From: an uncultured Mucilaginibacter sp.
GTDB lineage: Bacteria > Bacteroidota > Bacteroidia > Sphingobacteriales > Sphingobacteriaceae
Length of the DNA stretch: 64,000 nt
Assembly: GCA_913775265.1 (NCBI GenBank)
Contig: CAJYJH010000033.1
Coordinates: forward strand, 248,001-312,000
Reading direction: 5' to 3'
Program-made: the position numbers and the translations under genes
Notes under the pieces: generated by a model
Told to the model about the DNA's origin: nothing
Database searches by the model: none
Seen by the model: the letters and a program-made list of their open reading frames with translations, nothing else
Shown: positions 1 through 64,000 of the stretch, piece by piece
Position numbering within the stretch: position 1 is the stretch's first letter
Layout of the letters: each line of letters opens with the position of its first letter

Positions 1-1356
1 CGTTATGCGCTCGCATTCAGCGATATTCTGTTGGTAAATCTATGTTTCTTTATAGCATCACAGTTATTAAATGTTTATGAGTCTACATTTACTTTAGATT
101 ATCGATATGATTTGATTATCTGTAACTTAATATGGATTGTATGCACCTTTGTTTACACCCTGTACTTTAAAAAAACGTTTCATAAGCTCGAAGCCATTTA
201 TAAAGCTACGCTTCAAAGTATATCTCTGCACTTAGTACTATTTTTGTCTTTCTTGTTTTTTTGCGAGCAAACGCACTTTCCGCGTAGGTTTTTAGTGTTC
301 TTTTATCTGCAAATGGTGCTTGGGTTTTTAATCAGCCGTTTTTTTGGCACACTATTTATAAGTCTGTATAGCAAAAATTTCACTCTCGGTAAGGCGGTTG
401 CAGTGCTCGGTATGAGCGAGGGGGGCGTTAAGCTGGCCTCTTACTTGTTGAAGCAAAACAGTTTAAAGTTTGTTGGTATCCTCGATAAGGATCGGGCTAC
501 TATAAGCAGAAAAGGAACTTTTAAGATTTCTGCAGCTATTGAATATCTAAGAGCAGCAGCAAAAAAAGGTGTAGAAGAGGTGTATGTTTCTGTTAGACCC
601 GATAAGTTAACTGATTTGACGTATTTAATTAGGGAAGGTGAGAAAAACTGCATCAATTTAAAGTTCGTACCCGACATGAGCATGTTGGAGTCAACTTTTA
701 AGTTTGATAAGATGGGCGACTTTACGGTTTTAAGTGCACGTAAAGAACCTTTGGAGGATATTAAAAATAGGGTAAAAAAACGTGTTTTTGATATTGTTGT
801 TAGTTTAAGCGTGATAATATTTATTTTTACCTGGCTTTATCCGCTGCTGGCAATCATTATAAAACTGCAAAGTAAAGGGCCGGTATTTTTTGCTCAGTTG
901 CGCACGGGGCGCAACAAAAAGCCTTTTTGGTGCTACAAATTCAGAAGCATGTGTCTAAATAACGATTGCGATAAAAGGCAGGCCAGTATTGATGATGATC
1001 GGATTACGCCGATAGGTCGGTTTATACGCAGAACCAGTTTAGACGAGTTTCCGCAGTTCTTTAACGTATTGTTTGGATATATGAGTATAGTTGGGCCACG
1101 TCCCCACATGCTATCACATACCGAGCAATACAGCCAAGTGGTGGATAACTACATGCTGCGTCAGTTTTTAAAGCCCGGCATTACAGGGTGGGCCCAAATT
1201 AATGGTTACCGCGGCGAAACCAAAGAGCCTGGTTTAATGGAAAAACGTGTTGAACATGATATATGGTATATGGAAAACTGGTCGGTAATGCTCGACCTGA
1301 AGATTGTGTTCTTCACTGTTTTTAACATGTTCAAGGGCGAAAAAAATGCATATTAG
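1..1356 (+). CDS. Exopolysaccharide priming glycosylphosphotransferase, 5' end cut by window
   Basis: Polyprenyl-phosphate sugar-1-phosphate transferase. By family it loads the first sugar phosphate onto undecaprenyl phosphate at the inner membrane to start exopolysaccharide synthesis. The frame is open to base 1 (reading RYALAFSDIL before the TTG at 31), so the true start lies upstream. Hydrophobic helices fill the N-terminal third. A nucleotide-binding-like central domain follows (GMSEGGVKLASYLL, FVGILDK). The last ~190 residues are the catalytic bacterial sugar transferase domain, recognisable by KKRVFDIVVS, GPVFFAQLRTGRN, FWCYKFRSM, RRTSLDEFPQFFNVL, SIVGPRPH and KPGITGWAQINGYRG. It is the first visible gene of a co-directional EPS locus, 52 bp before the export lipoprotein gene. 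The family is certain. The sugar (glucose, galactose or another) cannot be told. Confidence 0.93.
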   Translation, partial: RYALAFSDILLVNLCFFIASQLLNVYESTFTLDYRYDLIICNLIWIVCTFVYTLYFKKTFHKLEAIYKATLQSISLHLVLFLSFLFFCEQTHFPRRFLVFFYLQMVLGFLISRFFGTLFISLYSKNFTLGKAVAVLGMSEGGVKLASYLLKQNSLKFVGILDKDRATISRKGTFKISAAIEYLRAAAKKGVEEVYVSVRPDKLTDLTYLIREGEKNCINLKFVPDMSMLESTFKFDKMGDFTVLSARKEPLEDIKNRVKKRVFDIVVSLSVIIFIFTWLYPLLAIIIKLQSKGPVFFAQLRTGRNKKPFWCYKFRSMCLNNDCDKRQASIDDDRITPIGRFIRRTSLDEFPQFFNVLFGYMSIVGPRPHMLSHTEQYSQVVDNYMLRQFLKPGITGWAQINGYRGETKEPGLMEKRVEHDIWYMENWSVMLDLKIVFFTVFNMFKGEKNAY

Positions 1357-1408
1357 TACATAATATATAAATAAATTCAATCAATTGTTACAACTCAAAG
1401 TAATCACT

Positions 1409-2200
1409 ATGAAACGAAAAACTACCTTTAACTTGCGCAATCTATTTAAAGTTGCTACTGCGGCAGGCATATTATTTTTAAGCTCTTGTGCTTCCTATGA
1501 CAAAGTGCCTTATTTTCAGGATTTAAGTAGAAGTAAAATCACTACCACTGACATCAACAACCTTTCTTACCCAACTATTCAGCCTAAAGATCAGATTGCT
1601 ATTACGGTAAGCAGCTTAAACCAGGATGCAGCAAACGTATTCAGTAATAACACACTTAACGCTGGTACTGAAACTCAAAGCCCTGTTTATGGCTACTTGG
1701 TAGACCAGAACGGCGAAGTTAAATTGCCTTTGGTAGGTAATGTAAAAGTAAGCGGTATGACTACCCAACAAGTATCTACTCAATTAGAGCAGAAACTGGG
1801 TACTTACTTAACTAACCCGGTTGTTTCTGTACGTTTAGTAAGCTTTAAAGTAGCTGTAATGGGTGATGTATTACGTCCAAACGTTTATGCAAGCCCAAGC
1901 GAAAGATTAACTGTAACTGAAGCTTTAGCTTTAGCCGGCGATTTAAACATTACTGCTCACCGCGAAGATGTATTATTAGTAAGAGAAGAAAACGGTGTAC
2001 GTGTAACTGTACCTTTAGACTTAACTTCTAAAAGATTATTTGAGTCTCCGTATTTCTACATGAAACCAAACGATTTAATCTACGTACAACCAGGCAAACT
2101 GAAGTTAAGCAATGCTGACAATGGTTACCAGAAAGCATCTTTAATTATCTCTGCTTTATCATTGGTTGCTATTGCAATTTCAGTATTCCACAACAACTAA
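1409..2200 (+). CDS. Wza-like polysaccharide export lipoprotein
   Basis: Outer-membrane polysaccharide export protein of 263 residues. The ATG at 1409 is preferred to an in-frame TTG 24 bases upstream because it gives a clean lipoprotein signal: a basic start (MKRKTTFNLRNLFK), a hydrophobic stretch, then LFLSSC with the lipidated Cys at residue 27. The Poly_export domain follows (IQPKDQIAITVSSL, then VYGYLVDQNGEVKLPLVG). An SLBB-type domain comes next (VMGDVLRPNVYASPSERLTV). The C-terminal hydrophobic helix (ASLIISALSLVAIAISVF) resembles that of Wza-type proteins, where it forms the outer-membrane pore. It should work with the downstream Wzc-like kinase. Codons are dominated by TTA, GTA and GCT, more strictly than in neighbouring genes, which may mean higher expression. 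Confidence 0.92.
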   Translation: MKRKTTFNLRNLFKVATAAGILFLSSCASYDKVPYFQDLSRSKITTTDINNLSYPTIQPKDQIAITVSSLNQDAANVFSNNTLNAGTETQSPVYGYLVDQNGEVKLPLVGNVKVSGMTTQQVSTQLEQKLGTYLTNPVVSVRLVSFKVAVMGDVLRPNVYASPSERLTVTEALALAGDLNITAHREDVLLVREENGVRVTVPLDLTSKRLFESPYFYMKPNDLIYVQPGKLKLSNADNGYQKASLIISALSLVAIAISVFHNN

Positions 2201-2242
2201 TTTAAGTTGGGTAGGGGTAATCGTTTTAAAGCAAGTTTATAA

Positions 2243-4639
2243 ATGGATACTAAGAATAATTTTGTTGATTTAGGCGCGGTTCTGAAAAGGTACCTTTATC
2301 ATTGGCCTCTGTTTGTGCTGGGACTATTAATAGCCGGAGGCATTGCTTACACTTATTTAAACGTTACCAACCCGGTTTATGAAGTAAATGCAACCATCCT
2401 GGTTAAGGATGAAAAAAAATCGCCTGAAGAAAAGGCTGCTTTACCAGAGTTAGAACAAACAACTTCGCCTAAAAATGCTGAAGCAGAAATCGAGATCGTA
2501 CGGTCGAAAAAACTAATCAATCAGGTTGTAGATAAGTATCAATTATGGGCCAGTTACAAAACCAAACAAGGTTTAAAAACTACCGATTTGTATGAGTCTA
2601 CTCCGGTAAAGTTTGTGATGGTTCAAAAAACCGGAACGCCTAAAAATCAAAAAATTGAGGTTACTATTAAAAGTAAAAATCAGTTTGAGGTTGAAAACTT
2701 AAGCGGCCAGAAGCAGGCGGTTAATTTTAATACAGACTACAAAAGCGCTTTTGGAACCTGGAAACTGGTTCCTACAGATTTCATCGACCAGTATATTGGT
2801 TCAAAAATCAATATTGAGGTTAATGATCCACTGATTGCTACCAATAATTACGTAAAGCTGCTGGATGCCCACTTGTTAGACAAGCAGGCACCAACCATCG
2901 GTTTATTTGTGCAGGATGAAGTACCAAAGCGTGGACAAGACTTTTTGAACGGCCTTATAGCTGCATATAACAATGCAGCTATGGTCGAACAAAAGCGTAA
3001 GACTAAAAATCTGATTGAATTTATTGATACCCGTTTGGCATCTCTGTCAGGCGAGTTGAACCATGCAGAAAATACAGTTCAAGGCTATCGAAGTGCTCAG
3101 GGGATTGCTGATGTTAATACACAGGTAAAAGCTTATGTAGAAAATTCGCAGTCTAACGATGCCAAACTGAATGACGTTAATGTACAGCTGAATGTAATTA
3201 GCGGCATTGAGCAGTATGTAAATTCATCATCAGGCAATCCGCCATCTACTATGGGCATATCCGACCCAACGCTTACCAGGCAGGTAGAAAAGCTGGTTGA
3301 TTTACAACTGAAGCGTACCGAGCTTTTGGGTACAACACCTGAAGCTAACCCAATATTTAAGCCTATCAATGAGCAGATTGCTTTAACCAAAGCGTCTATT
3401 AAAGAAGTGATTAGAGGTGTAAAATCATCTTTGTTAACATCGAAACGCCAGTTACAAGTAGTAAGCTCTAAAACGCAATCTTCGTTAAGGGACCTGCCTA
3501 ATCAGGACCGTCAGATCGGCGATATGAAGCGTCAGAAAGACTTGAAAGAAAATTCATATGTGTATCTTCTTAAAAAGCGCGAAGATTTGTCTTTAAGCTA
3601 CGCCGCTACAGTAACTGATGCGCGTATTGTTGATGAAGCCAGCATTGGCGACATACAATGGCCGCGTCCGGCGCTGGTTGCTGCCATCGCTCTACTTGCG
3701 GGCATTGGTTTGCCATTCCTGATCATATTTTTTAGACATACTTTCAACGGTAGCATTACCAGCCGTCGCGACATCGAAACTTCGATTAGCGTGCCGGTAG
3801 TAGGGGAGATTACTTACGAGAATTTGGGTAAAAACTCAATTGTAGTAAACGACAGGCACAATCTGATTGGCGAACAATTCAGAACTTTGCGTACCAACTT
3901 ATATTACCTGCACCAAAACAGGCAACTGAGCCCCTCAGCTATTAAGCTGAATTTGCATCAGGGAAGTTTTGTGGGTAGTTCGGTTTCTGAAGATCATGAT
4001 CAGCGTGGCCGTGTTACTTTGTTTACCTCAAGTGTTGCTAAAGAGGGCAAAAGCTTTGTGGGTACTAACATAGCAGTTTCATTGGCCGCTTTGCGCCGTA
4101 AAACGGTTATACTGGAGATGGACCTGCGTAAACCTAAAGTGTTAAAAAACTTTGGTTTGCAGCCTGGCCGTCCGGGTATTACTGAGTTTTTACAGGGCAG
4201 CATTTCGTCATTAGACACCATCATCCAGCCGTCAGGTATCGAAAATCTGGATATTATTGCTTGTGGTGAAATTTCATCAGAGCCGTCTGAATTGTTAGAA
4301 GGCGATAAATTGGCCGAGCTGATCTCTGAGTTAAGGGATCGCTACGATGATGTAATTATCGATACGCCGCCACTGCATTTGGTAACCGACTCAATGATTA
4401 TAGGTAAACAGGCTGACATCTGTATGTATGTTGTTAGACAAGGCTACACCAAAAAGGACGAGTTGGAGTTTATCCAGGAGATAAGTGAGAAAGATAAATT
4501 GCCTAACATCAACATCGTATTTAACGGCATCCGTAAAGATAAATACGGTTATGGTTACAGCTACGATAATAGCTATTATTCTGAAAAGAAGAAAGTTGGT
4601 TTCGATGTAAAACTAAAGCGTTTTTTAACCCGGTTTTAA
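2243..4639 (+). CDS. Wzc-like chain-length determinant and tyrosine autokinase
   Basis: Inner-membrane polysaccharide co-polymerase fused to a BY-kinase (798 residues). By family it controls chain length and couples the polymerase to the export channel through cycles of autophosphorylation. TM1 is near residues 16-34 (PLFVLGLLIAGGIAYTYL), followed by a Wzz domain and a long helical, coiled-coil-like periplasmic part. TM2 is near 475-497. The cytoplasmic kinase has Walker A (SSVAKEGKS, about 594-602), Walker A' (VILEMDLRKPK, about 622-632) and Walker B (DDVIIDTPP, about 701-709). The C-terminal tail carries the expected tyrosine cluster (KYGYGYSYDNSYYSEKK). No cognate tyrosine phosphatase gene is visible in the window. 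It follows the Wza-like gene by 42 bp. Confidence 0.94.
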   Translation: MDTKNNFVDLGAVLKRYLYHWPLFVLGLLIAGGIAYTYLNVTNPVYEVNATILVKDEKKSPEEKAALPELEQTTSPKNAEAEIEIVRSKKLINQVVDKYQLWASYKTKQGLKTTDLYESTPVKFVMVQKTGTPKNQKIEVTIKSKNQFEVENLSGQKQAVNFNTDYKSAFGTWKLVPTDFIDQYIGSKINIEVNDPLIATNNYVKLLDAHLLDKQAPTIGLFVQDEVPKRGQDFLNGLIAAYNNAAMVEQKRKTKNLIEFIDTRLASLSGELNHAENTVQGYRSAQGIADVNTQVKAYVENSQSNDAKLNDVNVQLNVISGIEQYVNSSSGNPPSTMGISDPTLTRQVEKLVDLQLKRTELLGTTPEANPIFKPINEQIALTKASIKEVIRGVKSSLLTSKRQLQVVSSKTQSSLRDLPNQDRQIGDMKRQKDLKENSYVYLLKKREDLSLSYAATVTDARIVDEASIGDIQWPRPALVAAIALLAGIGLPFLIIFFRHTFNGSITSRRDIETSISVPVVGEITYENLGKNSIVVNDRHNLIGEQFRTLRTNLYYLHQNRQLSPSAIKLNLHQGSFVGSSVSEDHDQRGRVTLFTSSVAKEGKSFVGTNIAVSLAALRRKTVILEMDLRKPKVLKNFGLQPGRPGITEFLQGSISSLDTIIQPSGIENLDIIACGEISSEPSELLEGDKLAELISELRDRYDDVIIDTPPLHLVTDSMIIGKQADICMYVVRQGYTKKDELEFIQEISEKDKLPNINIVFNGIRKDKYGYGYSYDNSYYSEKKKVGFDVKLKRFLTRF

Positions 4640-4712
4640 TTGGTAAAGGCTTGGCGCATTGCTTAGTATTACATACTACTGATTTTTTATGACCAACCTT
4701 TTGCATCACTAA

Positions 4713-6032
4713 ATGGCAGATAAACTCATATTTATTCTACCGGGAATAACGTTACTGCTTTTCTTTGCTAACATATTTTTTAAAGGTAACAACGTCCAGT
4801 CTTGCATGCTGTTTGTACTGACGTTTTTACCCTTAATGGACTTAAAGGTAACTAAAGAGGCATGGGGCGGTTTTAAAACCTTTGATATCATTTGCCTTTA
4901 TTGTTTAGTTTTTCTGCTCAAGGAGTTTATTATGGTGAATTTGAACACGCATAACAACTTCTACTTTTTTCTCTTTCTGGTTATCATCATCATTTTACTT
5001 ATAGGAGGTCTCGCTTCTGAGTTTCCGGGTAAAACTTACTTAAACGTAATCAGGATGCTACCCATTTTTATATTCGGGCGCTTTTTGCTTACCGAGTTTT
5101 ATAAAGATGATCGATTTTATCTCAAAGCTATCAATGCTTTAAAAATTAGCTACATCGTTGCTCTGTCTGTATTGTTTATACAAACCGTTGTTGGCTTAAG
5201 ATTTACTTTTTATCCGGTATTGGGGCCTAATACTATCGACCCGGTTTTTCATACGGTGCGATATCCAGGGGTATTCTTTGATTCGCAAGCCAGCGGGCAG
5301 TTTTTGGCCATGGGCAGTTTTCTTTTCTTGTTTTTAGAAAAAGATATCACTAAAAAAATGGCGCTGTTGAATTACCTTGTGTTTGCTTTAGCCATAGCCG
5401 GTATTTTGCTGGCAGGTAGCCGTGCAGCTTTGGCCGGCTTTGGTTTAGGATTAATTTTAGTTATAATGATTGGGTCGGGACAGTACCGTGTATACGGTAT
5501 TACCATAATAACCATTGGGGCTATTGCTTACCTCGTACTATCACCAAAGTCGGGTATTTTTGAACGTGCCAGTCGTATTAATGATGATTATTCTTACCGT
5601 GCCTCCATTTGGCGCGATGCATTAAATATTGCCAAAAAGCACCCGATGTTAGGTATTGGTTGGAATAATTACCAAAACTACATTATGCGGCACGATCAGG
5701 ATCAGTACCTCGAATTGGAAAACCAGGAACTGCTATATTTTACCCAGCCCGAAAATGGGTATTTGAAAATTTTAGTAGAGTTAGGTTATATTGGTTTTGC
5801 AGCATTTGCATTATATTTGGTAGTGCCTATTGTAAAAGGGTTGGCCTATTTTTTTAGCAACTTGTACGACCGCCGGGTAGTATTGTTGATTGCAGTATTG
5901 CTCAGTTGGATGGTGCCTTTCTACAGCGTTTACTCTATCACCGATTATCGGTTGCTTATTATGGTGACCTGCATGATTGTGCTAATTGTTTCCTACCCGC
6001 AAAAGGATTACAATGAATCCGCCTCTGCCTGA
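4713..6032 (+). CDS. O-antigen ligase/polymerase family membrane protein (Wzy-like)
   Basis: Polytopic inner-membrane protein of 439 residues with roughly ten to twelve hydrophobic segments. A stretch typical of the O-antigen ligase/Wzy_C family lies in the second half: GSRAALAGFGLGLILV, then a periplasmic-loop-like part with SYRASIWRDALNIAKKHP and GIGWNNYQNYIMRHDQ. By position, between the kinase and the flippase, it is most likely the repeat-unit polymerase that joins lipid-linked units in the periplasm. A ligase role cannot be excluded from sequence alone. The ATG at 4713 follows a 73-bp spacer after the kinase. The 3' end overlaps the flippase gene by about 20 bp, so the two are probably translationally coupled. 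Confidence 0.85.
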   Translation: MADKLIFILPGITLLLFFANIFFKGNNVQSCMLFVLTFLPLMDLKVTKEAWGGFKTFDIICLYCLVFLLKEFIMVNLNTHNNFYFFLFLVIIIILLIGGLASEFPGKTYLNVIRMLPIFIFGRFLLTEFYKDDRFYLKAINALKISYIVALSVLFIQTVVGLRFTFYPVLGPNTIDPVFHTVRYPGVFFDSQASGQFLAMGSFLFLFLEKDITKKMALLNYLVFALAIAGILLAGSRAALAGFGLGLILVIMIGSGQYRVYGITIITIGAIAYLVLSPKSGIFERASRINDDYSYRASIWRDALNIAKKHPMLGIGWNNYQNYIMRHDQDQYLELENQELLYFTQPENGYLKILVELGYIGFAAFALYLVVPIVKGLAYFFSNLYDRRVVLLIAVLLSWMVPFYSVYSITDYRLLIMVTCMIVLIVSYPQKDYNESASA

Positions 6033-7464
6033 AACAACCGAAGAACAACCAAAGTCATCACTCGTTAAGAATGGTGTTTGGGGCGTTATGGCCAGTGTTT
6101 TACAGGTGCTTTTCATCAGCCTTTTTTTTGCTATTATGGCCCGTCGGTACCAGCCGGCAGTTTTTGGCCGTTTTTTGGTAGCCAACACGGTATACCAGAT
6201 TGTAGCCTCTTTCTCGTCGATGGGCTTGGGGCAATGGTTCATCAGACAGTACGCGCTTGAGCGTGATAAGAGATTTTTTACCAGTAAATTCTTAAAGCTA
6301 CAGGCCGGCATGGGCATGGCGTTTATGCTAATCAACGTTATTGTGGCCATGGTGCTTTACCAAGATGAGGAGATTAGAATACTGTGTGTGGTATTAGGTA
6401 CCAATATTGTATTTGATAATTTCATCAACGCTATCAAAACGCTCAATGTTGCCGAAGGTGAACAACGTAAATCGGCCATTGTACTGATGGTAGATGGTTT
6501 TTTGCGTTTATTAGTGAGCAGCGTTCTGTTTATTTATCCGCTATCTATTGTTTGGCTTTCGGTATTAGTGATAGCCGTGAGGTTGTTCACCTTGGGTATC
6601 ATGCTTAAATTAGGCTCGTCAAGTAATATCAATTTGGTGTCTTTATGGCGTGCTCCGGTTTTGCTGGCTGACGCCAGGCAACTGGTTTTGGATAATTGGC
6701 GATTCGTAGTTATCGGGAGCATTTCTATTATTTACTGGCGCAGCGGTAATATTATCATCTCCAAGATGCTTACTTTGGCCCACGTAGCCGATTACGAGGT
6801 AGCATTCCGGTTTTTCTCGATATTGCAAATACTACCCTTAGTGGCATCATCAACCATCTATCCGCAGTTTATTAAGTATTTCAACAGTCGGAATTTTACG
6901 GCGCTTAAAAGTTTCTATAAAAAAATCTTTGTGCTGTACACGCTATTTGCCATCATCACTTATGTGTTTGTGTACGCTTTTTCGGGCCAGCTCATTCCAA
7001 TCGCTTTCGGTAGTAACTATCCCGGTGCGATTAGCTGTATGCAGCAAATGTTTCTAACTATTTTGGTTTTGCCAACAGTTTTGCTGCAAGCTAATTTGAT
7101 TGTAGCCATGGGTCTGGAAAAACTGGATATGTGGTTTAATCTCATTAGTTTAACCGTGCATGTCGCTATCAGTATTGTAGGTCTATTGTTTGTCAGGGAG
7201 TTACAAGTGGTTAACTATGCTGTTTTTGCATCGTTCATAATTTTCCATTTACTACAGGATGTTTTCCTGATCCGCAGAGATATGATCAAAGTTAAGCATG
7301 CGGTGTTGTTTTACCTGGTGGTTGCGCTCACAGTGACAAGTTGCCTGTATGGCAGCGCGTACGTACATCCGTACTTGTTGTTTGCACTCTTCTTTTTGCT
7401 GGTCATAACCTGTGGGATCTACTTTGTATTAGCGCAGCGTCGATTACAGCAAGCCGTTAAATAG
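6013..7464 (+). CDS. Wzx-like polysaccharide flippase (MATE/MOP superfamily)
   Basis: Polytopic membrane protein of 483 residues in the polysaccharide biosynthesis/export family that flips undecaprenyl-linked repeat units across the inner membrane. About twelve hydrophobic segments are visible. The first follows a short polar N-terminus and reads VKNGVWGVMASVLQVLF, the usual beginning of Wzx proteins. The ATG at 6013 is preferred to an in-frame TTG at 5986 because it has AAAAGGA a few bases upstream and gives a typical N-terminus. The gene overlaps the polymerase gene. The assignment rests on topology and locus context, as these proteins diverge quickly. Substrate unknown. Confidence 0.87.
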   Translation: MNPPLPETTEEQPKSSLVKNGVWGVMASVLQVLFISLFFAIMARRYQPAVFGRFLVANTVYQIVASFSSMGLGQWFIRQYALERDKRFFTSKFLKLQAGMGMAFMLINVIVAMVLYQDEEIRILCVVLGTNIVFDNFINAIKTLNVAEGEQRKSAIVLMVDGFLRLLVSSVLFIYPLSIVWLSVLVIAVRLFTLGIMLKLGSSSNINLVSLWRAPVLLADARQLVLDNWRFVVIGSISIIYWRSGNIIISKMLTLAHVADYEVAFRFFSILQILPLVASSTIYPQFIKYFNSRNFTALKSFYKKIFVLYTLFAIITYVFVYAFSGQLIPIAFGSNYPGAISCMQQMFLTILVLPTVLLQANLIVAMGLEKLDMWFNLISLTVHVAISIVGLLFVRELQVVNYAVFASFIIFHLLQDVFLIRRDMIKVKHAVLFYLVVALTVTSCLYGSAYVHPYLLFALFFLLVITCGIYFVLAQRRLQQAVK

Positions 7465-7483
7465 TTTTTTTTAATATAGTGTT

Positions 7484-8500
7484 ATGGCTGTACTCTCTAT
7501 CATCATACCGGTTTACAACAAAGAGCAATACATCAACGGCTGTTTAACATCCATCCTTAACCAAACATTTACCGACTTTGAACTGATTTTAGTAAATGAC
7601 GGATCAACCGATGGTAGCGAAGCTGCATGCCGTCGGTTTGCCGAGGCTGATAATCGTATAACGCTTATTACTAAACCCAATGGTGGTGTATCATCTGCCC
7701 GTAACGTTGGCTTAAGCAAGGCAAGCGGTAAGTACATTGGCTTTATAGATAGTGACGACGCTATAGAGCCTGATATGTATGAATTACTGATCCGGAATGC
7801 AGAACAACACCAGGCTGATATATCTATATGCCGACTAAAGACCATTTTTCCTGATAAAACTGTAGCTCCGGCAGAGCAGGAGGGTGTTGAGGTTTTTAAG
7901 CATGAGCAGGCTTTGTCGCTGTTCTTAAAAGGCGAGCTGGACATGAGTGCCAATAATAAGATTTATAAAGCCGAGCTGGCCAAGCAAGTACAATTTAGCG
8001 GACATGTTTACGAGGATATTTTATATCTCAGCAAGGTATTTTTAAAAGCTAAGAAATCGGTTTTCGAGAATGTAGTAAAGTACCATTATATTGTGCGTGA
8101 CAGTTCGGTGAGTGTAAAACAATTCAATGCCCGCTATTTGGAAACTATTGCCGTATCGGCAGAGATTGTAGAAATGGTAGAAGCACAAGTTCCCAATTGC
8201 TTACCCAAAGCGCAGGCTTTTGATGTTACTGCCAATCTTTCATTACTCAACTTGTTGCTGTTAGCAGGTGCAGATGTTTATCCACAGGCGTATCAACAGG
8301 TGATTGACAAACTTAAGTCCTACAGTCAGTTTATCAAAAATAGTCCGGAGGTCAGGAAAAAGCATAAAATGGCTTATCGGTTGTTTGTTCTGTCACCGTG
8401 GCTATATACTAAAGCTATGCATGTATACAGCGTGTTAACCGGTGCCGAAACAACTAAACGAACTAAAAAGAAATCTCCTAAAGCTAATGGGGGTGGCTGA
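7484..8500 (+). CDS. Glycosyltransferase family 2
   Basis: Cytoplasmic GT-A fold glycosyltransferase of 338 residues that should add one sugar to the lipid-linked EPS repeat unit. The N-terminal GT2 domain is clear: LSIIIPVYNKEQYINGCLTS, then ILVNDGSTDGSEAAC, then KPNGGVSSARNVGLSKASG. The metal- and nucleotide-sugar-binding acidic motif is FIDSDDAIEPDMY. The C-terminal third has no recognised domain and ends in a basic tail (TKRTKKKSPKANGGG). The ATG at 7484 lies 19 bp after the flippase stop. The end overlaps the acyltransferase gene by 14 bp. Donor and acceptor are unknown. Confidence 0.93.
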   Translation: MAVLSIIIPVYNKEQYINGCLTSILNQTFTDFELILVNDGSTDGSEAACRRFAEADNRITLITKPNGGVSSARNVGLSKASGKYIGFIDSDDAIEPDMYELLIRNAEQHQADISICRLKTIFPDKTVAPAEQEGVEVFKHEQALSLFLKGELDMSANNKIYKAELAKQVQFSGHVYEDILYLSKVFLKAKKSVFENVVKYHYIVRDSSVSVKQFNARYLETIAVSAEIVEMVEAQVPNCLPKAQAFDVTANLSLLNLLLLAGADVYPQAYQQVIDKLKSYSQFIKNSPEVRKKHKMAYRLFVLSPWLYTKAMHVYSVLTGAETTKRTKKKSPKANGGG

Positions 8501-9548
8501 GGCAAATAATCGCGTGCGATGGATTGATAATGTGCGGATACTGGCCACTATTTTTGTGATCGGTTTGCATGTTTCGGCCTATGGTATAACCAAAGAGTTT
8601 AGTGCAATTAATGGAGCTAACCTCAATTGGTGGATCTGTAATTTTTACGAGTCGATTTTTAGATGTTGTGTACCGTTGTTTGTAATGCTTACCGGTGCAC
8701 TACTGCTGCCTCAAACTTTGCCCTTAAAGACGTTTCTGCTTAAGCGTTTTGGTAGGATATTGATCCCTGCAGCATTTTGGGGACTCATCTACGTCATTTA
8801 CAATTTAGTAATGGCAGATAACAAATCTGTTTTTTTTTCTTCATATAACAGCTTGAGGTGGTTACGACATCAGATTTTAGACGGGCCGATATCCTCGTTT
8901 TGGTATATTTACATGCTGGTCGGTTTATACCTTTTTATTCCCATTTTTCAACCTTGGATAAGATCGGCCAGTAACAAAGCAATACTCTATTTTTTATCCA
9001 TTTGGTTGCTTACTATTGCAGTAAAGCAGTGCAGACTTATACCGCAACAATCGCCATTAGAATTGAGGTATTTTAGTGGTTACATAGGTTATTTGCTTTT
9101 AGGCTATTATTTAGCTCACCGTTTAGTAATCACAAGAAAAATTTATTCAGGAGCTTTACTTGCATCAGTAATCGGTTTTATAATTACGCTGATCGGTACT
9201 TATTGGGCATCACTAGAACAACAAAAATTTTATGGAGCTTTTTACGAGTACCTGAGTTTAAATGTGCTGGCATTATCTGCCGGAGTGTTTATTTTAATAA
9301 GAGGAATAGGAGTGAATGATGATTATTACGAACCATCCTCGTTAAGAGGATCTTTAATTAAGTTTGGCTTCGGTATTTATTTAATACATCCGCTACCTCT
9401 AAGAATAATGGTATATTTCGGGTTAAATTACAAAGTGATTAATCCCGTGTTTGCTGTGCCCCTGTTAACTTTACTATGTTTAACTATAAGCTGTTTTTTA
9501 GTTTATCTAATAAGTAAATTAAGGTATGGTAGCTATGTTACAAGATAA
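8487..9548 (+). CDS. Acyltransferase 3 family membrane protein
   Basis: Integral-membrane acyltransferase (OafA/YrhL-type, acyltransferase 3 family) of 353 residues that probably O-acylates the EPS repeat unit. The family signature begins at the N-terminus: RVRWIDNVRILATIFVIGLH, where the His is the conserved presumed catalytic residue. SIFRCCVPLFVMLTGALLL and RFGRILIPAAFWGLIYV follow. About ten membrane segments are present. An upstream GTG at 8442 would add 15 residues, mostly polar, inside the GT2 gene. The ATG at 8487 is preferred because the conserved domain starts directly after it. It overlaps the GT2 gene by 14 bp and the next gene by about 23 bp, consistent with coupled translation. 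Confidence 0.9.
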   Translation: MGVAEANNRVRWIDNVRILATIFVIGLHVSAYGITKEFSAINGANLNWWICNFYESIFRCCVPLFVMLTGALLLPQTLPLKTFLLKRFGRILIPAAFWGLIYVIYNLVMADNKSVFFSSYNSLRWLRHQILDGPISSFWYIYMLVGLYLFIPIFQPWIRSASNKAILYFLSIWLLTIAVKQCRLIPQQSPLELRYFSGYIGYLLLGYYLAHRLVITRKIYSGALLASVIGFIITLIGTYWASLEQQKFYGAFYEYLSLNVLALSAGVFILIRGIGVNDDYYEPSSLRGSLIKFGFGIYLIHPLPLRIMVYFGLNYKVINPVFAVPLLTLLCLTISCFLVYLISKLRYGSYVTR

Positions 9549-10080
9549 AATTAACATGTCTTTTTTTAAATTTTTGTTTCAGGACTGGCATGCCAATAAA
9601 GGCAACATTAAAGGACGTATAATTATGCTTTTGTTTCGTTTGGCTAATTTTTGCGCCAGGCGGAAGATTTACTATTTTATCGGGTTGCCATACCTTATAT
9701 TTTACAGAATTTTAGTTGAATGGTTTTTTAGTATTGAGATACCTTGGAATACGAAGATTGGCAGAGGCTTAACAGTATACCACGGGCACGCTTTGGTAAT
9801 GAATAATCAGGTAGTGATTGGTGAAAACTGTATTTTAAGGCATAGTACTACTCTGGGTAACCGGCAGTTGAAAAACGGCGAATTTAGTGATTCGCCGGTT
9901 ATAGGTAACAATGTTGACATTGGGAGTAATGTGTGCGTTATAGGAAATGTTTTTATTGCCGATCACGTAAAGATTGGATGCGGCGCTGTGGTGGTAAAAA
10001 GTGTGTCTGCTTATAGTACAGTTATCGGCAATCCAGGAGTTGAGCGTAAAAAAAGTGTTCCTATTACAGATACTTTATAA
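9526..10080 (+). CDS. Serine-acetyltransferase-like hexapeptide transferase
   Basis: Left-handed beta-helix acyltransferase of 184 residues. An amphipathic or hydrophobic helical N-terminus (FIGLPYLIFYRILVEW) precedes hexapeptide repeats from about residue 75. The block PWNTKIGRGLTVYHGHALVM then VVIGENCILRHSTTLGNR is typical of CysE-like proteins, with conserved His residues in the active-site positions. SPVIGNNVDIGSNVCVIGNV follows. The helix ends with SAYSTVIGNPGVERKK, where CysE has a GxPA motif. Inside an EPS locus it more likely acetylates a sugar than serine. The start could be 9526 or the second ATG at 9535. The stop is directly followed by the ATG of the GT4 gene at 10082. Confidence 0.88.
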   Translation: MVAMLQDKINMSFFKFLFQDWHANKGNIKGRIIMLLFRLANFCARRKIYYFIGLPYLIFYRILVEWFFSIEIPWNTKIGRGLTVYHGHALVMNNQVVIGENCILRHSTTLGNRQLKNGEFSDSPVIGNNVDIGSNVCVIGNVFIADHVKIGCGAVVVKSVSAYSTVIGNPGVERKKSVPITDTL

Positions 10081-10081
10081 A

Positions 10082-11188
10082 ATGAGCAAACCTCGCGTAT
10101 TGTTTAGCATACCTACACGCCACCATGTGGAGATAGCCTTGGATGAGCTGGAAGGTTTACAAGAGTTAGGATACCCGTGCGGACAGTTCAGTTATGCTGC
10201 AAAAGAAGGCATAACCTCTACAACAGGGCGTTTAAAAGTGATTTTTAGTAATGCATGGGCACTGGTTAAAGTAGCTAAGCAATTTAAGCCGGATGTTATC
10301 TACTTTAATTCACGTCTCGAGGCTTTGGCCGGCATGCGCGACTATATTACCATCCGGTTGTTCAAGTTTTTTTATCGTAAGCCGGTATGCATCCTGCTTA
10401 AATCGCACGGATCAGATATCGACGTATTGCAAAGTAAGCAAAGGCTGGTAAGTAAAACTATTCTGCCTTATTTGCAAAAGCACATAACCGCGTGGTTATT
10501 TTTATCATCCGAAGAGCGTAGGCTAATTATAAGTTCGGGCTTTTTACCTGAGCAGCAGGTATTCGTTACTAAAAACATTGTCCGTAATGATCATTTTAAG
10601 CGCGATAGCTTATTTAAGCAAAAGCTAAGTATACCTCAAGATAGTAAAGTACTGCTTTTTGTTGGCCGGTTGATAAAGGAGAAAGGTATATACGAAGTGA
10701 TTGAAGGTTTTGCCAAGTTAGGTCCACAATCAATTCAATTGGTGCTGGTTATAGTAGGATGGGGGCCTGAAGAAGCTGAACTTAAACAACTATGCGAGCG
10801 CCTGAACATCGCAGATTGCGTGATATTTACCGGCTTTATACCAGAGCAGGATGTAATTAATTACTATGCAAACAGTGACGTGCTGGTATTTCCTACTTAT
10901 TTCCCGGAGGGTTTCCCGATGGCCTTGTTCAATTCGGTGGCTGCAGGTTTAGGAATTATTACGACGCCAACCAGGGCCGCAGCCGATTATTTAACCTCGC
11001 CTGATAACTGTTTATGGGCCGAAGGGCAAAACAGCAAAAGTGTTTGTAAGGCACTCAATACCCTGCTCAATGATGAACAACTGCTCAATAGCATGAAACA
11101 GCGAAATGTAGTGAAAGGACAGGAGTTTAGTAAGGCGCAGGTTGCTGTAGAGTTAAGTGCAATCATCGAAAAAGCAATAAAACTATAA
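10082..11188 (+). CDS. Glycosyltransferase family 4
   Basis: GT-B fold glycosyltransferase of 368 residues that should act in the cytoplasm on the EPS repeat unit. The ATG at 10082 immediately follows the upstream stop and is chosen over a non-ATG start inside the previous gene. Motifs are the N-terminal domain with [12 protein letters not shown], the Rossmann start of the C-terminal domain ([20 protein letters not shown]), and the donor-binding region [18 protein letters not shown] then [17 protein letters not shown]. In the usual E-x7-E motif the first Glu is present (PEGFP), but the second is replaced by Asn (FNSVAAG). Activity is still likely. The stop TAA shares one base with the next ATG (TAATG). 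Confidence 0.92.
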
Positions 11189-11739
11189 TGGGACTGATAG
11201 GTTCGCTAAAAAAATTGAGGAACGAGTTTTTACGGAAAGTAATTTACCGCCGCTACAGTATCGGTCCTGGTTTTTATAGTGGCATCAGGGTAAGGATCTG
11301 GGCCCGGCAAAAAGTGCAAATAGGCCGTAACTTTTATATAGGTCGCGATTCGTTTATTGAAAGCGATGTAATTATCGGTGATAACGTTATTTGGGCAAAT
11401 CGGGTAGCATTGGTGGGTAGGTACGATCATCATTACCAGCAAATTGGTGTACCTGTGCGTTTGGCTTCGCAAATACGTGATAAAGATTATAACTGGCTAG
11501 GCGTAAATAGCATGACTACAATAGGCAGTGATGTGTGGGTAGGCTATGGCTCAACCATATTGAGCGGCGTAACCATAGGCGACGGAAGTATCATAGCTGC
11601 CGGATCTGTAGTAACTAAGGATGTTGAGCCCTACAGTATTTACGGCGGTGTGCCTGCAAAAAAAATAAGGGATAGGTTTAACTCCAAAGCCGATCTGGAA
11701 AAACACCTCAAAACTCTCCAAAAATTTCCCCAAAGGTGA
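11188..11739 (+). CDS. Hexapeptide-repeat acetyltransferase (WcaF/CapG-like)
   Basis: Trimeric left-handed beta-helix acetyltransferase of 183 residues. Hexapeptide turns run from [20 protein letters not shown] to [20 protein letters not shown] and [17 protein letters not shown]. The standard end [16 protein letters not shown] marks the xenobiotic/maltose-type acetyltransferase group, which includes colanic-acid acetyltransferases. By context it modifies an EPS sugar with acetyl-CoA as donor. It is the last gene of the tightly packed run, sharing one base with the GT4 stop. It is the third separate acyltransferase of the locus, so the polymer is probably multiply acylated. Confidence 0.9.
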
Positions 11740-12102
11740 TTTTGTGTGCATTTTTTTACCCGTAAAAAAAGTAAAAAAAATATCGTTGCTATTATTAAAA
11801 TTAACTGAAAAAATACTGTTAATTTGTATGCACTATTTTTTATACAAAGGCAAATCGGTATCTGATTTTTGAAATATACTATCGTATTTCAATTTATTTA
11901 AAAGTTAAATTTTGATGTGATTTAATTGCTTGATAATCAGTTGTTTGTGCTGTATTAAAAAGAAGTTGTTGCTAACTTGAATTTTCTTGTGGTGTTGGCA
12001 TATAAAATGCATGATAAACAGTAAGAACATGATAGTCGAGCTTTTATTAAGCAACACGAACTATTATTAAGTGAAGTGCTAATACAATAAACTTTAAGTA
12101 AA
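11740..12102. other. AT-rich intergenic region with two inverted repeats
   Basis: There is no gene in this 363-bp spacer between the acetyltransferase and the WecG-type gene. It is strongly AT-rich and contains two small inverted repeats. TTTGTAT (11823-11829) pairs with ATACAAA (11842-11848). TTGAAATA (11869-11876) pairs with TATTTCAA (11885-11892) across an 8-bp spacer. No exact TAnnTTTG box was found. A promoter and operator for the downstream gene are plausible because the upstream run is otherwise gap-free, but this is inference. Confidence 0.45.
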
Positions 12103-12882
12103 ATGCTGCTGCAAAACCATTATAACCTGTCTGAGTTTCCACTGTTTGATCAAAGCATTGATGACTTACCTTTGAAAGGTCGTAAAAAGTCGGTGCTGAT
12201 TAATACTATCAATCAGTATTCTTATTGCATGGCCGCTCAGGACGAAGACTTCAAAAAATCTTTGCAGAGTTCTGATATACTATTGCCGGATGGTGTAGGT
12301 GTAGTAGCTGCAGCCCGTTTTTTAAGCGGCGAAAAGTTGCACAAAATTGCCGGCGCCGATGTGCATTTCCATTTATTAAATAAACTGAATGCTGAAGGCG
12401 GAAAATGTTTTTACTTAGGTGCAACAGAAAACGCACTTTCAAAAATTAAGGAGCGTTTAGCTACTGAATATCCTAACATTAAAGTAGAAAGCTATTCTCC
12501 ACCTTACAAAGAACACTTTAGCGCCGAAGATAATGCAGCTATGGTGCAAGCCGTAAACGCTTTCAAGCCAGATGTGCTTTTTGTAGGGATGACCGCTCCT
12601 AAACAAGAGAAATGGTCTTTTGAGCACAAAGAATTGCTGGAAGCCGATGTGATTTGTACTATAGGTGCAGTGTTTGATTTTTTTGCAGGAACCATTGAGC
12701 GCCCTAATCAAATATGGATTAACTTGGGTTTAGAGTGGTTGGGTCGTTTGGTACATGAGCCTAAACGTTTATGGAAACGCTACTTATACTACGGTCCGGT
12801 ATTCGTTAAAATGATTGTAGCTGAGAAATTTAAACCTCAAACTGCTTATACCGAAGCGCAAAAAGCATACGTGAATCGCTAA
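12103..12882 (+). CDS. WecG/TagA/CpsF family glycosyltransferase (GT26)
   Basis: Glycosyltransferase of 259 residues in the GT26 family, which transfers a sugar such as N-acetylmannosaminuronate, ManNAc or glucose to a lipid-linked acceptor. The family blocks are complete: SDILLPDGVGVVAAARFLSG, HKIAGADVHFHLL, GKCFYLGATENAL, LFVGMTAPKQEKW, ICTIGAVFDFFAGTIERPN and the C-terminal LEWLGRLVHEPKRLWKRYL, thought to contact the membrane. It is separated from the EPS run by 363 bp and so probably has its own promoter. Its strict TTA/GTA codon bias matches the Wza-like gene. It ends 12 bp from the convergent beta-helix gene. Confidence 0.94.
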   Translation: MLLQNHYNLSEFPLFDQSIDDLPLKGRKKSVLINTINQYSYCMAAQDEDFKKSLQSSDILLPDGVGVVAAARFLSGEKLHKIAGADVHFHLLNKLNAEGGKCFYLGATENALSKIKERLATEYPNIKVESYSPPYKEHFSAEDNAAMVQAVNAFKPDVLFVGMTAPKQEKWSFEHKELLEADVICTIGAVFDFFAGTIERPNQIWINLGLEWLGRLVHEPKRLWKRYLYYGPVFVKMIVAEKFKPQTAYTEAQKAYVNR

Positions 12883-12894
12883 GAAACAGTACTA

Positions 12895-14982
12895 TTACAA
12901 TTTAGTGGTATTTTTAACCTGATTAGATACCCAGTATTTGTTTTTGTTATAGATCAAAGAGCGACGAATAACGGCTAAACGATCTGACTTAACCGAAGGT
13001 TTATCGGCCAGCATTAATACAACAGAGCTATAAGAACCGATATGCATTTTGCCAGAGTAAACACGGTTTTGAGCGTCAACATATCTGTTTTTAAGCGTCA
13101 CTACTCTTGCAGTGTTGCTGGCGTTATATTCAAATAATACAGCCTCTGCGTCAGACTCCATAGAAGAGCGGTCTTTGCCCGAAATAGATTTCCAGTTTGA
13201 TAAATTGTAGCTCTCTTGATTAGTTCTGCCGTTTTTTACGGTAGCTGCTACAATGCTTGCTGCTTTTGTAGCTGGTTGGTAATAAAAATTGCTGTCAATC
13301 TGGCCAAAATCCTGAATGTCATCTTGGTGAGTAGATAGCTTAACGGTTGACTGAGCGTTGTTAATCGACAAAAAATTATTGTTTTTAATCTGGTTATTCC
13401 TGATAAAGCTGCTGGTAGCCAGGTAATGATCTTGTTCTAAGCGCAGTTGTACACCATTATTTACAACGTTATTATTATAAATGCTGATCTCTTTAGCGTT
13501 ATGTACTTTGATGCCGTTATTGCTGCATAACGCTACAGTGTTACCAGCAATCACCACACTTTCCGAGTTATCATCAATATAAATACCTTCGGCTTGTAAT
13601 GAATGGTAACGACCGCCGCCCATCGCGTTACCTATGCCGTGTAATACAATGTTGTCAACAATTTTTTTGTTGCTGGTTTTAGACCAGTCGCCTACGTAAA
13701 TACCGGCACCGTCATCTTTTGTTAAGCAGAAGTAAGTAATATAGTTGTTTTTTACTTGCGATGAGTTGCCGCCAAAATAGATACCATTATAGCCTACGCT
13801 GTCAATGACGTTTTTCTCAATAATGGTATTATCACCAAATGATGTGATAGCCTCGTAAGTACCAGAGCCGCTTTTGCCTGCACCTGCAATTAAGCCTGTG
13901 TTTTGGATATGGTTGTTGGTGATTATCGAGTTGATACAACCAGCATCAAAATTTAAAGCGCTGCTTAATGAGTGGTTGATCTTGCAGTTTTCAACAGTCA
14001 TTTGTGGGCTGTAGTTGGCAAAAATAGCCTCAGCGCCGGTCATGTCGATATTGCAGTTTTTTAAAGTTATTTTTTTAGACTGAACAATGTTGAAGGTGTT
14101 ATTGCCGGCACCGGTAAAAGTCAGGTTCTCAAAAGTTACGTAGTTAAAACATTTAATGTCAACCAGGTTGTTTACCTCAGAGGTAGTAACGTTAAAGCTG
14201 TTTGGGTTTTTGTTTCCAAAAAACACCATCATGGTTTTACGCTCTTCATCATAAAACCATTCGCCAAATTGGTCTAAAGTTTTTGCGCTTTTTTGAATGA
14301 AGTACCCGTAACCGTTAGTAGGGGTAGATTTAGTTCCGGCTGCATAAGTTAAAGTACTGCCGGTATGGTTAGTGATGGTGCTTCTGTCTATAATCCAGCG
14401 ATTTTTTCTGATCACAGCTTCGGCACCGGTCCAATTAATGTTACCGTTTAATTCATTATCAGTGATCGAATTGTTTTCATTGTGCGACTCGAAAGTTAAG
14501 TAACTGGCGTTAGGGTAACGTCCCATTGCTTTTTGAACTCCGTTAATTACCAACGAATTGCCAACTGAATTACATGCGCTTTCGTAAATTCCGTTTTTAA
14601 CCGGTTTCCAGTTGTTTAGTGAAGTGAAGCCACTAACCTCCGGATTTTTACCTTTACCATAAGCGCCTAAGTAGATTGGTGCGAAAACGCCGCCTGAACG
14701 TGAAACGGTGATGGCACCGTAAAATACATCTCCTCTTTTAAATAAAACAGAGTCGCCCGAACCAAGATTGGTAAAGATTTGGTTCAGTTTGTTTAACGAT
14801 TTCCAGGGTGTTGCAGGATTGCGGGCTTCAAGAATGTTGCGGTTATCATCTCCTGCAGAACTTGAAAAATAATAAACTGTAGCATTAGCCGATGATGACA
14901 ACATTAATAACATTGTCAGGAAAATGCTTGATAAAGAAAGTTTAAAGCTTGTAACTTTTAGTAAATTTTCCTGCGCTTTCAT
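12895..14982 (-). CDS. Secreted parallel beta-helix repeat protein
   Basis: Exported protein of 695 residues. After a basic start, a hydrophobic stretch (LSLSSIFLTMLLMLSSSANA) forms a signal peptide with cleavage probably after ANA. The middle of the protein is a right-handed parallel beta-helix of the pectate-lyase/NosD type, shown by many repeated Asn-rich rungs such as NSIITNNHIQNTG, NTIIEKNVIDSVGYNGIYFG, KKIVDNIVLHGIGN, ESVVIAGNTVALCSNNGI and KEISIYNNNVVNNG. The last ~100 residues are a smaller beta domain. Such proteins often cleave, epimerise or bind polysaccharides. Its place at the end of the EPS locus suggests action on the exported polymer. No catalytic residues are assigned. It is convergent with the GT26 gene. 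Confidence 0.85.
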   Translation of the reverse strand: MKAQENLLKVTSFKLSLSSIFLTMLLMLSSSANATVYYFSSSAGDDNRNILEARNPATPWKSLNKLNQIFTNLGSGDSVLFKRGDVFYGAITVSRSGGVFAPIYLGAYGKGKNPEVSGFTSLNNWKPVKNGIYESACNSVGNSLVINGVQKAMGRYPNASYLTFESHNENNSITDNELNGNINWTGAEAVIRKNRWIIDRSTITNHTGSTLTYAAGTKSTPTNGYGYFIQKSAKTLDQFGEWFYDEERKTMMVFFGNKNPNSFNVTTSEVNNLVDIKCFNYVTFENLTFTGAGNNTFNIVQSKKITLKNCNIDMTGAEAIFANYSPQMTVENCKINHSLSSALNFDAGCINSIITNNHIQNTGLIAGAGKSGSGTYEAITSFGDNTIIEKNVIDSVGYNGIYFGGNSSQVKNNYITYFCLTKDDGAGIYVGDWSKTSNKKIVDNIVLHGIGNAMGGGRYHSLQAEGIYIDDNSESVVIAGNTVALCSNNGIKVHNAKEISIYNNNVVNNGVQLRLEQDHYLATSSFIRNNQIKNNNFLSINNAQSTVKLSTHQDDIQDFGQIDSNFYYQPATKAASIVAATVKNGRTNQESYNLSNWKSISGKDRSSMESDAEAVLFEYNASNTARVVTLKNRYVDAQNRVYSGKMHIGSYSSVVLMLADKPSVKSDRLAVIRRSLIYNKNKYWVSNQVKNTTKL

Positions 14983-15500
14983 ACACCCTGCTTCTTGGTA
15001 ATTTTGTAACTAAATGGCTTGGTCTTTTCCTTTTGAATTTGTTAAGCTTCGTAATTGCTAAGGGTGATTTCCCGGCTTTTTAACAGCGCTTAATTTTTTT
15101 TATTTAATTACGTGATTATACGGTTAAGTTGTAAGCAAGGTTATAAGTGCTGTGAAAATTGTATAAAATATAAAACATGTTGCGCTAAAAGCTATACATG
15201 TATCGTTTGTGTGTATCGGTATTTCGTTAAAGGATATTTGTAGTTTAGTTACGGAAAATATTGCTTATTTGAAGTTTAAACGTCATGTTTTGTTATTAAT
15301 GATTAATCGTCTTAATAGTTAATTTGACCGGAATGAAAAACTGAAATATGCCGTGCCAAAAAATGAGTTTATAGAAAAGAAAATTCTGTGACAGAAATAA
15401 AAAACTCTTTCGGTTAATAAATTTTATACTGTCGGTTATGACAGCTTGCTTTGTAAACTAATATTAATCTTTAGTTATTAATAAGTTCTTGATAAGGCCC
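14983..15500. other. Long AT-rich intergenic region, no gene seen
   Basis: This 518-bp stretch lies upstream of the beta-helix gene (minus strand), before a strong terminator. No open reading frame of convincing length or composition was found. I scanned for the Bacteroidota -7 box on the minus strand (CAAAnnTA on the plus strand) and found none. The beta-helix promoter should lie near 14990-15150 but is not resolved. A small regulatory RNA is possible but unsupported. Confidence 0.4.
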
Positions 15501-15552
15501 AAAAAAGAACAGGGCTAAATGCATGTGATTGCATTTAGCCCTGTTCTTTTTT
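15501..15552. terminator. Perfect 23-bp hairpin terminator
   Basis: The left arm 15501-15523 (A6 then GAACAGGGCTAAATGCA) is the exact reverse complement of 15530-15552, with a 6-nt loop. The arms begin with A6 and end with T6, so the hairpin works as an intrinsic terminator on either strand. It lies 14 bp past the stop of the minus-strand gene at 15567-15815 and so most likely ends the esterase-small protein transcript. Confidence 0.88.
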
Positions 15553-15566
15553 ATTAGTGAATTTTA

Positions 15567-15815
15567 TTATTCCGCTACTGGCATTGCGGGAAGCTGGTAA
15601 GTCTTTTTGGCTTTCAACACCTTAAGTTGCCGCTCAAGTGTACTAATCATAAAATCGTCTTGTACATTTGAAATATAATTGCCCTGATTGGCATCTTCTT
15701 CTACTTCAAAGGCGATTAACGCAAAGCCGCAGCCTGGAATGGCACTTTTTAAGTAATCGGCCAGATCGCGCATTTTCTGGCTGTTGATTTTTATTAGGTT
15801 GACTTCCGCACTCAT
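15567..15815 (-). CDS. Small conserved protein of unknown function
   Basis: An 82-residue cytoplasmic protein with no signal peptide or membrane segment. The central part (MRDLADYLKSAIPGCGFALI, then AFEVEEDANQGNYISN) recalls a family of short proteins seen in phages and many bacteria that share a GFALLxF...NYISN pattern. That resemblance is from memory and no function is established. The rest is helical and charged (STLERQLKVLKAKKTYQ). It starts at ATG 15815, 66 bp after the esterase stop on the same strand, and is followed by a strong terminator. It may therefore be the second gene of an esterase transcript. Confidence 0.7.
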   Translation of the reverse strand: MSAEVNLIKINSQKMRDLADYLKSAIPGCGFALIAFEVEEDANQGNYISNVQDDFMISTLERQLKVLKAKKTYQLPAMPVAE

Positions 15816-15881
15816 ATTTTCGGGTAGATATAGCTATGTACTTTTTGTATACGGTGCGTGTTATTTTAATGTTGCAACTTT

Positions 15882-17870
15882 TTATTTAAAAAGCTGCAGT
15901 TTTTTTCCGTCGGTTATTCCGGCAAAATGATCAGATCTGAACGGGCTCACCGGTAAGCCAGCTTTGCTGAATAGATTAGCTGTGATAGGAGAGTCGCTCC
16001 AGGCATAACGTACCGCTATAGGTTCTTTTACCTGGCTGCACCAGACTTTTACTTTATCGCCGATAATTTGTGCTTGTGCCGGGTAAAATTTATGATCTGC
16101 CCCAGCCAGTTCAAAGCCTTTGGGTGCATTTCCGTTTTTGGTAGTCAATCCTTTCTCAGCGTCAGTAAATGAAACCACGGCTGCTCCGTCAGAAAAATTT
16201 GCAGATTGGTATATTGGACTGGCATCGGCATTTGATATATGGTAGACTTTATTCAAAGCCGCATCAGCCAAACGTACACCTACCGGAGCTTTATTGGTGG
16301 GGTGCAGGTTTTGAGGGTTGCCTACATCATAAGTAACTGCTAAGGCGGTATTAGGCAACTTTAAAGCCATGGTTTGCGCTTCGCGTAGTTCGGCCCAGGT
16401 GCTACCCTGGTTGCTGTTCTGGAACGGCCCAAACGCAGGCAGTTGTACAATCATGAAGGGCAAGTTAGTTTTCCATTTGCTGCGCCAGTCATTAATCAAT
16501 AGCGGCAGTACCGTGCGGTACTGGCTTGCTCTGGCGGCGTTACTTTCGCCCTGATACCAGGCTACCCCTGCAACCGATAGTGGAATTAACGGGTTAACCA
16601 TAGCGTTGTATACCGTAAACACAGTTTGATTCGTGGTAGGTTCCACGTGGTATGGCTTGCTGAAGTCGGGCATCAGGTGCCATTTATAATCCGCGAGGGG
16701 CATGGTGGTAGTAGCAAATTTAATATAGGTATTGGCAGCATCGCCATTCAACCCAAAGCCAAACCACCATGGATTTTTTTGGTCGGAGAGTAATTGAAGT
16801 ACCATATTGTTTTCGCCTATTTTCCAGGTGCCGGTTGGCAGGTCAATTATTTTGCCTTTTGGCAGTGTGCCTTTAAAAATTGATTTACCGTTGATGTATA
16901 GGTCTACATTAGCATCGGTATCACCTAATTTTAAAGCAGATGGGGCGTTAACCAAATCATCGTACAACACCATGCTGCGTTGCATAAAGCCGGTGCCGCG
17001 GTAGGCATACCAGTTGGCCTGCCATTGCCAGGGTCCTAAAGTGCCGGTAGGCCAATTGTTAAAAAACGCAGGTGACTCTTGAACTAATTGTGCAATATTA
17101 TAAGTTTTTACTGGTTGGTTCTGATAAGCGTAAGCTTTGATGTCAGCTTCGGCCAGCTTTTTTATAGCTGGCCAGTTATCAGGTTGTTGTTTAACCACAG
17201 TGCTTAAGTCGGGCGATCGCAGTAATCCTTCTTTACTGATCCAGCATTCGGCTTGCGATGCTCCCCAACTGCTGTGTACAATGCCAACGGTTACATGCAG
17301 CTTTTGCGATAGCTGTTTGGCAAAATAATATCCTACTGCCGAAAAATAACCTACTTTATCTGCTGATGCCTTAAACCACTCGCCGCTCGATAAATTCTTT
17401 TCGGGCGTTAAGCTCATTTTTTGCGGAACCAGAAATTGCCTCACGGCGATGGTATCTGCTTGTTTTTGTTCCTGTTCGTAACCTGTGGCCTGGTTTAAAA
17501 AGAATTGCATGTTAGACTGCCCCGAACATATCCAAACTTCACCAAGCATCACATCTTTATATTGCAAATGTTCTTTGCCTGAGGTTACGTCCATAATATA
17601 AGGTCCGCCTGCATGCATGGGTGGCAAGGTAGCCTTCCAATTGCCTTTGGCATCGGCCACGGTATTAGCCTGATGACCGTTTAAGCTTACTGTAACTTTT
17701 GCAGCATTTTTGCACCAACCCCAAACATTAATTTTTTGATTGCGCTGCAGTACCATATGATCAGCAAATAGCCTGGAGGTGCTCAGTTGCGCCTGGCTTG
17801 GAGTGGTGCATTCAGATAGGGCAATAACCAGTAAAATGATTGTCCAAAGGCAGGTACGGGCTTTATTCAT
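15882..17870 (-). CDS. Secreted sialate O-acetylesterase family protein
   Basis: Exported SGNH-type carbohydrate esterase of 662 residues. The N-terminal hydrophobic segment (CLWTIILLVIALSE) followed by TTPSQAQLS is a signal peptide. A beta domain comes first. The block GEVWICSGQSNMQF has the nucleophile Ser at about residue 119, and the second family block is VAGVAWYQGESNAARASQY. An inserted jelly-roll-like module (about residues 270-380, LKLGDTDANVDLYINGKSIF) lies between the two halves, as is usual in this family. By family it removes O-acetyl groups from sialic acid or other acetylated sugars. Target unknown. It is divergent from an AraC regulator gene, which may control it. Confidence 0.9.
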   Translation of the reverse strand: MNKARTCLWTIILLVIALSECTTPSQAQLSTSRLFADHMVLQRNQKINVWGWCKNAAKVTVSLNGHQANTVADAKGNWKATLPPMHAGGPYIMDVTSGKEHLQYKDVMLGEVWICSGQSNMQFFLNQATGYEQEQKQADTIAVRQFLVPQKMSLTPEKNLSSGEWFKASADKVGYFSAVGYYFAKQLSQKLHVTVGIVHSSWGASQAECWISKEGLLRSPDLSTVVKQQPDNWPAIKKLAEADIKAYAYQNQPVKTYNIAQLVQESPAFFNNWPTGTLGPWQWQANWYAYRGTGFMQRSMVLYDDLVNAPSALKLGDTDANVDLYINGKSIFKGTLPKGKIIDLPTGTWKIGENNMVLQLLSDQKNPWWFGFGLNGDAANTYIKFATTTMPLADYKWHLMPDFSKPYHVEPTTNQTVFTVYNAMVNPLIPLSVAGVAWYQGESNAARASQYRTVLPLLINDWRSKWKTNLPFMIVQLPAFGPFQNSNQGSTWAELREAQTMALKLPNTALAVTYDVGNPQNLHPTNKAPVGVRLADAALNKVYHISNADASPIYQSANFSDGAAVVSFTDAEKGLTTKNGNAPKGFELAGADHKFYPAQAQIIGDKVKVWCSQVKEPIAVRYAWSDSPITANLFSKAGLPVSPFRSDHFAGITDGKKLQLFK

Positions 17871-18009
17871 CTTGAGTTAATCGTGTAATCTATCAACTTA
17901 CTATAGCAGCCGTATAAGACTAAATATTGAAGTTAGCGATATATCCTTATACCGGTATTTTGCACTAAATGTTTAACAAGCAGTGCTGGGTAAATCGTTC
18001 GGGGTTAAA

Positions 18010-18059
18010 AAATAGTTCGATAAGTAAATAGTACCATACGAGCTCGAAATAGTACCATA
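18010..18059 (+). promoter_or_regulatory. Three direct repeats, likely AraC-type operator
   Basis: AAATAGTACCATA occurs at 18026-18038 and again at 18047-18059, exactly 21 bp apart (two helical turns). A looser copy, AAATAGTTCGATA, lies at 18010-18022. Direct repeats about 21 bp apart are typical of AraC-family binding sites. The site lies in the divergent spacer between the esterase and AraC genes, just upstream of the AraC -7 box. Confidence 0.6.
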
Positions 18060-18079
18060 GTCAGCCGGGCATTACTGTT

Positions 18080-18087
18080 TATCTTTG
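18080..18087 (+). promoter_or_regulatory. Bacteroidota -7 box of the araC gene
   Basis: TATCTTTG matches TAnnTTTG. It ends 7 bp before the ATG at 18095, so transcription would begin at or almost at the start codon, giving a leaderless or nearly leaderless mRNA. No TTTG is seen at -33, which fits a promoter that depends on the adjacent repeats. Confidence 0.55.
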
Positions 18088-18094
18088 TAACATC

Positions 18095-18997
18095 ATGAAA
18101 AGGGAAATACCGGTTTACGATATCTGTACGCTATCAGCTTTTAAGCAGGAAGATATTCTCATCAGCCGGTTTGCGCCTTACCTGGCTCAGCATCATAATC
18201 TGCACTTGGCACACAAGCATAGCTTTTACCATTTGGTGTTATTTACCCAAGGTGGCGGCACACATGCTATAGATTTTGAGCAATTTGTGGTACGGCCTTT
18301 TCAAGTTTATTTTATGGTGCCCGGGCAGGTGCACAGCTGGAGCTTTGAAGGCGAGGTGGATGGTTATGTCATTAACTTTTCGGAGCTTTTTTTTCAGTCG
18401 TTTTTACTAAAGCCCGATTATCTGATGCAGTTTCCTTTTTTTGGTGGCAACATCAGGGATGCGGTTGTTGATTTACCTGCCGAAATGCATCCGCCAGTTA
18501 TACGATCGTTTGAGCAGTTAGTGGCCGAAACAGAGCAAGATAACCGGATGAGTGCGGATTTGGTTAGAGCACTTTTGTTGCAGCTGTTTATCATCATCGG
18601 CCGTTTGGGTGCCGAGCCCGTAGCCGACCGGGTTAATGCTTACAATTACACCTTGTTTAAAAACTTTCAGCAGTTAGTTGAGCAAAACTACACCCGGTTG
18701 CGCTTGCCTAAAGAGTATGCCGAACTGCTATACATTACGCCCAACCATTTAAACGGTATCTGTAAGGATGTAATAGGGATATCGGCAGGTGAGTTGATCC
18801 GAAACCGTATTGTGCTGGAAGCAAAACGTTTGCTTATTAATTTACAGCTAACCATTAGCGAAATTGCCGCACGGCTCAATTTTGAAGACAACTCGTACTT
18901 TACCAAATTTTTTAAAAAGCAAACCGGCCTTACACCCGAGCAATTCAGGAACAAGGCTTTAAATACCAATCATCATGAAAACATTAACATTAGATAA
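18095..18997 (+). CDS. AraC family transcriptional regulator
   Basis: DNA-binding regulator of 300 residues. The N-terminal half is a cupin-like sensor domain (HNLHLAHKHSFYHLVLFTQ, then VYFMVPGQVHSWSF). The C-terminal ~100 residues hold two helix-turn-helix motifs, around YAELLYITPNHLNGICKDVI and LTISEIAARLNFEDNSYFTK, ending in the signature FFKKQTGLTPEQFR. It is divergent from the sialate O-acetylesterase gene and is preceded by three direct repeats that may be its own operator. It probably controls the esterase gene, itself, or both. The ligand is unknown. The 3' end overlaps the DUF983 gene by 23 bp. Confidence 0.93.
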   Translation: MKREIPVYDICTLSAFKQEDILISRFAPYLAQHHNLHLAHKHSFYHLVLFTQGGGTHAIDFEQFVVRPFQVYFMVPGQVHSWSFEGEVDGYVINFSELFFQSFLLKPDYLMQFPFFGGNIRDAVVDLPAEMHPPVIRSFEQLVAETEQDNRMSADLVRALLLQLFIIIGRLGAEPVADRVNAYNYTLFKNFQQLVEQNYTRLRLPKEYAELLYITPNHLNGICKDVIGISAGELIRNRIVLEAKRLLINLQLTISEIAARLNFEDNSYFTKFFKKQTGLTPEQFRNKALNTNHHENINIR

Positions 18998-19400
18998 AAG
19001 CAATATGCCCGCAACGCCGTCTGTATTAAAAGCTGCAATACATGCTAAATGCCCTAAATGCCGCACGGGTAACATGTTTGCCAACGGTATGTACAGGTTT
19101 GGCGGTCAGCAAATGCATAATGAGTGCCCGCATTGTGGTTTTCATTTCGAGATAGAGCCGGGTTATTTTTATGTAGCCATGTTTGTAAGTTATGCTATGA
19201 ACGTGGCTGAAATGGTTACACTGGCCGTGGCTACCTATATCTTAACCGGTAACCTGGAATCGCCATGGCTATACATCAGCATCTTGTTAACATCGGCCTT
19301 GGTATTGGCACCGTTTAACTTCAGGTTTTCGAGAGTGATTTTATTGTACTGGCTAACGCCAGGTCTGCATTTCGATCCCAATAGGGCGAAAATTCGTTAA
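18975..19400 (+). CDS. DUF983 family membrane protein
   Basis: Small membrane protein of 141 residues. Its N-terminal part carries two CxxC pairs (AKCPKCRTGNMF and NECPHCGFHFEI) that form a probable zinc ribbon, followed by EPGYFYVAMFVSYAMNVAE. That block, with two or more membrane segments, defines DUF983. Function is unknown. Some relatives sit near cytochrome oxidase genes, but nothing here supports that link. It overlaps the AraC gene by 23 bp and is probably co-transcribed with it. A hairpin terminator shared with the convergent pmbA gene follows. Confidence 0.88.
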   Translation: MKTLTLDKSNMPATPSVLKAAIHAKCPKCRTGNMFANGMYRFGGQQMHNECPHCGFHFEIEPGYFYVAMFVSYAMNVAEMVTLAVATYILTGNLESPWLYISILLTSALVLAPFNFRFSRVILLYWLTPGLHFDPNRAKIR

Positions 19401-19426
19401 GGTATATATTATTTATGTGTATAAAT

Positions 19427-19457
19427 GACAAAAGCTCCGTTTTGCGGAGCTTTTGTC
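19427..19457. terminator. Bidirectional hairpin terminator
   Basis: GACAAAAGCTCCG (19427-19439) is exactly complementary to CGGAGCTTTTGTC (19445-19457), with a TTTTG loop. It lies between the converging DUF983 and pmbA genes and can end both transcripts. Confidence 0.85.
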
Positions 19458-19475
19458 GTTTGATGTATTTATGAC

Positions 19476-20807
19476 TTATACAGCGTCTGATAATGACGAG
19501 AATGTGAAATCTCGGATCTTCATTGGCGGAATCATGTAACTGCGGTAGCTCTCTACACTGATAGCGCGCTCGGGCTTACCCAAAGCTTCTACGTTATTCA
19601 GCATAATTACCGGGCTTTCGTTAAAGCGCATGTTTTTTATCGGGAACTTGATTTTACCGTTCTCAATATAAAAAGTACCATCGCGGGTAAGGCCGGTTAA
19701 AGCCAGTACCTGAGGGTCAACCATCCGGATGTACCATAAACGCGATACCAGGATGCCGCGCTCAGTGCTTTTAATCATTTCTTCCAGACTGCTGGCGCCA
19801 CCATCCATAATAATGTTGCTTGGGCCAGGCAGTGGTTTAACGCCTTTCTTTTCTGCCCAGTAGCGCGAGTATGATAGGTTTTTTACCACGCCATTCTGTA
19901 TCCAGTACGTTTTTTCTAAGGGTAATCCATCACCGCTCCAGGTATTGGCAGGTAGCTCAGCGTTGAATGGGTCTGAATAGATATTTACTTTATCGTCCAT
20001 CAGCTTTTCGCCCAGACGGGTACCACCGCCGCGTTTGCTCAGGTAGCTACGGCCTTCATCAGCGCTGCGGGCATCAAACCTGAACATGTTTTCCATCATG
20101 TATACCGCGGCAGTTGGCTCCAGTATCACGGTGTATTTACCTGGCTCAATGGCACGGGCACCTACAGAGCCATTAGCCTTTTGCGCTGCAATTTTAGTAG
20201 CAGCCAAAGTGTCAAGCTTACTTACATCCGTAAAACCACGGGCAGCATACCCCGAGCCTGTACCGGCCTTGTTACGGGTAGTTACCGAAAAAGTAACGTC
20301 GGTTGATTTGTTGTAAGCGAACAAGCCTTTGTTGTTCATGGTGGCATAAAAGCTGGTGGTGTTTTCTAAAAAGCCAGCGGCGTCTAAGCCAGCATCTTTT
20401 GATGCTTTTAAACTTGCTGCAACCATATCAGCACGACTCTCAGGCGTCATGGCAGCTGTTTTTTCGTTATAAGTGTTTGATTCGGCAAAAGTTTGCGGAC
20501 CTAACGGTGGCATATGTTCCGGGTTTTCGGGCGCCAGTTGGGCCAGTTCTTCCGAACGGCGCACTACCTTTTCCAGTGACGCATCATCAAATTCATTAAT
20601 GGTAGCCGTGCCTGTTTTTTTACCGAAGGTTGAGCTTACGGCCAGCCCTAAAGTACTAATATCTCCGGCGGTTGATACGGCGTTTAATGCGGTACGGATG
20701 TTGCCGCCTTCGTTACCACTCAGGCCTATTTCACACTCGTCGGCTTTTGAGTAACTAAGCACTTTCTTTAATAAAGCCTGTGCTTCTTCTTTGCTAAGTA
20801 TTGGCAT
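19476..20807 (-). CDS. pmbA: PmbA/TldE-like subunit of the TldD/TldE protease
   Basis: Protein of 443 residues in the modulator-of-gyrase (PmbA/TldD) superfamily. Typical blocks are VRRSEELAQLAPENPEHMP, KYTVILEPTAAVYMMENMFR, DPFNAELPANTWSGDGLPLE and the C-terminal FRFNES-like part (NMRFNESPVIMLNNVEALG). It lacks HExxxH, as expected for the TldE partner, which forms a heterodimer with the catalytic TldD. The N-terminus (MPILSKEEAQALLKKVLSYS) is cytoplasmic-looking with no signal peptide, while the adjacent TldD-like protein has a Tat signal. It lies 9 bp after tldD and is the last gene of the operon. By family the pair cleaves unfolded or modified peptides. Confidence 0.88.
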   Translation of the reverse strand: MPILSKEEAQALLKKVLSYSKADECEIGLSGNEGGNIRTALNAVSTAGDISTLGLAVSSTFGKKTGTATINEFDDASLEKVVRRSEELAQLAPENPEHMPPLGPQTFAESNTYNEKTAAMTPESRADMVAASLKASKDAGLDAAGFLENTTSFYATMNNKGLFAYNKSTDVTFSVTTRNKAGTGSGYAARGFTDVSKLDTLAATKIAAQKANGSVGARAIEPGKYTVILEPTAAVYMMENMFRFDARSADEGRSYLSKRGGGTRLGEKLMDDKVNIYSDPFNAELPANTWSGDGLPLEKTYWIQNGVVKNLSYSRYWAEKKGVKPLPGPSNIIMDGGASSLEEMIKSTERGILVSRLWYIRMVDPQVLALTGLTRDGTFYIENGKIKFPIKNMRFNESPVIMLNNVEALGKPERAISVESYRSYMIPPMKIRDFTFSSLSDAV

Positions 20808-20816
20808 ATCTCGAGT

Positions 20817-22454
20817 TTATCCGATTCTACGTTTAGTGTTAATTACATTGACTCCTTTAAATAGTGCAGTTGACGATCCGTGCGATACGGCATTCGACTG
20901 GCTTGGCTGGCCCTTTCCGTCATTAAACGCACCGCCTAAACGGTAATCGCGCTCATCACATACGGCCGCCAGCGAGTTCCAGAATTCCTGGTTGGTAGCT
21001 TGGTAGGCAACGTCGTTTAACATGCCTACAATTTTGCCTCCTTTAATCTCATAAAACAGCTGACCGCCAAATTGGAAGTTGTAACGCTGCTGGTCGATAG
21101 AGAATGATCCGTTACCAACAATGTAAATACCTTTGTCCACTTTCTTAATCATGTCATCTACACTCAGCGGTGTTTTACCTGGTTGTAATGAGACGTTTGG
21201 CATACGCTGAAACTGCACATCGGCCCACGTTTGTGCATAGCAGCACCCTTGTGATTCGTTTAGGCCTATCATGTGCGCCTGATCGCGAATGGCCTGGAAG
21301 TTTACCAGTGTACCATCTTTTACAATCTGCCATTCTTTAGGTTTAACGCCTTCATCATCATAGCCTACTGCACCTAACGATCCTTTTTGATTTTTATCGG
21401 CAACGATGTTCATGTTCGGGCTACCGAATTTGAAATTGCCCGATTTTAATTTATCTAAATTCAGGAAGCTGGTGCCTGCATAGTTGGCCTCATAGCCTAA
21501 TACCCGATCGAGCTCGGTAGGGTGAGCAACCGACTCGTGGATGGTTAACCATAAGTGTGAAGGGTCGAGTACCAAATCATATTTGCCTGGTTCGACGGTT
21601 TTGGCGTTTACCTTTTCGGCGGCATTTTTGGTGGCATTTTTCATGTCCTCCATCATGTCGTACCGGTTGCGGTAGCGTGTAACTACGCCCTGCATTTTTT
21701 CGGAAGCGGTAGGGGTAAGGTACTCGTAACCCATGCCCACAGGTGAGCTTAACGCTGCGCGGGTTTCAAATGCGCCTTTAGCGGCATCTATTTTGGTAAC
21801 GCTAAAGTTTGGATACAGGCGGTGGATATCCTGATCAATGTAAGAACCATCAGTAGACGCAAAATACTTTTGCTCGTTGATGGCCAGTATAGTAGAGTTT
21901 ACAAAGTTAGCTCCGCCGGCTAAAGCAACACCGTTAGCGGCCAGCAGCAAGTCAACTTTCTCCTTAATCGGCACCTCAAAGGCATTTTTTTCGATCGGGG
22001 TTTTCCAGCTCACCTCACCATAGCCTTTTTGCGGAGCCAGTTGTACCGGAGCTCCGCCAATTTTAGCATTGGCTTTTGCCACGGCTACTGCGCGTTCTGC
22101 CGTTTTAGCCACGCCGTCTTTAGTTACCACGTTACTGGCGGCAAAGCCCCAGCAGCCGTTAACCAATACCCGCACACCAACACCAAATGACTCGGCGTTG
22201 GCTACGTTAAGTACCCGGGTTTCGCGGGTGATAACCGCTTGGTTCAGGTAACGGCCTATACGAATATCAGCATAAGATGCGCCTTTAGATTTGGCAGTAT
22301 TGAGGGCTACATCGGCTAGCTCTTTTTTGATGCGTACATCAACCGTTTCCAGCGATTGAAGTGGGTCGATTGGTGTACCGTACGAGGGTAGGTTGGATAG
22401 CATTAATGCACTGGCACCTACACCCGACAGATAAATAAAATTTCTGCGTTTCAA
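20817..22454 (-). CDS. tldD: TldD-like metalloprotease with Tat signal peptide
   Basis: Zinc metalloprotease subunit of 545 residues. The start is TTG at 22454. There is no nearby ATG, and a full Shine-Dalgarno AGGAGG (22468-22463) lies 8 bp upstream. The N-terminus MKRRNFIYLSGVGASALML is a twin-arginine signal (RRNFI followed by a mildly hydrophobic stretch), so export of a folded protein is predicted. The metal site HExxxH is present as HESVAH near residue 305, followed by PTELDRVLGYEANYAGTSF. Other family blocks are FGVGVRVLVNGCWGFAASN and KVDKGIYIVGNGSFSID. It sits 9 bp before its PmbA-like partner. E. coli TldD is cytoplasmic, so a Tat signal is a departure from that model. Confidence 0.9.
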   Translation of the reverse strand: MKRRNFIYLSGVGASALMLSNLPSYGTPIDPLQSLETVDVRIKKELADVALNTAKSKGASYADIRIGRYLNQAVITRETRVLNVANAESFGVGVRVLVNGCWGFAASNVVTKDGVAKTAERAVAVAKANAKIGGAPVQLAPQKGYGEVSWKTPIEKNAFEVPIKEKVDLLLAANGVALAGGANFVNSTILAINEQKYFASTDGSYIDQDIHRLYPNFSVTKIDAAKGAFETRAALSSPVGMGYEYLTPTASEKMQGVVTRYRNRYDMMEDMKNATKNAAEKVNAKTVEPGKYDLVLDPSHLWLTIHESVAHPTELDRVLGYEANYAGTSFLNLDKLKSGNFKFGSPNMNIVADKNQKGSLGAVGYDDEGVKPKEWQIVKDGTLVNFQAIRDQAHMIGLNESQGCCYAQTWADVQFQRMPNVSLQPGKTPLSVDDMIKKVDKGIYIVGNGSFSIDQQRYNFQFGGQLFYEIKGGKIVGMLNDVAYQATNQEFWNSLAAVCDERDYRLGGAFNDGKGQPSQSNAVSHGSSTALFKGVNVINTKRRIG

Positions 22455-22462
22455 GGTTTAAT

Positions 22463-22468
22463 CCTCCT
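22463..22468 (-). promoter_or_regulatory. Consensus Shine-Dalgarno of tldD
   Basis: On the minus strand AGGAGG is followed 8 bases later by the TTG start at 22454. Strong Shine-Dalgarno sites are uncommon in Bacteroidota, so this one decides the start and supports TTG initiation. Confidence 0.7.
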
Positions 22469-22502
22469 TTAGTAATTAATTTTTGGTATAGTTAATCGTT
22501 TG

Positions 22503-24287
22503 TTAGCTCGCAAACTTGCGCTCGACCCATAAAAAGGTACACGCGATTAATAAAAGTATATAAAAATATAATTTGGGCACTTCTTTTTGGGCGGATTGCT
22601 GTATTTGTTTTGTTACAGTGTGGCCTTTATGCTGTTTGGCTGCAAAATTTTGCATCGAAGTTATCTTTTTAAGCTTTCGGAGACTATTCCAGCTGTCTTT
22701 TTCGTACACAAACCAGCTGATTTCACTGCTGTTGTTGATCTTGGCGGTTTGCCAGCCTGGTTTTTGAGCCCAGTGCTTAATAGTCCATTCAAAAGGTACA
22801 TCGGCGTTTTGCTCAGGCGGGATGATTGCTCCGTTAACCGTAATGTTTTGCGGAGGGTTACTGCTTTGCCAAATAACTCTGGTTGGCTCATTAACAGCAG
22901 GCAAAGCCGTAGCCAACCGCCAGTTTTCTGTTGCAGGTTGCTTTTTTGCCGCATGGTTGATGAGTAGCGACCATAAGTTGCTATAATCCGAACGGTTGCC
23001 GGCAAGCAGCCAAGTGGTGGTATGGTTGAGCGTGGTAAATACCAATCTCCCTGCACCCAACAGGGTAACTCCGGCCAGTTCGTGTTGCTGAGCATCTGTT
23101 ACTAAGCTTTGGGTATTTGACCGGTAGGCAATATAAGCGGGGTCAATGTTAAGTTTGGCAGTTTTATTTGCAAGGCCTTGCAAGTGGAGTTGCACAGTCG
23201 GCTGTTCTTTGGCTGCAATAGTATTCAACGGAAATTCTCGCTGCAGCCAGGATGTGTTTTTATCTGTACTATCTGCACGCACGATGAGCCCTAATCCTTT
23301 TTGGGTCACCTGCTGCTTTAATGCGGCGCCTTCACTCAGAGGCAGAGCTTTAAGGGCAGATAAATCGCCTATGACCAAATCAAACTGATTTAGCAAAGAA
23401 GCTGAAAGGTGCTGCAAGTTTAGTTTGTTTAGATTGACGAACTCTTCGCTTGTTTTCCCCTGACTAATGATAGCTTTAGAAGCTACGGCATAGCCATTTT
23501 CGCTAAGCCAGTTTTTTAAAAAACGGCTTTCGAAGTTGGGCGAAGCATTCAGCATCAGCACACGTAAAGGTTCGGTGGTTTCAATGCTTAACGGGATACT
23601 TTCGTTCATCAAAGTGTCCTGCCCGGCTAAAGCTACCAATTGGTAAACCAGTCGTCCGGTGGCTTTGGGCTTGGTTTTTAGCTGGAAATAAGTAGTTTTT
23701 GCGGGAGGGATAATTATGGAGTCTTCTAATGTGCTCAGTCCTTTAAGTTGCAGTTTTACCGATTGCTTACCTTGGTTGTAATATTTACCTTGTACAGTAA
23801 ATTGCTCGCCGGTATTAATCTTAGATGGCCAGCTGATGTTTTGTAACCCTACGGGTAAAGCAGGCGCGGTATAACTTATAGGTAAACTACTCAGCTGCGT
23901 TAAATCGGCATCATCAATACCATAGCCTAAAACTTTGATTTGTTTAAAAGCAGGTTGATGTTGGCTAAGCTCATCCAAACTGCTGATCAACGTGGCTTTT
24001 GGATAATCTTTTTTGATGGGTTCATCAATAGTAAAGACTGGCGTGTTAGCCGGAATACTATCTCGGCTGAAACCGTCGGTAAGTAAAATGGCATCGGTTT
24101 GCGCATTGGTCGATGTTGTTGCACGGTAACTAATAGGTAATGCAATGCAAGCTAAAGCAGCAAGCGAAATCCAGATGGCCAATATGCGCCATGTTAAACG
24201 GCGACGGTCGGCGCGGCGGTATTCCTGCCAACTAAACAGGAGTGCCAGTACAGTACAGATGATTATAACCGATAGTGTCCAGTTCAT
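22503..24287 (-). CDS. Membrane protein of unknown family in the MoxR-BatA operon
   Basis: Protein of 594 residues that I do not recognise. Two hydrophobic helices open it (WTLSVIIICTVLALLFSW and WRILAIWISLAALACIALPI). A large, probably periplasmic part follows, and one C-terminal helix (LYFYILLLIACTFLWVERKF) closes it. This architecture resembles the BatA-like neighbour. Around residues 235-270, LRVLMLNASPNFESRFLKNW resembles the glutamine-amidotransferase-like fold found in membrane proteins of related MoxR/VWA clusters. That is an inference from pattern only. It lies between the DUF4175-like gene (8 bp) and tldD (48 bp), so it is surely in the same transcript. Confidence 0.8.
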   Translation of the reverse strand: MNWTLSVIIICTVLALLFSWQEYRRADRRRLTWRILAIWISLAALACIALPISYRATTSTNAQTDAILLTDGFSRDSIPANTPVFTIDEPIKKDYPKATLISSLDELSQHQPAFKQIKVLGYGIDDADLTQLSSLPISYTAPALPVGLQNISWPSKINTGEQFTVQGKYYNQGKQSVKLQLKGLSTLEDSIIIPPAKTTYFQLKTKPKATGRLVYQLVALAGQDTLMNESIPLSIETTEPLRVLMLNASPNFESRFLKNWLSENGYAVASKAIISQGKTSEEFVNLNKLNLQHLSASLLNQFDLVIGDLSALKALPLSEGAALKQQVTQKGLGLIVRADSTDKNTSWLQREFPLNTIAAKEQPTVQLHLQGLANKTAKLNIDPAYIAYRSNTQSLVTDAQQHELAGVTLLGAGRLVFTTLNHTTTWLLAGNRSDYSNLWSLLINHAAKKQPATENWRLATALPAVNEPTRVIWQSSNPPQNITVNGAIIPPEQNADVPFEWTIKHWAQKPGWQTAKINNSSEISWFVYEKDSWNSLRKLKKITSMQNFAAKQHKGHTVTKQIQQSAQKEVPKLYFYILLLIACTFLWVERKFAS

Positions 24288-24295
24288 GCTTGATA

Positions 24296-26413
24296 TTACC
24301 GGTTTAAATTTTTGTAATAGCGTTGAGCCAATCCCATATCTGCAATTGAGGTATTAGCCGATGGTGTTGCCTTGCTATTCGGTAGGCTTTGTTGAATGGC
24401 CTTTTCAATACTGGCTTGGTCGGCAGGCGATGGCGATGCGTTACTATTAATCACACGTCGCAAAGCACTTACTGCACGTAGGTAAATACCCGGCTGACTT
24501 GATGCCCGCAAAGCCAATTGCTGCGATGCCTGTTGTAAGACACGTTTATCATTAGCATTTAAAACTGTATATCGAGACTGCTGCAAGACAATGATTGCCT
24601 TTTTAAGTATTTCATATTTATCTGCCTCGGGTTTTAACGTCTGCTGATTAACGGGAGATCCTATTTTGCTCAAATCGCCGCTTAGTCGTTTCTCAGGCTT
24701 CAACGGCGGTGGGTTATAGCTGGTTTTGGCTACAAACGAGCGCGATTTTTGCTGCAAATCTTTTAATAAGCGCAATGCTTTATATTCGTATGGCAAGGCT
24801 TCCTGTGGTTTAAACAGACGTAAGCGCAGTTCGGCTTTCCACATTTCGTTTAGGGTGGCTTTAAGCTGGGCTTTTACAGCCGGTTCTAAAAAGGTGGCGT
24901 CTTCCGCATTGTCGTGCTTATCAGTGTAAGCGTCCATAATCACGGCAGCATTACCAAAGTTTTCGGCTTTGGTCACGTCCTCATTGCCTTCGCCTTCGGT
25001 GCCGCTTTCATCTTCGTCACCTAAAAATTTGCCGTAACGCAGGCGGAGCATTTTTTGGTCGGTGCCCAAATCATTACAACGGTTTTTAAATGAAGTTACC
25101 GCAATGCTGTCTTTTTCTTTCAGCAGTTTTTCGGTGTCCAGGATGATCTGACGCTGACTTCTAAAATACTCTGGTTTAATATTGGCAGCCGATACAATGC
25201 CGTCCATACTTAACAGCTGCGCCGTATCTTGTATAGATACAATTAATACATCAGTGCGGCTCTTTTGCTGATGCGTATCTTGTGCCTGCAGGTAAAAATA
25301 CAGCTCATCACCGGGTTCCATTCCTAATTTGGGTAGGTCGATGATGCGCTGTAAGTTGTATTGCTTGCTGTGTTGATTAAACGAGGTGCCGAAGCTAAAC
25401 GTCGTGTCTTTAAATTTAACCGACTCCCCGCTGCCTTTGGCTACTGTAGCAAAAATTTGTGCATTGCTTATGCCATAATCATCAGTAATGCTGGCGTTAA
25501 TAGTCACCTTGGGAGCTTCGCCTGCATCAATGTGGGTGTACTGTTTGGGCGATTTGATGTGGATGACCGGAATAGCGTCTTTAATCACCTGTACTTGATA
25601 TAAATCAGAAAGTTTGCCATCAATACTTACTTGATAAAAGCCTGGTTTAGTAATGATGCGTGAACCTCTCCACTCGGTACGCTGGCTGCCTTTAAGCGGT
25701 AGTTTTTCACCTTCGTTGAAAATCAGAAATACGTTCCTCACAGCAACATTAGTGCTGATTGTCCAATTAACCACCGCGCCTTCCTCCGCATCAATGGTGA
25801 ATTTATCCTGACTGCGGGTAGGCTTGCCGGTGTATGCAGGCGGCGTTATTTTAAGCGAAACACTGCTGATTTGCGGCAACACTTTTTCGGGTGGAAGCTT
25901 TTGAGCTATAGTTTCGGATGAGTTTGATTGAAAGCCGTTGGCTATGGAAGGCCAGCGTCGACTAGTGAAAATGATAATAACACTTAGCGCCACAGCCACT
26001 ACCAGCCATAAACCTGACTTTTTGAGCCGTTGGGCAACCAGCGGCGGTTGGGTTGGTAGCTGAATTACAGCCTGCTCAACTTTATGTAGCTGCAAGCGTT
26101 CGAGTAGGTTGAGGTCGGCAGATGGTTTAATAATCAATGTGCAGCTCTCTTCCAGTTCGGGGTAAGTAAAATTTAAATAACGGCAAATAGTGGTTATGGT
26201 CGTTTTCCAAGGTTGTCGTGCAGTTATTAAAATACCGGCAACTAACATAAACACGACTATGCTCCACGACAACGCTTGAGTTTTTTGCCAATGAAATATA
26301 ATGCCACCTATTACTATAGCACAGGCTGCTGCAAGCAAAACATCGGCTAAAAGCTGATAACCGATGTAGCGTTGCTGTAGCTGCTTTATTTTATGTAATG
26401 CGGTCTGCTCCAT
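24296..26413 (-). CDS. DUF4175-like membrane protein
   Basis: Large membrane protein of about 705 residues. Helices lie near residues 19-42 (LLADVLLAAACAIVIGGIIF) and 50-65 (SWSIVVFMLVAGILITA), with a third near 135-153 (GLWLVVAVALSVIIIFTS). Beta-rich, Ig-like modules follow (VSLKITPPAYTGKPTRSQ, GAVVNWTISTNVAVRNVFLI, APKVTINASITDDYGISNAQ). The C-terminal half is helical, charged and coiled-coil-like. This fits the DUF4175 type described next to MoxR/DUF58 genes. The ATG at 26413 is used, giving a TGATG overlap with the stop of the BatA-like gene, rather than a TTG three bases upstream. Function unknown, but probably part of a membrane complex with its neighbours. Confidence 0.8.
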   Translation of the reverse strand: MEQTALHKIKQLQQRYIGYQLLADVLLAAACAIVIGGIIFHWQKTQALSWSIVVFMLVAGILITARQPWKTTITTICRYLNFTYPELEESCTLIIKPSADLNLLERLQLHKVEQAVIQLPTQPPLVAQRLKKSGLWLVVAVALSVIIIFTSRRWPSIANGFQSNSSETIAQKLPPEKVLPQISSVSLKITPPAYTGKPTRSQDKFTIDAEEGAVVNWTISTNVAVRNVFLIFNEGEKLPLKGSQRTEWRGSRIITKPGFYQVSIDGKLSDLYQVQVIKDAIPVIHIKSPKQYTHIDAGEAPKVTINASITDDYGISNAQIFATVAKGSGESVKFKDTTFSFGTSFNQHSKQYNLQRIIDLPKLGMEPGDELYFYLQAQDTHQQKSRTDVLIVSIQDTAQLLSMDGIVSAANIKPEYFRSQRQIILDTEKLLKEKDSIAVTSFKNRCNDLGTDQKMLRLRYGKFLGDEDESGTEGEGNEDVTKAENFGNAAVIMDAYTDKHDNAEDATFLEPAVKAQLKATLNEMWKAELRLRLFKPQEALPYEYKALRLLKDLQQKSRSFVAKTSYNPPPLKPEKRLSGDLSKIGSPVNQQTLKPEADKYEILKKAIIVLQQSRYTVLNANDKRVLQQASQQLALRASSQPGIYLRAVSALRRVINSNASPSPADQASIEKAIQQSLPNSKATPSANTSIADMGLAQRYYKNLNR

Positions 26414-27957
26414 CAAGATCTTTCGGTAGTTTGAGTTTTACGATGTGCCAGCCAGCGCTCGGCAGAAAATACCACCAGTAATGCCAGCCAAAAATATCTC
26501 TTGAGGCTGTTATTCTCTACGTTGTTTGATGATGCAATGGTATGCGCGGTGGTAGTGGTTTGAGGTAAATATTGCTGAGCACTCAACATCCTTTTATCGT
26601 CTGTATTGCTGATGTTCGATGCCGGCTCTTGCATCAGCTGTAACAACCAGGCCGGAAAAGTATCGCTCCAAACCAAATCGTTCCATGCCGGGTTAAAGCG
26701 GCTGTAAAAATGATAGATTTGCGTTGAGTCTTGTTGAGTTGATGTAATTACCGGTTGTCCAGAGGCTTCCTTCCAGACCGAGGTTCGAATCCCTCCGGCT
26801 CCACTAATTATTTTATACAAGTTTACCTTGTTAACCTCTGCAACAGCAGTGGCATACGGCTCCACGTTGCTCATCCAGCCATTTACTGCAATCGGTTTGC
26901 CCGCTTGATAGGCTAAAATATTTTTACAATAGTTGATGTAAGTTTTGCTGATCGGTTTTTCAGAAAGCCAGAATAACCAATCGGTGTTAGCGTTTAGCTG
27001 TGCCGGGTTGCTGATAGTTTTAATAATCGTTTTGCGTTGGGTAAACTGGCTTACTGCCTGCAATGCCGCTTTTAGGTAACCGGCATCTAAGCTATTATCA
27101 TCTGTATAGATCGCAATATGTTGAACAGCGGTGTTAACCGTTATCGGAGCTTGCTTTCCTTGAGTTAAAGATATTTGCGCTTGTCCATTATTAGTTTGTA
27201 TCTTATACACACTATTACCGGTAGACTCTCTAACGTTGGCATATTGAAACGAAGTGCCCGACGGGTGGCTTTGACCTTGCGCTATCCTGATGTCGCCAGA
27301 AGGTGTGAACCAAGCTTTTTGTATCCAGGTACTTGTTGAATCGGCTGGAGTATAAGTTTGCCAATTCAGTTGCAAGGCTGCTTCCGGCTTGTTGCCTGTA
27401 AAATATTTTGCCTGATTAGGTGTAAATAAATAAACGGGTATATCCGATGATACTTTATCGTCAAGCTGCCGGATTAAGCTCCAATAGTTGGGTTGGCGGT
27501 TGGTGAGTTTAACACTGTCTTGTTTAATCACAGCATCTTTAGGCGGGTTGATGATTTGTGCGATTGAGCCTTTAGCAAAACCCGTATTAAAATAATGAAA
27601 CTCGTAACCGGCGCGCGTTAGTGAATCTACTGTTGGTTTAAATTTGGAGTAAGTTGCTTTGAAACTTTCTTTCGGAATAAGTATCCAGCCTTTGGCTTTA
27701 ACTACCGGCATGCGCTTCTGCCATACGGGTAGGGCCAACACCAAAGCAAGCAGTATCAGCATCAAACAACGGAGGAGGAACAAAGGAACGTCCAGTAATT
27801 TTAAACTCCGGCTGCTTTTGCGCGAGGCGGCATCAATCAGCCCAATGCTACCTACTTTTAATACCTTACCCGGCCGGATGTTCCATAGGTGTATCAGTAC
27901 CGGAATTGCAATTGCGGCGGCACCAATAAGCCATAATGGATTTAAAAACTGGAACAT
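26413..27957 (-). CDS. BatA-like membrane protein (aerotolerance regulator N-terminal domain)
   Basis: Membrane protein of 514 residues. The N-terminus FLNPLWLIGAAAIAIPVLIH, then LWNIRPGKVLKVGSIGLI, is the BatA (PF07584-type) domain. A second helix (PLFLLRCLMLILLALVLALP) follows. The long middle part should lie outside the membrane, and a final helix (YFWLALLVVFSAERWLAHRK) anchors the C-terminus. No von Willebrand MIDAS motif is seen, unlike true BatA. It shares TGATG with the DUF4175-like gene and lies 86 bp after the DUF58 gene. Oddity: codons for SGAGGIRTS are antisense to a tRNA 3'-end-like sequence at 26780-26806. Confidence 0.86.
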   Translation of the reverse strand: MFQFLNPLWLIGAAAIAIPVLIHLWNIRPGKVLKVGSIGLIDAASRKSSRSLKLLDVPLFLLRCLMLILLALVLALPVWQKRMPVVKAKGWILIPKESFKATYSKFKPTVDSLTRAGYEFHYFNTGFAKGSIAQIINPPKDAVIKQDSVKLTNRQPNYWSLIRQLDDKVSSDIPVYLFTPNQAKYFTGNKPEAALQLNWQTYTPADSTSTWIQKAWFTPSGDIRIAQGQSHPSGTSFQYANVRESTGNSVYKIQTNNGQAQISLTQGKQAPITVNTAVQHIAIYTDDNSLDAGYLKAALQAVSQFTQRKTIIKTISNPAQLNANTDWLFWLSEKPISKTYINYCKNILAYQAGKPIAVNGWMSNVEPYATAVAEVNKVNLYKIISGAGGIRTSVWKEASGQPVITSTQQDSTQIYHFYSRFNPAWNDLVWSDTFPAWLLQLMQEPASNISNTDDKRMLSAQQYLPQTTTTAHTIASSNNVENNSLKRYFWLALLVVFSAERWLAHRKTQTTERS

Positions 27958-28043
27958 GAATTTTTATTGAACGCTTTTTCTGATTAGGACTGTTATTTAT
28001 TTAATATATTTGATTACTGTTGATTGAAGTATTTAAAAACTCT

Positions 28044-28916
28044 CTACACGCCTTTATTTCTTTGTACTAAAAACGTGTGTAAGGCTTCATCAAGGGGCTG
28101 AGCGGTATTAATTACGCGGTGGACGATGTGCTTGCCTAATAGCTGCATCCGGATATTTTCTAAATGGTTGTGCAGTGCTTGCTGGTAGCGTTCTTTGGCT
28201 TGCGGCCCTATTTGTATTACCTCCCCGGTTTCTAAATCTTCTAAAGCCGAGTAGCCTTTAAAATCAAAATCCAGTTCGTTTTGCCCCATCAGTTGAAATA
28301 CAATAATCTCATGCTTTAAAGCAGCTAATGAATCCAATAGCTTGGTAATCTCACCCTCCGTTTGATACATATCGGTAATGAAAACCAGTAGTTCTTTCCG
28401 CCCCGTGCCTGCAAACAACTCCCGGTAGTGAATATGCTGTGTAAAGGTGCCGGCAGGCTCGATGTTCTCTAACTGATGATATAATCGCTGTAAATGCTGC
28501 GGGTCAGGGCGCGAAGCCAACGAAAACAAACCACCATCTTTAAATACATACAAACCCACGGCATCGCCTTGCAGGTTGGCCAGGTAAGCTAACGAAGCTG
28601 CCATGAAACGGGCATACTCTATTTTGCTCAGTGTGCCGTCGTGATGATTCATCGAGGCGCTGGCATCAATCAAAAACCTGACAGAGATGCTGGTTTCAAC
28701 CTCCGACTCGCGGATATAGTACCGGTCGCTCCGGGCATACATACGCCAGTCGAGCCACCTCAAATCATCGCCCGGCTGGTAGCTTCGGTACTGACTAAAC
28801 TCCAATCCCGGTCCCTTAACGGTACTTTTATTAAAGCCGTTCATAAAGCCATCAATCACCGTTTTAGCCAACAGCGGCAGGTTTTTAATGGTCATTAAAA
28901 CTTTAGGGTCGAGCAT
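28044..28916 (-). CDS. DUF58 domain protein (VWA-like)
   Basis: Soluble protein of 290 residues. The DUF58 hallmark GPGLEFSQYRSYQPGDDLRW, then LDWRMYARSDRYYIRE, is complete. It is followed by a von Willebrand factor A-like stretch with a MIDAS-type motif DASASM (FLIDASASMNHHDG) and LLVFITDMYQTEGEI. DUF58 proteins are regular partners of MoxR AAA+ ATPases, and the pair is thought to act as a chaperone for complex assembly or metal-dependent maturation. It lies 88 bp after moxR, in a spacer filled by a degenerate short repeat, and heads the membrane-protein part of the operon. Confidence 0.93.
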   Translation of the reverse strand: MLDPKVLMTIKNLPLLAKTVIDGFMNGFNKSTVKGPGLEFSQYRSYQPGDDLRWLDWRMYARSDRYYIRESEVETSISVRFLIDASASMNHHDGTLSKIEYARFMAASLAYLANLQGDAVGLYVFKDGGLFSLASRPDPQHLQRLYHQLENIEPAGTFTQHIHYRELFAGTGRKELLVFITDMYQTEGEITKLLDSLAALKHEIIVFQLMGQNELDFDFKGYSALEDLETGEVIQIGPQAKERYQQALHNHLENIRMQLLGKHIVHRVINTAQPLDEALHTFLVQRNKGV

Positions 28917-29004
28917 GAGTGTTGTGGTGACTTTTTTTGGTTCCTGGCTCTTATTTCTTAGCTCTTAACTTTAACTCTGTATTCTTGATTCTATACTCTC
29001 TACT
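28917..29004. repeat. Degenerate short tandem repeat filling the moxR-DUF58 spacer
   Basis: The spacer is made of imperfect units such as CTCTTA, TTCTTAG, CTCTTAAC, TTCTTGATTCTA and TACTCTC. Read on the minus strand these are GAGT/AATCAAG-type units. The same style of unit appears inside ispG (32492-32527) and next to sucD (50658-50694). The MoxR stop codon overlaps its beginning. It looks like a dispersed intergenic repeat family, not coding or promoter sequence. Confidence 0.55.
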
Positions 29005-29997
29005 CTAAATCTTCGGTCTTTCCAGTAGTTTTATCAATTCAGCGGTAGCCTTATCCGATGTAATACCTTCAGCCTCTGCTTTAAAATTCATCAGCACGCG
29101 GTGGCGTAATACCGGTGTAGCCATAGCATGGATATCCTCCATCATAACGGCATACCTACCCTTTAATAAAGCACGTGCTTTGGCAGTTAATATTAAGGCC
29201 TGACCAGCCCGCGGGCCAGCACCCCAACGTACCCATTCTTTTACATAGCTTAAAGTAGAAGTATCGGGCCGGGTAGCTCTAATCAGTTCGCTTACATAGC
29301 GCACTAAATCTTCGCTGATGCTTACCTGCCTAACTAAGGCTTGTGCCCGTTGTATTTCTTCAGCGCTGATTACCGGGTTTATAACAGCTTTAGACGTGCC
29401 GGTTGTGCGGTTTAAAATATCAAACTCTTCTTGCGCGGTAGGGTAGCCTATGCGTACCAGCAATAAGAAACGGTCTAATTGAGCTTCGGGTAGGGGATAA
29501 GTACCTGCCTGTTCAATAGGGTTTTGCGTAGCCAGGATAAAAAACGGTTTGTCGAGCGGATAGGTTTGCCCGCCGTAGGTGACTTCAAACTCCTGCATCG
29601 CCTCTAACAGGGCCGACTGTGTTTTAGGCGGCGTACGATTAATCTCGTCGGCCAAAATAATATTGGCAAACAGGGGGCCTTTGTTAAACTTAAAAAAGCG
29701 TTTGCCGGTGGCATGGTCTTCTTCCAGAATCTCGGTACCCACAATATCAGTAGGCATCAAATCGGGCGTAAACTGTATTCGTCTGAAAGATAAATGTAAA
29801 GCCTGCGACATGGTTTTAACCAGCAAAGTTTTAGCCAGGCCGGGTACACCTTCCAGTAAGCAATGGCCGCCTGCTAAGAATGCTACCAGTAACTCATCTA
29901 AAATATGTTCCTGGCCAACAATGACCTTTTGTATCTCAGTTTTTAACTGCGGAAGCTTCGCCAGCAGTGATTTAACGTGGGTTTCTGTGATTTCCAA
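29005..29997 (-). CDS. MoxR family AAA+ ATPase
   Basis: Cytoplasmic AAA+ ATPase of 330 residues. Walker A is GVPGLAKT within CLLEGVPGLAKTLLVKTMSQ, with Ala instead of the usual third Gly as is normal in MoxR proteins. Walker B is IILADEINRTPPKTQSALLE, followed by the sensor-1 region FILATQNPIEQAGTYPLPEA and QLDRFLL, and a C-terminal lid domain. The start is TTG at 29997: the upstream in-frame stop is 9-12 bases away and no ATG precedes the domain. First gene of the seven-gene minus-strand operon with DUF58, BatA-like, DUF4175-like and TldD/PmbA genes. By family it remodels or activates VWA-type partners. Confidence 0.95.
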   Translation of the reverse strand: MEITETHVKSLLAKLPQLKTEIQKVIVGQEHILDELLVAFLAGGHCLLEGVPGLAKTLLVKTMSQALHLSFRRIQFTPDLMPTDIVGTEILEEDHATGKRFFKFNKGPLFANIILADEINRTPPKTQSALLEAMQEFEVTYGGQTYPLDKPFFILATQNPIEQAGTYPLPEAQLDRFLLLVRIGYPTAQEEFDILNRTTGTSKAVINPVISAEEIQRAQALVRQVSISEDLVRYVSELIRATRPDTSTLSYVKEWVRWGAGPRAGQALILTAKARALLKGRYAVMMEDIHAMATPVLRHRVLMNFKAEAEGITSDKATAELIKLLERPKI

Positions 29998-30142
29998 AGC
30001 GCAATTTTATATCAAAATAACAAGTACGTGGCAAATAGCATCCCAATATATCCTGATTTTGATGAAAAGGAGCGCGATTTTGTAAAAACCTGAAATTAGT
30101 ATTCAAAAAATTACAAACCCTATAAACAAAAACGGGTGACGG

Positions 30143-30805
30143 ATGAAATTTTGTACTACTTTTAAAGTTTTATCACTAATGGCATTAACTTCTAAGTTTA
30201 CTTTTACTCGCTTCAGCTATCACTCCGGCGATTGGGATACCGACCAGCGCATGCCTTCTAATATCTTGAACTCTTTGCTGGAGTATACCACCATTCCTAT
30301 TGATAGCAAAGAAAAGGTAGTAGCCCTGAGTAGTCCTGATGTGTTTAACTCGCCTTTTAGTTACCTGAGCGGCCATAAGCTGGTACAGTTTGATGCGCAA
30401 GAGCGTGCTAATTTTAAAAAGTATGTGCAAAACGGCGGATTCGTATTTGTAGATGATTGCAATCATGACATCGACGGCTTGTTTGCCAAATCGTTTGAGG
30501 CGCAGATGTCGGCTTTGTTCGGTCCGCAGGCCATGAAGAAGATTCCGAATAACCACGAAATTTATCGATCCTTCTTTACCTTTGAAAAGGGCCCACCCAA
30601 CACTTCTTTCGAATTGAATGGTTGGGGTGATGATTTGGTGCACGATTATTTAAAGGCCATTACCATTAACGGACGGATTGCCGTATTATATAGTAATAAA
30701 GATTACGGTTGCGAATGGGATTACGACTTTAGGAACAAGCGTTTTTTGGCTGAAGATAATACCAAGTTCGGCGTAAATATTGTGGTATATGCCATGAGTT
30801 CGTAA
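30143..30805 (+). CDS. DUF4159 family protein
   Basis: Protein of 220 residues, or 208 if translation starts at the second ATG (30179), which removes a weakly hydrophobic leader and begins MALTSKFTFTRFSYHSGDWD. DUF4159 blocks: FTFTRFSYHSGDWDTD, NSLLEYTTIPID, FNSPFSYLSGHKLVQF, ANFKKYVQNGGFVFVDDC and NHEIYRSFFTF. The fold is expected to be glutamine-amidotransferase-like, without an evident catalytic Cys. DUF4159 genes recur beside MoxR/DUF58/BatA operons, as here, where it is divergent from moxR across a 145-bp spacer. It is therefore probably a further component of that system. Biochemical function unknown. Confidence 0.87.
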   Translation: MKFCTTFKVLSLMALTSKFTFTRFSYHSGDWDTDQRMPSNILNSLLEYTTIPIDSKEKVVALSSPDVFNSPFSYLSGHKLVQFDAQERANFKKYVQNGGFVFVDDCNHDIDGLFAKSFEAQMSALFGPQAMKKIPNNHEIYRSFFTFEKGPPNTSFELNGWGDDLVHDYLKAITINGRIAVLYSNKDYGCEWDYDFRNKRFLAEDNTKFGVNIVVYAMSS

Positions 30806-30832
30806 CGGTTAGGCAAACGGTAATTAAAACAC

Positions 30833-30840
30833 TACTTTTG
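30833..30840 (+). promoter_or_regulatory. -7 box upstream of the GYF-RDD gene
   Basis: TACTTTTG fits TAnnTTTG and ends 28 bp before the ATG at 30869, giving a leader of about 20 nt. No clear TTTG is present at -33. Confidence 0.5.
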
Positions 30841-30868
30841 CGGGCCGTGCTCAGCACAACACACATAC

Positions 30869-31510
30869 ATGGATAGTTTTTTTGTTAAAGATAACGACGG
30901 TGAAAAAGGCCCTTTCACTTTTGAAGAATTAACCGACGGTCGCTTGGAGCCCGATGATCTGGTGCGTACACCGTTTAGTAACTGGCAAAAAGCCAGTGAT
31001 ATTGCAGACTTTGCAGAATACTTTCGTTACGAGGGCTACTACTTTGCTACAGAAGATAACCTGGCCGGTTTTGGCTACCGGGTGTTGGCCTTCATTGTAG
31101 ACTACTTTGTGATCAGCATGCTGCTCCGCATCGAGTTTAGCTTGTTAAGCGGTTATCTGCCGGTAGAAAAGCTCAACAGCATCAGTCTCAACCAACCGAT
31201 CAATCCATCCGATCTTAAAGATGTACTTATATTACAAGGCGTATTTTTTGCAACAGTTTGGTTATATAACCTGATCTGCTTTGTTACCCCTTTAAGCGCT
31301 ACATTAGGGCAAGTGTTATTTAAACTGATTGTAGTAGACCAAGACGGTTTGAAACTGAGCTTCGGGAAAGCTTTACTCCGCAGCTTTGGCAAAGTAGTCT
31401 CGTTTCTGTTTTGCGGTGCCGGCTTTTTACTGGCTTTGTTTGGTGGCTATAACCAGGCTTTGCACGACAGGCTGGCTAAAACTTACGTACTCCGTAAAGA
31501 CATATTTTAA
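30869..31510 (+). CDS. GYF_2 plus RDD domain membrane protein
   Basis: Protein of 213 residues. Residues 1-50 form a GYF_2/DUF4339-type domain (FVKDNDGEKGPFTFEELTDG, then RLEPDDLVRTPFSNWQKASD), a module expected to bind peptides. Residues ~65-210 form an RDD domain with three to four membrane helices (GFGYRVLAFIVDYFVISMLL; VTPLSATLGQVLFKLIVVD; FGGYNQALHDRLAKTYVLRK), including the conserved Arg and Asp residues that name the family. Function unknown. It follows the DUF4159 gene by 63 bp but has its own -7 box. Likely role: membrane scaffold or transporter-like protein. Confidence 0.88.
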   Translation: MDSFFVKDNDGEKGPFTFEELTDGRLEPDDLVRTPFSNWQKASDIADFAEYFRYEGYYFATEDNLAGFGYRVLAFIVDYFVISMLLRIEFSLLSGYLPVEKLNSISLNQPINPSDLKDVLILQGVFFATVWLYNLICFVTPLSATLGQVLFKLIVVDQDGLKLSFGKALLRSFGKVVSFLFCGAGFLLALFGGYNQALHDRLAKTYVLRKDIF

Positions 31511-31548
31511 TTTTACTTTTTACTCAGGTTAGCATACACCAATATGCT

Positions 31549-31556
31549 TAACTTTG
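31549..31556 (+). promoter_or_regulatory. -7 box of ispG
   Basis: TAACTTTG fits TAnnTTTG and lies 27 bp before the ATG at 31584. It overlaps an in-frame upstream TTG (31554), which argues that this TTG is not the start. The -33 element is weak (GGTTAG at 31527). Confidence 0.55.
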
Positions 31557-31583
31557 TATTGTTTAGATAATTGCGCATATCCT

Positions 31584-33692
31584 ATGATGAACGCTGAAGC
31601 TGTAAAAGGGCTGCCTGGCCGTTACTGTAATTCACTCACCCAATATTCACGTTTTGTAACCCGCGAAGTCACTATCGGCGATGTGCCGATGGGGGGCAGC
31701 AACCCTATCCGAATACAAAGCATGACCACCACCGATACCATGGACACCATAGGTACGGTTGAGCAAACCATACGCATGGTTGATGCCGGTTGTGAGTACG
31801 TACGTATTACAGCGCCAAGCATTAAAGAAGCGCAAAACCTGGCCGAAATTAAAAAGCAATTACGTGCACGGGGATATACCGTACCCTTGGTTGCCGACAT
31901 TCATTTTACACCAAATGCTGCCGAGGTAGCTGCCCGTATAGTAGAAAAGGTACGCGTTAACCCCGGTAATTACGCCGATAAAAAGAAGTTTGACGAGTTA
32001 GAATACACCGACTTGGAATATCAGGGCGAGTTAGACCGCATCTTTCAAAAGTTTACCCCATTGGTAAATATTTGTAAAGAATATGGTACTGCTATGCGTA
32101 TCGGTACTAACCATGGCTCATTGAGTGACCGTATTATGAGCCGTTATGGTGATACCCCGCAGGGCATGGTAGAGTCGGCTATGGAGTTTATCCGGATGTG
32201 CGAGGCGCTTAATTATTACAACCTCGTGATCTCCATGAAAAGCAGTAATCCGCAGGTGATGGTACAAGCCTATCGTTTACTGGTAGATACCATGGTAGCC
32301 GAGGGAATGAATTACCCATTACACTTAGGCGTAACTGAAGCCGGTGATGGTGAGGATGGCCGTATCAAATCAGCCGTAGGTATTGGTACTCTGCTCGAAG
32401 ATGGCTTGGGCGATACTGTCCGCGTTTCGTTAACCGAAGAGCCCGAAGCGGAAGCACCGGTAGCTATTGCGCTGGTGAACAGGTATGCATTGAGAAATCA
32501 GGAATCAAGGGTCAAGAATCAAGAAACTTTACACGCAACCGGCAACACACAACCGGTAGCTCATAACCCATACGAATATCAGAAGCGGACTACCTTTGAA
32601 GCTAATGCCTTTATTGGTGGGCATATGGTACCTCGGGTAGTGGTTGACTTGAGCAACCGCAACTTAAAGGATCCGTCGGTATTGAATGATGCCGGTTATT
32701 TGTATTCGCCGGTTTTGGATAAATATAAGATGGCCGACCAGTCGGTAGACTTTGTTTATCTGGCCGAACAGTTGCCGTCTTTTACCTTTCCGGGCAACTT
32801 AAAGCAGTTATATAATTATGCTACGTGGCAAACGCTGGCTAACAAAAAGAACTGTCACCCGGTATTTACGCTACCCCAATATTTAGCTGCTGAAGATCGT
32901 ACGTCGGCGCTGAACCTGGTAAAAGTAGCCCTGGCTGATTTTGACGTCATGCAATTTAGGCAATTGGCTGAAGACAAGGGCTTAGTATGGGTTTTAGAAA
33001 CCAACGCCCTGCATGGCATGGCCGAGCAGCGTAGTTTCTTTTTTAAACTGGAAGAAGCCGGTATTGATACACCCGTGATTATTAAGCGAAGCTATCATTT
33101 TAATGAAGGCGCAATAACACCATCTGTTATACAAACAGAAACAACAGGTACGAATGCATTGCCGATTGTTGATCGCGATAATACAACTATCCTGACTTCG
33201 GCGCAAGCCACTACTGATCCGGTTACTCATCTGCAATTATATGCCGCTACCGATATGGGAGCTCTGCTGGTAGATGGTTTTGGTGATGGTATATGGATTG
33301 ATGCACCTGAATTACCGGCTTCGGTAATTACCTCTACAGCCTTCGGAATTTTACAGGCTACCCGCTCACGGATCTCTAAAACAGAATATATCTCCTGCCC
33401 AAGCTGCGGTCGTACCTTGTTCGACTTGCAGGAAACTACCCAAATGATCCGCAGTCGTACCAGCCACTTGAAAGGTTTGAAAATTGGTATTATGGGATGC
33501 ATCGTAAACGGCCCCGGCGAAATGGCCGATGCAGATTACGGTTATGTAGGTGCCGGTCCGGGTAAAATTACGCTTTACCGCGGTAAAGAAGTAGTTAAAA
33601 AGAATGTGAACACGGCTAAAGCACTCGACGAACTAATTGGTATCATTCGCGAAGATGGCAATTGGGTAGAGCCGGTTGCTGAGCTTTTGTAA
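31584..33692 (+). CDS. ispG: 4-hydroxy-3-methylbut-2-enyl diphosphate synthase (IspG/GcpE), long type
   Basis: Iron-sulfur enzyme of the MEP isoprenoid pathway. It reductively opens MEcPP to HMBPP. It has 702 residues from ATG 31584, against ~370 in E. coli; the extra middle domain is typical of the plant/Bacteroidota/Chlamydia form. The N-terminal TIM barrel shows SNPIRIQSMTTTDTMDT, CEYVRITAPS, VADIHFTPNAAEVAA and KVRVNPGNYADKK. The C-terminal [4Fe-4S] domain has Cys605 and Cys608 (SCPSCGRTL) and Cys639 followed by Glu (MGCIVNGPGEMADADYGYVG). Oddity: about residues 303-315 (NQESRVKNQET) are encoded by a short repeat that resembles dispersed intergenic repeats elsewhere in the window. A hairpin terminator follows. 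Confidence 0.96.
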   Translation: MMNAEAVKGLPGRYCNSLTQYSRFVTREVTIGDVPMGGSNPIRIQSMTTTDTMDTIGTVEQTIRMVDAGCEYVRITAPSIKEAQNLAEIKKQLRARGYTVPLVADIHFTPNAAEVAARIVEKVRVNPGNYADKKKFDELEYTDLEYQGELDRIFQKFTPLVNICKEYGTAMRIGTNHGSLSDRIMSRYGDTPQGMVESAMEFIRMCEALNYYNLVISMKSSNPQVMVQAYRLLVDTMVAEGMNYPLHLGVTEAGDGEDGRIKSAVGIGTLLEDGLGDTVRVSLTEEPEAEAPVAIALVNRYALRNQESRVKNQETLHATGNTQPVAHNPYEYQKRTTFEANAFIGGHMVPRVVVDLSNRNLKDPSVLNDAGYLYSPVLDKYKMADQSVDFVYLAEQLPSFTFPGNLKQLYNYATWQTLANKKNCHPVFTLPQYLAAEDRTSALNLVKVALADFDVMQFRQLAEDKGLVWVLETNALHGMAEQRSFFFKLEEAGIDTPVIIKRSYHFNEGAITPSVIQTETTGTNALPIVDRDNTTILTSAQATTDPVTHLQLYAATDMGALLVDGFGDGIWIDAPELPASVITSTAFGILQATRSRISKTEYISCPSCGRTLFDLQETTQMIRSRTSHLKGLKIGIMGCIVNGPGEMADADYGYVGAGPGKITLYRGKEVVKKNVNTAKALDELIGIIREDGNWVEPVAELL
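32492..32527 (+). repeat. Short tandem repeat inserted in frame in ispG
   Basis: The coding sequence contains AATCAGG, AATCAAGG, GTCAAG, AATCAAG units in a row, encoding NQESRVKNQE. The unit type matches the spacer repeats at 28917-29004 and 50658-50694. The site lies in a linker between the TIM barrel and the middle domain, so an insertion could be tolerated. Confidence 0.55.
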
Positions 33693-33720
33693 ATAGCTAC
33701 TTAGCTGTAATATATCTTAA

Positions 33721-33767
33721 AAGCCTTATGGTAAGATAGTTTGTATCTGTATCTTGCCATAAGGCTT
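33721..33767 (+). terminator. Hairpin terminator after ispG
   Basis: AAGCCTTATGGTAAGATA (33721-33738) pairs with TATCTTGCCATAAGGCTT (33750-33767), with one G-U pair and an 11-nt loop. A T-rich tail follows. It lies 28 bp past the ispG stop. Confidence 0.8.
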
Positions 33768-33883
33768 TATTGTTGTCGTAATATGGAGGAATAAATCAGA
33801 CCTCCCTAACTTTCAGTGGAGTTAACTTAAGCCGTGTATTTTTAATTTCTTCAGCCGTCAAAAAGCTTAGATTGATAAAAATT

Positions 33884-34309
33884 TTATTCAAATATCACAG
33901 GGACAGTATATTGTACCCTGACAGGTTTGCCATTTTGTCTTCCCGGCTCCCATTTGGGAGATAGTTTGATTACCCTGATAGCTTCTTTTGCGGCTTTCGA
34001 TTCAGTGTTTCTGCCAATAGCTTTTACATCACTCAATGAGCCGTCTTTCTCAACCACAAAAGTGATATTGATACGCCCTGAAGTTTCAGCTTTTTTGTTG
34101 TCGATATTTTGCTTTAAAAATTTAGTAAATCCTTCAAATCTCCCCGGAAATTTCGGAAGAGTTTCAACTGAGGTGTATACATCTCCTGGTTTGGAAAGTG
34201 TTACTTCTGCCACTTTTAAGGACTTAGCTGGTTTGGTTTGTGCATCAGTCGAATAAACGGAAAATGCAAAAGCTGCCGTGACCAGTGTTGTGATAATTTT
34301 AGTGTTCAT
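33884..34309 (-). CDS. Secreted TonB C-terminal domain protein
   Basis: Protein of 141 residues with a signal peptide (MNTKIITTLVTAAFAFSVYS, then TDAQ) and a TonB C-terminal (TonB_C) domain: PGRFEGFTKFLKQNI, GRINITFVVEKDGSLSDVKA, then AIRVIKLSPKWEPGRQNGKP and VRVQYTVPVIFE. The membrane anchor and Pro-rich linker of true TonB are missing, so it is not a complete energy transducer. Such stand-alone TonB_C proteins are common in Bacteroidota and their role is unclear. No ExbB/ExbD genes are nearby. It is divergent from poxB across 86 bp. Confidence 0.88.
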   Translation of the reverse strand: MNTKIITTLVTAAFAFSVYSTDAQTKPAKSLKVAEVTLSKPGDVYTSVETLPKFPGRFEGFTKFLKQNIDNKKAETSGRINITFVVEKDGSLSDVKAIGRNTESKAAKEAIRVIKLSPKWEPGRQNGKPVRVQYTVPVIFE

Positions 34310-34395
34310 ATTATAGTAAAATTACTACTATTCCCTAATAATTAAAACTCACTTACGGGTATGAGGTTATTGTTGGTACAACAACAAAAATACAC

Positions 34396-36135
34396 ATGGC
34401 ACAAAATGTAGCAGAACAAGTGGTGGATATGCTGTCGGCCGCTGGTGTAAAAAGAATATATGCAGTTACCGGCGATAGTTTAAATCATATTAACGATGCC
34501 GTACGGCGTAGCGATAATAAAATACAGTGGGTGCACATGCGCCACGAAGAAGCAGGGGCATATGCCGCCGCTGCCGAGGCAGAATTGAACGGTATTGCCT
34601 GTTGTGCAGGCAGCAGCGGTCCGGGTCACGTTCATTTGATCAATGGTTTATATGATGCTCACCGTTCAGGAGCGCCTGTCATTGCCATTGCCTCAACCTG
34701 TGCCACACACCAGTTTGGCACCGAGTATTTTCAGGAAACTAATACCATCAAATTATTCGACGATTGCAGTCACTATAATCAGATTGCTACCACACCGGCG
34801 CAATTACCCCGTATGTTGCAAGCCGGTATACAATATGCCGTTAACAAAAAGGGTGTTTCGGTAGTTGGTTTACCCGGCGATGTAACCGAAATGGATGCGG
34901 TTGAAACTCCATCATCCACCAAGAACTATTTTAACGAGCCGGTGATCCGGCCGTCCGACCGCGAATTGCAGGACTTAGCAGCCTTAATCAACGAACACGA
35001 AAAAATCACCATTTTTTGCGGCATTGGTTGTGCTAATGCTCACGATGAGGTGATTGAGCTTTCCAAGCGTTTGCATGCGCCGGTGGGCTACTCATTCAGG
35101 GGGAAAATGTTTGTGCAGCACGATAACCCGAACGAAGTAGGCATGACGGGTTTATTAGGCCTGCCTTCGGCTTATCAAAGTATGCACGAGTCGGACTTGC
35201 TGATTTTGTTGGGGACAGACTTTCCGTATGAGCAATTTATGCCTACCAAATGCAAAATTGTACAGATTGATGTAAAGCCCGAGCGTATCGGTCGCCGTGC
35301 TAAAGTAGAGGTAGGATTATGCGGTAAAATTGAAGATACCTTGCAGGCGTTACTGCCGCTCATCCCCCAGAAAACTGATGACGATTTTTTAAAGTCACAA
35401 TTGGAGTTTTACAGCAAAGTAAAAGATAACCTGCAAACCTATGTAGATGATAGGGGAACGGAAAATAACATTCATCCCGAGTTTGTAGCTAATACTATTG
35501 ACCAGCTGGCTAATCACAACGCCATTTTTACAGTAGATACCGGCATGAGTTGTGTTTGGGGGGCACGCTATATCAGGGGGACCGGTCAGCGTAGTATGTT
35601 AGGGTCTTTTAATCATGGCTCTATGGCCAACGCCATGCCGCAAGCTATCGGCGCTGCTTTGGCTTGTCCCGACAGGCAGGTAATTGCTTTATGTGGTGAT
35701 GGTGGTTTATCTATGCTTTTAGGTGATTTGGCTACCATTGCTCAATACAAATTGCCCGTTAAAATTGTGGTGTTTAATAACCGCTCATTAGGCATGGTAA
35801 AACTGGAAATGGAAGTAGCTGGCTTGCCCGATTGGCAAACCGATATGCATAATCCTGATTTTGCATTGGTAGCACAAGCCATGGGTATTAAAGGGATCAA
35901 AGTGACCGATCCTGATAAAGTAGAGCAAACACTTAAAGAAGCGCTGTTGCATAATGGACCGGTGCTGCTCGATGTGATGACTGATCCTAACGCTTTGGCT
36001 ATGCCGCCGAAGATAGAGTTTGGCCAAGTGAAGGGTATGGCTTTGTCAATGTCAAAACTGATGCTGAACGGGGAGATGGGCGAGGTATGGGATACCATTA
36101 AATCTAACTATAAGCACATTAAAGATGTGTTGTAG
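34396..36135 (+). CDS. poxB: Pyruvate:quinone oxidoreductase (PoxB-like ThDP enzyme)
   Basis: Thiamine-diphosphate- and FAD-dependent enzyme of 579 residues. By close resemblance to E. coli PoxB it decarboxylates pyruvate to acetate and CO2 and passes electrons to the quinone pool at the membrane. The N-terminal ThDP-binding PYR domain has AGVKRIYAVTGDSLNHIND and the catalytic Glu in WVHMRHEEAGAYAAAAE. SSGPGHVHLINGLYDAHRSG and TEYFQETNTIKLFDDCSHYN follow. The middle domain is FAD-binding. The C-terminal PP domain has the GDG...NN motif (ALCGDGGLSMLLGDLATIAQ, then IVVFNNRSLGMVKLEM). A hairpin terminator follows. A related ThDP oxidase is possible, but PoxB is the best fit. Confidence 0.92.
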   Translation: MAQNVAEQVVDMLSAAGVKRIYAVTGDSLNHINDAVRRSDNKIQWVHMRHEEAGAYAAAAEAELNGIACCAGSSGPGHVHLINGLYDAHRSGAPVIAIASTCATHQFGTEYFQETNTIKLFDDCSHYNQIATTPAQLPRMLQAGIQYAVNKKGVSVVGLPGDVTEMDAVETPSSTKNYFNEPVIRPSDRELQDLAALINEHEKITIFCGIGCANAHDEVIELSKRLHAPVGYSFRGKMFVQHDNPNEVGMTGLLGLPSAYQSMHESDLLILLGTDFPYEQFMPTKCKIVQIDVKPERIGRRAKVEVGLCGKIEDTLQALLPLIPQKTDDDFLKSQLEFYSKVKDNLQTYVDDRGTENNIHPEFVANTIDQLANHNAIFTVDTGMSCVWGARYIRGTGQRSMLGSFNHGSMANAMPQAIGAALACPDRQVIALCGDGGLSMLLGDLATIAQYKLPVKIVVFNNRSLGMVKLEMEVAGLPDWQTDMHNPDFALVAQAMGIKGIKVTDPDKVEQTLKEALLHNGPVLLDVMTDPNALAMPPKIEFGQVKGMALSMSKLMLNGEMGEVWDTIKSNYKHIKDVL

Positions 36136-36153
36136 TACTGATATCAGCTAATA

Positions 36154-36188
36154 AAACAGCCCCTTGCATTTTGTGTGAGGGGCTGTTT
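36154..36188. terminator. Hairpin terminator between poxB and MBL gene
   Basis: AAACAGCCCCT (36154-36164) pairs with AGGGGCTGTTT (36178-36188), with a 13-nt loop. It lies between convergent genes and can serve both. Confidence 0.82.
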
Positions 36189-36207
36189 CGTTATAGGAAT
36201 TTATCAT

Positions 36208-37209
36208 TTAACTCATGTAAGCTTTCCACCAATTTGAATTGAAACTTCCTCCGTTAACTTCGGTCGGTTTGCCGGGTTCGGGGATAAATAAAGTCAAGTT
36301 TTCTTTCGCCGCCAGTTCGATCAAAATTTCTACCGGTTCGTACCAGGCATGTAATGCCAGGTTAAAAGTGCCCCAGTGTATCGGCATCATTTGTTTGCCT
36401 TTTAACGCGAGGTGTGCATTTACGGCGCTAAGCGGCCCCATGTGTATATCGGGCCAGTTCTTGCCATAAGCGCCAACTTCGAGCAGGGTTAAATCAAATG
36501 GTCCGTAAGCTTCGCCAATATCGCTAAACCCATTAAACCAACCGGAATCTGCCCCAAAAAAAATATTATGCGTATGCCCTTTAATTGCAAAAGCCGACCA
36601 TAGCGTTTCGTTACGGTGTGTAATTCCCCGGCCCGAAAAATGCCGGGCAGGTGTGGTTGTAATCGTACAATCCTGCCCTAAGGTAGCCATATCACCCCAA
36701 TCCATTTCATGGATCAGGTTTTCGGCCACGCCCCATTGCTTTAAGTAACGGCCTACGCCTAACGAGGTATAAAAAGGGACATTAAATTTAGCCAAAATAC
36801 GAATAGTAGCTTCATCAAAATGATCATAATGATCGTGCGATATGATGACGGCATCCAACTTCGGTAAATCGGCTAAAGGTAAGGGCGCTTGAAAAAAGCG
36901 TTTGGGTCCAATCCATTGTAAAAACGATGCACGCTGGCTCCAAACCGGGTCTGTCAGTATACGTTTGCCATCAATCTCAATCAGTATGCCTGAGTGCCCC
37001 ATCCAGGTAATACGGAGTCCGCTCGCTGGTGGGGTTTGAAATACTGTTTTGTCTGTTATAAACGGCCCTAATTTTTTGCGTGGTGTGTTTTCTGTTTTAT
37101 TGATAATGTATTCCCACAAAATGGGTAACATCTTATTAAAACCGGCTTCGTTGGTAGGGATAGGATTTTGGTATTTATTACCGATTTTATGTGAGCCTTT
37201 GAGTTGCAT
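36208..37209 (-). CDS. MBL-fold metal-dependent hydrolase (NAPE-PLD/UlaG-like)
   Basis: Metallo-beta-lactamase-fold protein of 333 residues. The metal-binding signature HxHxDH is present as ISHDHYDHFDE. Other family blocks are TWMGHSGILIEIDGKRILTD, PARHFSGRGITHRNETLW, NIFFGADSGWFNGFSDIG, DIHMGPLSAVNAHLALKG and MMPIHWGTFNLALHAW. This is the Zn-dependent hydrolase group that includes N-acylphosphatidylethanolamine phospholipase D-like enzymes and E. coli UlaG. No signal peptide is seen, so it is probably cytoplasmic. The substrate is unknown. It is on the same strand as the alpha/beta hydrolase gene upstream, 104 bp away. Confidence 0.92.
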   Translation of the reverse strand: MQLKGSHKIGNKYQNPIPTNEAGFNKMLPILWEYIINKTENTPRKKLGPFITDKTVFQTPPASGLRITWMGHSGILIEIDGKRILTDPVWSQRASFLQWIGPKRFFQAPLPLADLPKLDAVIISHDHYDHFDEATIRILAKFNVPFYTSLGVGRYLKQWGVAENLIHEMDWGDMATLGQDCTITTTPARHFSGRGITHRNETLWSAFAIKGHTHNIFFGADSGWFNGFSDIGEAYGPFDLTLLEVGAYGKNWPDIHMGPLSAVNAHLALKGKQMMPIHWGTFNLALHAWYEPVEILIELAAKENLTLFIPEPGKPTEVNGGSFNSNWWKAYMS

Positions 37210-37313
37210 GCTTTACAAATATTGTGGTAATATACATTTCAAAGGCTGCTTTGCTTTTTTTGCTGCAATAAGTTTACAATCGGCTTATCATGTCGCATGG
37301 CAAATGCTAATCA

Positions 37314-38144
37314 TCAACCTTGCAAAAAGGCCAATGCCTGCTTGCAAAGGTCTTGCAGTGCGGGTGGTAACTCTGGTTGCAGGTAGGGGTGCGATGAACC
37401 AAAAATATGGTCGGTATTGGGGATGAGCAAAAGCCGGGCATTAGGCTGCATGGATTTCAGATCGTGAGCATGGCTAACAGCAACTACACTATCTGCCGTG
37501 CCATGCACAATCAGCCAGGGCTGCACTACATCAGCGGCTCGGGCTAAAATATTTAACCGGCCCTGATGGCGGTCCAAATCATCAAGCAGCGTAGCTTTTA
37601 CTGGCATATCTTGTCCGGTACGTTTATTAGGGAAATGCAGTACGCCGCTCAACCGCCACTGTGGTTCAATTTCTTTGGGCCATAAATTTCTAAAGGTGGA
37701 TACCGAGGCCATGGTAATTAAATGACTTACCCGTTTATCTTCGGCAGCTTTAATAATGCTGATGCCGCCTCCCATGCTATGTCCTATCAAAATTACTTTA
37801 GCGGCGGCAGGTATCACCGAGCCGCTGAAGGCAAAGTCTATCACGTACTGTAAATCTTCCAGTTCAATGCTAAAAGTGTTTTCGCTAAAAGCAATCAAAT
37901 CAGTAAGGTCATACGGCTGCTCGGGTGTGGTGCCGTTATGCGAAAAATTGAATTTCAGGAAACGGTAACCGTTAAGTGCAAAGTGTTTAGCAATTAAGTG
38001 GTGCGAACCCCAATCTTTAAAACCTTTAAACCCATGCGCAAAAATAACCAGTGGTGCATTGGGGCTGGCTTGGTTATAAGTAAGGTCCATCAGCATGACA
38101 CGGCCTTTGGCCCCCGGTAGGGTATAAGTTTGATTAACAATCAT
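37314..38144 (-). CDS. Alpha/beta hydrolase
   Basis: Alpha/beta-hydrolase-fold protein of 276 residues. The oxyanion region is VIFAHGFKGFKDWGSHHLIA. The nucleophile elbow is ILIGHSMGGGISI (Ser in GHSMGG). The acid is probably the Asp in WLIVHGTADSVVAVSHA, and the catalytic His is in LIPNTDHIFGSSHP. Family members are esterases, lipases or dienelactone-hydrolase-like enzymes. No substrate can be inferred. No signal peptide. It lies 10 bp after the DoxX-like gene, so the two are probably co-transcribed. Confidence 0.92.
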   Translation of the reverse strand: MIVNQTYTLPGAKGRVMLMDLTYNQASPNAPLVIFAHGFKGFKDWGSHHLIAKHFALNGYRFLKFNFSHNGTTPEQPYDLTDLIAFSENTFSIELEDLQYVIDFAFSGSVIPAAAKVILIGHSMGGGISIIKAAEDKRVSHLITMASVSTFRNLWPKEIEPQWRLSGVLHFPNKRTGQDMPVKATLLDDLDRHQGRLNILARAADVVQPWLIVHGTADSVVAVSHAHDLKSMQPNARLLLIPNTDHIFGSSHPYLQPELPPALQDLCKQALAFLQG

Positions 38145-38154
38145 AAATAGGATA

Positions 38155-38541
38155 TTAAACGTTGCCTGTGCGTTTTGTTTGCCAGTGCCAGGCCAGCCAT
38201 AGCATCAACACGGGTTGCAATATAATTCTGACCCAGGCAATGGCGGGCGTTATCTGCAATGAACCCAAACGCGTAGGGGCTTGCTGCAACATGGTAATGT
38301 GTACCGGCATAAAAGCGGCCAGCATTAAAATCAGTAACGCAACACCCCAATTACGCGTTTGCGGAAAAATCAGCAATGTACCAAAAATAATTTCACATGC
38401 ACCGGCAAGATAATTTAGTAATTGCGGCGCTGGTAAATAATCTGGAATAATTTTAACGTAGCCATCCGGGTGTACAAAATGATTAAAACCGGCAGCTACA
38501 TAAAATATAATTAAGACGATTAAGCTGATTTTTTTTAACAT
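38155..38541 (-). CDS. DoxX-like membrane protein
   Basis: Small membrane protein of 128 residues with four helices: ISLIVLIIFYVAAGFNHFV, LLNYLAGACEIIFGTLLIF, WGVALLILMLAAFMPVHITM and ILQPVLMLWLAWHWQ. The pattern AGFNHFVHPDGYVKIIPDYL, then PAPQLLNYLAGACEI, is typical of the DoxX/MauE-like group. Function unknown; relatives are linked to redox or stress. It is the first gene of a minus-strand pair with the alpha/beta hydrolase and is divergent from hemA across 256 bp. Confidence 0.87.
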   Translation of the reverse strand: MLKKISLIVLIIFYVAAGFNHFVHPDGYVKIIPDYLPAPQLLNYLAGACEIIFGTLLIFPQTRNWGVALLILMLAAFMPVHITMLQQAPTRLGSLQITPAIAWVRIILQPVLMLWLAWHWQTKRTGNV

Positions 38542-38717
38542 GATGTATCAGTAGGCAACTGTTGTAAGTTATCTTGCGTATTCTGTAATAAGAGAGCTAA
38601 TGCCAAATAGTTTAGCTGCATGTGAGCAAGCAATTAACTCAATATGTTTATTTTACCAAACAAACAGCGCGACTTAGTGTTTTTGTGCATCTATTTATAC
38701 TCGTTCTAAATTAAGGT

Positions 38718-38765
38718 GTTTGACAAAGGTTTGACATAGCCCAATGTGATTAGATAGTACTTTTG
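38718..38765 (+). promoter_or_regulatory. hemA promoter with tandem GTTTGACA repeats
   Basis: GTTTGACA occurs at 38718-38725 and again at 38729-38736, one helical turn (11 bp) apart. TACTTTTG at 38758-38765 fits the -7 box TAnnTTTG. The nearer TTTG (38730-38733) is 24 bp from it, slightly longer than the usual 19-21 bp. The leader would be about 25 nt to the TTG start at 38798. Confidence 0.6.
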
Positions 38766-38797
38766 TGAGTTGAATTTTTAGTACAAATAACAAAGCT

Positions 38798-40024
38798 TTG
38801 AAGCATTTAAAGGTTATAGCTTTTACGCATAAGCAGATTGAATTGAAGGAATTGGGAAAGTTGGTGCTTTGCCAGGAGAATCTGACTGAGAAACTTCAGC
38901 AGGTACAAAAACAATTCGACATTCCGGAGATGTTCTACTTATCTACCTGTAACAGGGTAGAGTTTGTAATGGCTACTGCCCAGCCTGTAGACAAAGAGTT
39001 TGCCCAGCAGTTTTTGCAAGCGCTGAGTATTGGCCTTTGTCCTTACTACATGAACACCTTTATTGATGCTGCATCCATTTACGAAAACCAGGAAGCGTTA
39101 ACTCATTTGTTACGTACTTCATGCTCGTTAGAAAGCCTGGTGGTTGGCGAAAAAGAGATTTTAGCTCAGTTGCGTAAAGCTTACGAGCATTGCCGCGAAG
39201 CAGGCCTTACAGGCGATTTTTTGCGTATGGTAATGGGCTGTGTAGTTAAAACTGCGAAAGAAGTTTATACTCATACCAATATATCGCGCAATCCCATCTC
39301 GGTAGTATCATTAGCGTATCGCAAGCTTAAAGAACTAAAATTGTGCTCTAACGCCCGTATCTTATTGGTGGGTGCCGGCGAAACCAACCGCAATATTTCT
39401 AAGTACCTGCAAAAGCATAAATATTCAAACTTTGCCGTATTTAACCGTACACTGGTCAATGCCGAAAAGCTGGCTGCTGATTTAAATGGCGAAGCGTACG
39501 ATCTGGAAGCTTTAAAAACTTACAATAAGGGTTTTGATGTAATTATTACCTGTACGTCAGCTACGCAACCATTAATTACCGCAGAGGTGTACAAGTCATT
39601 ATTGAACGGTGACACCAGCAAAAAAACTGTAGTGGATTTAGCTGTACCTAATGATACTGCAGCCGAAGTGTTAGAGCAATTCCCGGTAAATTATATCGAG
39701 GTAAATTCGTTAAATGAAGTTGCCAAGAAGAACCTGAATGAGCGTTACCAGGAACTCGTTCATGCCGAAAAAATCATCAATCAAAATATTGACGAATTTT
39801 TACCGATGCTTAAACAGCGCCGCATTGAGGTAGCTATGCGCCAGGTACCCGAAACCATTAAGCAGATTAAAGACCGTGCTTTAAACACTGTATTTGCCGA
39901 CGAAGTTCAGGCCATGGATGCACAATCGCGCCAGTTGCTCGAGAAGGTCATTAACTACATGGAGAAAAAATACATTAAGGTACCAATGGTGATGGCTAAA
40001 GAAATTTTGATCAATAATAACTAA
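38798..40024 (+). CDS. hemA: Glutamyl-tRNA reductase
   Basis: NADPH-dependent reductase of 408 residues that converts glutamyl-tRNA(Glu) to glutamate-1-semialdehyde, the first committed step of C5 tetrapyrrole synthesis. The start is TTG at 38798: an in-frame stop lies nine codons upstream and the first internal ATG would delete the catalytic N-terminus. Catalytic Cys51 is in YLSTCNRVEF. SCSLESLVVGEKEILAQLRK contains the conserved active-site region. The NADPH domain shows ARILLVGAGETNRNISKYL, then FAVFNRTLVNAEKLA and DVIITCTSATQPLI. The C-terminal dimerisation helices follow. It has its own promoter and terminator, so it is transcribed apart from the downstream hem genes. Confidence 0.95.
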   Translation: MKHLKVIAFTHKQIELKELGKLVLCQENLTEKLQQVQKQFDIPEMFYLSTCNRVEFVMATAQPVDKEFAQQFLQALSIGLCPYYMNTFIDAASIYENQEALTHLLRTSCSLESLVVGEKEILAQLRKAYEHCREAGLTGDFLRMVMGCVVKTAKEVYTHTNISRNPISVVSLAYRKLKELKLCSNARILLVGAGETNRNISKYLQKHKYSNFAVFNRTLVNAEKLAADLNGEAYDLEALKTYNKGFDVIITCTSATQPLITAEVYKSLLNGDTSKKTVVDLAVPNDTAAEVLEQFPVNYIEVNSLNEVAKKNLNERYQELVHAEKIINQNIDEFLPMLKQRRIEVAMRQVPETIKQIKDRALNTVFADEVQAMDAQSRQLLEKVINYMEKKYIKVPMVMAKEILINNN

Positions 40025-40051
40025 TCTAAAAATAGTCTTTCAAAAATATTT

Positions 40052-40081
40052 CGCCAGCCTGATGTACCTGTCAGGCTGGCG
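40052..40081 (+). terminator. Hairpin terminator after hemA
   Basis: CGCCAGCCTGA (40052-40062) pairs exactly with TCAGGCTGGCG (40071-40081), with an 8-nt loop. GTTTTGTTT follows. It lies 27 bp past the hemA stop. Confidence 0.88.
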
Positions 40082-40292
40082 GTTTTGTTTATAGCTGATG
40101 GCATGTATCAGTAATTTAAATTTCAGGTTAAAGTCATGGCAAGTACTTTAAATCAGTTCAGTGTAACATTGGTAGTGCTGATTGCCTCAAATAACCGTTC
40201 GGTTTAATTAATGATATAGCTTTGCCAGCCTTTTGCATCAAAGCTTGTTTGGCTTAATGGTAAAAACGGTGCCTATAATAAAATACTCAACT

Positions 40293-41516
40293 ATGTTATC
40301 AGCCTTGCTCACACCCAAATCTATCCGCGATCAGCATAAAGGTATAGCCACTATTCTGGCTTTTGCGCTGTTGCCGCTTTCAGGTTTTGCTACCGATATT
40401 TATATCCCGTCGTTGCCGGCCATGGCGGCTTCGTTAGGCGTTAGTAATAACCAGGTGCAGTTTACGCTGACCTTATTTTTGATTAGTTACGGCGTAACTC
40501 AGCTGTTTATTGGCAGTTTACTGGATAGTTTTGGTCGATACAAGATCGGTTTGTACTCTCTGTTGTTATTTGCATTGGCCAGTGTAGTGATTGCCAATAC
40601 TACCAATCTGTATCTGATTTACCTGATGCGTATTGTGCATGGTATTACCGTGGGTGGCATTGTGGTAGCTAAGCGTGCCTTTTTTGTGGATATGTTTAGC
40701 GGCGATAAGTTGAAAAACTATTTGAGCCTCTTCTCTATCATCTGGTCTACAGGCCCTATCATCGCCCCGTTTGTAGGCGGATACTTCCAGGTAGCTTTTG
40801 GCTGGAAATCAAACTTTTATTTCCTGGCCATATTTGCCTTAATATTAGCCGTACTCGAAATTATTTACAGCGGTGAGTCGTTGCAGCATTTTGCCGATTT
40901 TACCATCAAAAAGGTGACTGATGTATACACTGCCATGCTTAAAACAACCAGCTTTACCTTGGGTATTGTAATGCTGGGTTTGGCCTACAGTATGGTTATG
41001 ATTTATAACATGACCGGGCCGTTTATTATCGAGCATAACCTGCACCTATCGCCGGTAGTGGCTGGTTACAGTTCGCTGGTGTTGGGTTTTGCCTGGATGG
41101 TAGGCGGCTTTATAGGCAAGGCAACTATCAATCGTCCGTTTTTTAATCGTATTGCGGTTAATATTGCTTTGCAGGTGGCTTTCGCGTTGCTAATGCTGTT
41201 GAGTACAAGATATATCAATAACTTGTATACACTCATCCTTTTTGCGTTTTTAATTCATGTGGCCGCAGGGTTTACGTTCAATAACTTCTTTACGTACTGT
41301 TTAAGTAAATTCCCTAAAAATGCGGGTATTGCCAGCGGTTTAACCGGTGGTATCAATTATGTTATTGTATCGGTTTTGAGTTATGGTATTGTCAGCATTT
41401 TTCCGGCTAAAGATGAAATGAATTTAGGCAGCAGTTATCTTATTTTGATTCTGCTATCAGTAGGTATCATGGTTTTTCTGAAAGTAAAGAACGCTTTGAG
41501 CAATGCCATAGGGTAA
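40293..41516 (+). CDS. MFS drug-resistance/efflux transporter (Bcr/CflA-like)
   Basis: Major facilitator superfamily protein of about 407 residues with twelve hydrophobic segments. The N-terminal block PLSGFATDIYIPSLPAMAAS, then QFTLTLFLISYGVTQLFIGS and LLDSFGRYKIG, is typical of the DHA1 Bcr/CflA subfamily of proton-driven exporters. The ATG at 40293 is preferred. Upstream in-frame ATG (40257) and TTG (40233) would add polar residues not typical of the family. It sits between hemA and hemC, both transcribed in the same direction, so export of a tetrapyrrole intermediate can be imagined. No sequence feature shows the substrate. Confidence 0.87.
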   Translation: MLSALLTPKSIRDQHKGIATILAFALLPLSGFATDIYIPSLPAMAASLGVSNNQVQFTLTLFLISYGVTQLFIGSLLDSFGRYKIGLYSLLLFALASVVIANTTNLYLIYLMRIVHGITVGGIVVAKRAFFVDMFSGDKLKNYLSLFSIIWSTGPIIAPFVGGYFQVAFGWKSNFYFLAIFALILAVLEIIYSGESLQHFADFTIKKVTDVYTAMLKTTSFTLGIVMLGLAYSMVMIYNMTGPFIIEHNLHLSPVVAGYSSLVLGFAWMVGGFIGKATINRPFFNRIAVNIALQVAFALLMLLSTRYINNLYTLILFAFLIHVAAGFTFNNFFTYCLSKFPKNAGIASGLTGGINYVIVSVLSYGIVSIFPAKDEMNLGSSYLILILLSVGIMVFLKVKNALSNAIG

Positions 41517-41622
41517 TTTTAGCCGGTTTAAAACATCTGCGTTTATTCATGGTGGTGTTTCGAACATTTTATCGGTCAAGGGGTTGTTTGTTCGTCAATC
41601 TATCCTCACATTGTTATAAAAA

Positions 41623-41654
41623 TTGTTCACAAAGCCCTGTAAAAGTTAAATTTG
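41623..41654 (+). promoter_or_regulatory. hemC promoter
   Basis: TTG (41623-41625), then a 21-bp spacer, then TAAATTTG (41647-41654), which fits TAnnTTTG. Position and spacing match the Bacteroidota consensus. The leader would be about 15 nt before the TTG start at 41677. Confidence 0.65.
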
Positions 41655-41676
41655 CCTGTAAATCAAAAATAACTCT

Positions 41677-43251
41677 TTGGACAGGATAGTTACTATTGGA
41701 ACCCGTGGCAGTGAGCTGGCACTATGGCAAGCCAACTTTGTAAAAGATAGCTTAGCCGCTGTTGGCGTAACTGCTCAACTAAAAATAATAAAAACGCAGG
41801 GCGACCGTATTCTTAACCTCAGTTTAGATAAACTGGAGGGTAAAGGCTTTTTTACTAAAGAGCTGGAAGAAGAATTAATGGCAGGCACTATAGATATTGC
41901 GGTGCATTCGCACAAAGACCTGCCTACAGAGCATCCGCCGGGACTCATCATCGCAGCAGTTTCAGAACGGGAAGACCCGGCTGAACTGTTGCTGATTTTG
42001 AAGGACTGCGTGGATGTTCATCAAAAATTATCAGTAAAGTTTGGCGGCTTGGTAGGTACATCCTCTAATCGTCGTAAAGCGCAGCTACGTGCCTTGCGCC
42101 CCGATTTAGAAATGGATGACTTGCGCGGAAACGTGCCGACCCGCATTGGTAAACTCCGTAGCGAAAATTATCATGCCATCATGTTAGCTAAAGCGGGTGT
42201 AAAGCGTTTAGGTATTGATTTGAGCGAGTTTCATGTTGAGGAATTAACGCCTACCGAATTTGTACCTGCACCGGCCCAGGGTGCCTTAGCTATACAGATA
42301 CGTGAAAAGGATGCTGAGCTGTACCAGATTTTGCAACAGTTGCACCACCCGGAAGTCGCCGAGGCATTGGCTGTAGAGCGTACGGTATTAAAGCAGTTTG
42401 GCGGCGGCTGCCACATGCCATTAGGCTGTTACTGCCGTAAGCATGAGGGCGTTTATCAGGTGTTTACCTCTAAGGCTGATACCGAGGATGATTTGCCTGA
42501 TCGTATGTTTATTACTTCGCCGACTACTGAAGGCTTGGTAGAAAAAATTATTGCCAAGTTTGATAAGAACCGTAAAATAGCCAGCAAAGTATTCATATCG
42601 CGAGAGCTACTAACGTCGAGCTATTTCAGACGGGTGCTGGAGAAACACGATATAGAGGTTGAAGCCCGTTCGCTGATCCGTACGGTACCGGTAATGACGA
42701 TATTGAACCCATATATATTACAAAATATTGATTGGGTATTTTTTACCAGCAAAAATGCGGTGGAGTACTTCTTTCAGTTAAAGCCACATTTCCCTCGTCC
42801 GGTTAAATTTGGTGTGATGGGCAGTGGCTCTGAAGATATGCTGCGCCGTAATGGCCACTTTGCTGATTATGTTGGCGACAGTGTAGACACTCAGGAAGTA
42901 GCCCATGATTTTGCCAAAATAGCTAATGGCACAACCATACTATTCCCTGGTGCTGAAAACCCAATGCGCAGTATCCATAAGGCATTGTCGGCCGAAACCA
43001 AAGCAATCGACCTACCGGTTTACGAAACCATGATTGAAGAGCAGGTAGATGGAACCTCCGCAGATATTTTGGTTTTCACCAGCCCGTCAAACGCTGAAGC
43101 TTATTTTGCTGATAATTTATTAGAAAACCATCAGCGGGTAATTGCCATTGGCAAATCAACCGGTAAAAAGCTCGAAGAACTAAATATTAAGCACACGCTA
43201 CCATTCTCACCAGATGAGGTTGGATTGGCTGAGGCCGTGTTTGGACTATAA
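41677..43251 (+). CDS. hemC: Hydroxymethylbilane synthase / uroporphyrinogen-III synthase fusion
   Basis: Bifunctional protein of 524 residues. Residues 1 to ~300 are HemC (porphobilinogen deaminase), joining four porphobilinogens into hydroxymethylbilane: IVTIGTRGSELALWQANFV, KGFFTKELEEELMAGTIDIA, HSHKDLPTEHP, RGNVPTRIGKL. Cys245 in FGGGCHMPLG carries the dipyrromethane cofactor. Residues ~305-524 are HemD-like, cyclising the product to uroporphyrinogen III: ASKVFISRELLTSSYFRRVL, DWVFFTSKNAVEYFFQLKP, DILVFTSPSNAEAYF, RVIAIGKSTGKKLEEL. No frame break separates the halves. The start is TTG at 41677, since the HemC domain begins at once. It ends where an inverted-repeat element begins. Confidence 0.95.
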   Translation: MDRIVTIGTRGSELALWQANFVKDSLAAVGVTAQLKIIKTQGDRILNLSLDKLEGKGFFTKELEEELMAGTIDIAVHSHKDLPTEHPPGLIIAAVSEREDPAELLLILKDCVDVHQKLSVKFGGLVGTSSNRRKAQLRALRPDLEMDDLRGNVPTRIGKLRSENYHAIMLAKAGVKRLGIDLSEFHVEELTPTEFVPAPAQGALAIQIREKDAELYQILQQLHHPEVAEALAVERTVLKQFGGGCHMPLGCYCRKHEGVYQVFTSKADTEDDLPDRMFITSPTTEGLVEKIIAKFDKNRKIASKVFISRELLTSSYFRRVLEKHDIEVEARSLIRTVPVMTILNPYILQNIDWVFFTSKNAVEYFFQLKPHFPRPVKFGVMGSGSEDMLRRNGHFADYVGDSVDTQEVAHDFAKIANGTTILFPGAENPMRSIHKALSAETKAIDLPVYETMIEEQVDGTSADILVFTSPSNAEAYFADNLLENHQRVIAIGKSTGKKLEELNIKHTLPFSPDEVGLAEAVFGL

Positions 43252-43356
43252 CCCCACCCAAACCCTCCCCGGTAGGGAGGGCTTAAAAGTAAAGGGGTAA
43301 TTTTAAAATTTAAATATAAAAGTCCTCCCTACCGGGGAGGATTTAGGAGGGGCGTA
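43252..43356. repeat. Inverted-repeat element filling the hemC-hemB spacer
   Basis: CCTCCCCGGTAGGGAGG (43264-43280) is the exact reverse complement of 43324-43340. The similarity extends outward to both ends (CCCCaCCcAAAcC against CCCCtCCtAAAtC), giving imperfect terminal repeats of about 35 bp around an AT-rich centre. The element starts directly after the hemC stop and ends at the hemB ATG. Its right end supplies AGGAGG (43345-43350), spaced correctly for hemB translation. No coding capacity. Confidence 0.8.
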
Positions 43357-44328
43357 ATGCTACAAAGACCCAGAAGAAACAGAAAGAGTGAAGTGATTAG
43401 GCAAATGGTGCAGGAAACTTACGTGAGTGCAGCCAATTTGATATTTCCGTTATTTATCATAGATGGCGAAAATCAAAAGAGTGAAGTTTCTTCGATGCCT
43501 GGTATTTTCAGATATTCGGTAGATAATCTATTACGCGAAGTAGAAAGCTGTATGAACTTAGGATTAAAGTCGTTCGACTTGTTTCCTAACATTGACGAAG
43601 CGCTTAAAGATAAAATGGCTTCCGAAAGCTACCGCGAGGAAAGCTTATATCTGCGCGCTATCCGTGAGGTAAAAAAGGAGTTTCCTGAAGCTTGTATAAT
43701 TACCGACGTAGCCATGGACCCCTACAGCAGCGATGGCCATGATGGTATTGTTGAGAACGGCGAAATTTTAAATGATGCTACACTTGAAGTATTAGGCAAA
43801 ATGGCGTTAGCCCATGCCCGCGCCGGTGCCGATATTATTGCTCCGTCAGATATGATGGATGGTCGCGTTGGTTACATCCGCCAGGTGCTGGATGAGCATG
43901 GCTACAGTAGTGTATCTATCATGTCGTATTCAGCTAAATATGCCAGCGCGTTTTACGGCCCGTTTAGAGATGCGTTAAACTCTGCGCCTAAATTCGGTGA
44001 TAAAAAAACATATCAGATGAACCCAGCTAATCAACGCGAAGCTTTGATTGAGGCTGATTTGGATGAGCAGGAGGGTGCCGACTTTTTAATGGTAAAACCT
44101 GCTTTGCCTTACCTGGACGTAATTAAGCTTTTAAAAGATAATACAGAATTGCCTATTGCAGCTTATAATGTGAGTGGCGAATATGCCATGATTAAAGCTG
44201 CTATACAAAAGGGCTGGCTAAATGAGCAACGTGCTATTACTGAAGTATTAACCAGTATACGCCGTGCAGGTGCCACTGCTATACTTACTTACCACGCAAA
44301 AGAAGTATTGCAAAATAAGTGGTTATAA
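43357..44328 (+). CDS. hemB: Delta-aminolevulinic acid dehydratase (porphobilinogen synthase)
   Basis: Enzyme of 323 residues that condenses two 5-aminolevulinate molecules into porphobilinogen. Schiff-base lysines are Lys246 (FLMVKPALPYLD) and Lys194 (MSYSAKYASAFYGPFRDA). The metal-site segment at about 117-131 reads DVAMDPYSSDGHDGIV, with Asp where zinc-dependent enzymes have Cys, so it is of the Asp-rich, Mg-type class described in plants and some bacteria. Other blocks are NLIFPLFIIDGENQK, IIAPSDMMDGRVGYIRQVL and PIAAYNVSGEYAMIKAA. A strong Shine-Dalgarno supplied by the upstream repeat sits 6 bp before ATG 43357. Confidence 0.96.
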   Translation: MLQRPRRNRKSEVIRQMVQETYVSAANLIFPLFIIDGENQKSEVSSMPGIFRYSVDNLLREVESCMNLGLKSFDLFPNIDEALKDKMASESYREESLYLRAIREVKKEFPEACIITDVAMDPYSSDGHDGIVENGEILNDATLEVLGKMALAHARAGADIIAPSDMMDGRVGYIRQVLDEHGYSSVSIMSYSAKYASAFYGPFRDALNSAPKFGDKKTYQMNPANQREALIEADLDEQEGADFLMVKPALPYLDVIKLLKDNTELPIAAYNVSGEYAMIKAAIQKGWLNEQRAITEVLTSIRRAGATAILTYHAKEVLQNKWL

Positions 44329-44363
44329 ATAAAGTTGATAATATAAGATAAACAATATAGATG

Positions 44364-44394
44364 GCTTGGTGATCGGTACATTCCATCACTAAGC
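44364..44394 (+). promoter_or_regulatory. Hairpin in the hemB-hemL spacer
   Basis: GCTTGGTGAT (44364-44373) pairs with ATCACTAAGC (44385-44394), with one G-U pair and an 11-nt loop. There is no T-run, so it is not a terminator. It ends 15 bp before the hemL ATG and could affect translation or mRNA processing. Confidence 0.4.
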
Positions 44395-44409
44395 ATAATC
44401 AAATACACA

Positions 44410-45792
44410 ATGTCTGAATTAAAAGATAATACCGTACCTGAGATTAGCCGTGCAAAATCATCGGAGTTATATGCCAAGGCAAAAACGTTTTTTCCGGGTG
44501 GTGTAAACTCACCGGTACGGGCATTTAAATCGGTTTATGGTACGCCTTTGTTTATTAAAAAGGGCGACGGCGCTTATATATGGGATGCCGACGATAATCA
44601 GTTTATCGATTTTTGCGGATCATGGGGGCCGTTAATTTTAGGTCATAACCATTCATCTGTTCGCGAAAAGGTAACCGAGGTAATGCAAAGCGGTATGTCG
44701 TTCGGTGCACCAACTGCGTTAGAAAACGAGTTGGCCGAACTGATACTGACTCACAATAAATTTATTGAAAAGATACGTTTTGTAAGCTCAGGTACTGAGG
44801 CAGTAATGTCGGCTATCAGGCTGGCCCGTGGTTTTACCAAGCGCGATAAAATATTAAAGTTCGAAGGTTGTTACCACGGCCACGTAGATGCCCTGCTGGT
44901 TAAAGCAGGTTCTGGATTGGTTACTTTTGGTGAAACTTCATCAGCTGGTGTACCTAAATCATTTGCCGACGAAACCATTGTTGTCGCGTTAAATGATAAG
45001 GAAGCACTTGCCAAGGCTTTCGAAGATTTTAAAGACCAGATTGCAGCGGTAATTATTGAGCCTATACCGGCTAATAACGGTTTGTTACTGCAACATCAAG
45101 AGTTTTTACAATATTTGCGCGAGGTTTGTACAACTAACGGCACTTTACTGATTTTTGATGAAGTGATATCAGGTTTCCGCGTAGGCTTTAACGGTGCTGC
45201 CGGTTTGTACCAGATACAGCCGGATATAATCACTTATGGTAAAATTATTGGTGGTGGCTTGCCGGTAGGTGCGTATGGCGCGTCTGCTCATATTATGAGT
45301 AATGTATCGCCAGAAGGCCCGGTTTACCAAGCGGGTACGTTATCAGGCAACCCGGTAGCTATGGCTGCGGGTATAGCGCAGCTTACTGAATTGTTAAAAC
45401 CAGATTTTTACACAGATTTACATAATAAAACTAAAGCGTTTATAAACGATATTGTGGAGTTTGTGAGTCAGCGTAATTACCCATTGCATATATCGCACAT
45501 TGGTTCTATTTTCTGGTTTGCGTTTGATGCCAGCAAAACCATCCGCAAGGCCGACGAGATTGATCCGCACAGCATGGAAAAATTCAAAACCATGCACCTG
45601 CAGCTGCTTAACCGGGGCGTGTATTTCGGTCCATCGGGATACGAGGTAGGTTTTGTTTCTGGCGCTCATACTACGGCTATACTTGATAAAGCAAAAAAAG
45701 TAATTTTTGAAAGTTTAGACATAGTGTTTGGCTCGGCTCATCCTGCAACAGAAGATGCCGCTGCTTTGGCTAAAGCCGATTTTAGGGAATAA
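44410..45792 (+). CDS. hemL: Glutamate-1-semialdehyde 2,1-aminomutase
   Basis: PLP-dependent enzyme of 460 residues (about 25-30 more than most) that converts glutamate-1-semialdehyde to 5-aminolevulinate, following HemA. Blocks: FFPGGVNSPVRAFKSV, FIDFCGSWGPLILGHNH, VSSGTEAVMSAIRLARG, FEGCYHGHVDALLVKAGSGL, LIFDEVISGFRVGF. The PLP lysine is Lys278 in TYGKIIGGGLPVGAYG. YQAGTLSGNPVAMAAG follows. The C-terminus (SAHPATEDAAALAKADFRE) is a little longer than usual. The gene lies between hemB (81 bp upstream) and a sensor kinase gene (39 bp downstream). Confidence 0.96.
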   Translation: MSELKDNTVPEISRAKSSELYAKAKTFFPGGVNSPVRAFKSVYGTPLFIKKGDGAYIWDADDNQFIDFCGSWGPLILGHNHSSVREKVTEVMQSGMSFGAPTALENELAELILTHNKFIEKIRFVSSGTEAVMSAIRLARGFTKRDKILKFEGCYHGHVDALLVKAGSGLVTFGETSSAGVPKSFADETIVVALNDKEALAKAFEDFKDQIAAVIIEPIPANNGLLLQHQEFLQYLREVCTTNGTLLIFDEVISGFRVGFNGAAGLYQIQPDIITYGKIIGGGLPVGAYGASAHIMSNVSPEGPVYQAGTLSGNPVAMAAGIAQLTELLKPDFYTDLHNKTKAFINDIVEFVSQRNYPLHISHIGSIFWFAFDASKTIRKADEIDPHSMEKFKTMHLQLLNRGVYFGPSGYEVGFVSGAHTTAILDKAKKVIFESLDIVFGSAHPATEDAAALAKADFRE

Positions 45793-45831
45793 ACATAATT
45801 AACTGCGCTACTAACTGCTTAGTTTAAGACG

Positions 45832-46698
45832 ATGAAAAGGCCTTTTATAATATTCTATGCACTGATCATATACACCCTGATGGAGCTGGTGTGGTGGGGA
45901 TATATGCTCATCAGCTTGCAACCGGCCCGCACGGGCATGATCTTAGGCGAAGGTTCAATGTTTATTATTATTGTATTAGGTGGTGCATTTTTGTTCCATC
46001 AATCATTAAACAAAGAGCGCAGGCTACAGCATCAAAAAAAGAATTTTTTACTGTCGGTAACGCATGAGTTGAAATCTCCGTTAGCTGCTATCAAGCTATA
46101 TCTCGAAACTATCCAAAAGCGTAGTTTAACCAAGCAGCAGGTAGATGATTTTGTAGGCAAGTGCTTATTGGACATTGACCGCTTAAATGACATGGTGGAA
46201 AACATGTTACTTGCTGCTAAAATCGAAAATCAGTCGTACACTTTTCCTAAGCAGGAGTTTAACCTTTCGGTACTGGTAGATGGCATTGTTAATCGCTTGC
46301 AGATCAACAAGTGCGATTTAAATCAGCAATTAATTAATGCCGAAATTGAGCCTCAAATTAATGTAACCGGCGATAAGTTTGCATTAACATCAGTAGTTAC
46401 TAATCTAATTGAAAACGCGATTAAATACTCTCAGCCCTGCGAAACGGTTGAAGTGAAACTGTTTTCAAAAGCAGGCAAGATACACTTGCAGGTAGCCGAT
46501 CATGGCATCGGTATAGCAGATGAAGAAAAAAGCCGTATTTTTGAAAGGTTTTACCGTGTAGGAAGCGAAGAAACACGTAACACAAAAGGCACGGGTTTAG
46601 GTTTATACATTGTAAAACAGGTGCTTGATAAACACCAGGCCGTCATACAGGTGCGTGATAACCGTCCTGCAGGCAGTGTTTTTGAAGTAATATTTTAA
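45832..46698 (+). CDS. Sensor histidine kinase with minimal sensor region
   Basis: Membrane histidine kinase of 288 residues. Two helices (FIIFYALIIYTLMELVWWGY and GSMFIIIVLGGAFLFHQSL) are joined by only ~15 residues, so there is no extracytoplasmic sensor domain and the signal is probably sensed in the membrane or passed by a partner. The HisKA domain has phospho-acceptor His78 in SVTHELKSPLAAIK. The HATPase domain has VVTNLIENAIKYSQ (N box), VADHGIGIADEEKSRIFERF (G1/F) and TKGTGLGLYIVKQV (G2). The cognate regulator follows after 27 bp. The pair is embedded between hemL and hemE, so a link to heme or redox state is likely but unproven. Confidence 0.94.
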   Translation: MKRPFIIFYALIIYTLMELVWWGYMLISLQPARTGMILGEGSMFIIIVLGGAFLFHQSLNKERRLQHQKKNFLLSVTHELKSPLAAIKLYLETIQKRSLTKQQVDDFVGKCLLDIDRLNDMVENMLLAAKIENQSYTFPKQEFNLSVLVDGIVNRLQINKCDLNQQLINAEIEPQINVTGDKFALTSVVTNLIENAIKYSQPCETVEVKLFSKAGKIHLQVADHGIGIADEEKSRIFERFYRVGSEETRNTKGTGLGLYIVKQVLDKHQAVIQVRDNRPAGSVFEVIF

Positions 46699-46725
46699 TT
46701 AAACCTTTGTTTCAACACAACCTAC

Positions 46726-47430
46726 ATGAACAAAAAAAGAATTTTACTGGCCGAAGATGAAGAGCATTTGCTCGAGGCCATCAAATTAAATCTTGAACTG
46801 GAAGGCTATAAAGTAACCACTGCCAATAACGGGAAAAAAGCGCTTCAAAAATTTAAAGAAGAGCGTTTTAACTTGGTTATACTGGACGTGATGATGCCTG
46901 AGGTAGATGGTTTTGTAGTAGCCGAAACCATACGCTTAGAAAACTCAGAAGTGCCGATCATGTTTCTGACGGCTAAAAATACCAGCGAGGATAAAATACA
47001 AGGTTTGAAGAAAGGTGCAGACGATTACCTGACCAAGCCTTTTAACCTGGAAGAGCTTATTTTACGGGTAAATAACCTGGTGAAACGTGGCCTGAAAGGT
47101 GACGACCTGAAAGAATTTAACAGCTACAAAATCGGCGATAAAACCATTCATTTTAACTCATTTGAATTAATTAACGAGGATGGCTCGGTTACGCCTTTAA
47201 CCAAAAAGGAAACCATGTTGCTGAAGCTGCTGATTGAGCGCCGTAACGAAGCGGTGTCGCGCGAACAGATCTTAGAAACAGTATGGAATTACGATGTTTA
47301 CCCGTCTACCCGTACTATTGATAATTTTATTTTAACCTTCCGTAAATACTTCGAACCTGATCCTAAAAACCCGGTTTATTTTCACTCCATTCGTGGTGTA
47401 GGTTATAAATTTACAGATAGCCACCATTAA
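46726..47430 (+). CDS. OmpR-family response regulator
   Basis: Two-component response regulator of 234 residues. The receiver domain (1-120) has acidic residues in RILLAEDEEH, phospho-acceptor Asp54 in LVILDVMMPE, Thr in IMFLTAKNTS, and Lys in DDYLTKPFNLEELILRV. The C-terminal winged helix (about 130-232) shows PLTKKETMLLKLLIERRNEA, VSREQILETVWNYDVYPSTR and PVYFHSIRGVGYKFTDS. Partner of the preceding kinase by adjacency (27 bp) and followed 5 bp later by a TPR-like gene. Possible targets are the surrounding hem genes. No binding site was recognised. Confidence 0.96.
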   Translation: MNKKRILLAEDEEHLLEAIKLNLELEGYKVTTANNGKKALQKFKEERFNLVILDVMMPEVDGFVVAETIRLENSEVPIMFLTAKNTSEDKIQGLKKGADDYLTKPFNLEELILRVNNLVKRGLKGDDLKEFNSYKIGDKTIHFNSFELINEDGSVTPLTKKETMLLKLLIERRNEAVSREQILETVWNYDVYPSTRTIDNFILTFRKYFEPDPKNPVYFHSIRGVGYKFTDSHH

Positions 47431-47435
47431 TATTA

Positions 47436-47963
47436 ATGTTTACCAATAAGGCCCGCATATTTACAGCTGCCGCTTTTATTTTGCTGATGGGATTTTTTAT
47501 CTATCAGCAAACTTATGAACTGGCAGCTGTTGCACTTTTATTAGCCGGCTTTTTAGTTTGGGGCTATTTTAAAGAAGGCACCATTGTTTTGGCTGCAAAG
47601 CAATTTCACATCAAAGATTACAATAAAGCAGAAGCTTTACTGCTGCAAATAAACCGGCCCGAGTGGTTAAGCCACAAACGCCGTGGCTTTTATGAGTTTA
47701 TGATGGGCGGTATCAGTTTGTATAAGCAGGAGTACCAGGCTGCCGAACAGCACTATGAGCTGGCAGCGCAGTATCCGTTGCGGTCGGTAAACGACCATGT
47801 GGCCGCTTTGGTACATATCGTAAACATTAACATCCGGCAGGGCGATTATGAAAAGGCACGCGCTTATTTGCAACTGGCCGAAGGTAAAGGCGAACAGGTA
47901 AATGCTAAAATGAAAGCCGTGATCGCAAAACTGGAACAGGAATTACAACTACATACCAAGTAA
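47436..47963 (+). CDS. Small membrane protein with TPR-like region
   Basis: Protein of 175 residues. Two hydrophobic helices open it (IFTAAAFILLMGFFIYQ and LAAVALLLAGFLVWGYF). A helical region follows whose pattern suggests two or three tetratricopeptide-like repeats: QFHIKDYNKAEALLLQI, SLYKQEYQAAEQHYELAAQY, NIRQGDYEKARAYLQLAEGK. No enzyme motif. It lies 5 bp after the response regulator and 33 bp before hemE, so it is in the same transcript. It may anchor or scaffold a membrane complex. No function is established. Confidence 0.82.
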   Translation: MFTNKARIFTAAAFILLMGFFIYQQTYELAAVALLLAGFLVWGYFKEGTIVLAAKQFHIKDYNKAEALLLQINRPEWLSHKRRGFYEFMMGGISLYKQEYQAAEQHYELAAQYPLRSVNDHVAALVHIVNINIRQGDYEKARAYLQLAEGKGEQVNAKMKAVIAKLEQELQLHTK

Positions 47964-47967
47964 ATAC

Positions 47968-47988
47968 AGCAGGCTTCGCAAGTCTGCT
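47968..47988 (+). terminator. Weak hairpin before hemE, possible attenuator
   Basis: AGCAGGCTT (47968-47976) pairs with AAGTCTGCT (47980-47988), with one G-U pair and a 3-nt loop. A short T-run (TTTT) follows. It sits 8 bp before the hemE ATG. It could reduce transcription into hemE or mask its ribosome-binding region. Confidence 0.4.
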
Positions 47989-47996
47989 TTTGATAT

Positions 47997-49019
47997 ATGA
48001 AAGATTCGTTATTTATTAAGGCCGCATTTTCTCAAAAAACCGAGCGTCCACCCGTTTGGATGATGCGCCAGGCGGGCAGGTTTATGCCGCAGTATTGGGA
48101 AATTAAAAACAAGTACTCTTTTTTGGAGATGTGCAAAACCGCCGAGATTGCAGCTGATGTAACCATGCTGCCGGTTGATTTGCTGGACATCGATGCGGCG
48201 ATCCTGTTTTCAGACATCTTAGTTACCGGCGAAGCTATGGGCGGCGATCTGAGCTTTACTCAAGGCGTGGGCCCCAAGTTTGCTAACCCGGTACGTACAC
48301 AGGCTGACGTAGATAATTTAAGTGTTAACGTGCTCGATCGTTTGCAGTATGTAGCTGATGCAATTAAAGTAATTCAGCAGCGTTTAAATGGCCGCATACC
48401 GCTTATTGGCTTTGCAGGTGCGCCGTTTACGGTAATGAGCTATTTGGTTGAGGGAGGTTCATCGCGCGATTTTAAATTGACTAAGTTGATGTTGCACAAC
48501 CAGCCGGCCTTGGCTCATCAGTTATTAGATAAAATTGCTCAGGTTACGGCCGATTACCTGAACCTGCAGATTGAAGCCGGTGTAAACGCCGTGCAGATTT
48601 TTGACAGTTGGGCACAAGCGTTGGCGTGGGACGATTATAAAGAGTTTTCGCACAATTATATCGAACAGATCATCAGCAAACTAAACCGTAAAGATATTCC
48701 GGTAATTTCTTTCTGTAAAGGAAGCTCGGTGTTTGCGCCATTAATGGCCGAAGCCAAGCCTGATGTAGTTTCTATCGATTGGAACGTTGACCTGCTGGAT
48801 TTGAAGCACCGTTTACCGCAAGGTGTAGCTGTACAGGGTAACTTAGATCCGCATATTTTATATGCCGATAAGCCGGTGATCAAAGAACGCATACACCGCT
48901 TGTTTGACAGGATGAAAGGCGAGGACGGTTACATCTTTAACTTAGGCCATGGCATTATGCCTGATATTCCTTTTGATAACGTGAAGTATGCTGTTGAGGT
49001 GATTAAGGAATATAGATAA
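47997..49019 (+). CDS. hemE: Uroporphyrinogen decarboxylase
   Basis: Cofactor-free enzyme of 340 residues that decarboxylates uroporphyrinogen III to coproporphyrinogen III. The N-terminal signature PPVWMMRQAGRFMPQYWEIK has the conserved Arg residues. LLDIDAAILFSDILV holds the catalytic Asp. The second signature is IPLIGFAGAPFTVMSYLVEG, followed by AGVNAVQIFDSWAQAL, VSIDWNVDLLDLKHRLPQG, VAVQGNLDPHIL and NLGHGIMPDIPFDNV. Length and order are normal. It follows the TPR-like gene by 33 bp. An inverted-repeat element begins directly after the stop. Confidence 0.96.
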   Translation: MKDSLFIKAAFSQKTERPPVWMMRQAGRFMPQYWEIKNKYSFLEMCKTAEIAADVTMLPVDLLDIDAAILFSDILVTGEAMGGDLSFTQGVGPKFANPVRTQADVDNLSVNVLDRLQYVADAIKVIQQRLNGRIPLIGFAGAPFTVMSYLVEGGSSRDFKLTKLMLHNQPALAHQLLDKIAQVTADYLNLQIEAGVNAVQIFDSWAQALAWDDYKEFSHNYIEQIISKLNRKDIPVISFCKGSSVFAPLMAEAKPDVVSIDWNVDLLDLKHRLPQGVAVQGNLDPHILYADKPVIKERIHRLFDRMKGEDGYIFNLGHGIMPDIPFDNVKYAVEVIKEYR

Positions 49020-49111
49020 CCCCCGCCCCCTAAAGGCGAAGCATATCAAACATGAAGCAGACATTGTTAAAATATTTAATCGTATTCCCCCTTTAGGGGG
49101 CCAGGGGGCAA
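49020..49111. repeat. Inverted-repeat element filling the hemE-hemJ spacer
   Basis: CCCCCTAAAGG (49026-49036) is exactly complementary to CCTTTAGGGGG (49090-49100). Additional C5 and G5 blocks lie at the outer ends (49020-49024, 49104-49108), around an AT-rich centre. Like the element at 43252-43356, it runs exactly from the upstream stop codon to the downstream start codon. Confidence 0.72.
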
Positions 49112-49654
49112 ATGTACTTCTATATTAAAGCCATACACATTATTTTTGTAGTCAGCTGGATGGCGGGTCTGTTTTATGGTGTGCGGTTATTTATCTACCA
49201 CACTGAAGCACAGGATAGGCCTGAAGTAGAGCGTAACGTATTAACGGCAGAATACGAACGCATAGAGCGCCGTCTGTGGAACATCATTGCTACTCCAGCC
49301 ATGATACTTACGTTGCTGGCTGGTATTTTGATGGTTATTGTAATGCCTGATTTGATGAAGCAAAGCTGGCTGATGGTTAAGCTTTGTTTTGTAGTTGGTT
49401 TGGTGGTTTACCATTTTATTTGCACCAACATGATAAAGCAAATGCGAAATGGTGTTTTTAAATGGACCTCCTTTCAGCTTCGTTTATGGAATGAGGTAGC
49501 CACGATCTTCTTATTTGCCATCGTCTTCCTGGCTGTACTCAAAAGCGCCGTCGACTGGATTTACGGTATGTTAGGGCTTGTTGCTTTTGCCATGATTATT
49601 ATGTCGGCCGTGAAAATTTATAAGAATTATCGGGTTAAAAGGGGTATTAAATAG
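49112..49654 (+). CDS. hemJ: HemJ-type protoporphyrinogen oxidase
   Basis: Membrane protein of 180 residues in the HemJ (formerly UPF0093) family, which oxidises protoporphyrinogen IX to protoporphyrin IX in bacteria lacking HemG or HemY. The N-terminal signature YIKAIHIIFVVSWMAGLFYG has the conserved His thought to bind heme. VRLFIYHTEA, YERIERRLWNIIATPAMILT and SWLMVKLCFVVGLVVYHFIC (with the conserved Lys) follow, then RLWNEVATIFLFAIVFLAVL. Four to five helices. Its place after hemE supports the assignment. The spacer to hemE is entirely an inverted-repeat element whose right end abuts the ATG. Confidence 0.92.
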   Translation: MYFYIKAIHIIFVVSWMAGLFYGVRLFIYHTEAQDRPEVERNVLTAEYERIERRLWNIIATPAMILTLLAGILMVIVMPDLMKQSWLMVKLCFVVGLVVYHFICTNMIKQMRNGVFKWTSFQLRLWNEVATIFLFAIVFLAVLKSAVDWIYGMLGLVAFAMIIMSAVKIYKNYRVKRGIK

Positions 49655-49698
49655 AAATTCTATTTGTCTCCACTTGCACTTATGTACTCACCTGTATT

Positions 49699-50481
49699 TT
49701 AACTGCCACGGTTTGAATGTTCACCAAAATCGTTTACTGGAGTAAAATCGATACTGGTAGACCGACCAGCAGATGAATTCACTGCAGAAGCGGTTTCATG
49801 ATTATTTAGATTTGTCTTATTAGGACTCATATTTTTTGTGTTAATAAAAGGAGCCGTATAAGTCTTTTTGCGAGAAGAAAAGCGCATAAATAACCAGACA
49901 ATCACTGAAAAGCTAATGGCGATTCCTATTATAATTATTGCCAGGCGAGCCATCCTTTTAAGTGCATTCATTGCAGTTTCATTTGCAACTTTATTGCTGG
50001 CTTCCTGTTCCGCAAGTTCTTTCTGCTCTTCAGCTCTTGTATTAGTTATATGCTGTTCAAAGGTCTCTATAAAATTATAAATCGTGCTGGCATAACGTCT
50101 TTGAGACAATGGGGGCTTTAAATTATCTAATGCTAACTCAAAATAAGTAGCGACAATTAATTGAAGTGAGTAATCTGATACCAGGCATTGCTCTTCGTCT
50201 TTAATGTCCATAACATACAGTAAACTGCTGTCGGGAATTGCGATTTTAGATGCATATTCTTTAATAGTATACTCTTCGGGAATACGATTTACCAATACTA
50301 CTGTTAGTTTAGTGTTTGTCTTTGTTGTGAAAGCCTTGATGCGGTTGTTGAGTAATATGACCTGCTTTTTTGAAAGCACATGAGCATAATCATTTACATG
50401 AGTATTTTTTTGAGGTTCGGGTACTTTGGCAAATACGGAAATGGCAAAAAGCAAGCTCAACAATAGGAGCAGCGACTTCAT
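49699..50481 (-). CDS. TPM domain membrane protein
   Basis: Protein of 260 residues. It starts with a signal peptide (KSLLLLLSLLFAISVFAKVP). A TPM domain (PF04536 type) covers about residues 28-150: VNDYAHVLSKKQVILLNNRI, then KLTVVLVNRIPEEYTIKEYA. A membrane helix near 185-207 (LAIIIIGIAISFSVIVWLFM) follows. A low-complexity, Asn/Ser-rich tail ends the protein where relatives have a Gly-rich tail. TPM proteins are linked to acid phosphatase activity or membrane protein repair, but the role is uncertain. It converges on hemJ with a 44-bp gap. Confidence 0.85.
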   Translation of the reverse strand: MKSLLLLLSLLFAISVFAKVPEPQKNTHVNDYAHVLSKKQVILLNNRIKAFTTKTNTKLTVVLVNRIPEEYTIKEYASKIAIPDSSLLYVMDIKDEEQCLVSDYSLQLIVATYFELALDNLKPPLSQRRYASTIYNFIETFEQHITNTRAEEQKELAEQEASNKVANETAMNALKRMARLAIIIIGIAISFSVIVWLFMRFSSRKKTYTAPFINTKNMSPNKTNLNNHETASAVNSSAGRSTSIDFTPVNDFGEHSNRGS

Positions 50482-50614
50482 AAAGTTAATGGTTGAATTA
50501 TATTAGCAAGTTAGTAACAAAGATTGATATTTAGCGGTTACGGTTTTCCTCAATATTTTTTGAATTAAAACAGTGAATTGATGAAAGGGTAATAAATTGA
50601 CTCAAATATTTCTC

Positions 50615-50656
50615 AAACAAAAAATCCCAGCCATAGCTGACCGGGATTTTTTGTTT
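50615..50656 (-). terminator. Hairpin terminator after sucD
   Basis: The arm 50615-50628 (ending AAAAAATCCC) pairs with 50643-50656 (starting GGGATTTTTT), with a 14-nt loop. A-rich and T-rich ends allow termination of the minus-strand sucD transcript and possibly readthrough from the other side. Confidence 0.75.
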
Positions 50657-50657
50657 T

Positions 50658-50694
50658 GTCAAGTGTCTTGACTCTATATTCCTTTGAATCTAGA
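50658..50694. repeat. Degenerate short repeat next to sucD
   Basis: Units such as GTCTTGACTC and TTTGAATCTAGAC fill the gap between the sucD stop and its terminator. Their style matches the repeats at 28917-29004 and inside ispG (32492-32527). Evidence is similarity of short units only. Confidence 0.4.
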
Positions 50695-51573
50695 CTATGC
50701 TAATTTAGCCAGTTCTTCTGCCATAGCAGCACCAATTTCAGCGGGTGATTCTACAACGCGGATACCGCACTCGGCCATTATTTTCATTTTAGCCGCTGCT
50801 GTATCATCAGCACCGCCAACAATAGCACCAGCGTGGCCCATACGACGGCCCGGAGGCGCAGTTTGGCCGGCAATAAAGCCTACAACCGGTTTAGTGCCGT
50901 TTTCTTTGATCCAACGGGCAGCTTCGGCTTCCATACCACCACCAATTTCACCAATCATGATGATACCATGAGTTTCAGGGTCATTCATTAACAGTTCAAC
51001 CGCTTCTTTGGTAGGTGTACCAATGATAGGGTCACCACCAATACCAATAGCAGTTGTAATACCTAAACCGGCTTTAACAACCTGGTCAACGGCTTCGTAA
51101 GTTAAAGTTCCTGATTTTGATACTACGCCAACGTTACCTTTTTTAAAGATAAAGCCTGGCATAATACCTATTTTAGCCTCATCGGCAGTGATAACGCCAG
51201 GGCAGTTAGGGCCAATCAGGCGTGAATCTTTACCTACTAAGTATTCTTTCACCTGAATCATATCCTTAGTTGGGATACCTTCAGTAATACAAACAATTAC
51301 CTTGATGCCGGCTTCCGCAGCTTCCATAATAGCATCGGCTGCAAATGCAGGAGGTACGAAAATGATAGATACGTCGGCACCGGTTTGGTCAACCGCGTCT
51401 TTCACGGTATTGAACACCGGGCGCTCTAAGTGTTGTTGTCCGCCTTTACCCGGCGTAACACCACCAACTACCTGCGTTCCGTACTCAATCATTTGCGTAG
51501 CATGATAAGTACCTTCGTTACCGGTAAAACCCTGAACAATTACTTTAGAATCTTTATTTACGAGAACACTCAT
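50695..51573 (-). CDS. sucD: Succinyl-CoA synthetase alpha subunit
   Basis: TCA-cycle enzyme subunit of 292 residues that carries the phosphohistidine intermediate and binds CoA. Blocks: [90 protein letters not shown] and [19 protein letters not shown]. Active-site His247 is in [12 protein letters not shown]. The partner sucC is not within at least 12 kb on either side, so the two subunits are encoded apart. A good promoter precedes it and a terminator follows, so it is a single-gene unit. Confidence 0.97.
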
Positions 51574-51592
51574 GGTTTTAGTTTTAGTATGG

Positions 51593-51623
51593 CAAAGCTA
51601 TAATTATTACGGGTATTGTCAAA
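51593..51623 (-). promoter_or_regulatory. sucD promoter, textbook Bacteroidota form
   Basis: On the minus strand TTTG (51623-51620), a 19-bp spacer, then TAGCTTTG (51600-51593). Both elements and the spacing match TTTG-N19-TAnnTTTG exactly. The leader to the ATG at 51573 is about 12-15 nt. Confidence 0.78.
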
Positions 51624-51680
51624 TAAATTAGTTTAATGAGGTAATAACCGCAATTTTATGTCCGTAATAAGGTAATACGT

Positions 51681-52046
51681 TTATAAAGACTGATCGGTAG
51701 CCTGTGGTTTTTCCAGCTTGTAAATTGGATTCATTTGCACCCATTTTTCGCCGTTTTTAGCCCATGGTAAAGGTTGCTGAAATTTCCACATCAATTTTTC
51801 CCATTCCTGTACTTTGGGATTGGCCGAGTCGAGTCTGCCTTTCTTCTCGAACGAGAAATCATCCTCGGCCTCTATAATCATAAATAATCGGTTACCTGTG
51901 CGGTAAATATTCATATCTATGATGCCGGATTGCCGGATACTATCGGTAATTTCGGGCCAGCTGTTGTGCGGTTGGTGATAGCTTTCATATTCAGTTATTA
52001 AGTCGGCGTCGTCTATTAGGTCTAATGCCATGCATATTCTCTTCAT
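51681..52046 (-). CDS. rhaM: L-rhamnose mutarotase family protein (deoxyhexose anomer exchange)
   Basis: Small enzyme of 121 residues in the RhaM family (dimeric alpha-beta barrel) that interconverts alpha and beta anomers of L-rhamnose. Blocks: KRICMALDLIDDADLITEYE, SYHQPHNSWPEITDSI with the active-site His, IIDMNIYRTGNRLFMIIEAE, WEKLMWKFQQPLPWAK and GEKWVQMNPIYKLE. It follows the fucP-like permease by 63 bp on the same strand. With that neighbour, L-fucose or another 6-deoxyhexose is as likely as L-rhamnose, because the family and the transporter point to different but similar sugars. Confidence 0.9.
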   Translation of the reverse strand: MKRICMALDLIDDADLITEYESYHQPHNSWPEITDSIRQSGIIDMNIYRTGNRLFMIIEAEDDFSFEKKGRLDSANPKVQEWEKLMWKFQQPLPWAKNGEKWVQMNPIYKLEKPQATDQSL

Positions 52047-52109
52047 GAATTTGTGGATAGCTTAATATTTTCAGGGATAAGTGAGTATTTGTTAATGATC
52101 TTTTGTAAG

Positions 52110-53381
52110 TTAAATAGTTTCGGCATGTTGCAGCAGCTCGGCTTTACTAACCTTTACCCGGTGCCCACGCCAACCAAAAAAGGCAATCACCACAAAGCAA
52201 ACAGCCGGAACGTAGTAGCCCATTTGGATGTTGTTGTAAGCATCACTGATGTATCCATAAAATCTCGGAATGATAGCGCCGCCTACAATAGACATTATAA
52301 TAAGGCTGCTGCCAAATTCGCGGTCGGGCCCCAAGCCTTTAATACCTAAAGCAAATATGGTTGGGAACATAATCGACATAAAAAACGCAATGGCAATCAC
52401 GGTATAAATGGCTACATATCCATGTGCGTAAACAGCAACTACAGACAGAAAAACATTGATTACTGCATATACGGCTAACAGGCTGTTAGATTTAAAATAC
52501 TTCATCAGGAATGTACCTACAAACCGGCCTATCAAAAAAGCCAGGCCACAAAGACTGGCAAAGTGCCCGGCCGATTTTTCGGTAATGCCTGCGGCGTGTG
52601 GGGCGTACAATACAAATAAGCTTAAAACACAGGTTTGAGCGCCCACGTAAAAAAACTGTGCTATCACACCCCAGGCCAGTTGCGGATGGCGCAGTGTTTT
52701 AAATATGCTTCCATTTTTAGTTTCAGTTTCGCTGCTTTGCACATCAGGCAGTTTAGTGAATGAGAATGCAATGGCGATAATCAGTAGCACAGCGCCCAAC
52801 ACCAAATAGGGGATTTTTACAGAAGCTGCCTCAGCAGCTAAGGCCGCTTTCCTGGCAGCTTCGGTCATGGCAGCCAGTTGGTTGTCGCTGTGCGATTGTA
52901 TTAGGATCAGCTCTGTACCCACAAACGGGGCAATCATGGTAGCAAATCCGTTAAATGATTGTGCAAAATTAAGCCGTTGTTCGGCATGTGCGCTGTCGCC
53001 CAACACCGTCATGTACGGATTAGCAACAGTTTCGAGTATGGCCAGGCCACAGGCAATAATGAACAACGCTACTAAAAAGAATGAGTACAATTGCGTATTG
53101 GCAGCTGGTATAAATAAAAAGCTGCCTACAGAAAACAGTAAAAGGCCGGTAATAATGCCGGTTTTGTAACCAAACCGCTTCATGATCATACCGGCCGGAA
53201 TGGCCATTAAAAAATAAGCGGCATACACGGCAGTATCAACCAAAGTAGCCTGTACGTTTGATAAAGTGAACGAACGTTTTAAGTGGGGTATAAGTATGGG
53301 GTCGAGATTATGTGCAAAGCCCCATAAAAAGAAAAGGCTGGTAAGCAGTATAATAGCAAAAGTGTTGTTTGATTTGGTCAT
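52110..53381 (-). CDS. fucP: FucP-like sugar:H+ symporter (MFS)
   Basis: Inner-membrane MFS permease of 423 residues with twelve helices, in the fucose-galactose-glucose:H+ symporter (FucP) family. The signature LTSLFFLWGFAHNLDPILIP then HLKRSFTLSNVQATLVDTAV contains the conserved Asn/Asp that couples protons in FucP. AIPAGMIMKRFGYKTGIITG, LAILETVANPYMTVLG and RLNFAQSFNGFATMIAPFVG follow. A glucose/galactose or N-acetylglucosamine porter of the same family is possible. The adjacent mutarotase favours a 6-deoxyhexose. It starts at ATG 53381 with a predicted AraC operator and -7 box 190-250 bp upstream. Confidence 0.87.
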   Translation of the reverse strand: MTKSNNTFAIILLTSLFFLWGFAHNLDPILIPHLKRSFTLSNVQATLVDTAVYAAYFLMAIPAGMIMKRFGYKTGIITGLLLFSVGSFLFIPAANTQLYSFFLVALFIIACGLAILETVANPYMTVLGDSAHAEQRLNFAQSFNGFATMIAPFVGTELILIQSHSDNQLAAMTEAARKAALAAEAASVKIPYLVLGAVLLIIAIAFSFTKLPDVQSSETETKNGSIFKTLRHPQLAWGVIAQFFYVGAQTCVLSLFVLYAPHAAGITEKSAGHFASLCGLAFLIGRFVGTFLMKYFKSNSLLAVYAVINVFLSVVAVYAHGYVAIYTVIAIAFFMSIMFPTIFALGIKGLGPDREFGSSLIIMSIVGGAIIPRFYGYISDAYNNIQMGYYVPAVCFVVIAFFGWRGHRVKVSKAELLQHAETI

Positions 53382-53564
53382 TAGTGGCTGTGCTGTGTTA
53401 GTATAAATATTAGGTATGGTCGTAATAATATAACTGCTGAATGCTATTTATTGCATGGCCATCCGCATAAAGGGTTTAGTTAATAAATTGAAGTAAAATC
53501 TGTAAGCAGCATAAACTTATATATACATAGTTATGCTGGTGTTGTAATTGGTATAAGTGCAAAG

Positions 53565-53634
53565 CAAATGTAGTTTTGCCGGGACAAGGGCTTTACTATA
53601 AATCGGACTTTGATTTGTAAGAATCCGACTTTTT
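53565..53634 (-). promoter_or_regulatory. AraC-type operator and -7 box for fucP-rhaM
   Basis: On the minus strand the half-sites AAAGTCGGATT and AAAGTCCGATT start 21 bp apart (their G at 53629 and 53608). TACATTTG (53572-53565), a TAnnTTTG box, begins 57 bp after the first G. No TTTG lies at the right distance for -33, as expected for an activator-dependent promoter. A close copy with the same geometry lies upstream of susC at 54653-54723. The rest of the 324-bp spacer 53382-53705 holds no other feature I could support. Confidence 0.68.
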
Positions 53635-53705
53635 GAACTCGTATTTAAAAGTTACACGTTGAATTAGTAGCGGTTTTAAAACTGTAATCGGCTTAGTTTT
53701 GTAAA

Positions 53706-54587
53706 TTAAAAATTCATAGAATCGCTTTGGTTTCGGTACTTACGGGGCGACATGCCCGTGAGTTTTTTAAAGGTTTTAGAAAAATAGGATACGTTTTCAA
53801 ACCCCGTTACCTGAGCAATCTCCGAATAGGTAAGCTGGGTGGTTACAATCAGGTATTGAGCTTTCTCGATACGCTTAGATTGTATGTAATCTAAAGGCCT
53901 GTCGCCAACAATGTGCTGGAAGTTTCTGGAAAAATAATCGGTGTTTTGGTTGGCCCGCTCGGCCAGTGAGCTTACGGTGAGCTTTTTTTCCAGGTTAAGC
54001 ATAATGTAGCTGATAGCATCATGAATTTTAACAGGCATGTGCTGAAACTTTTTGGGCTTAAACAGTTCGGGTGTTAAAAATCGGGATACCAGGTACAGCA
54101 GCAAACCATGCGTTTCAACATAGTTAGATAAACTCTGCTGATTATTAAGCTCTTGATATTCCTCATAAAAAACTTTCTTTTCGTATATTTGAGGATTATC
54201 AGAACGGTTAATGCCTCTGCCTGGATTAATTAACAACAGCTGTTTAAAATTGGCCACATCCAATTCTTCAGCTTTAATTTTGTAGATGGCTCGATTGTTA
54301 GCAAATAAGGAAACACCGTCGGTGGATTCTTCAAAAAACTGGATAAAATACTGGCTTAGGTAATGATCGCATTTTAAATCGCAAAGCGTAAAACTGGGGA
54401 TCAGGTACAAAAAACCGGGTTCCAGGTTTAATGTGGTTCCTGCACTCGAAATTTCGCCACAACCACTGTCAATATAATAGAGACGATAATAAGGACTCAT
54501 GATGCCTTTATAATTCCATTTGTTACCTAATTGTACATAATCAATGTTTAACAAGGAGAATGTATGCCGCAGCGCTCGCCTGATCAT
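53706..54587 (-). CDS. AraC family transcriptional regulator of the deoxyhexose locus
   Basis: Regulator of 293 residues. The N-terminal ~150 residues form a cupin-like sugar-sensing domain (YYRLYYIDSGCGEISSAG, then FLYLIPSFTLCDLKCDHYLS). The C-terminal ~100 residues contain the AraC DNA-binding domain with two helix-turn-helix motifs (KLTVSSLAERANQNTDYFSR; QLTYSEIAQVTGFENVSYFS), ending KTFKKLTGMSPRKYRNQ. It lies between the fucP-like gene (same strand, downstream) and susC (divergent). Matching bipartite sites flank it in front of both targets, so it is the likely activator of both units. Its inducer is probably the transported sugar. Confidence 0.93.
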   Translation of the reverse strand: MIRRALRHTFSLLNIDYVQLGNKWNYKGIMSPYYRLYYIDSGCGEISSAGTTLNLEPGFLYLIPSFTLCDLKCDHYLSQYFIQFFEESTDGVSLFANNRAIYKIKAEELDVANFKQLLLINPGRGINRSDNPQIYEKKVFYEEYQELNNQQSLSNYVETHGLLLYLVSRFLTPELFKPKKFQHMPVKIHDAISYIMLNLEKKLTVSSLAERANQNTDYFSRNFQHIVGDRPLDYIQSKRIEKAQYLIVTTQLTYSEIAQVTGFENVSYFSKTFKKLTGMSPRKYRNQSDSMNF

Positions 54588-54901
54588 CGGTTCAATAATA
54601 ATTGGTAATCTAAGATGTAAAAAAGATTGCCAAATTAAATGATCTAATTACTAAAAGGTCGGATTATTACAAATAAAAGTCTCTTTAATTCAAAATTAAA
54701 GCCTTCAACTCCCAATATCTTTGACCATTGCCAATAACGAATTATCTGTTCGGGCAAATAACCAGTTAAACTTAAAATTTTCAAGTCTACATCTTTTTGT
54801 GCGGCAAAGCCGGAGACCTTGCTAATCTCTGTTTTTGCGATCACATGGATATTTATTGTCTCAAATTTTAAGAATCGTAAATCTAATTAACACTAAAACA
54901 A
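54588..54901. other. Regulatory spacer between araC and the susC leader
   Basis: This divergent spacer has no gene I can support. It holds the operator and -7 box described at 54653-54723. The remaining part (54730-54901) would be transcribed as the 5' part of a long susC leader. A minus-strand open frame across 54644-54844 covers the operator and promoter and has no family resemblance. Confidence 0.5.
54653..54723 (+). promoter_or_regulatory. AraC-type operator and -7 box for susC
   Basis: AAAAGGTCGGATT (G of GTCGGATT at 54658) and a degenerate second half-site AAAAGTCTCTTTA (G at 54679) lie 21 bp apart. The stretch from GTCGGATT to AAAGTC differs from the fucP operator at only two or so positions, including the spacer (TTACAAAT is shared). 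TATCTTTG (54716-54723) begins 58 bp after the first G, against 57 bp at fucP. Transcription would start near 54730, leaving a leader of about 300 nt before susC. Confidence 0.68.
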
Positions 54902-55018
54902 ATGCTTATGAAGAAATCAGGGAGATCCGATTTAAACACTTCAAGGCTTCGCACTAATGAAGCTTTTGTTACAGAGATTGTAACCTTACAAGTTAGCGAA
55001 CCATTTTTTACGCTTTAA
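54902..55018 (+). CDS. Possible 38-codon leader ORF before susC
   Basis: ATG at 54902 (or 54908) to TAA at 55016-55018 encodes 38 residues beginning MLMKKSGRSDLNTS and ending VSEPFFTL. It ends 9 bp before the susC ATG, within the predicted transcript. Inside it, GCTTC (54946-54950) can pair with GAAGC (54959-54963), followed by TTTTGTT, a weak terminator-like hairpin. It has no signal peptide and no family I recognise. It may be a leader peptide controlling susC, or a chance frame. Confidence 0.35.
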   Translation: MLMKKSGRSDLNTSRLRTNEAFVTEIVTLQVSEPFFTL

Positions 55019-55027
55019 AAAACCTTT

Positions 55028-58000
55028 ATGAATCTGATATTTACTAAAAAAAATAAATCTGAGCTGCTACCAGGCTGGAGCAGGTTTTTCGTTCATCTTA
55101 TTTTGATGAGCGGATTGTTGGTATTTTTTAATGATGCTCATGCCGGCAATCGCTTAAATACAAAAAGGCATAACAGCATTTTAGCCGTAACTGTTATGGG
55201 TACTGTAACCGATACTACGGGTCAGCCTTTGGTTGGCGTTGCAGTTAAGCTGAAAGGCGGAAATGCGGCTGCAGTAACAGATGTGAACGGTAAGTACAAT
55301 ATCTCGGTGCCCGATAATAACGGAACGCTGGTATTTACCTATGTAGGTTATATAACTCAGGAAGTAGGCATAGCCGGAAGAAGCACTGTTAATGTAGGTT
55401 TAAGAGCTGATAACAAAGGGTTGAATGAGGTTGTGGTGGTGGGTTACGGCACCCAAAAGAAAGTTAATCTAACAGGTTCTTTATCAACAGTCACATCAGC
55501 CAATATTGAGAACAGGCCTATTACACAGGCCTCACAAGCGCTGGCAGGTTTAGCCGCTGGCGTGCAGGTACAGCAGGGCGGCGGTCGCCCCGGTAGCGAT
55601 GGTGCAACGGTAACGGTTAGGGGTGTAGGTACTTTTAATTCCGGACGTGCCGCTTTGGTGCTTATTGACGGTATCCCAGGCTCGTTAGATGATGTAGCTC
55701 CGGATAATATTGCCAGCATGACGGTACTAAAGGATGCTGCTTCAGCATCTATTTACGGTAACCGGGCTGCTAACGGTGTTATATTAGTGACAACCAAGCG
55801 AGGTAAGGCCGGTAAAGTTTCGTTAAGTTATAACAACTATTTCGGCTGGGAAAAGGTAACGTCATTGCCTAAATTTGTAGACTCCTGGAGATATGCCGAG
55901 TTAACCGGTGCTACGCCCGAAATTGTAGAGCGTTATCGTAGCGGCTCTGATCCGGATAACTATCCCAACGTTTTCCATTTAAAAGATCTGTTAAACTCAG
56001 GTTCGGGTTTTCAGCAGTACCATAACATCAGTGTATCTGGTGGTGAGGGTAAAACCGTATTTTATTTATCGGGGATATACCGTAATCAAAAAGGCATCAC
56101 GGCAGAAACCAACAATGAGCGTTACGATATACAGGCTAATTTAGATACCCGTATAACCAGCGGGTTGTCTTTAAAAACAAGTTTGCTGGGTTTTTCTCAA
56201 GATCAAAACCAGCCGCAATCAAATGCATCAGGTATTGGCGGTATTATCGGCTATGCAGTGCGCGAACCTAATACTTTTGCAGGGCGTAAATCCGACGGTA
56301 CTTATGGCCGCCAAGATTTTTATGCACCTGAGGCCTGGTTAGACAGCGAAGGCTTTAACAATTTTAAAGCAAAGAACTTTTACGGTAATGCAGTGCTATC
56401 ATGGGATGTAGCCAAAGGCTTGAATTTTAGCGGTACAGCAGGGTATCATTATTATACCAGCGTTAATACCACTTACATTGCCGATATAAACCTGGACCGT
56501 AACACTTACGTAGGGCCAAACAGTCTCCGGAAAACTCATGTTGACGGCCAGGAAGTAACGTTGATTGCTTTGGCGAAATATAACAGGTCGTTCGGTCAGC
56601 ATAATATTAATTTATTAGCAGGTTACCAGCAAGAAGAGCACCGCGACAATAATTTTAGTGCTTTCCGCGATCGATTTCCTAATAATTTGCTATATGAATT
56701 GGATGCTGGGGCAACCACAAATCAGCAAAACGGCGGGTTTGCCAACGAGTATGCTTTTCAGTCGGTATTTGGTCGATTAAATTATGATTTTAATGGAAAG
56801 TATCTTTTTGAAGCTAATGCCAGATATGATGGGTCATCGAGGTTTGCTCCGGGTAACCGTTTTGGTTTCTTCCCGGCAGTGTCTGCCGGATGGCGCATCA
56901 GCGAAGAATCTTTTGTAAAAGATAATGTAAACTGGTTAAGCGAGCTTAAGCTCCGGGCTTCTTACGGTACTTTAGGTAATGCCAACATCAGCAATTACCC
57001 TTACCAGTATGCCATTAGCACTGGTCCGAGGTATACGTTTGGTGGTACTATAGCACCTGGGGCTGCGGTTACAGATGCTGCAAACGCCGCTATTCAATGG
57101 GAAACTACAACGACGGCCGATATAGGTTTGGACTTTGGTTTGTTTAAAGGAAAATTAACGGGTACCCTGGATGTATACGACAGAACTGCCAAAGACATTT
57201 TATACCGGGTTCCGGTATCAAGCACTCTGGGTTTAAATCCTCCTGTAGTAAATGCCGGTTCTATCAAAAACCGTGGTTTTGAGGCAAGCTTAACTTACAA
57301 TGCACAAGTAGGTAAACTAAGATTAGCCGTAACACCCAACTTCTCTTACAACCAGCAAAAAATTATCAAAATTGCCGGAGATCTGCAAAACGTAATACCT
57401 AACCTGTTTTTAGGTCAGCCTTTAGATCCGATTTACGGCTACGTAGCCGACGGTATTTTTAGAGATGCGGCCGATGTATCCAGCTACCCAACACAACCTA
57501 TCCCAGGCCAGCCGGGTGTAATTCGGTTTAAAGATATCAGCGGTCCTAATGGTGTCCCGGATGGTAAAGTTGATCCTACTTACGACCGTAAAATTATCGG
57601 TACTAAAAATCCTAAAACAACTTTTGGTTTAAATATCAACGCTGGTTACGGAGATTTTGATTTCTCTATGCTTTTGGCCGGTCTGGGCGGTTATACCGTG
57701 CAGATGGGATCATACCAGGCTTTTGCTTACTACAACGCCGGTAACATACAGCAATGGCAGGCCGATAATGCCTGGACTACGGCCAACCCCGATCCTAATG
57801 CCAAATACCCGCGCATAACTGCGCTTAATCAGGGTAGCGCTAATGTGCAAACCAATTCTTTCTGGAATCGTTCGGGTACTTACCTCCGGCTTAAAAACAT
57901 TCAGTTAGGCTATAGTTTGCCGTCTGCACTCATCAAAAAAATGGGAGTCGATAAAATCAGGCTTTTTGTAGGCGGCCAAAATCTTTTCTCGCTCAATAGT

Positions 58001-58105
58001 TTCTATCCGGGCTGGGATCCTGAAAACAGCCAGAGCGCCGGCGATCAGCCAAACTTCTATCCACTCACTGCCATTTACACTTTTGGCTTGAATGTTAAGT
58101 TTTAA
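55028..58105 (+). CDS. SusC/RagA family TonB-dependent outer-membrane transporter
   Basis: Outer-membrane protein of 1025 residues that imports oligosaccharides with its SusD partner, driven by TonB. A signal peptide (FFVHLILMSGLLVFFNDAHA) precedes a carboxypeptidase-regulatory-like beta domain (MGTVTDTTGQPLVGVAVKLK, then GTLVFTYVGYITQEV). The TonB-box-like segment is LNEVVVVGYGTQKK. The plug contains RPITQASQALAGLAAGVQVQ, then VTVRGVGTF, LIDGIPGSL and DAASASIYGNRAANGVILVT. The rest is the beta-barrel, ending YPLTAIYTFGLNVKF with C-terminal Phe. The susD gene follows after 29 bp. The regulation seen upstream implies a 6-deoxyhexose-containing substrate. No glycoside hydrolase is nearby. Confidence 0.95.
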   Translation: MNLIFTKKNKSELLPGWSRFFVHLILMSGLLVFFNDAHAGNRLNTKRHNSILAVTVMGTVTDTTGQPLVGVAVKLKGGNAAAVTDVNGKYNISVPDNNGTLVFTYVGYITQEVGIAGRSTVNVGLRADNKGLNEVVVVGYGTQKKVNLTGSLSTVTSANIENRPITQASQALAGLAAGVQVQQGGGRPGSDGATVTVRGVGTFNSGRAALVLIDGIPGSLDDVAPDNIASMTVLKDAASASIYGNRAANGVILVTTKRGKAGKVSLSYNNYFGWEKVTSLPKFVDSWRYAELTGATPEIVERYRSGSDPDNYPNVFHLKDLLNSGSGFQQYHNISVSGGEGKTVFYLSGIYRNQKGITAETNNERYDIQANLDTRITSGLSLKTSLLGFSQDQNQPQSNASGIGGIIGYAVREPNTFAGRKSDGTYGRQDFYAPEAWLDSEGFNNFKAKNFYGNAVLSWDVAKGLNFSGTAGYHYYTSVNTTYIADINLDRNTYVGPNSLRKTHVDGQEVTLIALAKYNRSFGQHNINLLAGYQQEEHRDNNFSAFRDRFPNNLLYELDAGATTNQQNGGFANEYAFQSVFGRLNYDFNGKYLFEANARYDGSSRFAPGNRFGFFPAVSAGWRISEESFVKDNVNWLSELKLRASYGTLGNANISNYPYQYAISTGPRYTFGGTIAPGAAVTDAANAAIQWETTTTADIGLDFGLFKGKLTGTLDVYDRTAKDILYRVPVSSTLGLNPPVVNAGSIKNRGFEASLTYNAQVGKLRLAVTPNFSYNQQKIIKIAGDLQNVIPNLFLGQPLDPIYGYVADGIFRDAADVSSYPTQPIPGQPGVIRFKDISGPNGVPDGKVDPTYDRKIIGTKNPKTTFGLNINAGYGDFDFSMLLAGLGGYTVQMGSYQAFAYYNAGNIQQWQADNAWTTANPDPNAKYPRITALNQGSANVQTNSFWNRSGTYLRLKNIQLGYSLPSALIKKMGVDKIRLFVGGQNLFSLNSFYPGWDPENSQSAGDQPNFYPLTAIYTFGLNVKF

Positions 58106-58134
58106 ACGGTATTTCTCACTAAAATTCACAACAG

Positions 58135-59763
58135 ATGAAAATGCAATTATCAATCCGGGTTTTAAGCCTGGGATTTGTATTCAGCAGTATATTATTTTCA
58201 GGGTGTAAAAAAGACATCCTGGACAAGCAGCCCTTGTCGTCAGTATCAGATGCAACCTTTTGGCGCACCGCTAATGATGCCACACTGGCCCTTAACGGGG
58301 TTTATGATACCGGTAATGGGTATACTAATTATAACTTTTGGAGCGGGTTATCTATGATAAACCTCGACTTGGCAGCAGGCAACGGTTCTGAAAAAGAAAT
58401 GATTCCGGATCAATTTACCAATGGTTCACTTAACCCATCATATTACTTTGTAGGTGCTTTCTACTCGCAAACTTACAATCAGATAGGTCGGTGTAACAAC
58501 TTTTTGGCCAACATTGGCAAGGTTACCATGGACGAAAGCCAAAAAAAGGTAATGATCGGCGAAGTTAGAGCAATACGGGCTTACGATTATTTTAACCTGG
58601 CATTATACTTTGGCGATGTTCCGTTAGTAGAGAAACTGCTTACGGTTGATGAAGCTAACAGCGTAACGCGTACGCCTAAGGCTCAAGTCTGGGCTTTTTG
58701 CGAAAGCGAACTAAAAGCAGCAGCAGCGGCATTACCGGTATCCGTTCCGGATGCGCGAAACGGCCATCTTACTTCTGCTGCAACACTAGCCATCTTGGGC
58801 CGTTTACAAATGGCACAAAAGAAATGGACAGATGCTGCGGCTACTTATAAAACCATCATCGACTACAACTATTATATTGTAGATTCGAGATACCGTGAAT
58901 TGTTTTTAAATGCGGGCGAACTCAGCCGCGAAACACTTTTGGCACAGCAATACATGCAAAATTCTTATGATCATGCGCTGTTCCAATACTTAACTCCAGA
59001 AACCTGGGGAGGTTGGCACCAGTTTTCGCCTTTTAATGAATTGGTTAAAGAGTTTGAATGTACTGATGGCAAAACCATTGACCAGTCGCCATTGTATGAC
59101 AAAAACAACCCGTATAATAATCGCGACCCAAGACTCGACTTGACCGTCATGATTTCGGACCGGACAGTATTTCGCGGGCGTACTTATACTGCGAGACCCG
59201 GAACTACATTGCCCGACAGGTTAGATCAGTATCCAGGAGTGTGGAGTGGCTACGCTATTTATAAGTTTTTAGAAGATGATCCTACTTTAGGTTCTGTTTC
59301 TAACGATGGAAATAACTTTCCGCTAATTCGTTATCCCGAAGTTTTGCTGAGTTACCTGGAGTCGAGATTAGAATCTGGAAGCGGTGTTGATCAGACTTTG
59401 CTGGATGCTACCATCAATAAAGTTAGAGGAAGGGCAGCGGTACGTATGCCGGCCGTTACCACTACCGATCCGTCTGCGTTGCGTGCTATTATCCGGAGAG
59501 AGCGCCGCGTTGAGTTTGCTTTCGAAGGATTACGTTATTTTGATTGCCTGCGTTGGGGTATCATCGGCAGCGAAAATAACAAGCAGTTTACCGGGATGAA
59601 ATTAACCAACAATCCGTCTACCTACACTGCATTTCCGGTTGATGCTGATGGTTACTACATTTATAAAAAACGAAGCTTTATTACAGGCAAAAATGAGTTG
59701 TGGCCAATCCCACAGTCTGAAAGAGATTTAAATAAAAATCTGACTCAAAATCCAGGTTATTAA
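58135..59763 (+). CDS. SusD/RagB family substrate-binding lipoprotein
   Basis: Cell-surface lipoprotein of 542 residues that caps the SusC barrel and binds the glycan. Signal peptide with lipobox: VFSSILFSGC, Cys24 followed by KKD. The SusD N-terminal part is LDKQPLSSVSDATFWRTAND, then ATLALNGVYD. TPR-like helices include VRAIRAYDYFNLALYFGDVP and AATLAILGRLQMAQKKWTDA. The C-terminal signature is IRYPEVLLSYLESRLE, then AIIRRERRVEFAFEGLRYFD, CLRWG, and the end LWPIPQSERDLNKNLTQNPG. All typical. It forms a pair with susC and ends in a strong terminator. Confidence 0.96.
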   Translation: MKMQLSIRVLSLGFVFSSILFSGCKKDILDKQPLSSVSDATFWRTANDATLALNGVYDTGNGYTNYNFWSGLSMINLDLAAGNGSEKEMIPDQFTNGSLNPSYYFVGAFYSQTYNQIGRCNNFLANIGKVTMDESQKKVMIGEVRAIRAYDYFNLALYFGDVPLVEKLLTVDEANSVTRTPKAQVWAFCESELKAAAAALPVSVPDARNGHLTSAATLAILGRLQMAQKKWTDAAATYKTIIDYNYYIVDSRYRELFLNAGELSRETLLAQQYMQNSYDHALFQYLTPETWGGWHQFSPFNELVKEFECTDGKTIDQSPLYDKNNPYNNRDPRLDLTVMISDRTVFRGRTYTARPGTTLPDRLDQYPGVWSGYAIYKFLEDDPTLGSVSNDGNNFPLIRYPEVLLSYLESRLESGSGVDQTLLDATINKVRGRAAVRMPAVTTTDPSALRAIIRRERRVEFAFEGLRYFDCLRWGIIGSENNKQFTGMKLTNNPSTYTAFPVDADGYYIYKKRSFITGKNELWPIPQSERDLNKNLTQNPGY

Positions 59764-59781
59764 TTACAGTTTACAAAAAAA

Positions 59782-59813
59782 GAAAGGGCAAGCTTACCAA
59801 AGCTTGCCCTTTC
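59782..59813. terminator. Bidirectional hairpin terminator after susD
   Basis: GAAAGGGCAAGCTT (59782-59795) pairs exactly with AAGCTTGCCCTTTC (59800-59813), with a 4-nt loop. A7 before and GGTTTTTT after let it act for susD and for the convergent transglutaminase gene. Confidence 0.9.
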
Positions 59814-59832
59814 GGTTTTTTATAGCACTTGC

Positions 59833-61107
59833 CTATTTTGCAACTGCCAGTTTATGGTCTTTATTAACCATCGGCTTTTGCCAAAATAATTGTGGATTGT
59901 TGGTAGCATAAGCGGTCATATAACTGTTGCTCATTTTAGGTGCTTTGATGGTATTATAATCGCTTGGGTACAAATTTACATAATCAACAACCGCCTTATT
60001 GGGCGTTCTGGTTTCAATATTCCATTCGCTTTTCGTTGAGCATTGCAGCCAGTACAGGTTTTTTGACATGTAGTAGCCTAAGTAGTACTCTTTGGTCTGT
60101 TTGTTTTTATTGTTCCAGTTAGCGTCTGTATTTAGTACCAAATCATTCAGTTTGTCGGCATGTAGCTTGGCTCTCACTTCTTCGATGCTCAGCAAATTGC
60201 CATTTTTGTCGGCTACATAAGCGTTAAAGGTTGGGTCCATCCATACCCATTTGTTCAGGTTTTCAGACCATACCACATTAATCACATGGCAGTCACTATC
60301 CAACGTGTCTTTGGGCAGGCAGGTTATCATACGGGCTTTAAACCCTTCGGCCTGATAGGCATCTTTTAAAATAGTAGCCATCATGCGGCAGTTTACGCCG
60401 CGGTTGTCTTTCTTACAAACCTCAATCAAATCTGTTCCGTTTTTTGCTGATGGGTTGTTCGAACTGCCATCGTGTTTAACAGCGTTATGTACCCAAAACA
60501 ACAGGTTTTTCATTCGGGTAATTTCGTCGCCTTTACCCGCAACCGAATCCAGGTTGTATTTGGTTTTAAAAGCAATTAAATCCGGCGAACTGGCTTCCTG
60601 GTAAGTAAATACCGGTATTTCTTTGTTTACTTTACGGTCGTAAGCTCCCGACTGGCGCAGAATATATCCCTTATCACCGCGCTCACGTATGGTTTGCAAG
60701 GCGATTAAATAACGCTTTTCTTTGCGTAGACTTTCTAAGTCAGTATCAATAATCGTATTGTTGTAATTGCTGTAGCCCAACGCAACGCATTTTTCGAACG
60801 AGTTTAAAGCTGCTTCTTTTTTACCCTGCAAGGCTTCGTAACAGGCAATATTATAATACATTCCTGGTTCGCGCTCGCTAAAATAAGGCTTAACACTATC
60901 GGGCAAAACCGTGTAGTTACGCACCCATTGTTTAAGTATAGTGTCGGCACGCAGATACTCCTTATTTTTTGAGGCTTGCTGCCGGTCTTGCTCTAATTGG
61001 GTGGTATAATCCAAGAATCTTTGCACTGGTGCCGACAGCTTTTTTTGTTGTGCAGATGATGCAAAAGCACCCAAACTTAACAGTACGATGGCGAGTAGTT
61101 TTTTCAT
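59833..61107 (-). CDS. Secreted transglutaminase-like domain protein
   Basis: Exported protein of 424 residues. The ATG at 61107 is preferred to an upstream in-frame codon at 61137 because it gives a clean signal peptide (MKKLLAIVLLSLGAFASSAQ). The N-terminal third is helical with TPR-like spacing (YYNIACYEALQGKKEAALNS). A transglutaminase-like core follows, with Cys in RGVNCRMMATILKDAYQAEG, His in SDCHVINVVWSENLNKW and Asp in WVWMDPTFNAYVADKNG, the expected Cys-His-Asp triad. Probably a periplasmic peptidase or cross-linking enzyme. Substrate unknown. It converges with susD and is divergent from the VIT gene. Confidence 0.88.
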   Translation of the reverse strand: MKKLLAIVLLSLGAFASSAQQKKLSAPVQRFLDYTTQLEQDRQQASKNKEYLRADTILKQWVRNYTVLPDSVKPYFSEREPGMYYNIACYEALQGKKEAALNSFEKCVALGYSNYNNTIIDTDLESLRKEKRYLIALQTIRERGDKGYILRQSGAYDRKVNKEIPVFTYQEASSPDLIAFKTKYNLDSVAGKGDEITRMKNLLFWVHNAVKHDGSSNNPSAKNGTDLIEVCKKDNRGVNCRMMATILKDAYQAEGFKARMITCLPKDTLDSDCHVINVVWSENLNKWVWMDPTFNAYVADKNGNLLSIEEVRAKLHADKLNDLVLNTDANWNNKNKQTKEYYLGYYMSKNLYWLQCSTKSEWNIETRTPNKAVVDYVNLYPSDYNTIKAPKMSNSYMTAYATNNPQLFWQKPMVNKDHKLAVAK

Positions 61108-61273
61108 GATGCGAGGTTCAGTTAATTTATAATACAAGATGCTGTATATAAACGAAATATTGCAGCAACTTTTAATTTTTTTATTCCATTTCTAAATAAG
61201 TATTAAAAAGAACAACCGCTATTACAACGGGTTGTCTAACTGTAAATTGAAGTCTTCTTAATACTTGCATGCC

Positions 61274-61993
61274 ATGATAAACGCCGATGCTACCTCCAAA
61301 CAGATGAATAACGAAAAGCATTACATCAACCGTGTAGGCTGGCTTAGGGCCGGAGTGTTAGGGGCTAATGATGGCATACTCTCAACCACCAGTTTAGTGA
61401 TTGGCGTAGCGGCTGCAACTGCAGTAAGGAATACAATTATTTTAACTGCCTTATCGGGCTTGATAGCCGGTGCCATGTCGATGGCTGCCGGCGAATATGT
61501 TTCGGTAAGTTCGCAGGAAGAGACAGAGAAGGCAGACATCGCCCGCGAAAAATCTGAACTCCAGGAAATGCCTGAGCAGGAGTTACAGGAGATTATAGCC
61601 ATATACAAAAACCGGGGACTTAGCGATGATTTGGCCCAGGAGGTGGCTATTGCACTAACCAAGCATAACGCGCTCGAAACTCACCTTCGCGACGAATTAG
61701 GGATGACCGAAATATCGGCTGCCAAGCCATTGCAAGCCGCACTGGCATCATTTGCATCATTTTTAGCCGGTGCGCTGCTACCGTTAGTAGTATCAATTTT
61801 TGCGCCTTTAAAAACCATGATTTTGTGGCAATATGCCAGCTCTATTATATTTTTAATGTTTTTGGGCGCAGTAGCTGCCAAAACAGGAGGAGCGCCTGTG
61901 CTAAAAAGTATGATGAAAATTTGCTTTTGGGGAACTATTGCTATGGCTACTACGGCATTAATCGGGCACCTTTTTGGAACTCACATCAGTTAG
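61274..61993 (+). CDS. VIT1/CCC1 family metal transporter
   Basis: Membrane protein of about 239 residues in the vacuolar iron transporter (VIT/CCC1) family, which moves Fe2+ or Mn2+ out of the cytoplasm. Blocks: VGWLRAGVLGANDGILSTTS, LSGLIAGAMSMAAGEYVSVS and SQEETEKADIAREKSELQEM, where the cytoplasmic Glu-rich metal-binding domain begins. LASFASFLAGALLPLVVSIF, then the last two helices, follow. Five helices are expected. The ATG at 61274 is preferred to a TTG at 61265. Located away from the heme genes, but iron handling may be a shared theme. Confidence 0.92.
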   Translation: MINADATSKQMNNEKHYINRVGWLRAGVLGANDGILSTTSLVIGVAAATAVRNTIILTALSGLIAGAMSMAAGEYVSVSSQEETEKADIAREKSELQEMPEQELQEIIAIYKNRGLSDDLAQEVAIALTKHNALETHLRDELGMTEISAAKPLQAALASFASFLAGALLPLVVSIFAPLKTMILWQYASSIIFLMFLGAVAAKTGGAPVLKSMMKICFWGTIAMATTALIGHLFGTHIS

Positions 61994-62011
61994 TCTTTTT
62001 ATAATACTTAA

Positions 62012-63265
62012 TTAATGTGCCAACTGAAGTTCGAAACCGTGCATAGGTAGGCGAAAGTAATAACGCAAAGAATAACCTTGTTTAATGCAAATCTGCTTTA
62101 ATATAGCCAAGCCCAAGCCCACGCCGTCCGACTGTGGATCTTTATAAAATCTTTCGAAAATCTGGCTTTCAGACAATGCATCGGCATTGCCAGTATTTTC
62201 GAAATTTAATAAACCGTTTTTAACGCTAATGTGTATCTCTCCGCCAGGTTTGTTGTGGCGTATGGCGTTGCTGAAGAGATTATTGAGCAAAATATCAAAC
62301 TGATATTTATTGCCCGAAATAGTGGTGCCGTCAAAATCGCAATGCACCTGTATGTTGCGTTGAGAAATCAATTCCTGGAAATTGTCAATCTTTTGTTTAA
62401 TCAGCTCAGCAGGGTTGAGTTCTTCTTTTTCGCCCAGCAGGTTATGGTCTATCTTAACCAGCAACAACAGCGACTGATTGATTTTACTGAGCCGGGTAGT
62501 AGCTTTATACAAATCGAGTAGGGCTTGGCTATCATTTTCGGCCAATGTTTTAGATTGTAGCAGCGTGTCCAGTTTAGAATTGATGATGGCAATAGGGGTC
62601 ATCATCTCGTGAGAAGCATTTTCAGTAAATAGTTTGATCTCTTTAAAATCGTCCTCAATTTGCACCGTCATTTGTCTTACAGCATCGTTCAGTTGCTTAA
62701 ATTCGTTGATGTCAGTGTTGATAGCCTGGTAGTTACCACGCTTTATATTGAAACCTTTAATCTGATTTAAAATCTGATGAAAAGGCAACCAAAGTTTTAG
62801 TAGCAAGTAGCGGTTAAGCAGAGCCAGCAGTCCGCATAAAATGATTACCGGAATAATAATTGCCCAAAAAATGAGCTGCACCCTTCGAGTTTGGGCATCT
62901 TTTGAGTTGAATATTAATACGTGTGTAGGTTTACCATTGATTTCAACGTCTGCCTTCAGATAACGTGCATATTCGGTTTGCCTTTTTCTGGGGTTGTAAA
63001 ACGTTGTATCGCCAATGGTTTTTTTATTTGATATTGTTTTTGCAGGTGAGTATTCAATAACCAGGTTTAAATCTTCAGACGGAGCCGGTACAATGTTTTT
63101 GACGTGCGTGTAATCCTTTACCTCCGTCAATTCTTCATGGAGGTTTTCCTCAATTTTTCCGTTAAGGGTGTAATTAAGTGCCTGGTAAAAAAGTATGCCT
63201 ACGGCCAACAGGCCGGTAACCAATGCCAGTAAAAGTATGCGGTTATATTTCGCAAATAAATTCAT
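62012..63265 (-). CDS. Sensor histidine kinase with periplasmic sensor region
   Basis: Membrane histidine kinase of 417 residues. TM1 near 11-29 (LLLALVTGLLAVGILFYQ), then a periplasmic region of ~100 residues with no recognised domain, then TM2 near 131-151 (LIFWAIIIPVIILCGLLALL). A HAMP-like linker follows. HisKA has phospho-acceptor His219 in ENASHEMMTPIAII. The HATPase domain is shorter than usual: LNNLFSNAIRHNKPGG (N box), SQIFERFYKD (F), DGVGLGLAILKQIC (G2). The G1 box is degenerate (LNFENTGNADALSESQ), which is common in this Bacteroidota subgroup. The start overlaps the response regulator stop by 4 bp (ATGA). Confidence 0.93.
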   Translation of the reverse strand: MNLFAKYNRILLLALVTGLLAVGILFYQALNYTLNGKIEENLHEELTEVKDYTHVKNIVPAPSEDLNLVIEYSPAKTISNKKTIGDTTFYNPRKRQTEYARYLKADVEINGKPTHVLIFNSKDAQTRRVQLIFWAIIIPVIILCGLLALLNRYLLLKLWLPFHQILNQIKGFNIKRGNYQAINTDINEFKQLNDAVRQMTVQIEDDFKEIKLFTENASHEMMTPIAIINSKLDTLLQSKTLAENDSQALLDLYKATTRLSKINQSLLLLVKIDHNLLGEKEELNPAELIKQKIDNFQELISQRNIQVHCDFDGTTISGNKYQFDILLNNLFSNAIRHNKPGGEIHISVKNGLLNFENTGNADALSESQIFERFYKDPQSDGVGLGLAILKQICIKQGYSLRYYFRLPMHGFELQLAH

Positions 63266-63939
63266 ACGTCAGAAAATCGATAACCTACCCCATAAACCGA
63301 ATGAAAGTAATCTTTAGCACCGGCATCTGATAGTTTTTTGCGAATATTTTTAATGTGGGTATAAATAAAATCAAAGCTGTCGGCCATATCGGCGTCGTCA
63401 CCCCAAAGATGCTCAGCGGCAGCGCTTTTAGATATGGCTTTGCTCTTGTTGTAGATAAAGTAGAGTAGTAAGTCATATTCCTTACGGGTAAAGTGAACTT
63501 CGTGCCAATTTACGGTAACAGTTTTTGCATTTAAATCAATGCCGATTTCATTAAAGTTGAGCACATTTGAATGCTGATTGTTTTTGCGCCTGATGATGGC
63601 GGCAATCCGGGCATTCAGTTCCGATAAATGGAAAGGCTTGATCAGGTAATCGTCAGCACCCAAGTTTAAGCCCACAATACGGTCGTCAAGGGCATTACGT
63701 GCTGAAATAATAACTACACCTTCCGTTTTTTGTAACGATTTAAGGTGTTTCAATAATTTTAAACCGTCGCCATCTGGCAGCATCAAATCCAGCAGAATAC
63801 AGTCATAACTGTACAGCGAAATTTTCTGATACGCCGCATCGTAAGTAAATGCAGTTTCACACAAATTACCTTCAGAAGTCAGGTAATCCTTTATCGCTGA
63901 GGATAAATCAGGTTCGTCTTCTACAATCAGGATCTTCAT
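63262..63939 (-). CDS. OmpR-family response regulator
   Basis: Response regulator of 225 residues. Receiver: acidic pair in LIVEDEPDLSS, phospho-acceptor Asp51 in CILLDLMLPDGDG, then VVIISARNALDDRIVGL and DDYLIKPFHLSELNARI with the conserved Lys. The C-terminal winged helix has HEVHFTRKEYDLLLYFIYNK, SKAISKSAAAEHLWGDDADM and AKDYFHSVYGVGYRFSDV. It is the first gene of a minus-strand pair, overlapping the kinase gene by 4 bp. Target genes are unknown. The 61 bp upstream to the window edge hold no promoter I could recognise. Confidence 0.95.
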   Translation of the reverse strand: MKILIVEDEPDLSSAIKDYLTSEGNLCETAFTYDAAYQKISLYSYDCILLDLMLPDGDGLKLLKHLKSLQKTEGVVIISARNALDDRIVGLNLGADDYLIKPFHLSELNARIAAIIRRKNNQHSNVLNFNEIGIDLNAKTVTVNWHEVHFTRKEYDLLLYFIYNKSKAISKSAAAEHLWGDDADMADSFDFIYTHIKNIRKKLSDAGAKDYFHSVYGVGYRFSDV

Positions 63940-64000
63940 TTCTGAAAATTAGGAAGAAAAGTTGAAGATAATCTGTTGAAATTTTTCAATGAGTCTAATT

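Follow-up and report, generated by a model that had tools for sequence, protein, structure and literature searches.

What an AraC-family regulator controls when a repeat pair of the same geometry stands on either side of its gene is the question raised by this locus. In the window (the whole stretch of Mucilaginibacter DNA analysed here, 64,000 nucleotides), a 21-bp direct repeat (GTCGGATTnTTACAAAT..., then GTC...), found both by direct reading and by script, is situated upstream of fucP as well as of susC, with an araC gene between the two sites. We consider it very probable that the encoded protein (53706-54587), together with its near paralogs, belongs to the class-II transcription activators and serves an L-fucose regulon.

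The araC locus and its paired sites

The features of the locus are given below (offset: distance in bp from the first G of repeat 1 to the first base of TAnnTTTG).

51681-52046, minus strand: RhaM-family mutarotase (PF05336), 121 aa, Pfam 101 bits, behind fucP
52110-53381, minus strand: FucP-type L-fucose:H+ symporter, 423 aa, TIGR00885 384.5 bits (equivalog cut-off 280.4)
53565-53572, minus strand: fucP -7 box TACATTTG, offset 57, predicted transcription start ~53560
53588-53608, minus strand: putative fucP operator, repeat 2 (promoter-proximal half-site) GTCCGATTTATAGTAAAGCCC, predicted -48 to -28, overlapping the -33 region
53609-53629, minus strand: putative fucP operator, repeat 1 (promoter-distal half-site) GTCGGATTCTTACAAATCAAA, predicted -69 to -49, kept across relatives
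53706-54587, minus strand: AraC-family regulator, 293 aa, HTH_18 73 bits
54658-54678, plus strand: putative susC operator, repeat 1 GTCGGATTATTACAAATAAAA, read directly, kept across relatives
54679-54699, plus strand: putative susC operator, repeat 2 GTCTCTTTAATTCAAAATTAA, read directly, compared with orthologous regions
54716-54723, plus strand: susC -7 box TATCTTTG, offset 58, predicted transcription start ~54728
55028-58105, plus strand: SusC-type TonB-dependent receptor, 1025 aa, TIGR04056 917 bits
58135-59763, plus strand: SusD-type lipoprotein, 542 aa, PF07980 152.8 bits

The geometry first read from this DNA holds at both sites: the repeat pairs before fucP and susC occupy 53588-53629 (minus strand) and 54658-54699 (plus strand), within coordinates that had been drawn with ~5 bp of extra flank; the TAnnTTTG box, expected 57-58 bp after the first G, begins at exactly 57 bp (fucP) and 58 bp (susC); and, as had been claimed for the -33 position, TTTG is absent from the second repeat (which corresponds to the -33 stretch) of both. 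The second half-site is strong at fucP (7/8 letters of GTCGGATT) and weak at susC (GTCTCTTT, 5/8 letters of the same). The available text of PMC9723704 places a TAnnTTTG box for the primary sigma factor of a flavobacterium at -12 to -5, on which basis transcription is predicted to start at ~53560 (fucP) and ~54728 (susC), at most 2 bp from the positions guessed earlier (53558 and 54730).

Matches to GTCGGATTNTTACAAATNAAAGTC, a 24-bp pattern, at up to 3 mismatches numbered two in the window and none in 100 dinucleotide shuffles; across the 4.9-Mb genome there were four (the two window sites, which are exact, and two with 3 mismatches), and the reversed pattern had none in the same 4.9 Mb. Taken by itself, the 17-base half-site pattern does not rise significantly above chance in the window, where allowing up to 3 mismatches gives 2 matches (shuffle mean 0.96), and its use at 1 mismatch over the whole genome was rejected, given that the reversed control (30 matches) exceeded the real count (10); the five exact matches were retained, and the five 1-mismatch places lay inside or between genes by ORF positions, none of them visibly fucose-linked. 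A weight matrix trained on 44 non-redundant sites, all from outside the window's own genome (although held out in part only, because the training set includes near-orthologous sites of close relatives), scored the window sites at 47.9 and 36.6 as the sole window matches of at least 6. The best score of the reversed window was -3.1, and 2.1 Mb of reversed control sequence gave 15 matches of at least 6, with a maximum of 14.5. Furthermore, in three orthologous fucP upstream regions the invariant positions amounted to 32/42 in the operator (14/21 in repeat 2), 8/8 in the box and 92/274 elsewhere, and on the susC side (two genomes) to 39/42, 8/8 and 286/390, respectively.

The C-terminal domain of the regulator is covered by the full HTH_18 profile (residues 208-287, E 2e-20), with a double helix-turn-helix, and its N-terminal part, for which there was no Pfam match, is predicted to form a beta-rich domain (strands within residues 8-105 and helices thereafter; pLDDT 83.3, pTM 0.59). 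Foldseek matched the model to whole AraC-type regulators as well as to the sensor domains of AraC and BgaR (best E ~1e-6 and 3e-7, rmsd mostly >4); full-length TM scores are low, so that the domain arrangement is tentative. Kinase, receiver and GntR-type domains had no match in the protein, the only domains matched being AraC-type ones, and judged by its sequence and predicted fold the regulator belongs among the AraC-type regulators. Its nearest named orthologs are found in an uncultured Mucilaginibacter (93% identity) and in M. oryzae (68%), and a paralog within the same genome (AraC2, contig C29) is 59% identical over 292 residues.

As to the neighbouring genes, the fucP equivalog cut-off (TIGR00885) is passed by three genes of the genome (the window fucP and two more) and by 5/5 related permeases scanned; against NF007524 the window FucP scores 345, below the cut-off of 427. 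E. coli FucP (3o7q) is a solved relative of the permease, and none was found for the reductase (see below) and the mutarotase at the cut-offs used. By gene context, the PF05336 mutarotase behind fucP is probably an L-fucose mutarotase: it, or a blastp relative, also occurs in the GH29/fucP/aldo-keto reductase sets of relatives (L107:9206-9541; L189:16834-17169). The susC and susD genes are adjacent, as in a Sus-like polysaccharide utilisation locus, and no glycoside hydrolase gene was present among the seven proteins scanned in 51681-61993, GH29 genes being located on contig C44.

Recurrence of the operator core with the AraC protein

An initial strict motif had 27 matches in 80 loci and 0 in reversed sequence, and it missed many relatives because position 5 accepts either A or T and there is variation at positions 9 and 12. 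For the genus, class and locus counts we used the core pattern GTCGGWTTNNTAYAANNNNNNGTC, which was derived from the upstream regions of relatives and is therefore fitted to them; the genus test includes some of these same relatives. The genus sample comprised 61 genomes, of which 23 carry the AraC at E 1e-50 or better and 38 do not. The exact core was present in 20/61, namely in 19/23 AraC-bearing genomes vs 1/38 of the others (Fisher p 5e-11, a value that overstates independence given the shared ancestry of the genus genomes), and the reversed-pattern control was found in 4/23 and 3/38 (p 0.41). The AraC-bearing genomes tend to be larger. A single AraC (at E 1e-50) is encoded in 12 of the 19 genomes that have both protein and core. 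The one genome with a core match outside the AraC-bearing set (G037) has no box there.

Four AraC-bearing genus genomes (G010, G050, G046 and G032) are devoid of the exact core. Sites with 1 mismatch exist in G010 and G050, with a box at 58 and 57, respectively (the G050 site having been found first in its named twin, L096); the training sites of the matrix for relatives include those of G010, G050 and G040, whose high scores are consequently by construction. In G046 the matrix finds two matches (31.0 and 25.7, box at 57), and in G032 one with a box at 57 whose score of 12.9 does not exceed that reached in controls (up to 15.0). At the class level (295 genomes) the core was found in 3 genomes, the AraC in 6 and both in 2, the core being missing from 4/6 AraC-bearing genomes; G118 has a core match without AraC, and no weight-matrix match.

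Conservation of the half-sites at orthologous loci had been named beforehand as a decisive check, and it was found. Among 80 named AraC loci (Mucilaginibacter, Pedobacter, Chitinophaga and others), with the core counted when it lay within araC or up to 700 bp from it, the exact core is present in 53/80 and the core with at most 1 mismatch in 60/80, vs 0/80 in the reversed-sequence control of the same loci; the remaining 20/80 have no nearby core at up to 1 mismatch.

Putative target genes and a proposed scattered regulon

The exact half-site search added three places in the same genome, one on contig C29 and two on contig C44. The C29 site (weight-matrix score 42.5, box at 57) lies between the gene of AraC2 and a divergent aldo/keto reductase gene, which is followed by a Zn-dehydrogenase gene. 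Each of the C44 sites lies upstream of a GH29 alpha-L-fucosidase gene: the intact one scores 41.3 and has its box at 57, and the other, which the weight matrix missed, combines a perfect proximal half with a degenerate distal one and has a box (TACATTTA, 1 letter off) 57 from the distal repeat. A joined search for repeats and box (spacing 57, up to 3 mismatches) returned the fucP site, the C29 site, both C44 sites and one unrelated place, vs one match in the control. Thus 2/5 GH29 genes of this genome have a site (one of these sites being the degenerate one), as does 1/3 of the genes over the fucP cut-off, i.e. the window fucP.

The spacing between operator and box is rigid: of 45 non-redundant sites (<80% alike), 18 have an exact TAnnTTTG beginning at 57 and 19 have it at 58 (37/45), and the other 17 windows of 7 bp contain no exact box (0.004 expected per window from shuffles). 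Of 96 distinct sites, 68 come from loci chosen for AraC, and for this reason the tally of targets was limited to the 40 genus-wide matches, which are less biased. These have an exact box at 57 or 58 in 28/40 and one with at most 1 mismatch in 37/40. Downstream genes were assigned from any locus sharing an identical 78-bp site context, and classified by blastp to reference proteins and by Pfam scans of representatives. The targets of the 40 sites are GH29 (16), fucP (4), susC (4), GH42 (4), HTCS (3), aldo/keto reductase (2), Zn-dehydrogenase (1), GH95 (1), GH43 (1) and others (4); the last comprise a site with no gene found (s18), one before an ORF without family (s84), one before a sigma factor-FecR-SusC set (s89) and an orphaned one (s6). 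GH42, GH43, HTCS and sigma-FecR-SusC targets are not specific to fucose.

Gene order in relatives bears on the claim that outer- and inner-membrane uptake of one sugar are coupled, and supports it. In G046, araC faces susC-susD-GH29 in both of its copies, with fucP next in one and the stretch examined ending after GH29 in the other. The G046 proteins are 69-70% (SusC) and 78-79% (SusD) identical to those of the window, and this likeness to a SusCD-GH29 set is the best evidence, at the sequence level, which suggests that the window SusCD handles a fucose-bearing glycan. Furthermore, G022 has the gene row GH29-GH97-fucP-reductase-mutarotase, and the order in G013 is identical (with a short fucP frame). 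In G048, whose AraC is 93% identical to that of the window and which has kept both paralogs, the susCD pair beside araC is missing and a relic site remains (L179 (G048:C1:4488000-4504000), position 7568, minus strand), consisting of operator repeat 1 without a -7 box; a susC 68% identical to the window's lies elsewhere in that genome behind an operator of its own, with the box at 58. The sites of G048, which is assembled in one contig, are situated at ~1.79, 2.95, 3.00 and 4.50 Mb. The original prediction of a compact regulon was wrong, since the sites are scattered over three contigs here and lie up to megabases apart in G048.

In the class-II layout of AraC activators, the half-sites lie upstream of the box and the inner one covers the -33 position. 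By analogy, we propose that L-fucose (or an early product of it) would reach the cytoplasm and act as the signal to AraC, a dimer of which would occupy the two 21-bp half-sites (about -69 to -49 and -48 to -28), with the inner subunit substituting for the missing -33 element and bringing RNA polymerase to the TAnnTTTG -7 box at offset 57 or 58. Switched on in this way would be SusCD (uptake across the outer membrane), FucP and the mutarotase (uptake across the inner membrane), two GH29 alpha-L-fucosidases, and the aldo/keto reductase with the Zn-dehydrogenase, which probably serve L-fucose oxidation. L-fucose isomerase (PF02952) had 0 matches in this genome (99.9% complete), while 3/14 control genomes were matched, 2 of them over the cut-off; this result, together with the reductase/dehydrogenase pair behind the operator, makes oxidation the likelier route of L-fucose. 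The oxidative L-fucose route, with a FucP-type permease in one genome (that of A. marincola HL-49), is discussed in the available part of PMC5507952. The regulated sugar is probably L-fucose.

More tentatively, a portable promoter cassette, ~65 bp long and made up of two 21-bp half-sites (in place of the -33 element) and the -7 box at 57 or 58, may define a single L-fucose regulon shared by Mucilaginibacter, Pedobacter and Chitinophaga, in which varied fucosidases, galactosidases and susCD pairs would be placed behind it, both AraC paralogs would read it where both exist, and HTCS or sigma factor targets would add, in some genomes, a cascade of two tiers that leads from a sugar signal in the cytoplasm to sensing at the envelope. 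HTCS genes with the operator and a box at 57 or 58 (L086:5935-9732, L164:8482-12278 and L169:4855-8529) suggest a regulatory cascade. A high-scoring site (L172, G040:C72, position 6058, minus strand; matrix score 51.7 as a training-set member) precedes a sigma factor-FecR-SusC set, with no -7 box in the normal position.

Alternative readings and known systems

The reading of the operator need not fall to the window protein: it might be done mainly by AraC2, or by both paralogs, in which case the window AraC would be no master switch but one reader of a pair, in competition or in a hierarchy. We regard this as the most credible of the alternatives, if still doubtful, as the aldo/keto reductase gene divergent from that of AraC2 (59% identity across 292 residues) is preceded by this operator and box as well, and G048 likewise retains both paralogs; the shared operator means that the window AraC may not be its sole reader. 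Nevertheless, the window sites lie on either side of the araC gene of the window itself, and the 12/19 genus genomes with AraC and core that possess a single AraC speak against AraC2 as the main reader. The sugar is a separate matter. Aldo/keto reductases of this kind can have a broad substrate range, the mutarotase family is named after L-rhamnose, and GH42, GH43, GH127 and GH3 genes are likewise found behind sites, all of which would suit a look-alike (L-galactose, D-arabinose or L-rhamnose) or a mixed plant-wall side chain. However, alpha-L-fucosidase families (GH29 and GH95) stand behind 17/40 genus-wide sites, and the window permease together with 5/5 related ones passes the fucP equivalog cut-off, so that a sugar other than L-fucose appears improbable.

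Repression of the fucP and susC promoters from the same sites would agree with the overlap of repeat 2 with the -33 region (where a repressor could act too) and with several Pedobacter loci in which the operator starts ~10 bp before the araC start codon, an arrangement that would suit autorepression of araC. We deem it more improbable still, since the rigid 57/58 spacing of the box, the lack of a -33 TTTG at the window sites and the position of the repeats upstream of the box correspond to the class-II activator layout. Moreover, AraC-type sites upstream of promoters in C. bescii are taken as activator sites in the available text of PMC8579813. That the twin sites, ~1 kb apart around one gene, reflect chance or a recent local duplication without regulatory role is scarcely credible, as loci of Mucilaginibacter, Chitinophaga and Pedobacter carry the operator too, and so do distant loci whose downstream genes are unrelated. 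Activation by AraC of an L-fucose regulon is the reading we prefer.

The proposed activator finds its textbook counterpart at E. coli araBAD, where two direct half-sites (I1-I2), 21 bp apart, adjoin the promoter. The AraC-type fold is shared by prediction; the similarity in sequence between the two regulators is mainly C-terminal, and a TAnnTTTG -7 box is present here in place of the sigma-70 hexamers there. Comparable systems have been reported in the Bacteroidota. AraC-type rhamnose regulators of the Bacteroides group are described with predicted direct repeats of 21-bp period (available texts of PMC3870299 and PMC3878776), and the latter, as far as available, reports for B. thetaiotaomicron a FucR of the GntR type and a RhaR of the AraC type. 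RhaR (BT3768, L-rhamnose) resembles the window AraC as an AraC-family protein of a Bacteroidota deoxyhexose regulon with a predicted 21-bp repeat, a likeness by description, and it differs in its sugar and in having a single target operon in B. theta (according to the same partial sources). FucR (BT1272) controls L-fucose use (PMC3878776, in part), as is proposed here for AraC; it is, however, of the GntR family and serves a single fucRIAKUP operon, whereas the present regulator is of the AraC family, has scattered targets and is accompanied by no PF02952 isomerase that could be found.

CgrA of Zobellia galactanivorans (ZGAL_3159) is comparable as an AraC-family activator of a scattered glycan regulon that includes a distant susCD (PMC5698469, main text); it acts on carrageenan and not on fucose, and the word 'operator' does not occur in that main text. 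The HTCS of Bacteroides have an AraC-type DNA-binding domain and direct repeats averaging 21 bp between sites (available text of PMC3878776), but are membrane sensor kinases, and the window AraC has no kinase or receiver match. Among the matches listed from open-access literature, judged by title and opening of the abstract or by passages of text, no AraC-type L-fucose regulator was recognised in this group. A probable regulator, its operator and its sugar can be named for fucose genes that are scattered in soil Bacteroidota. We consider that the operator may be used as a search tag for fucose-related enzymes and transporters that lack a known specificity (such as the window SusCD), and that the rigid 57/58-bp spacing allows a clear-cut test of the interplay between AraC activators and the Bacteroidota primary sigma factor.

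The leaders of the target genes yielded minor observations. The susC leader (54728-55027, predicted start to ATG) is ~300 nt long, and four related susC leaders measure ~340-385 nt, whereas most GH29 leaders span roughly 60-170 nt. We considered a conserved RNA element within the susC leader and rejected it, seven related leaders being unalignable outside the operator and box; an Rfam scan of 50500-60000 returned no family at gathering score. The short element ACCAATTA lies on the minus strand at window positions 53545 and 54599, the latter 12-19 bp before the start of the window araC. It recurs in sense orientation in 12/39 non-redundant leaders (antisense 0), and is possibly a translation or promoter element.
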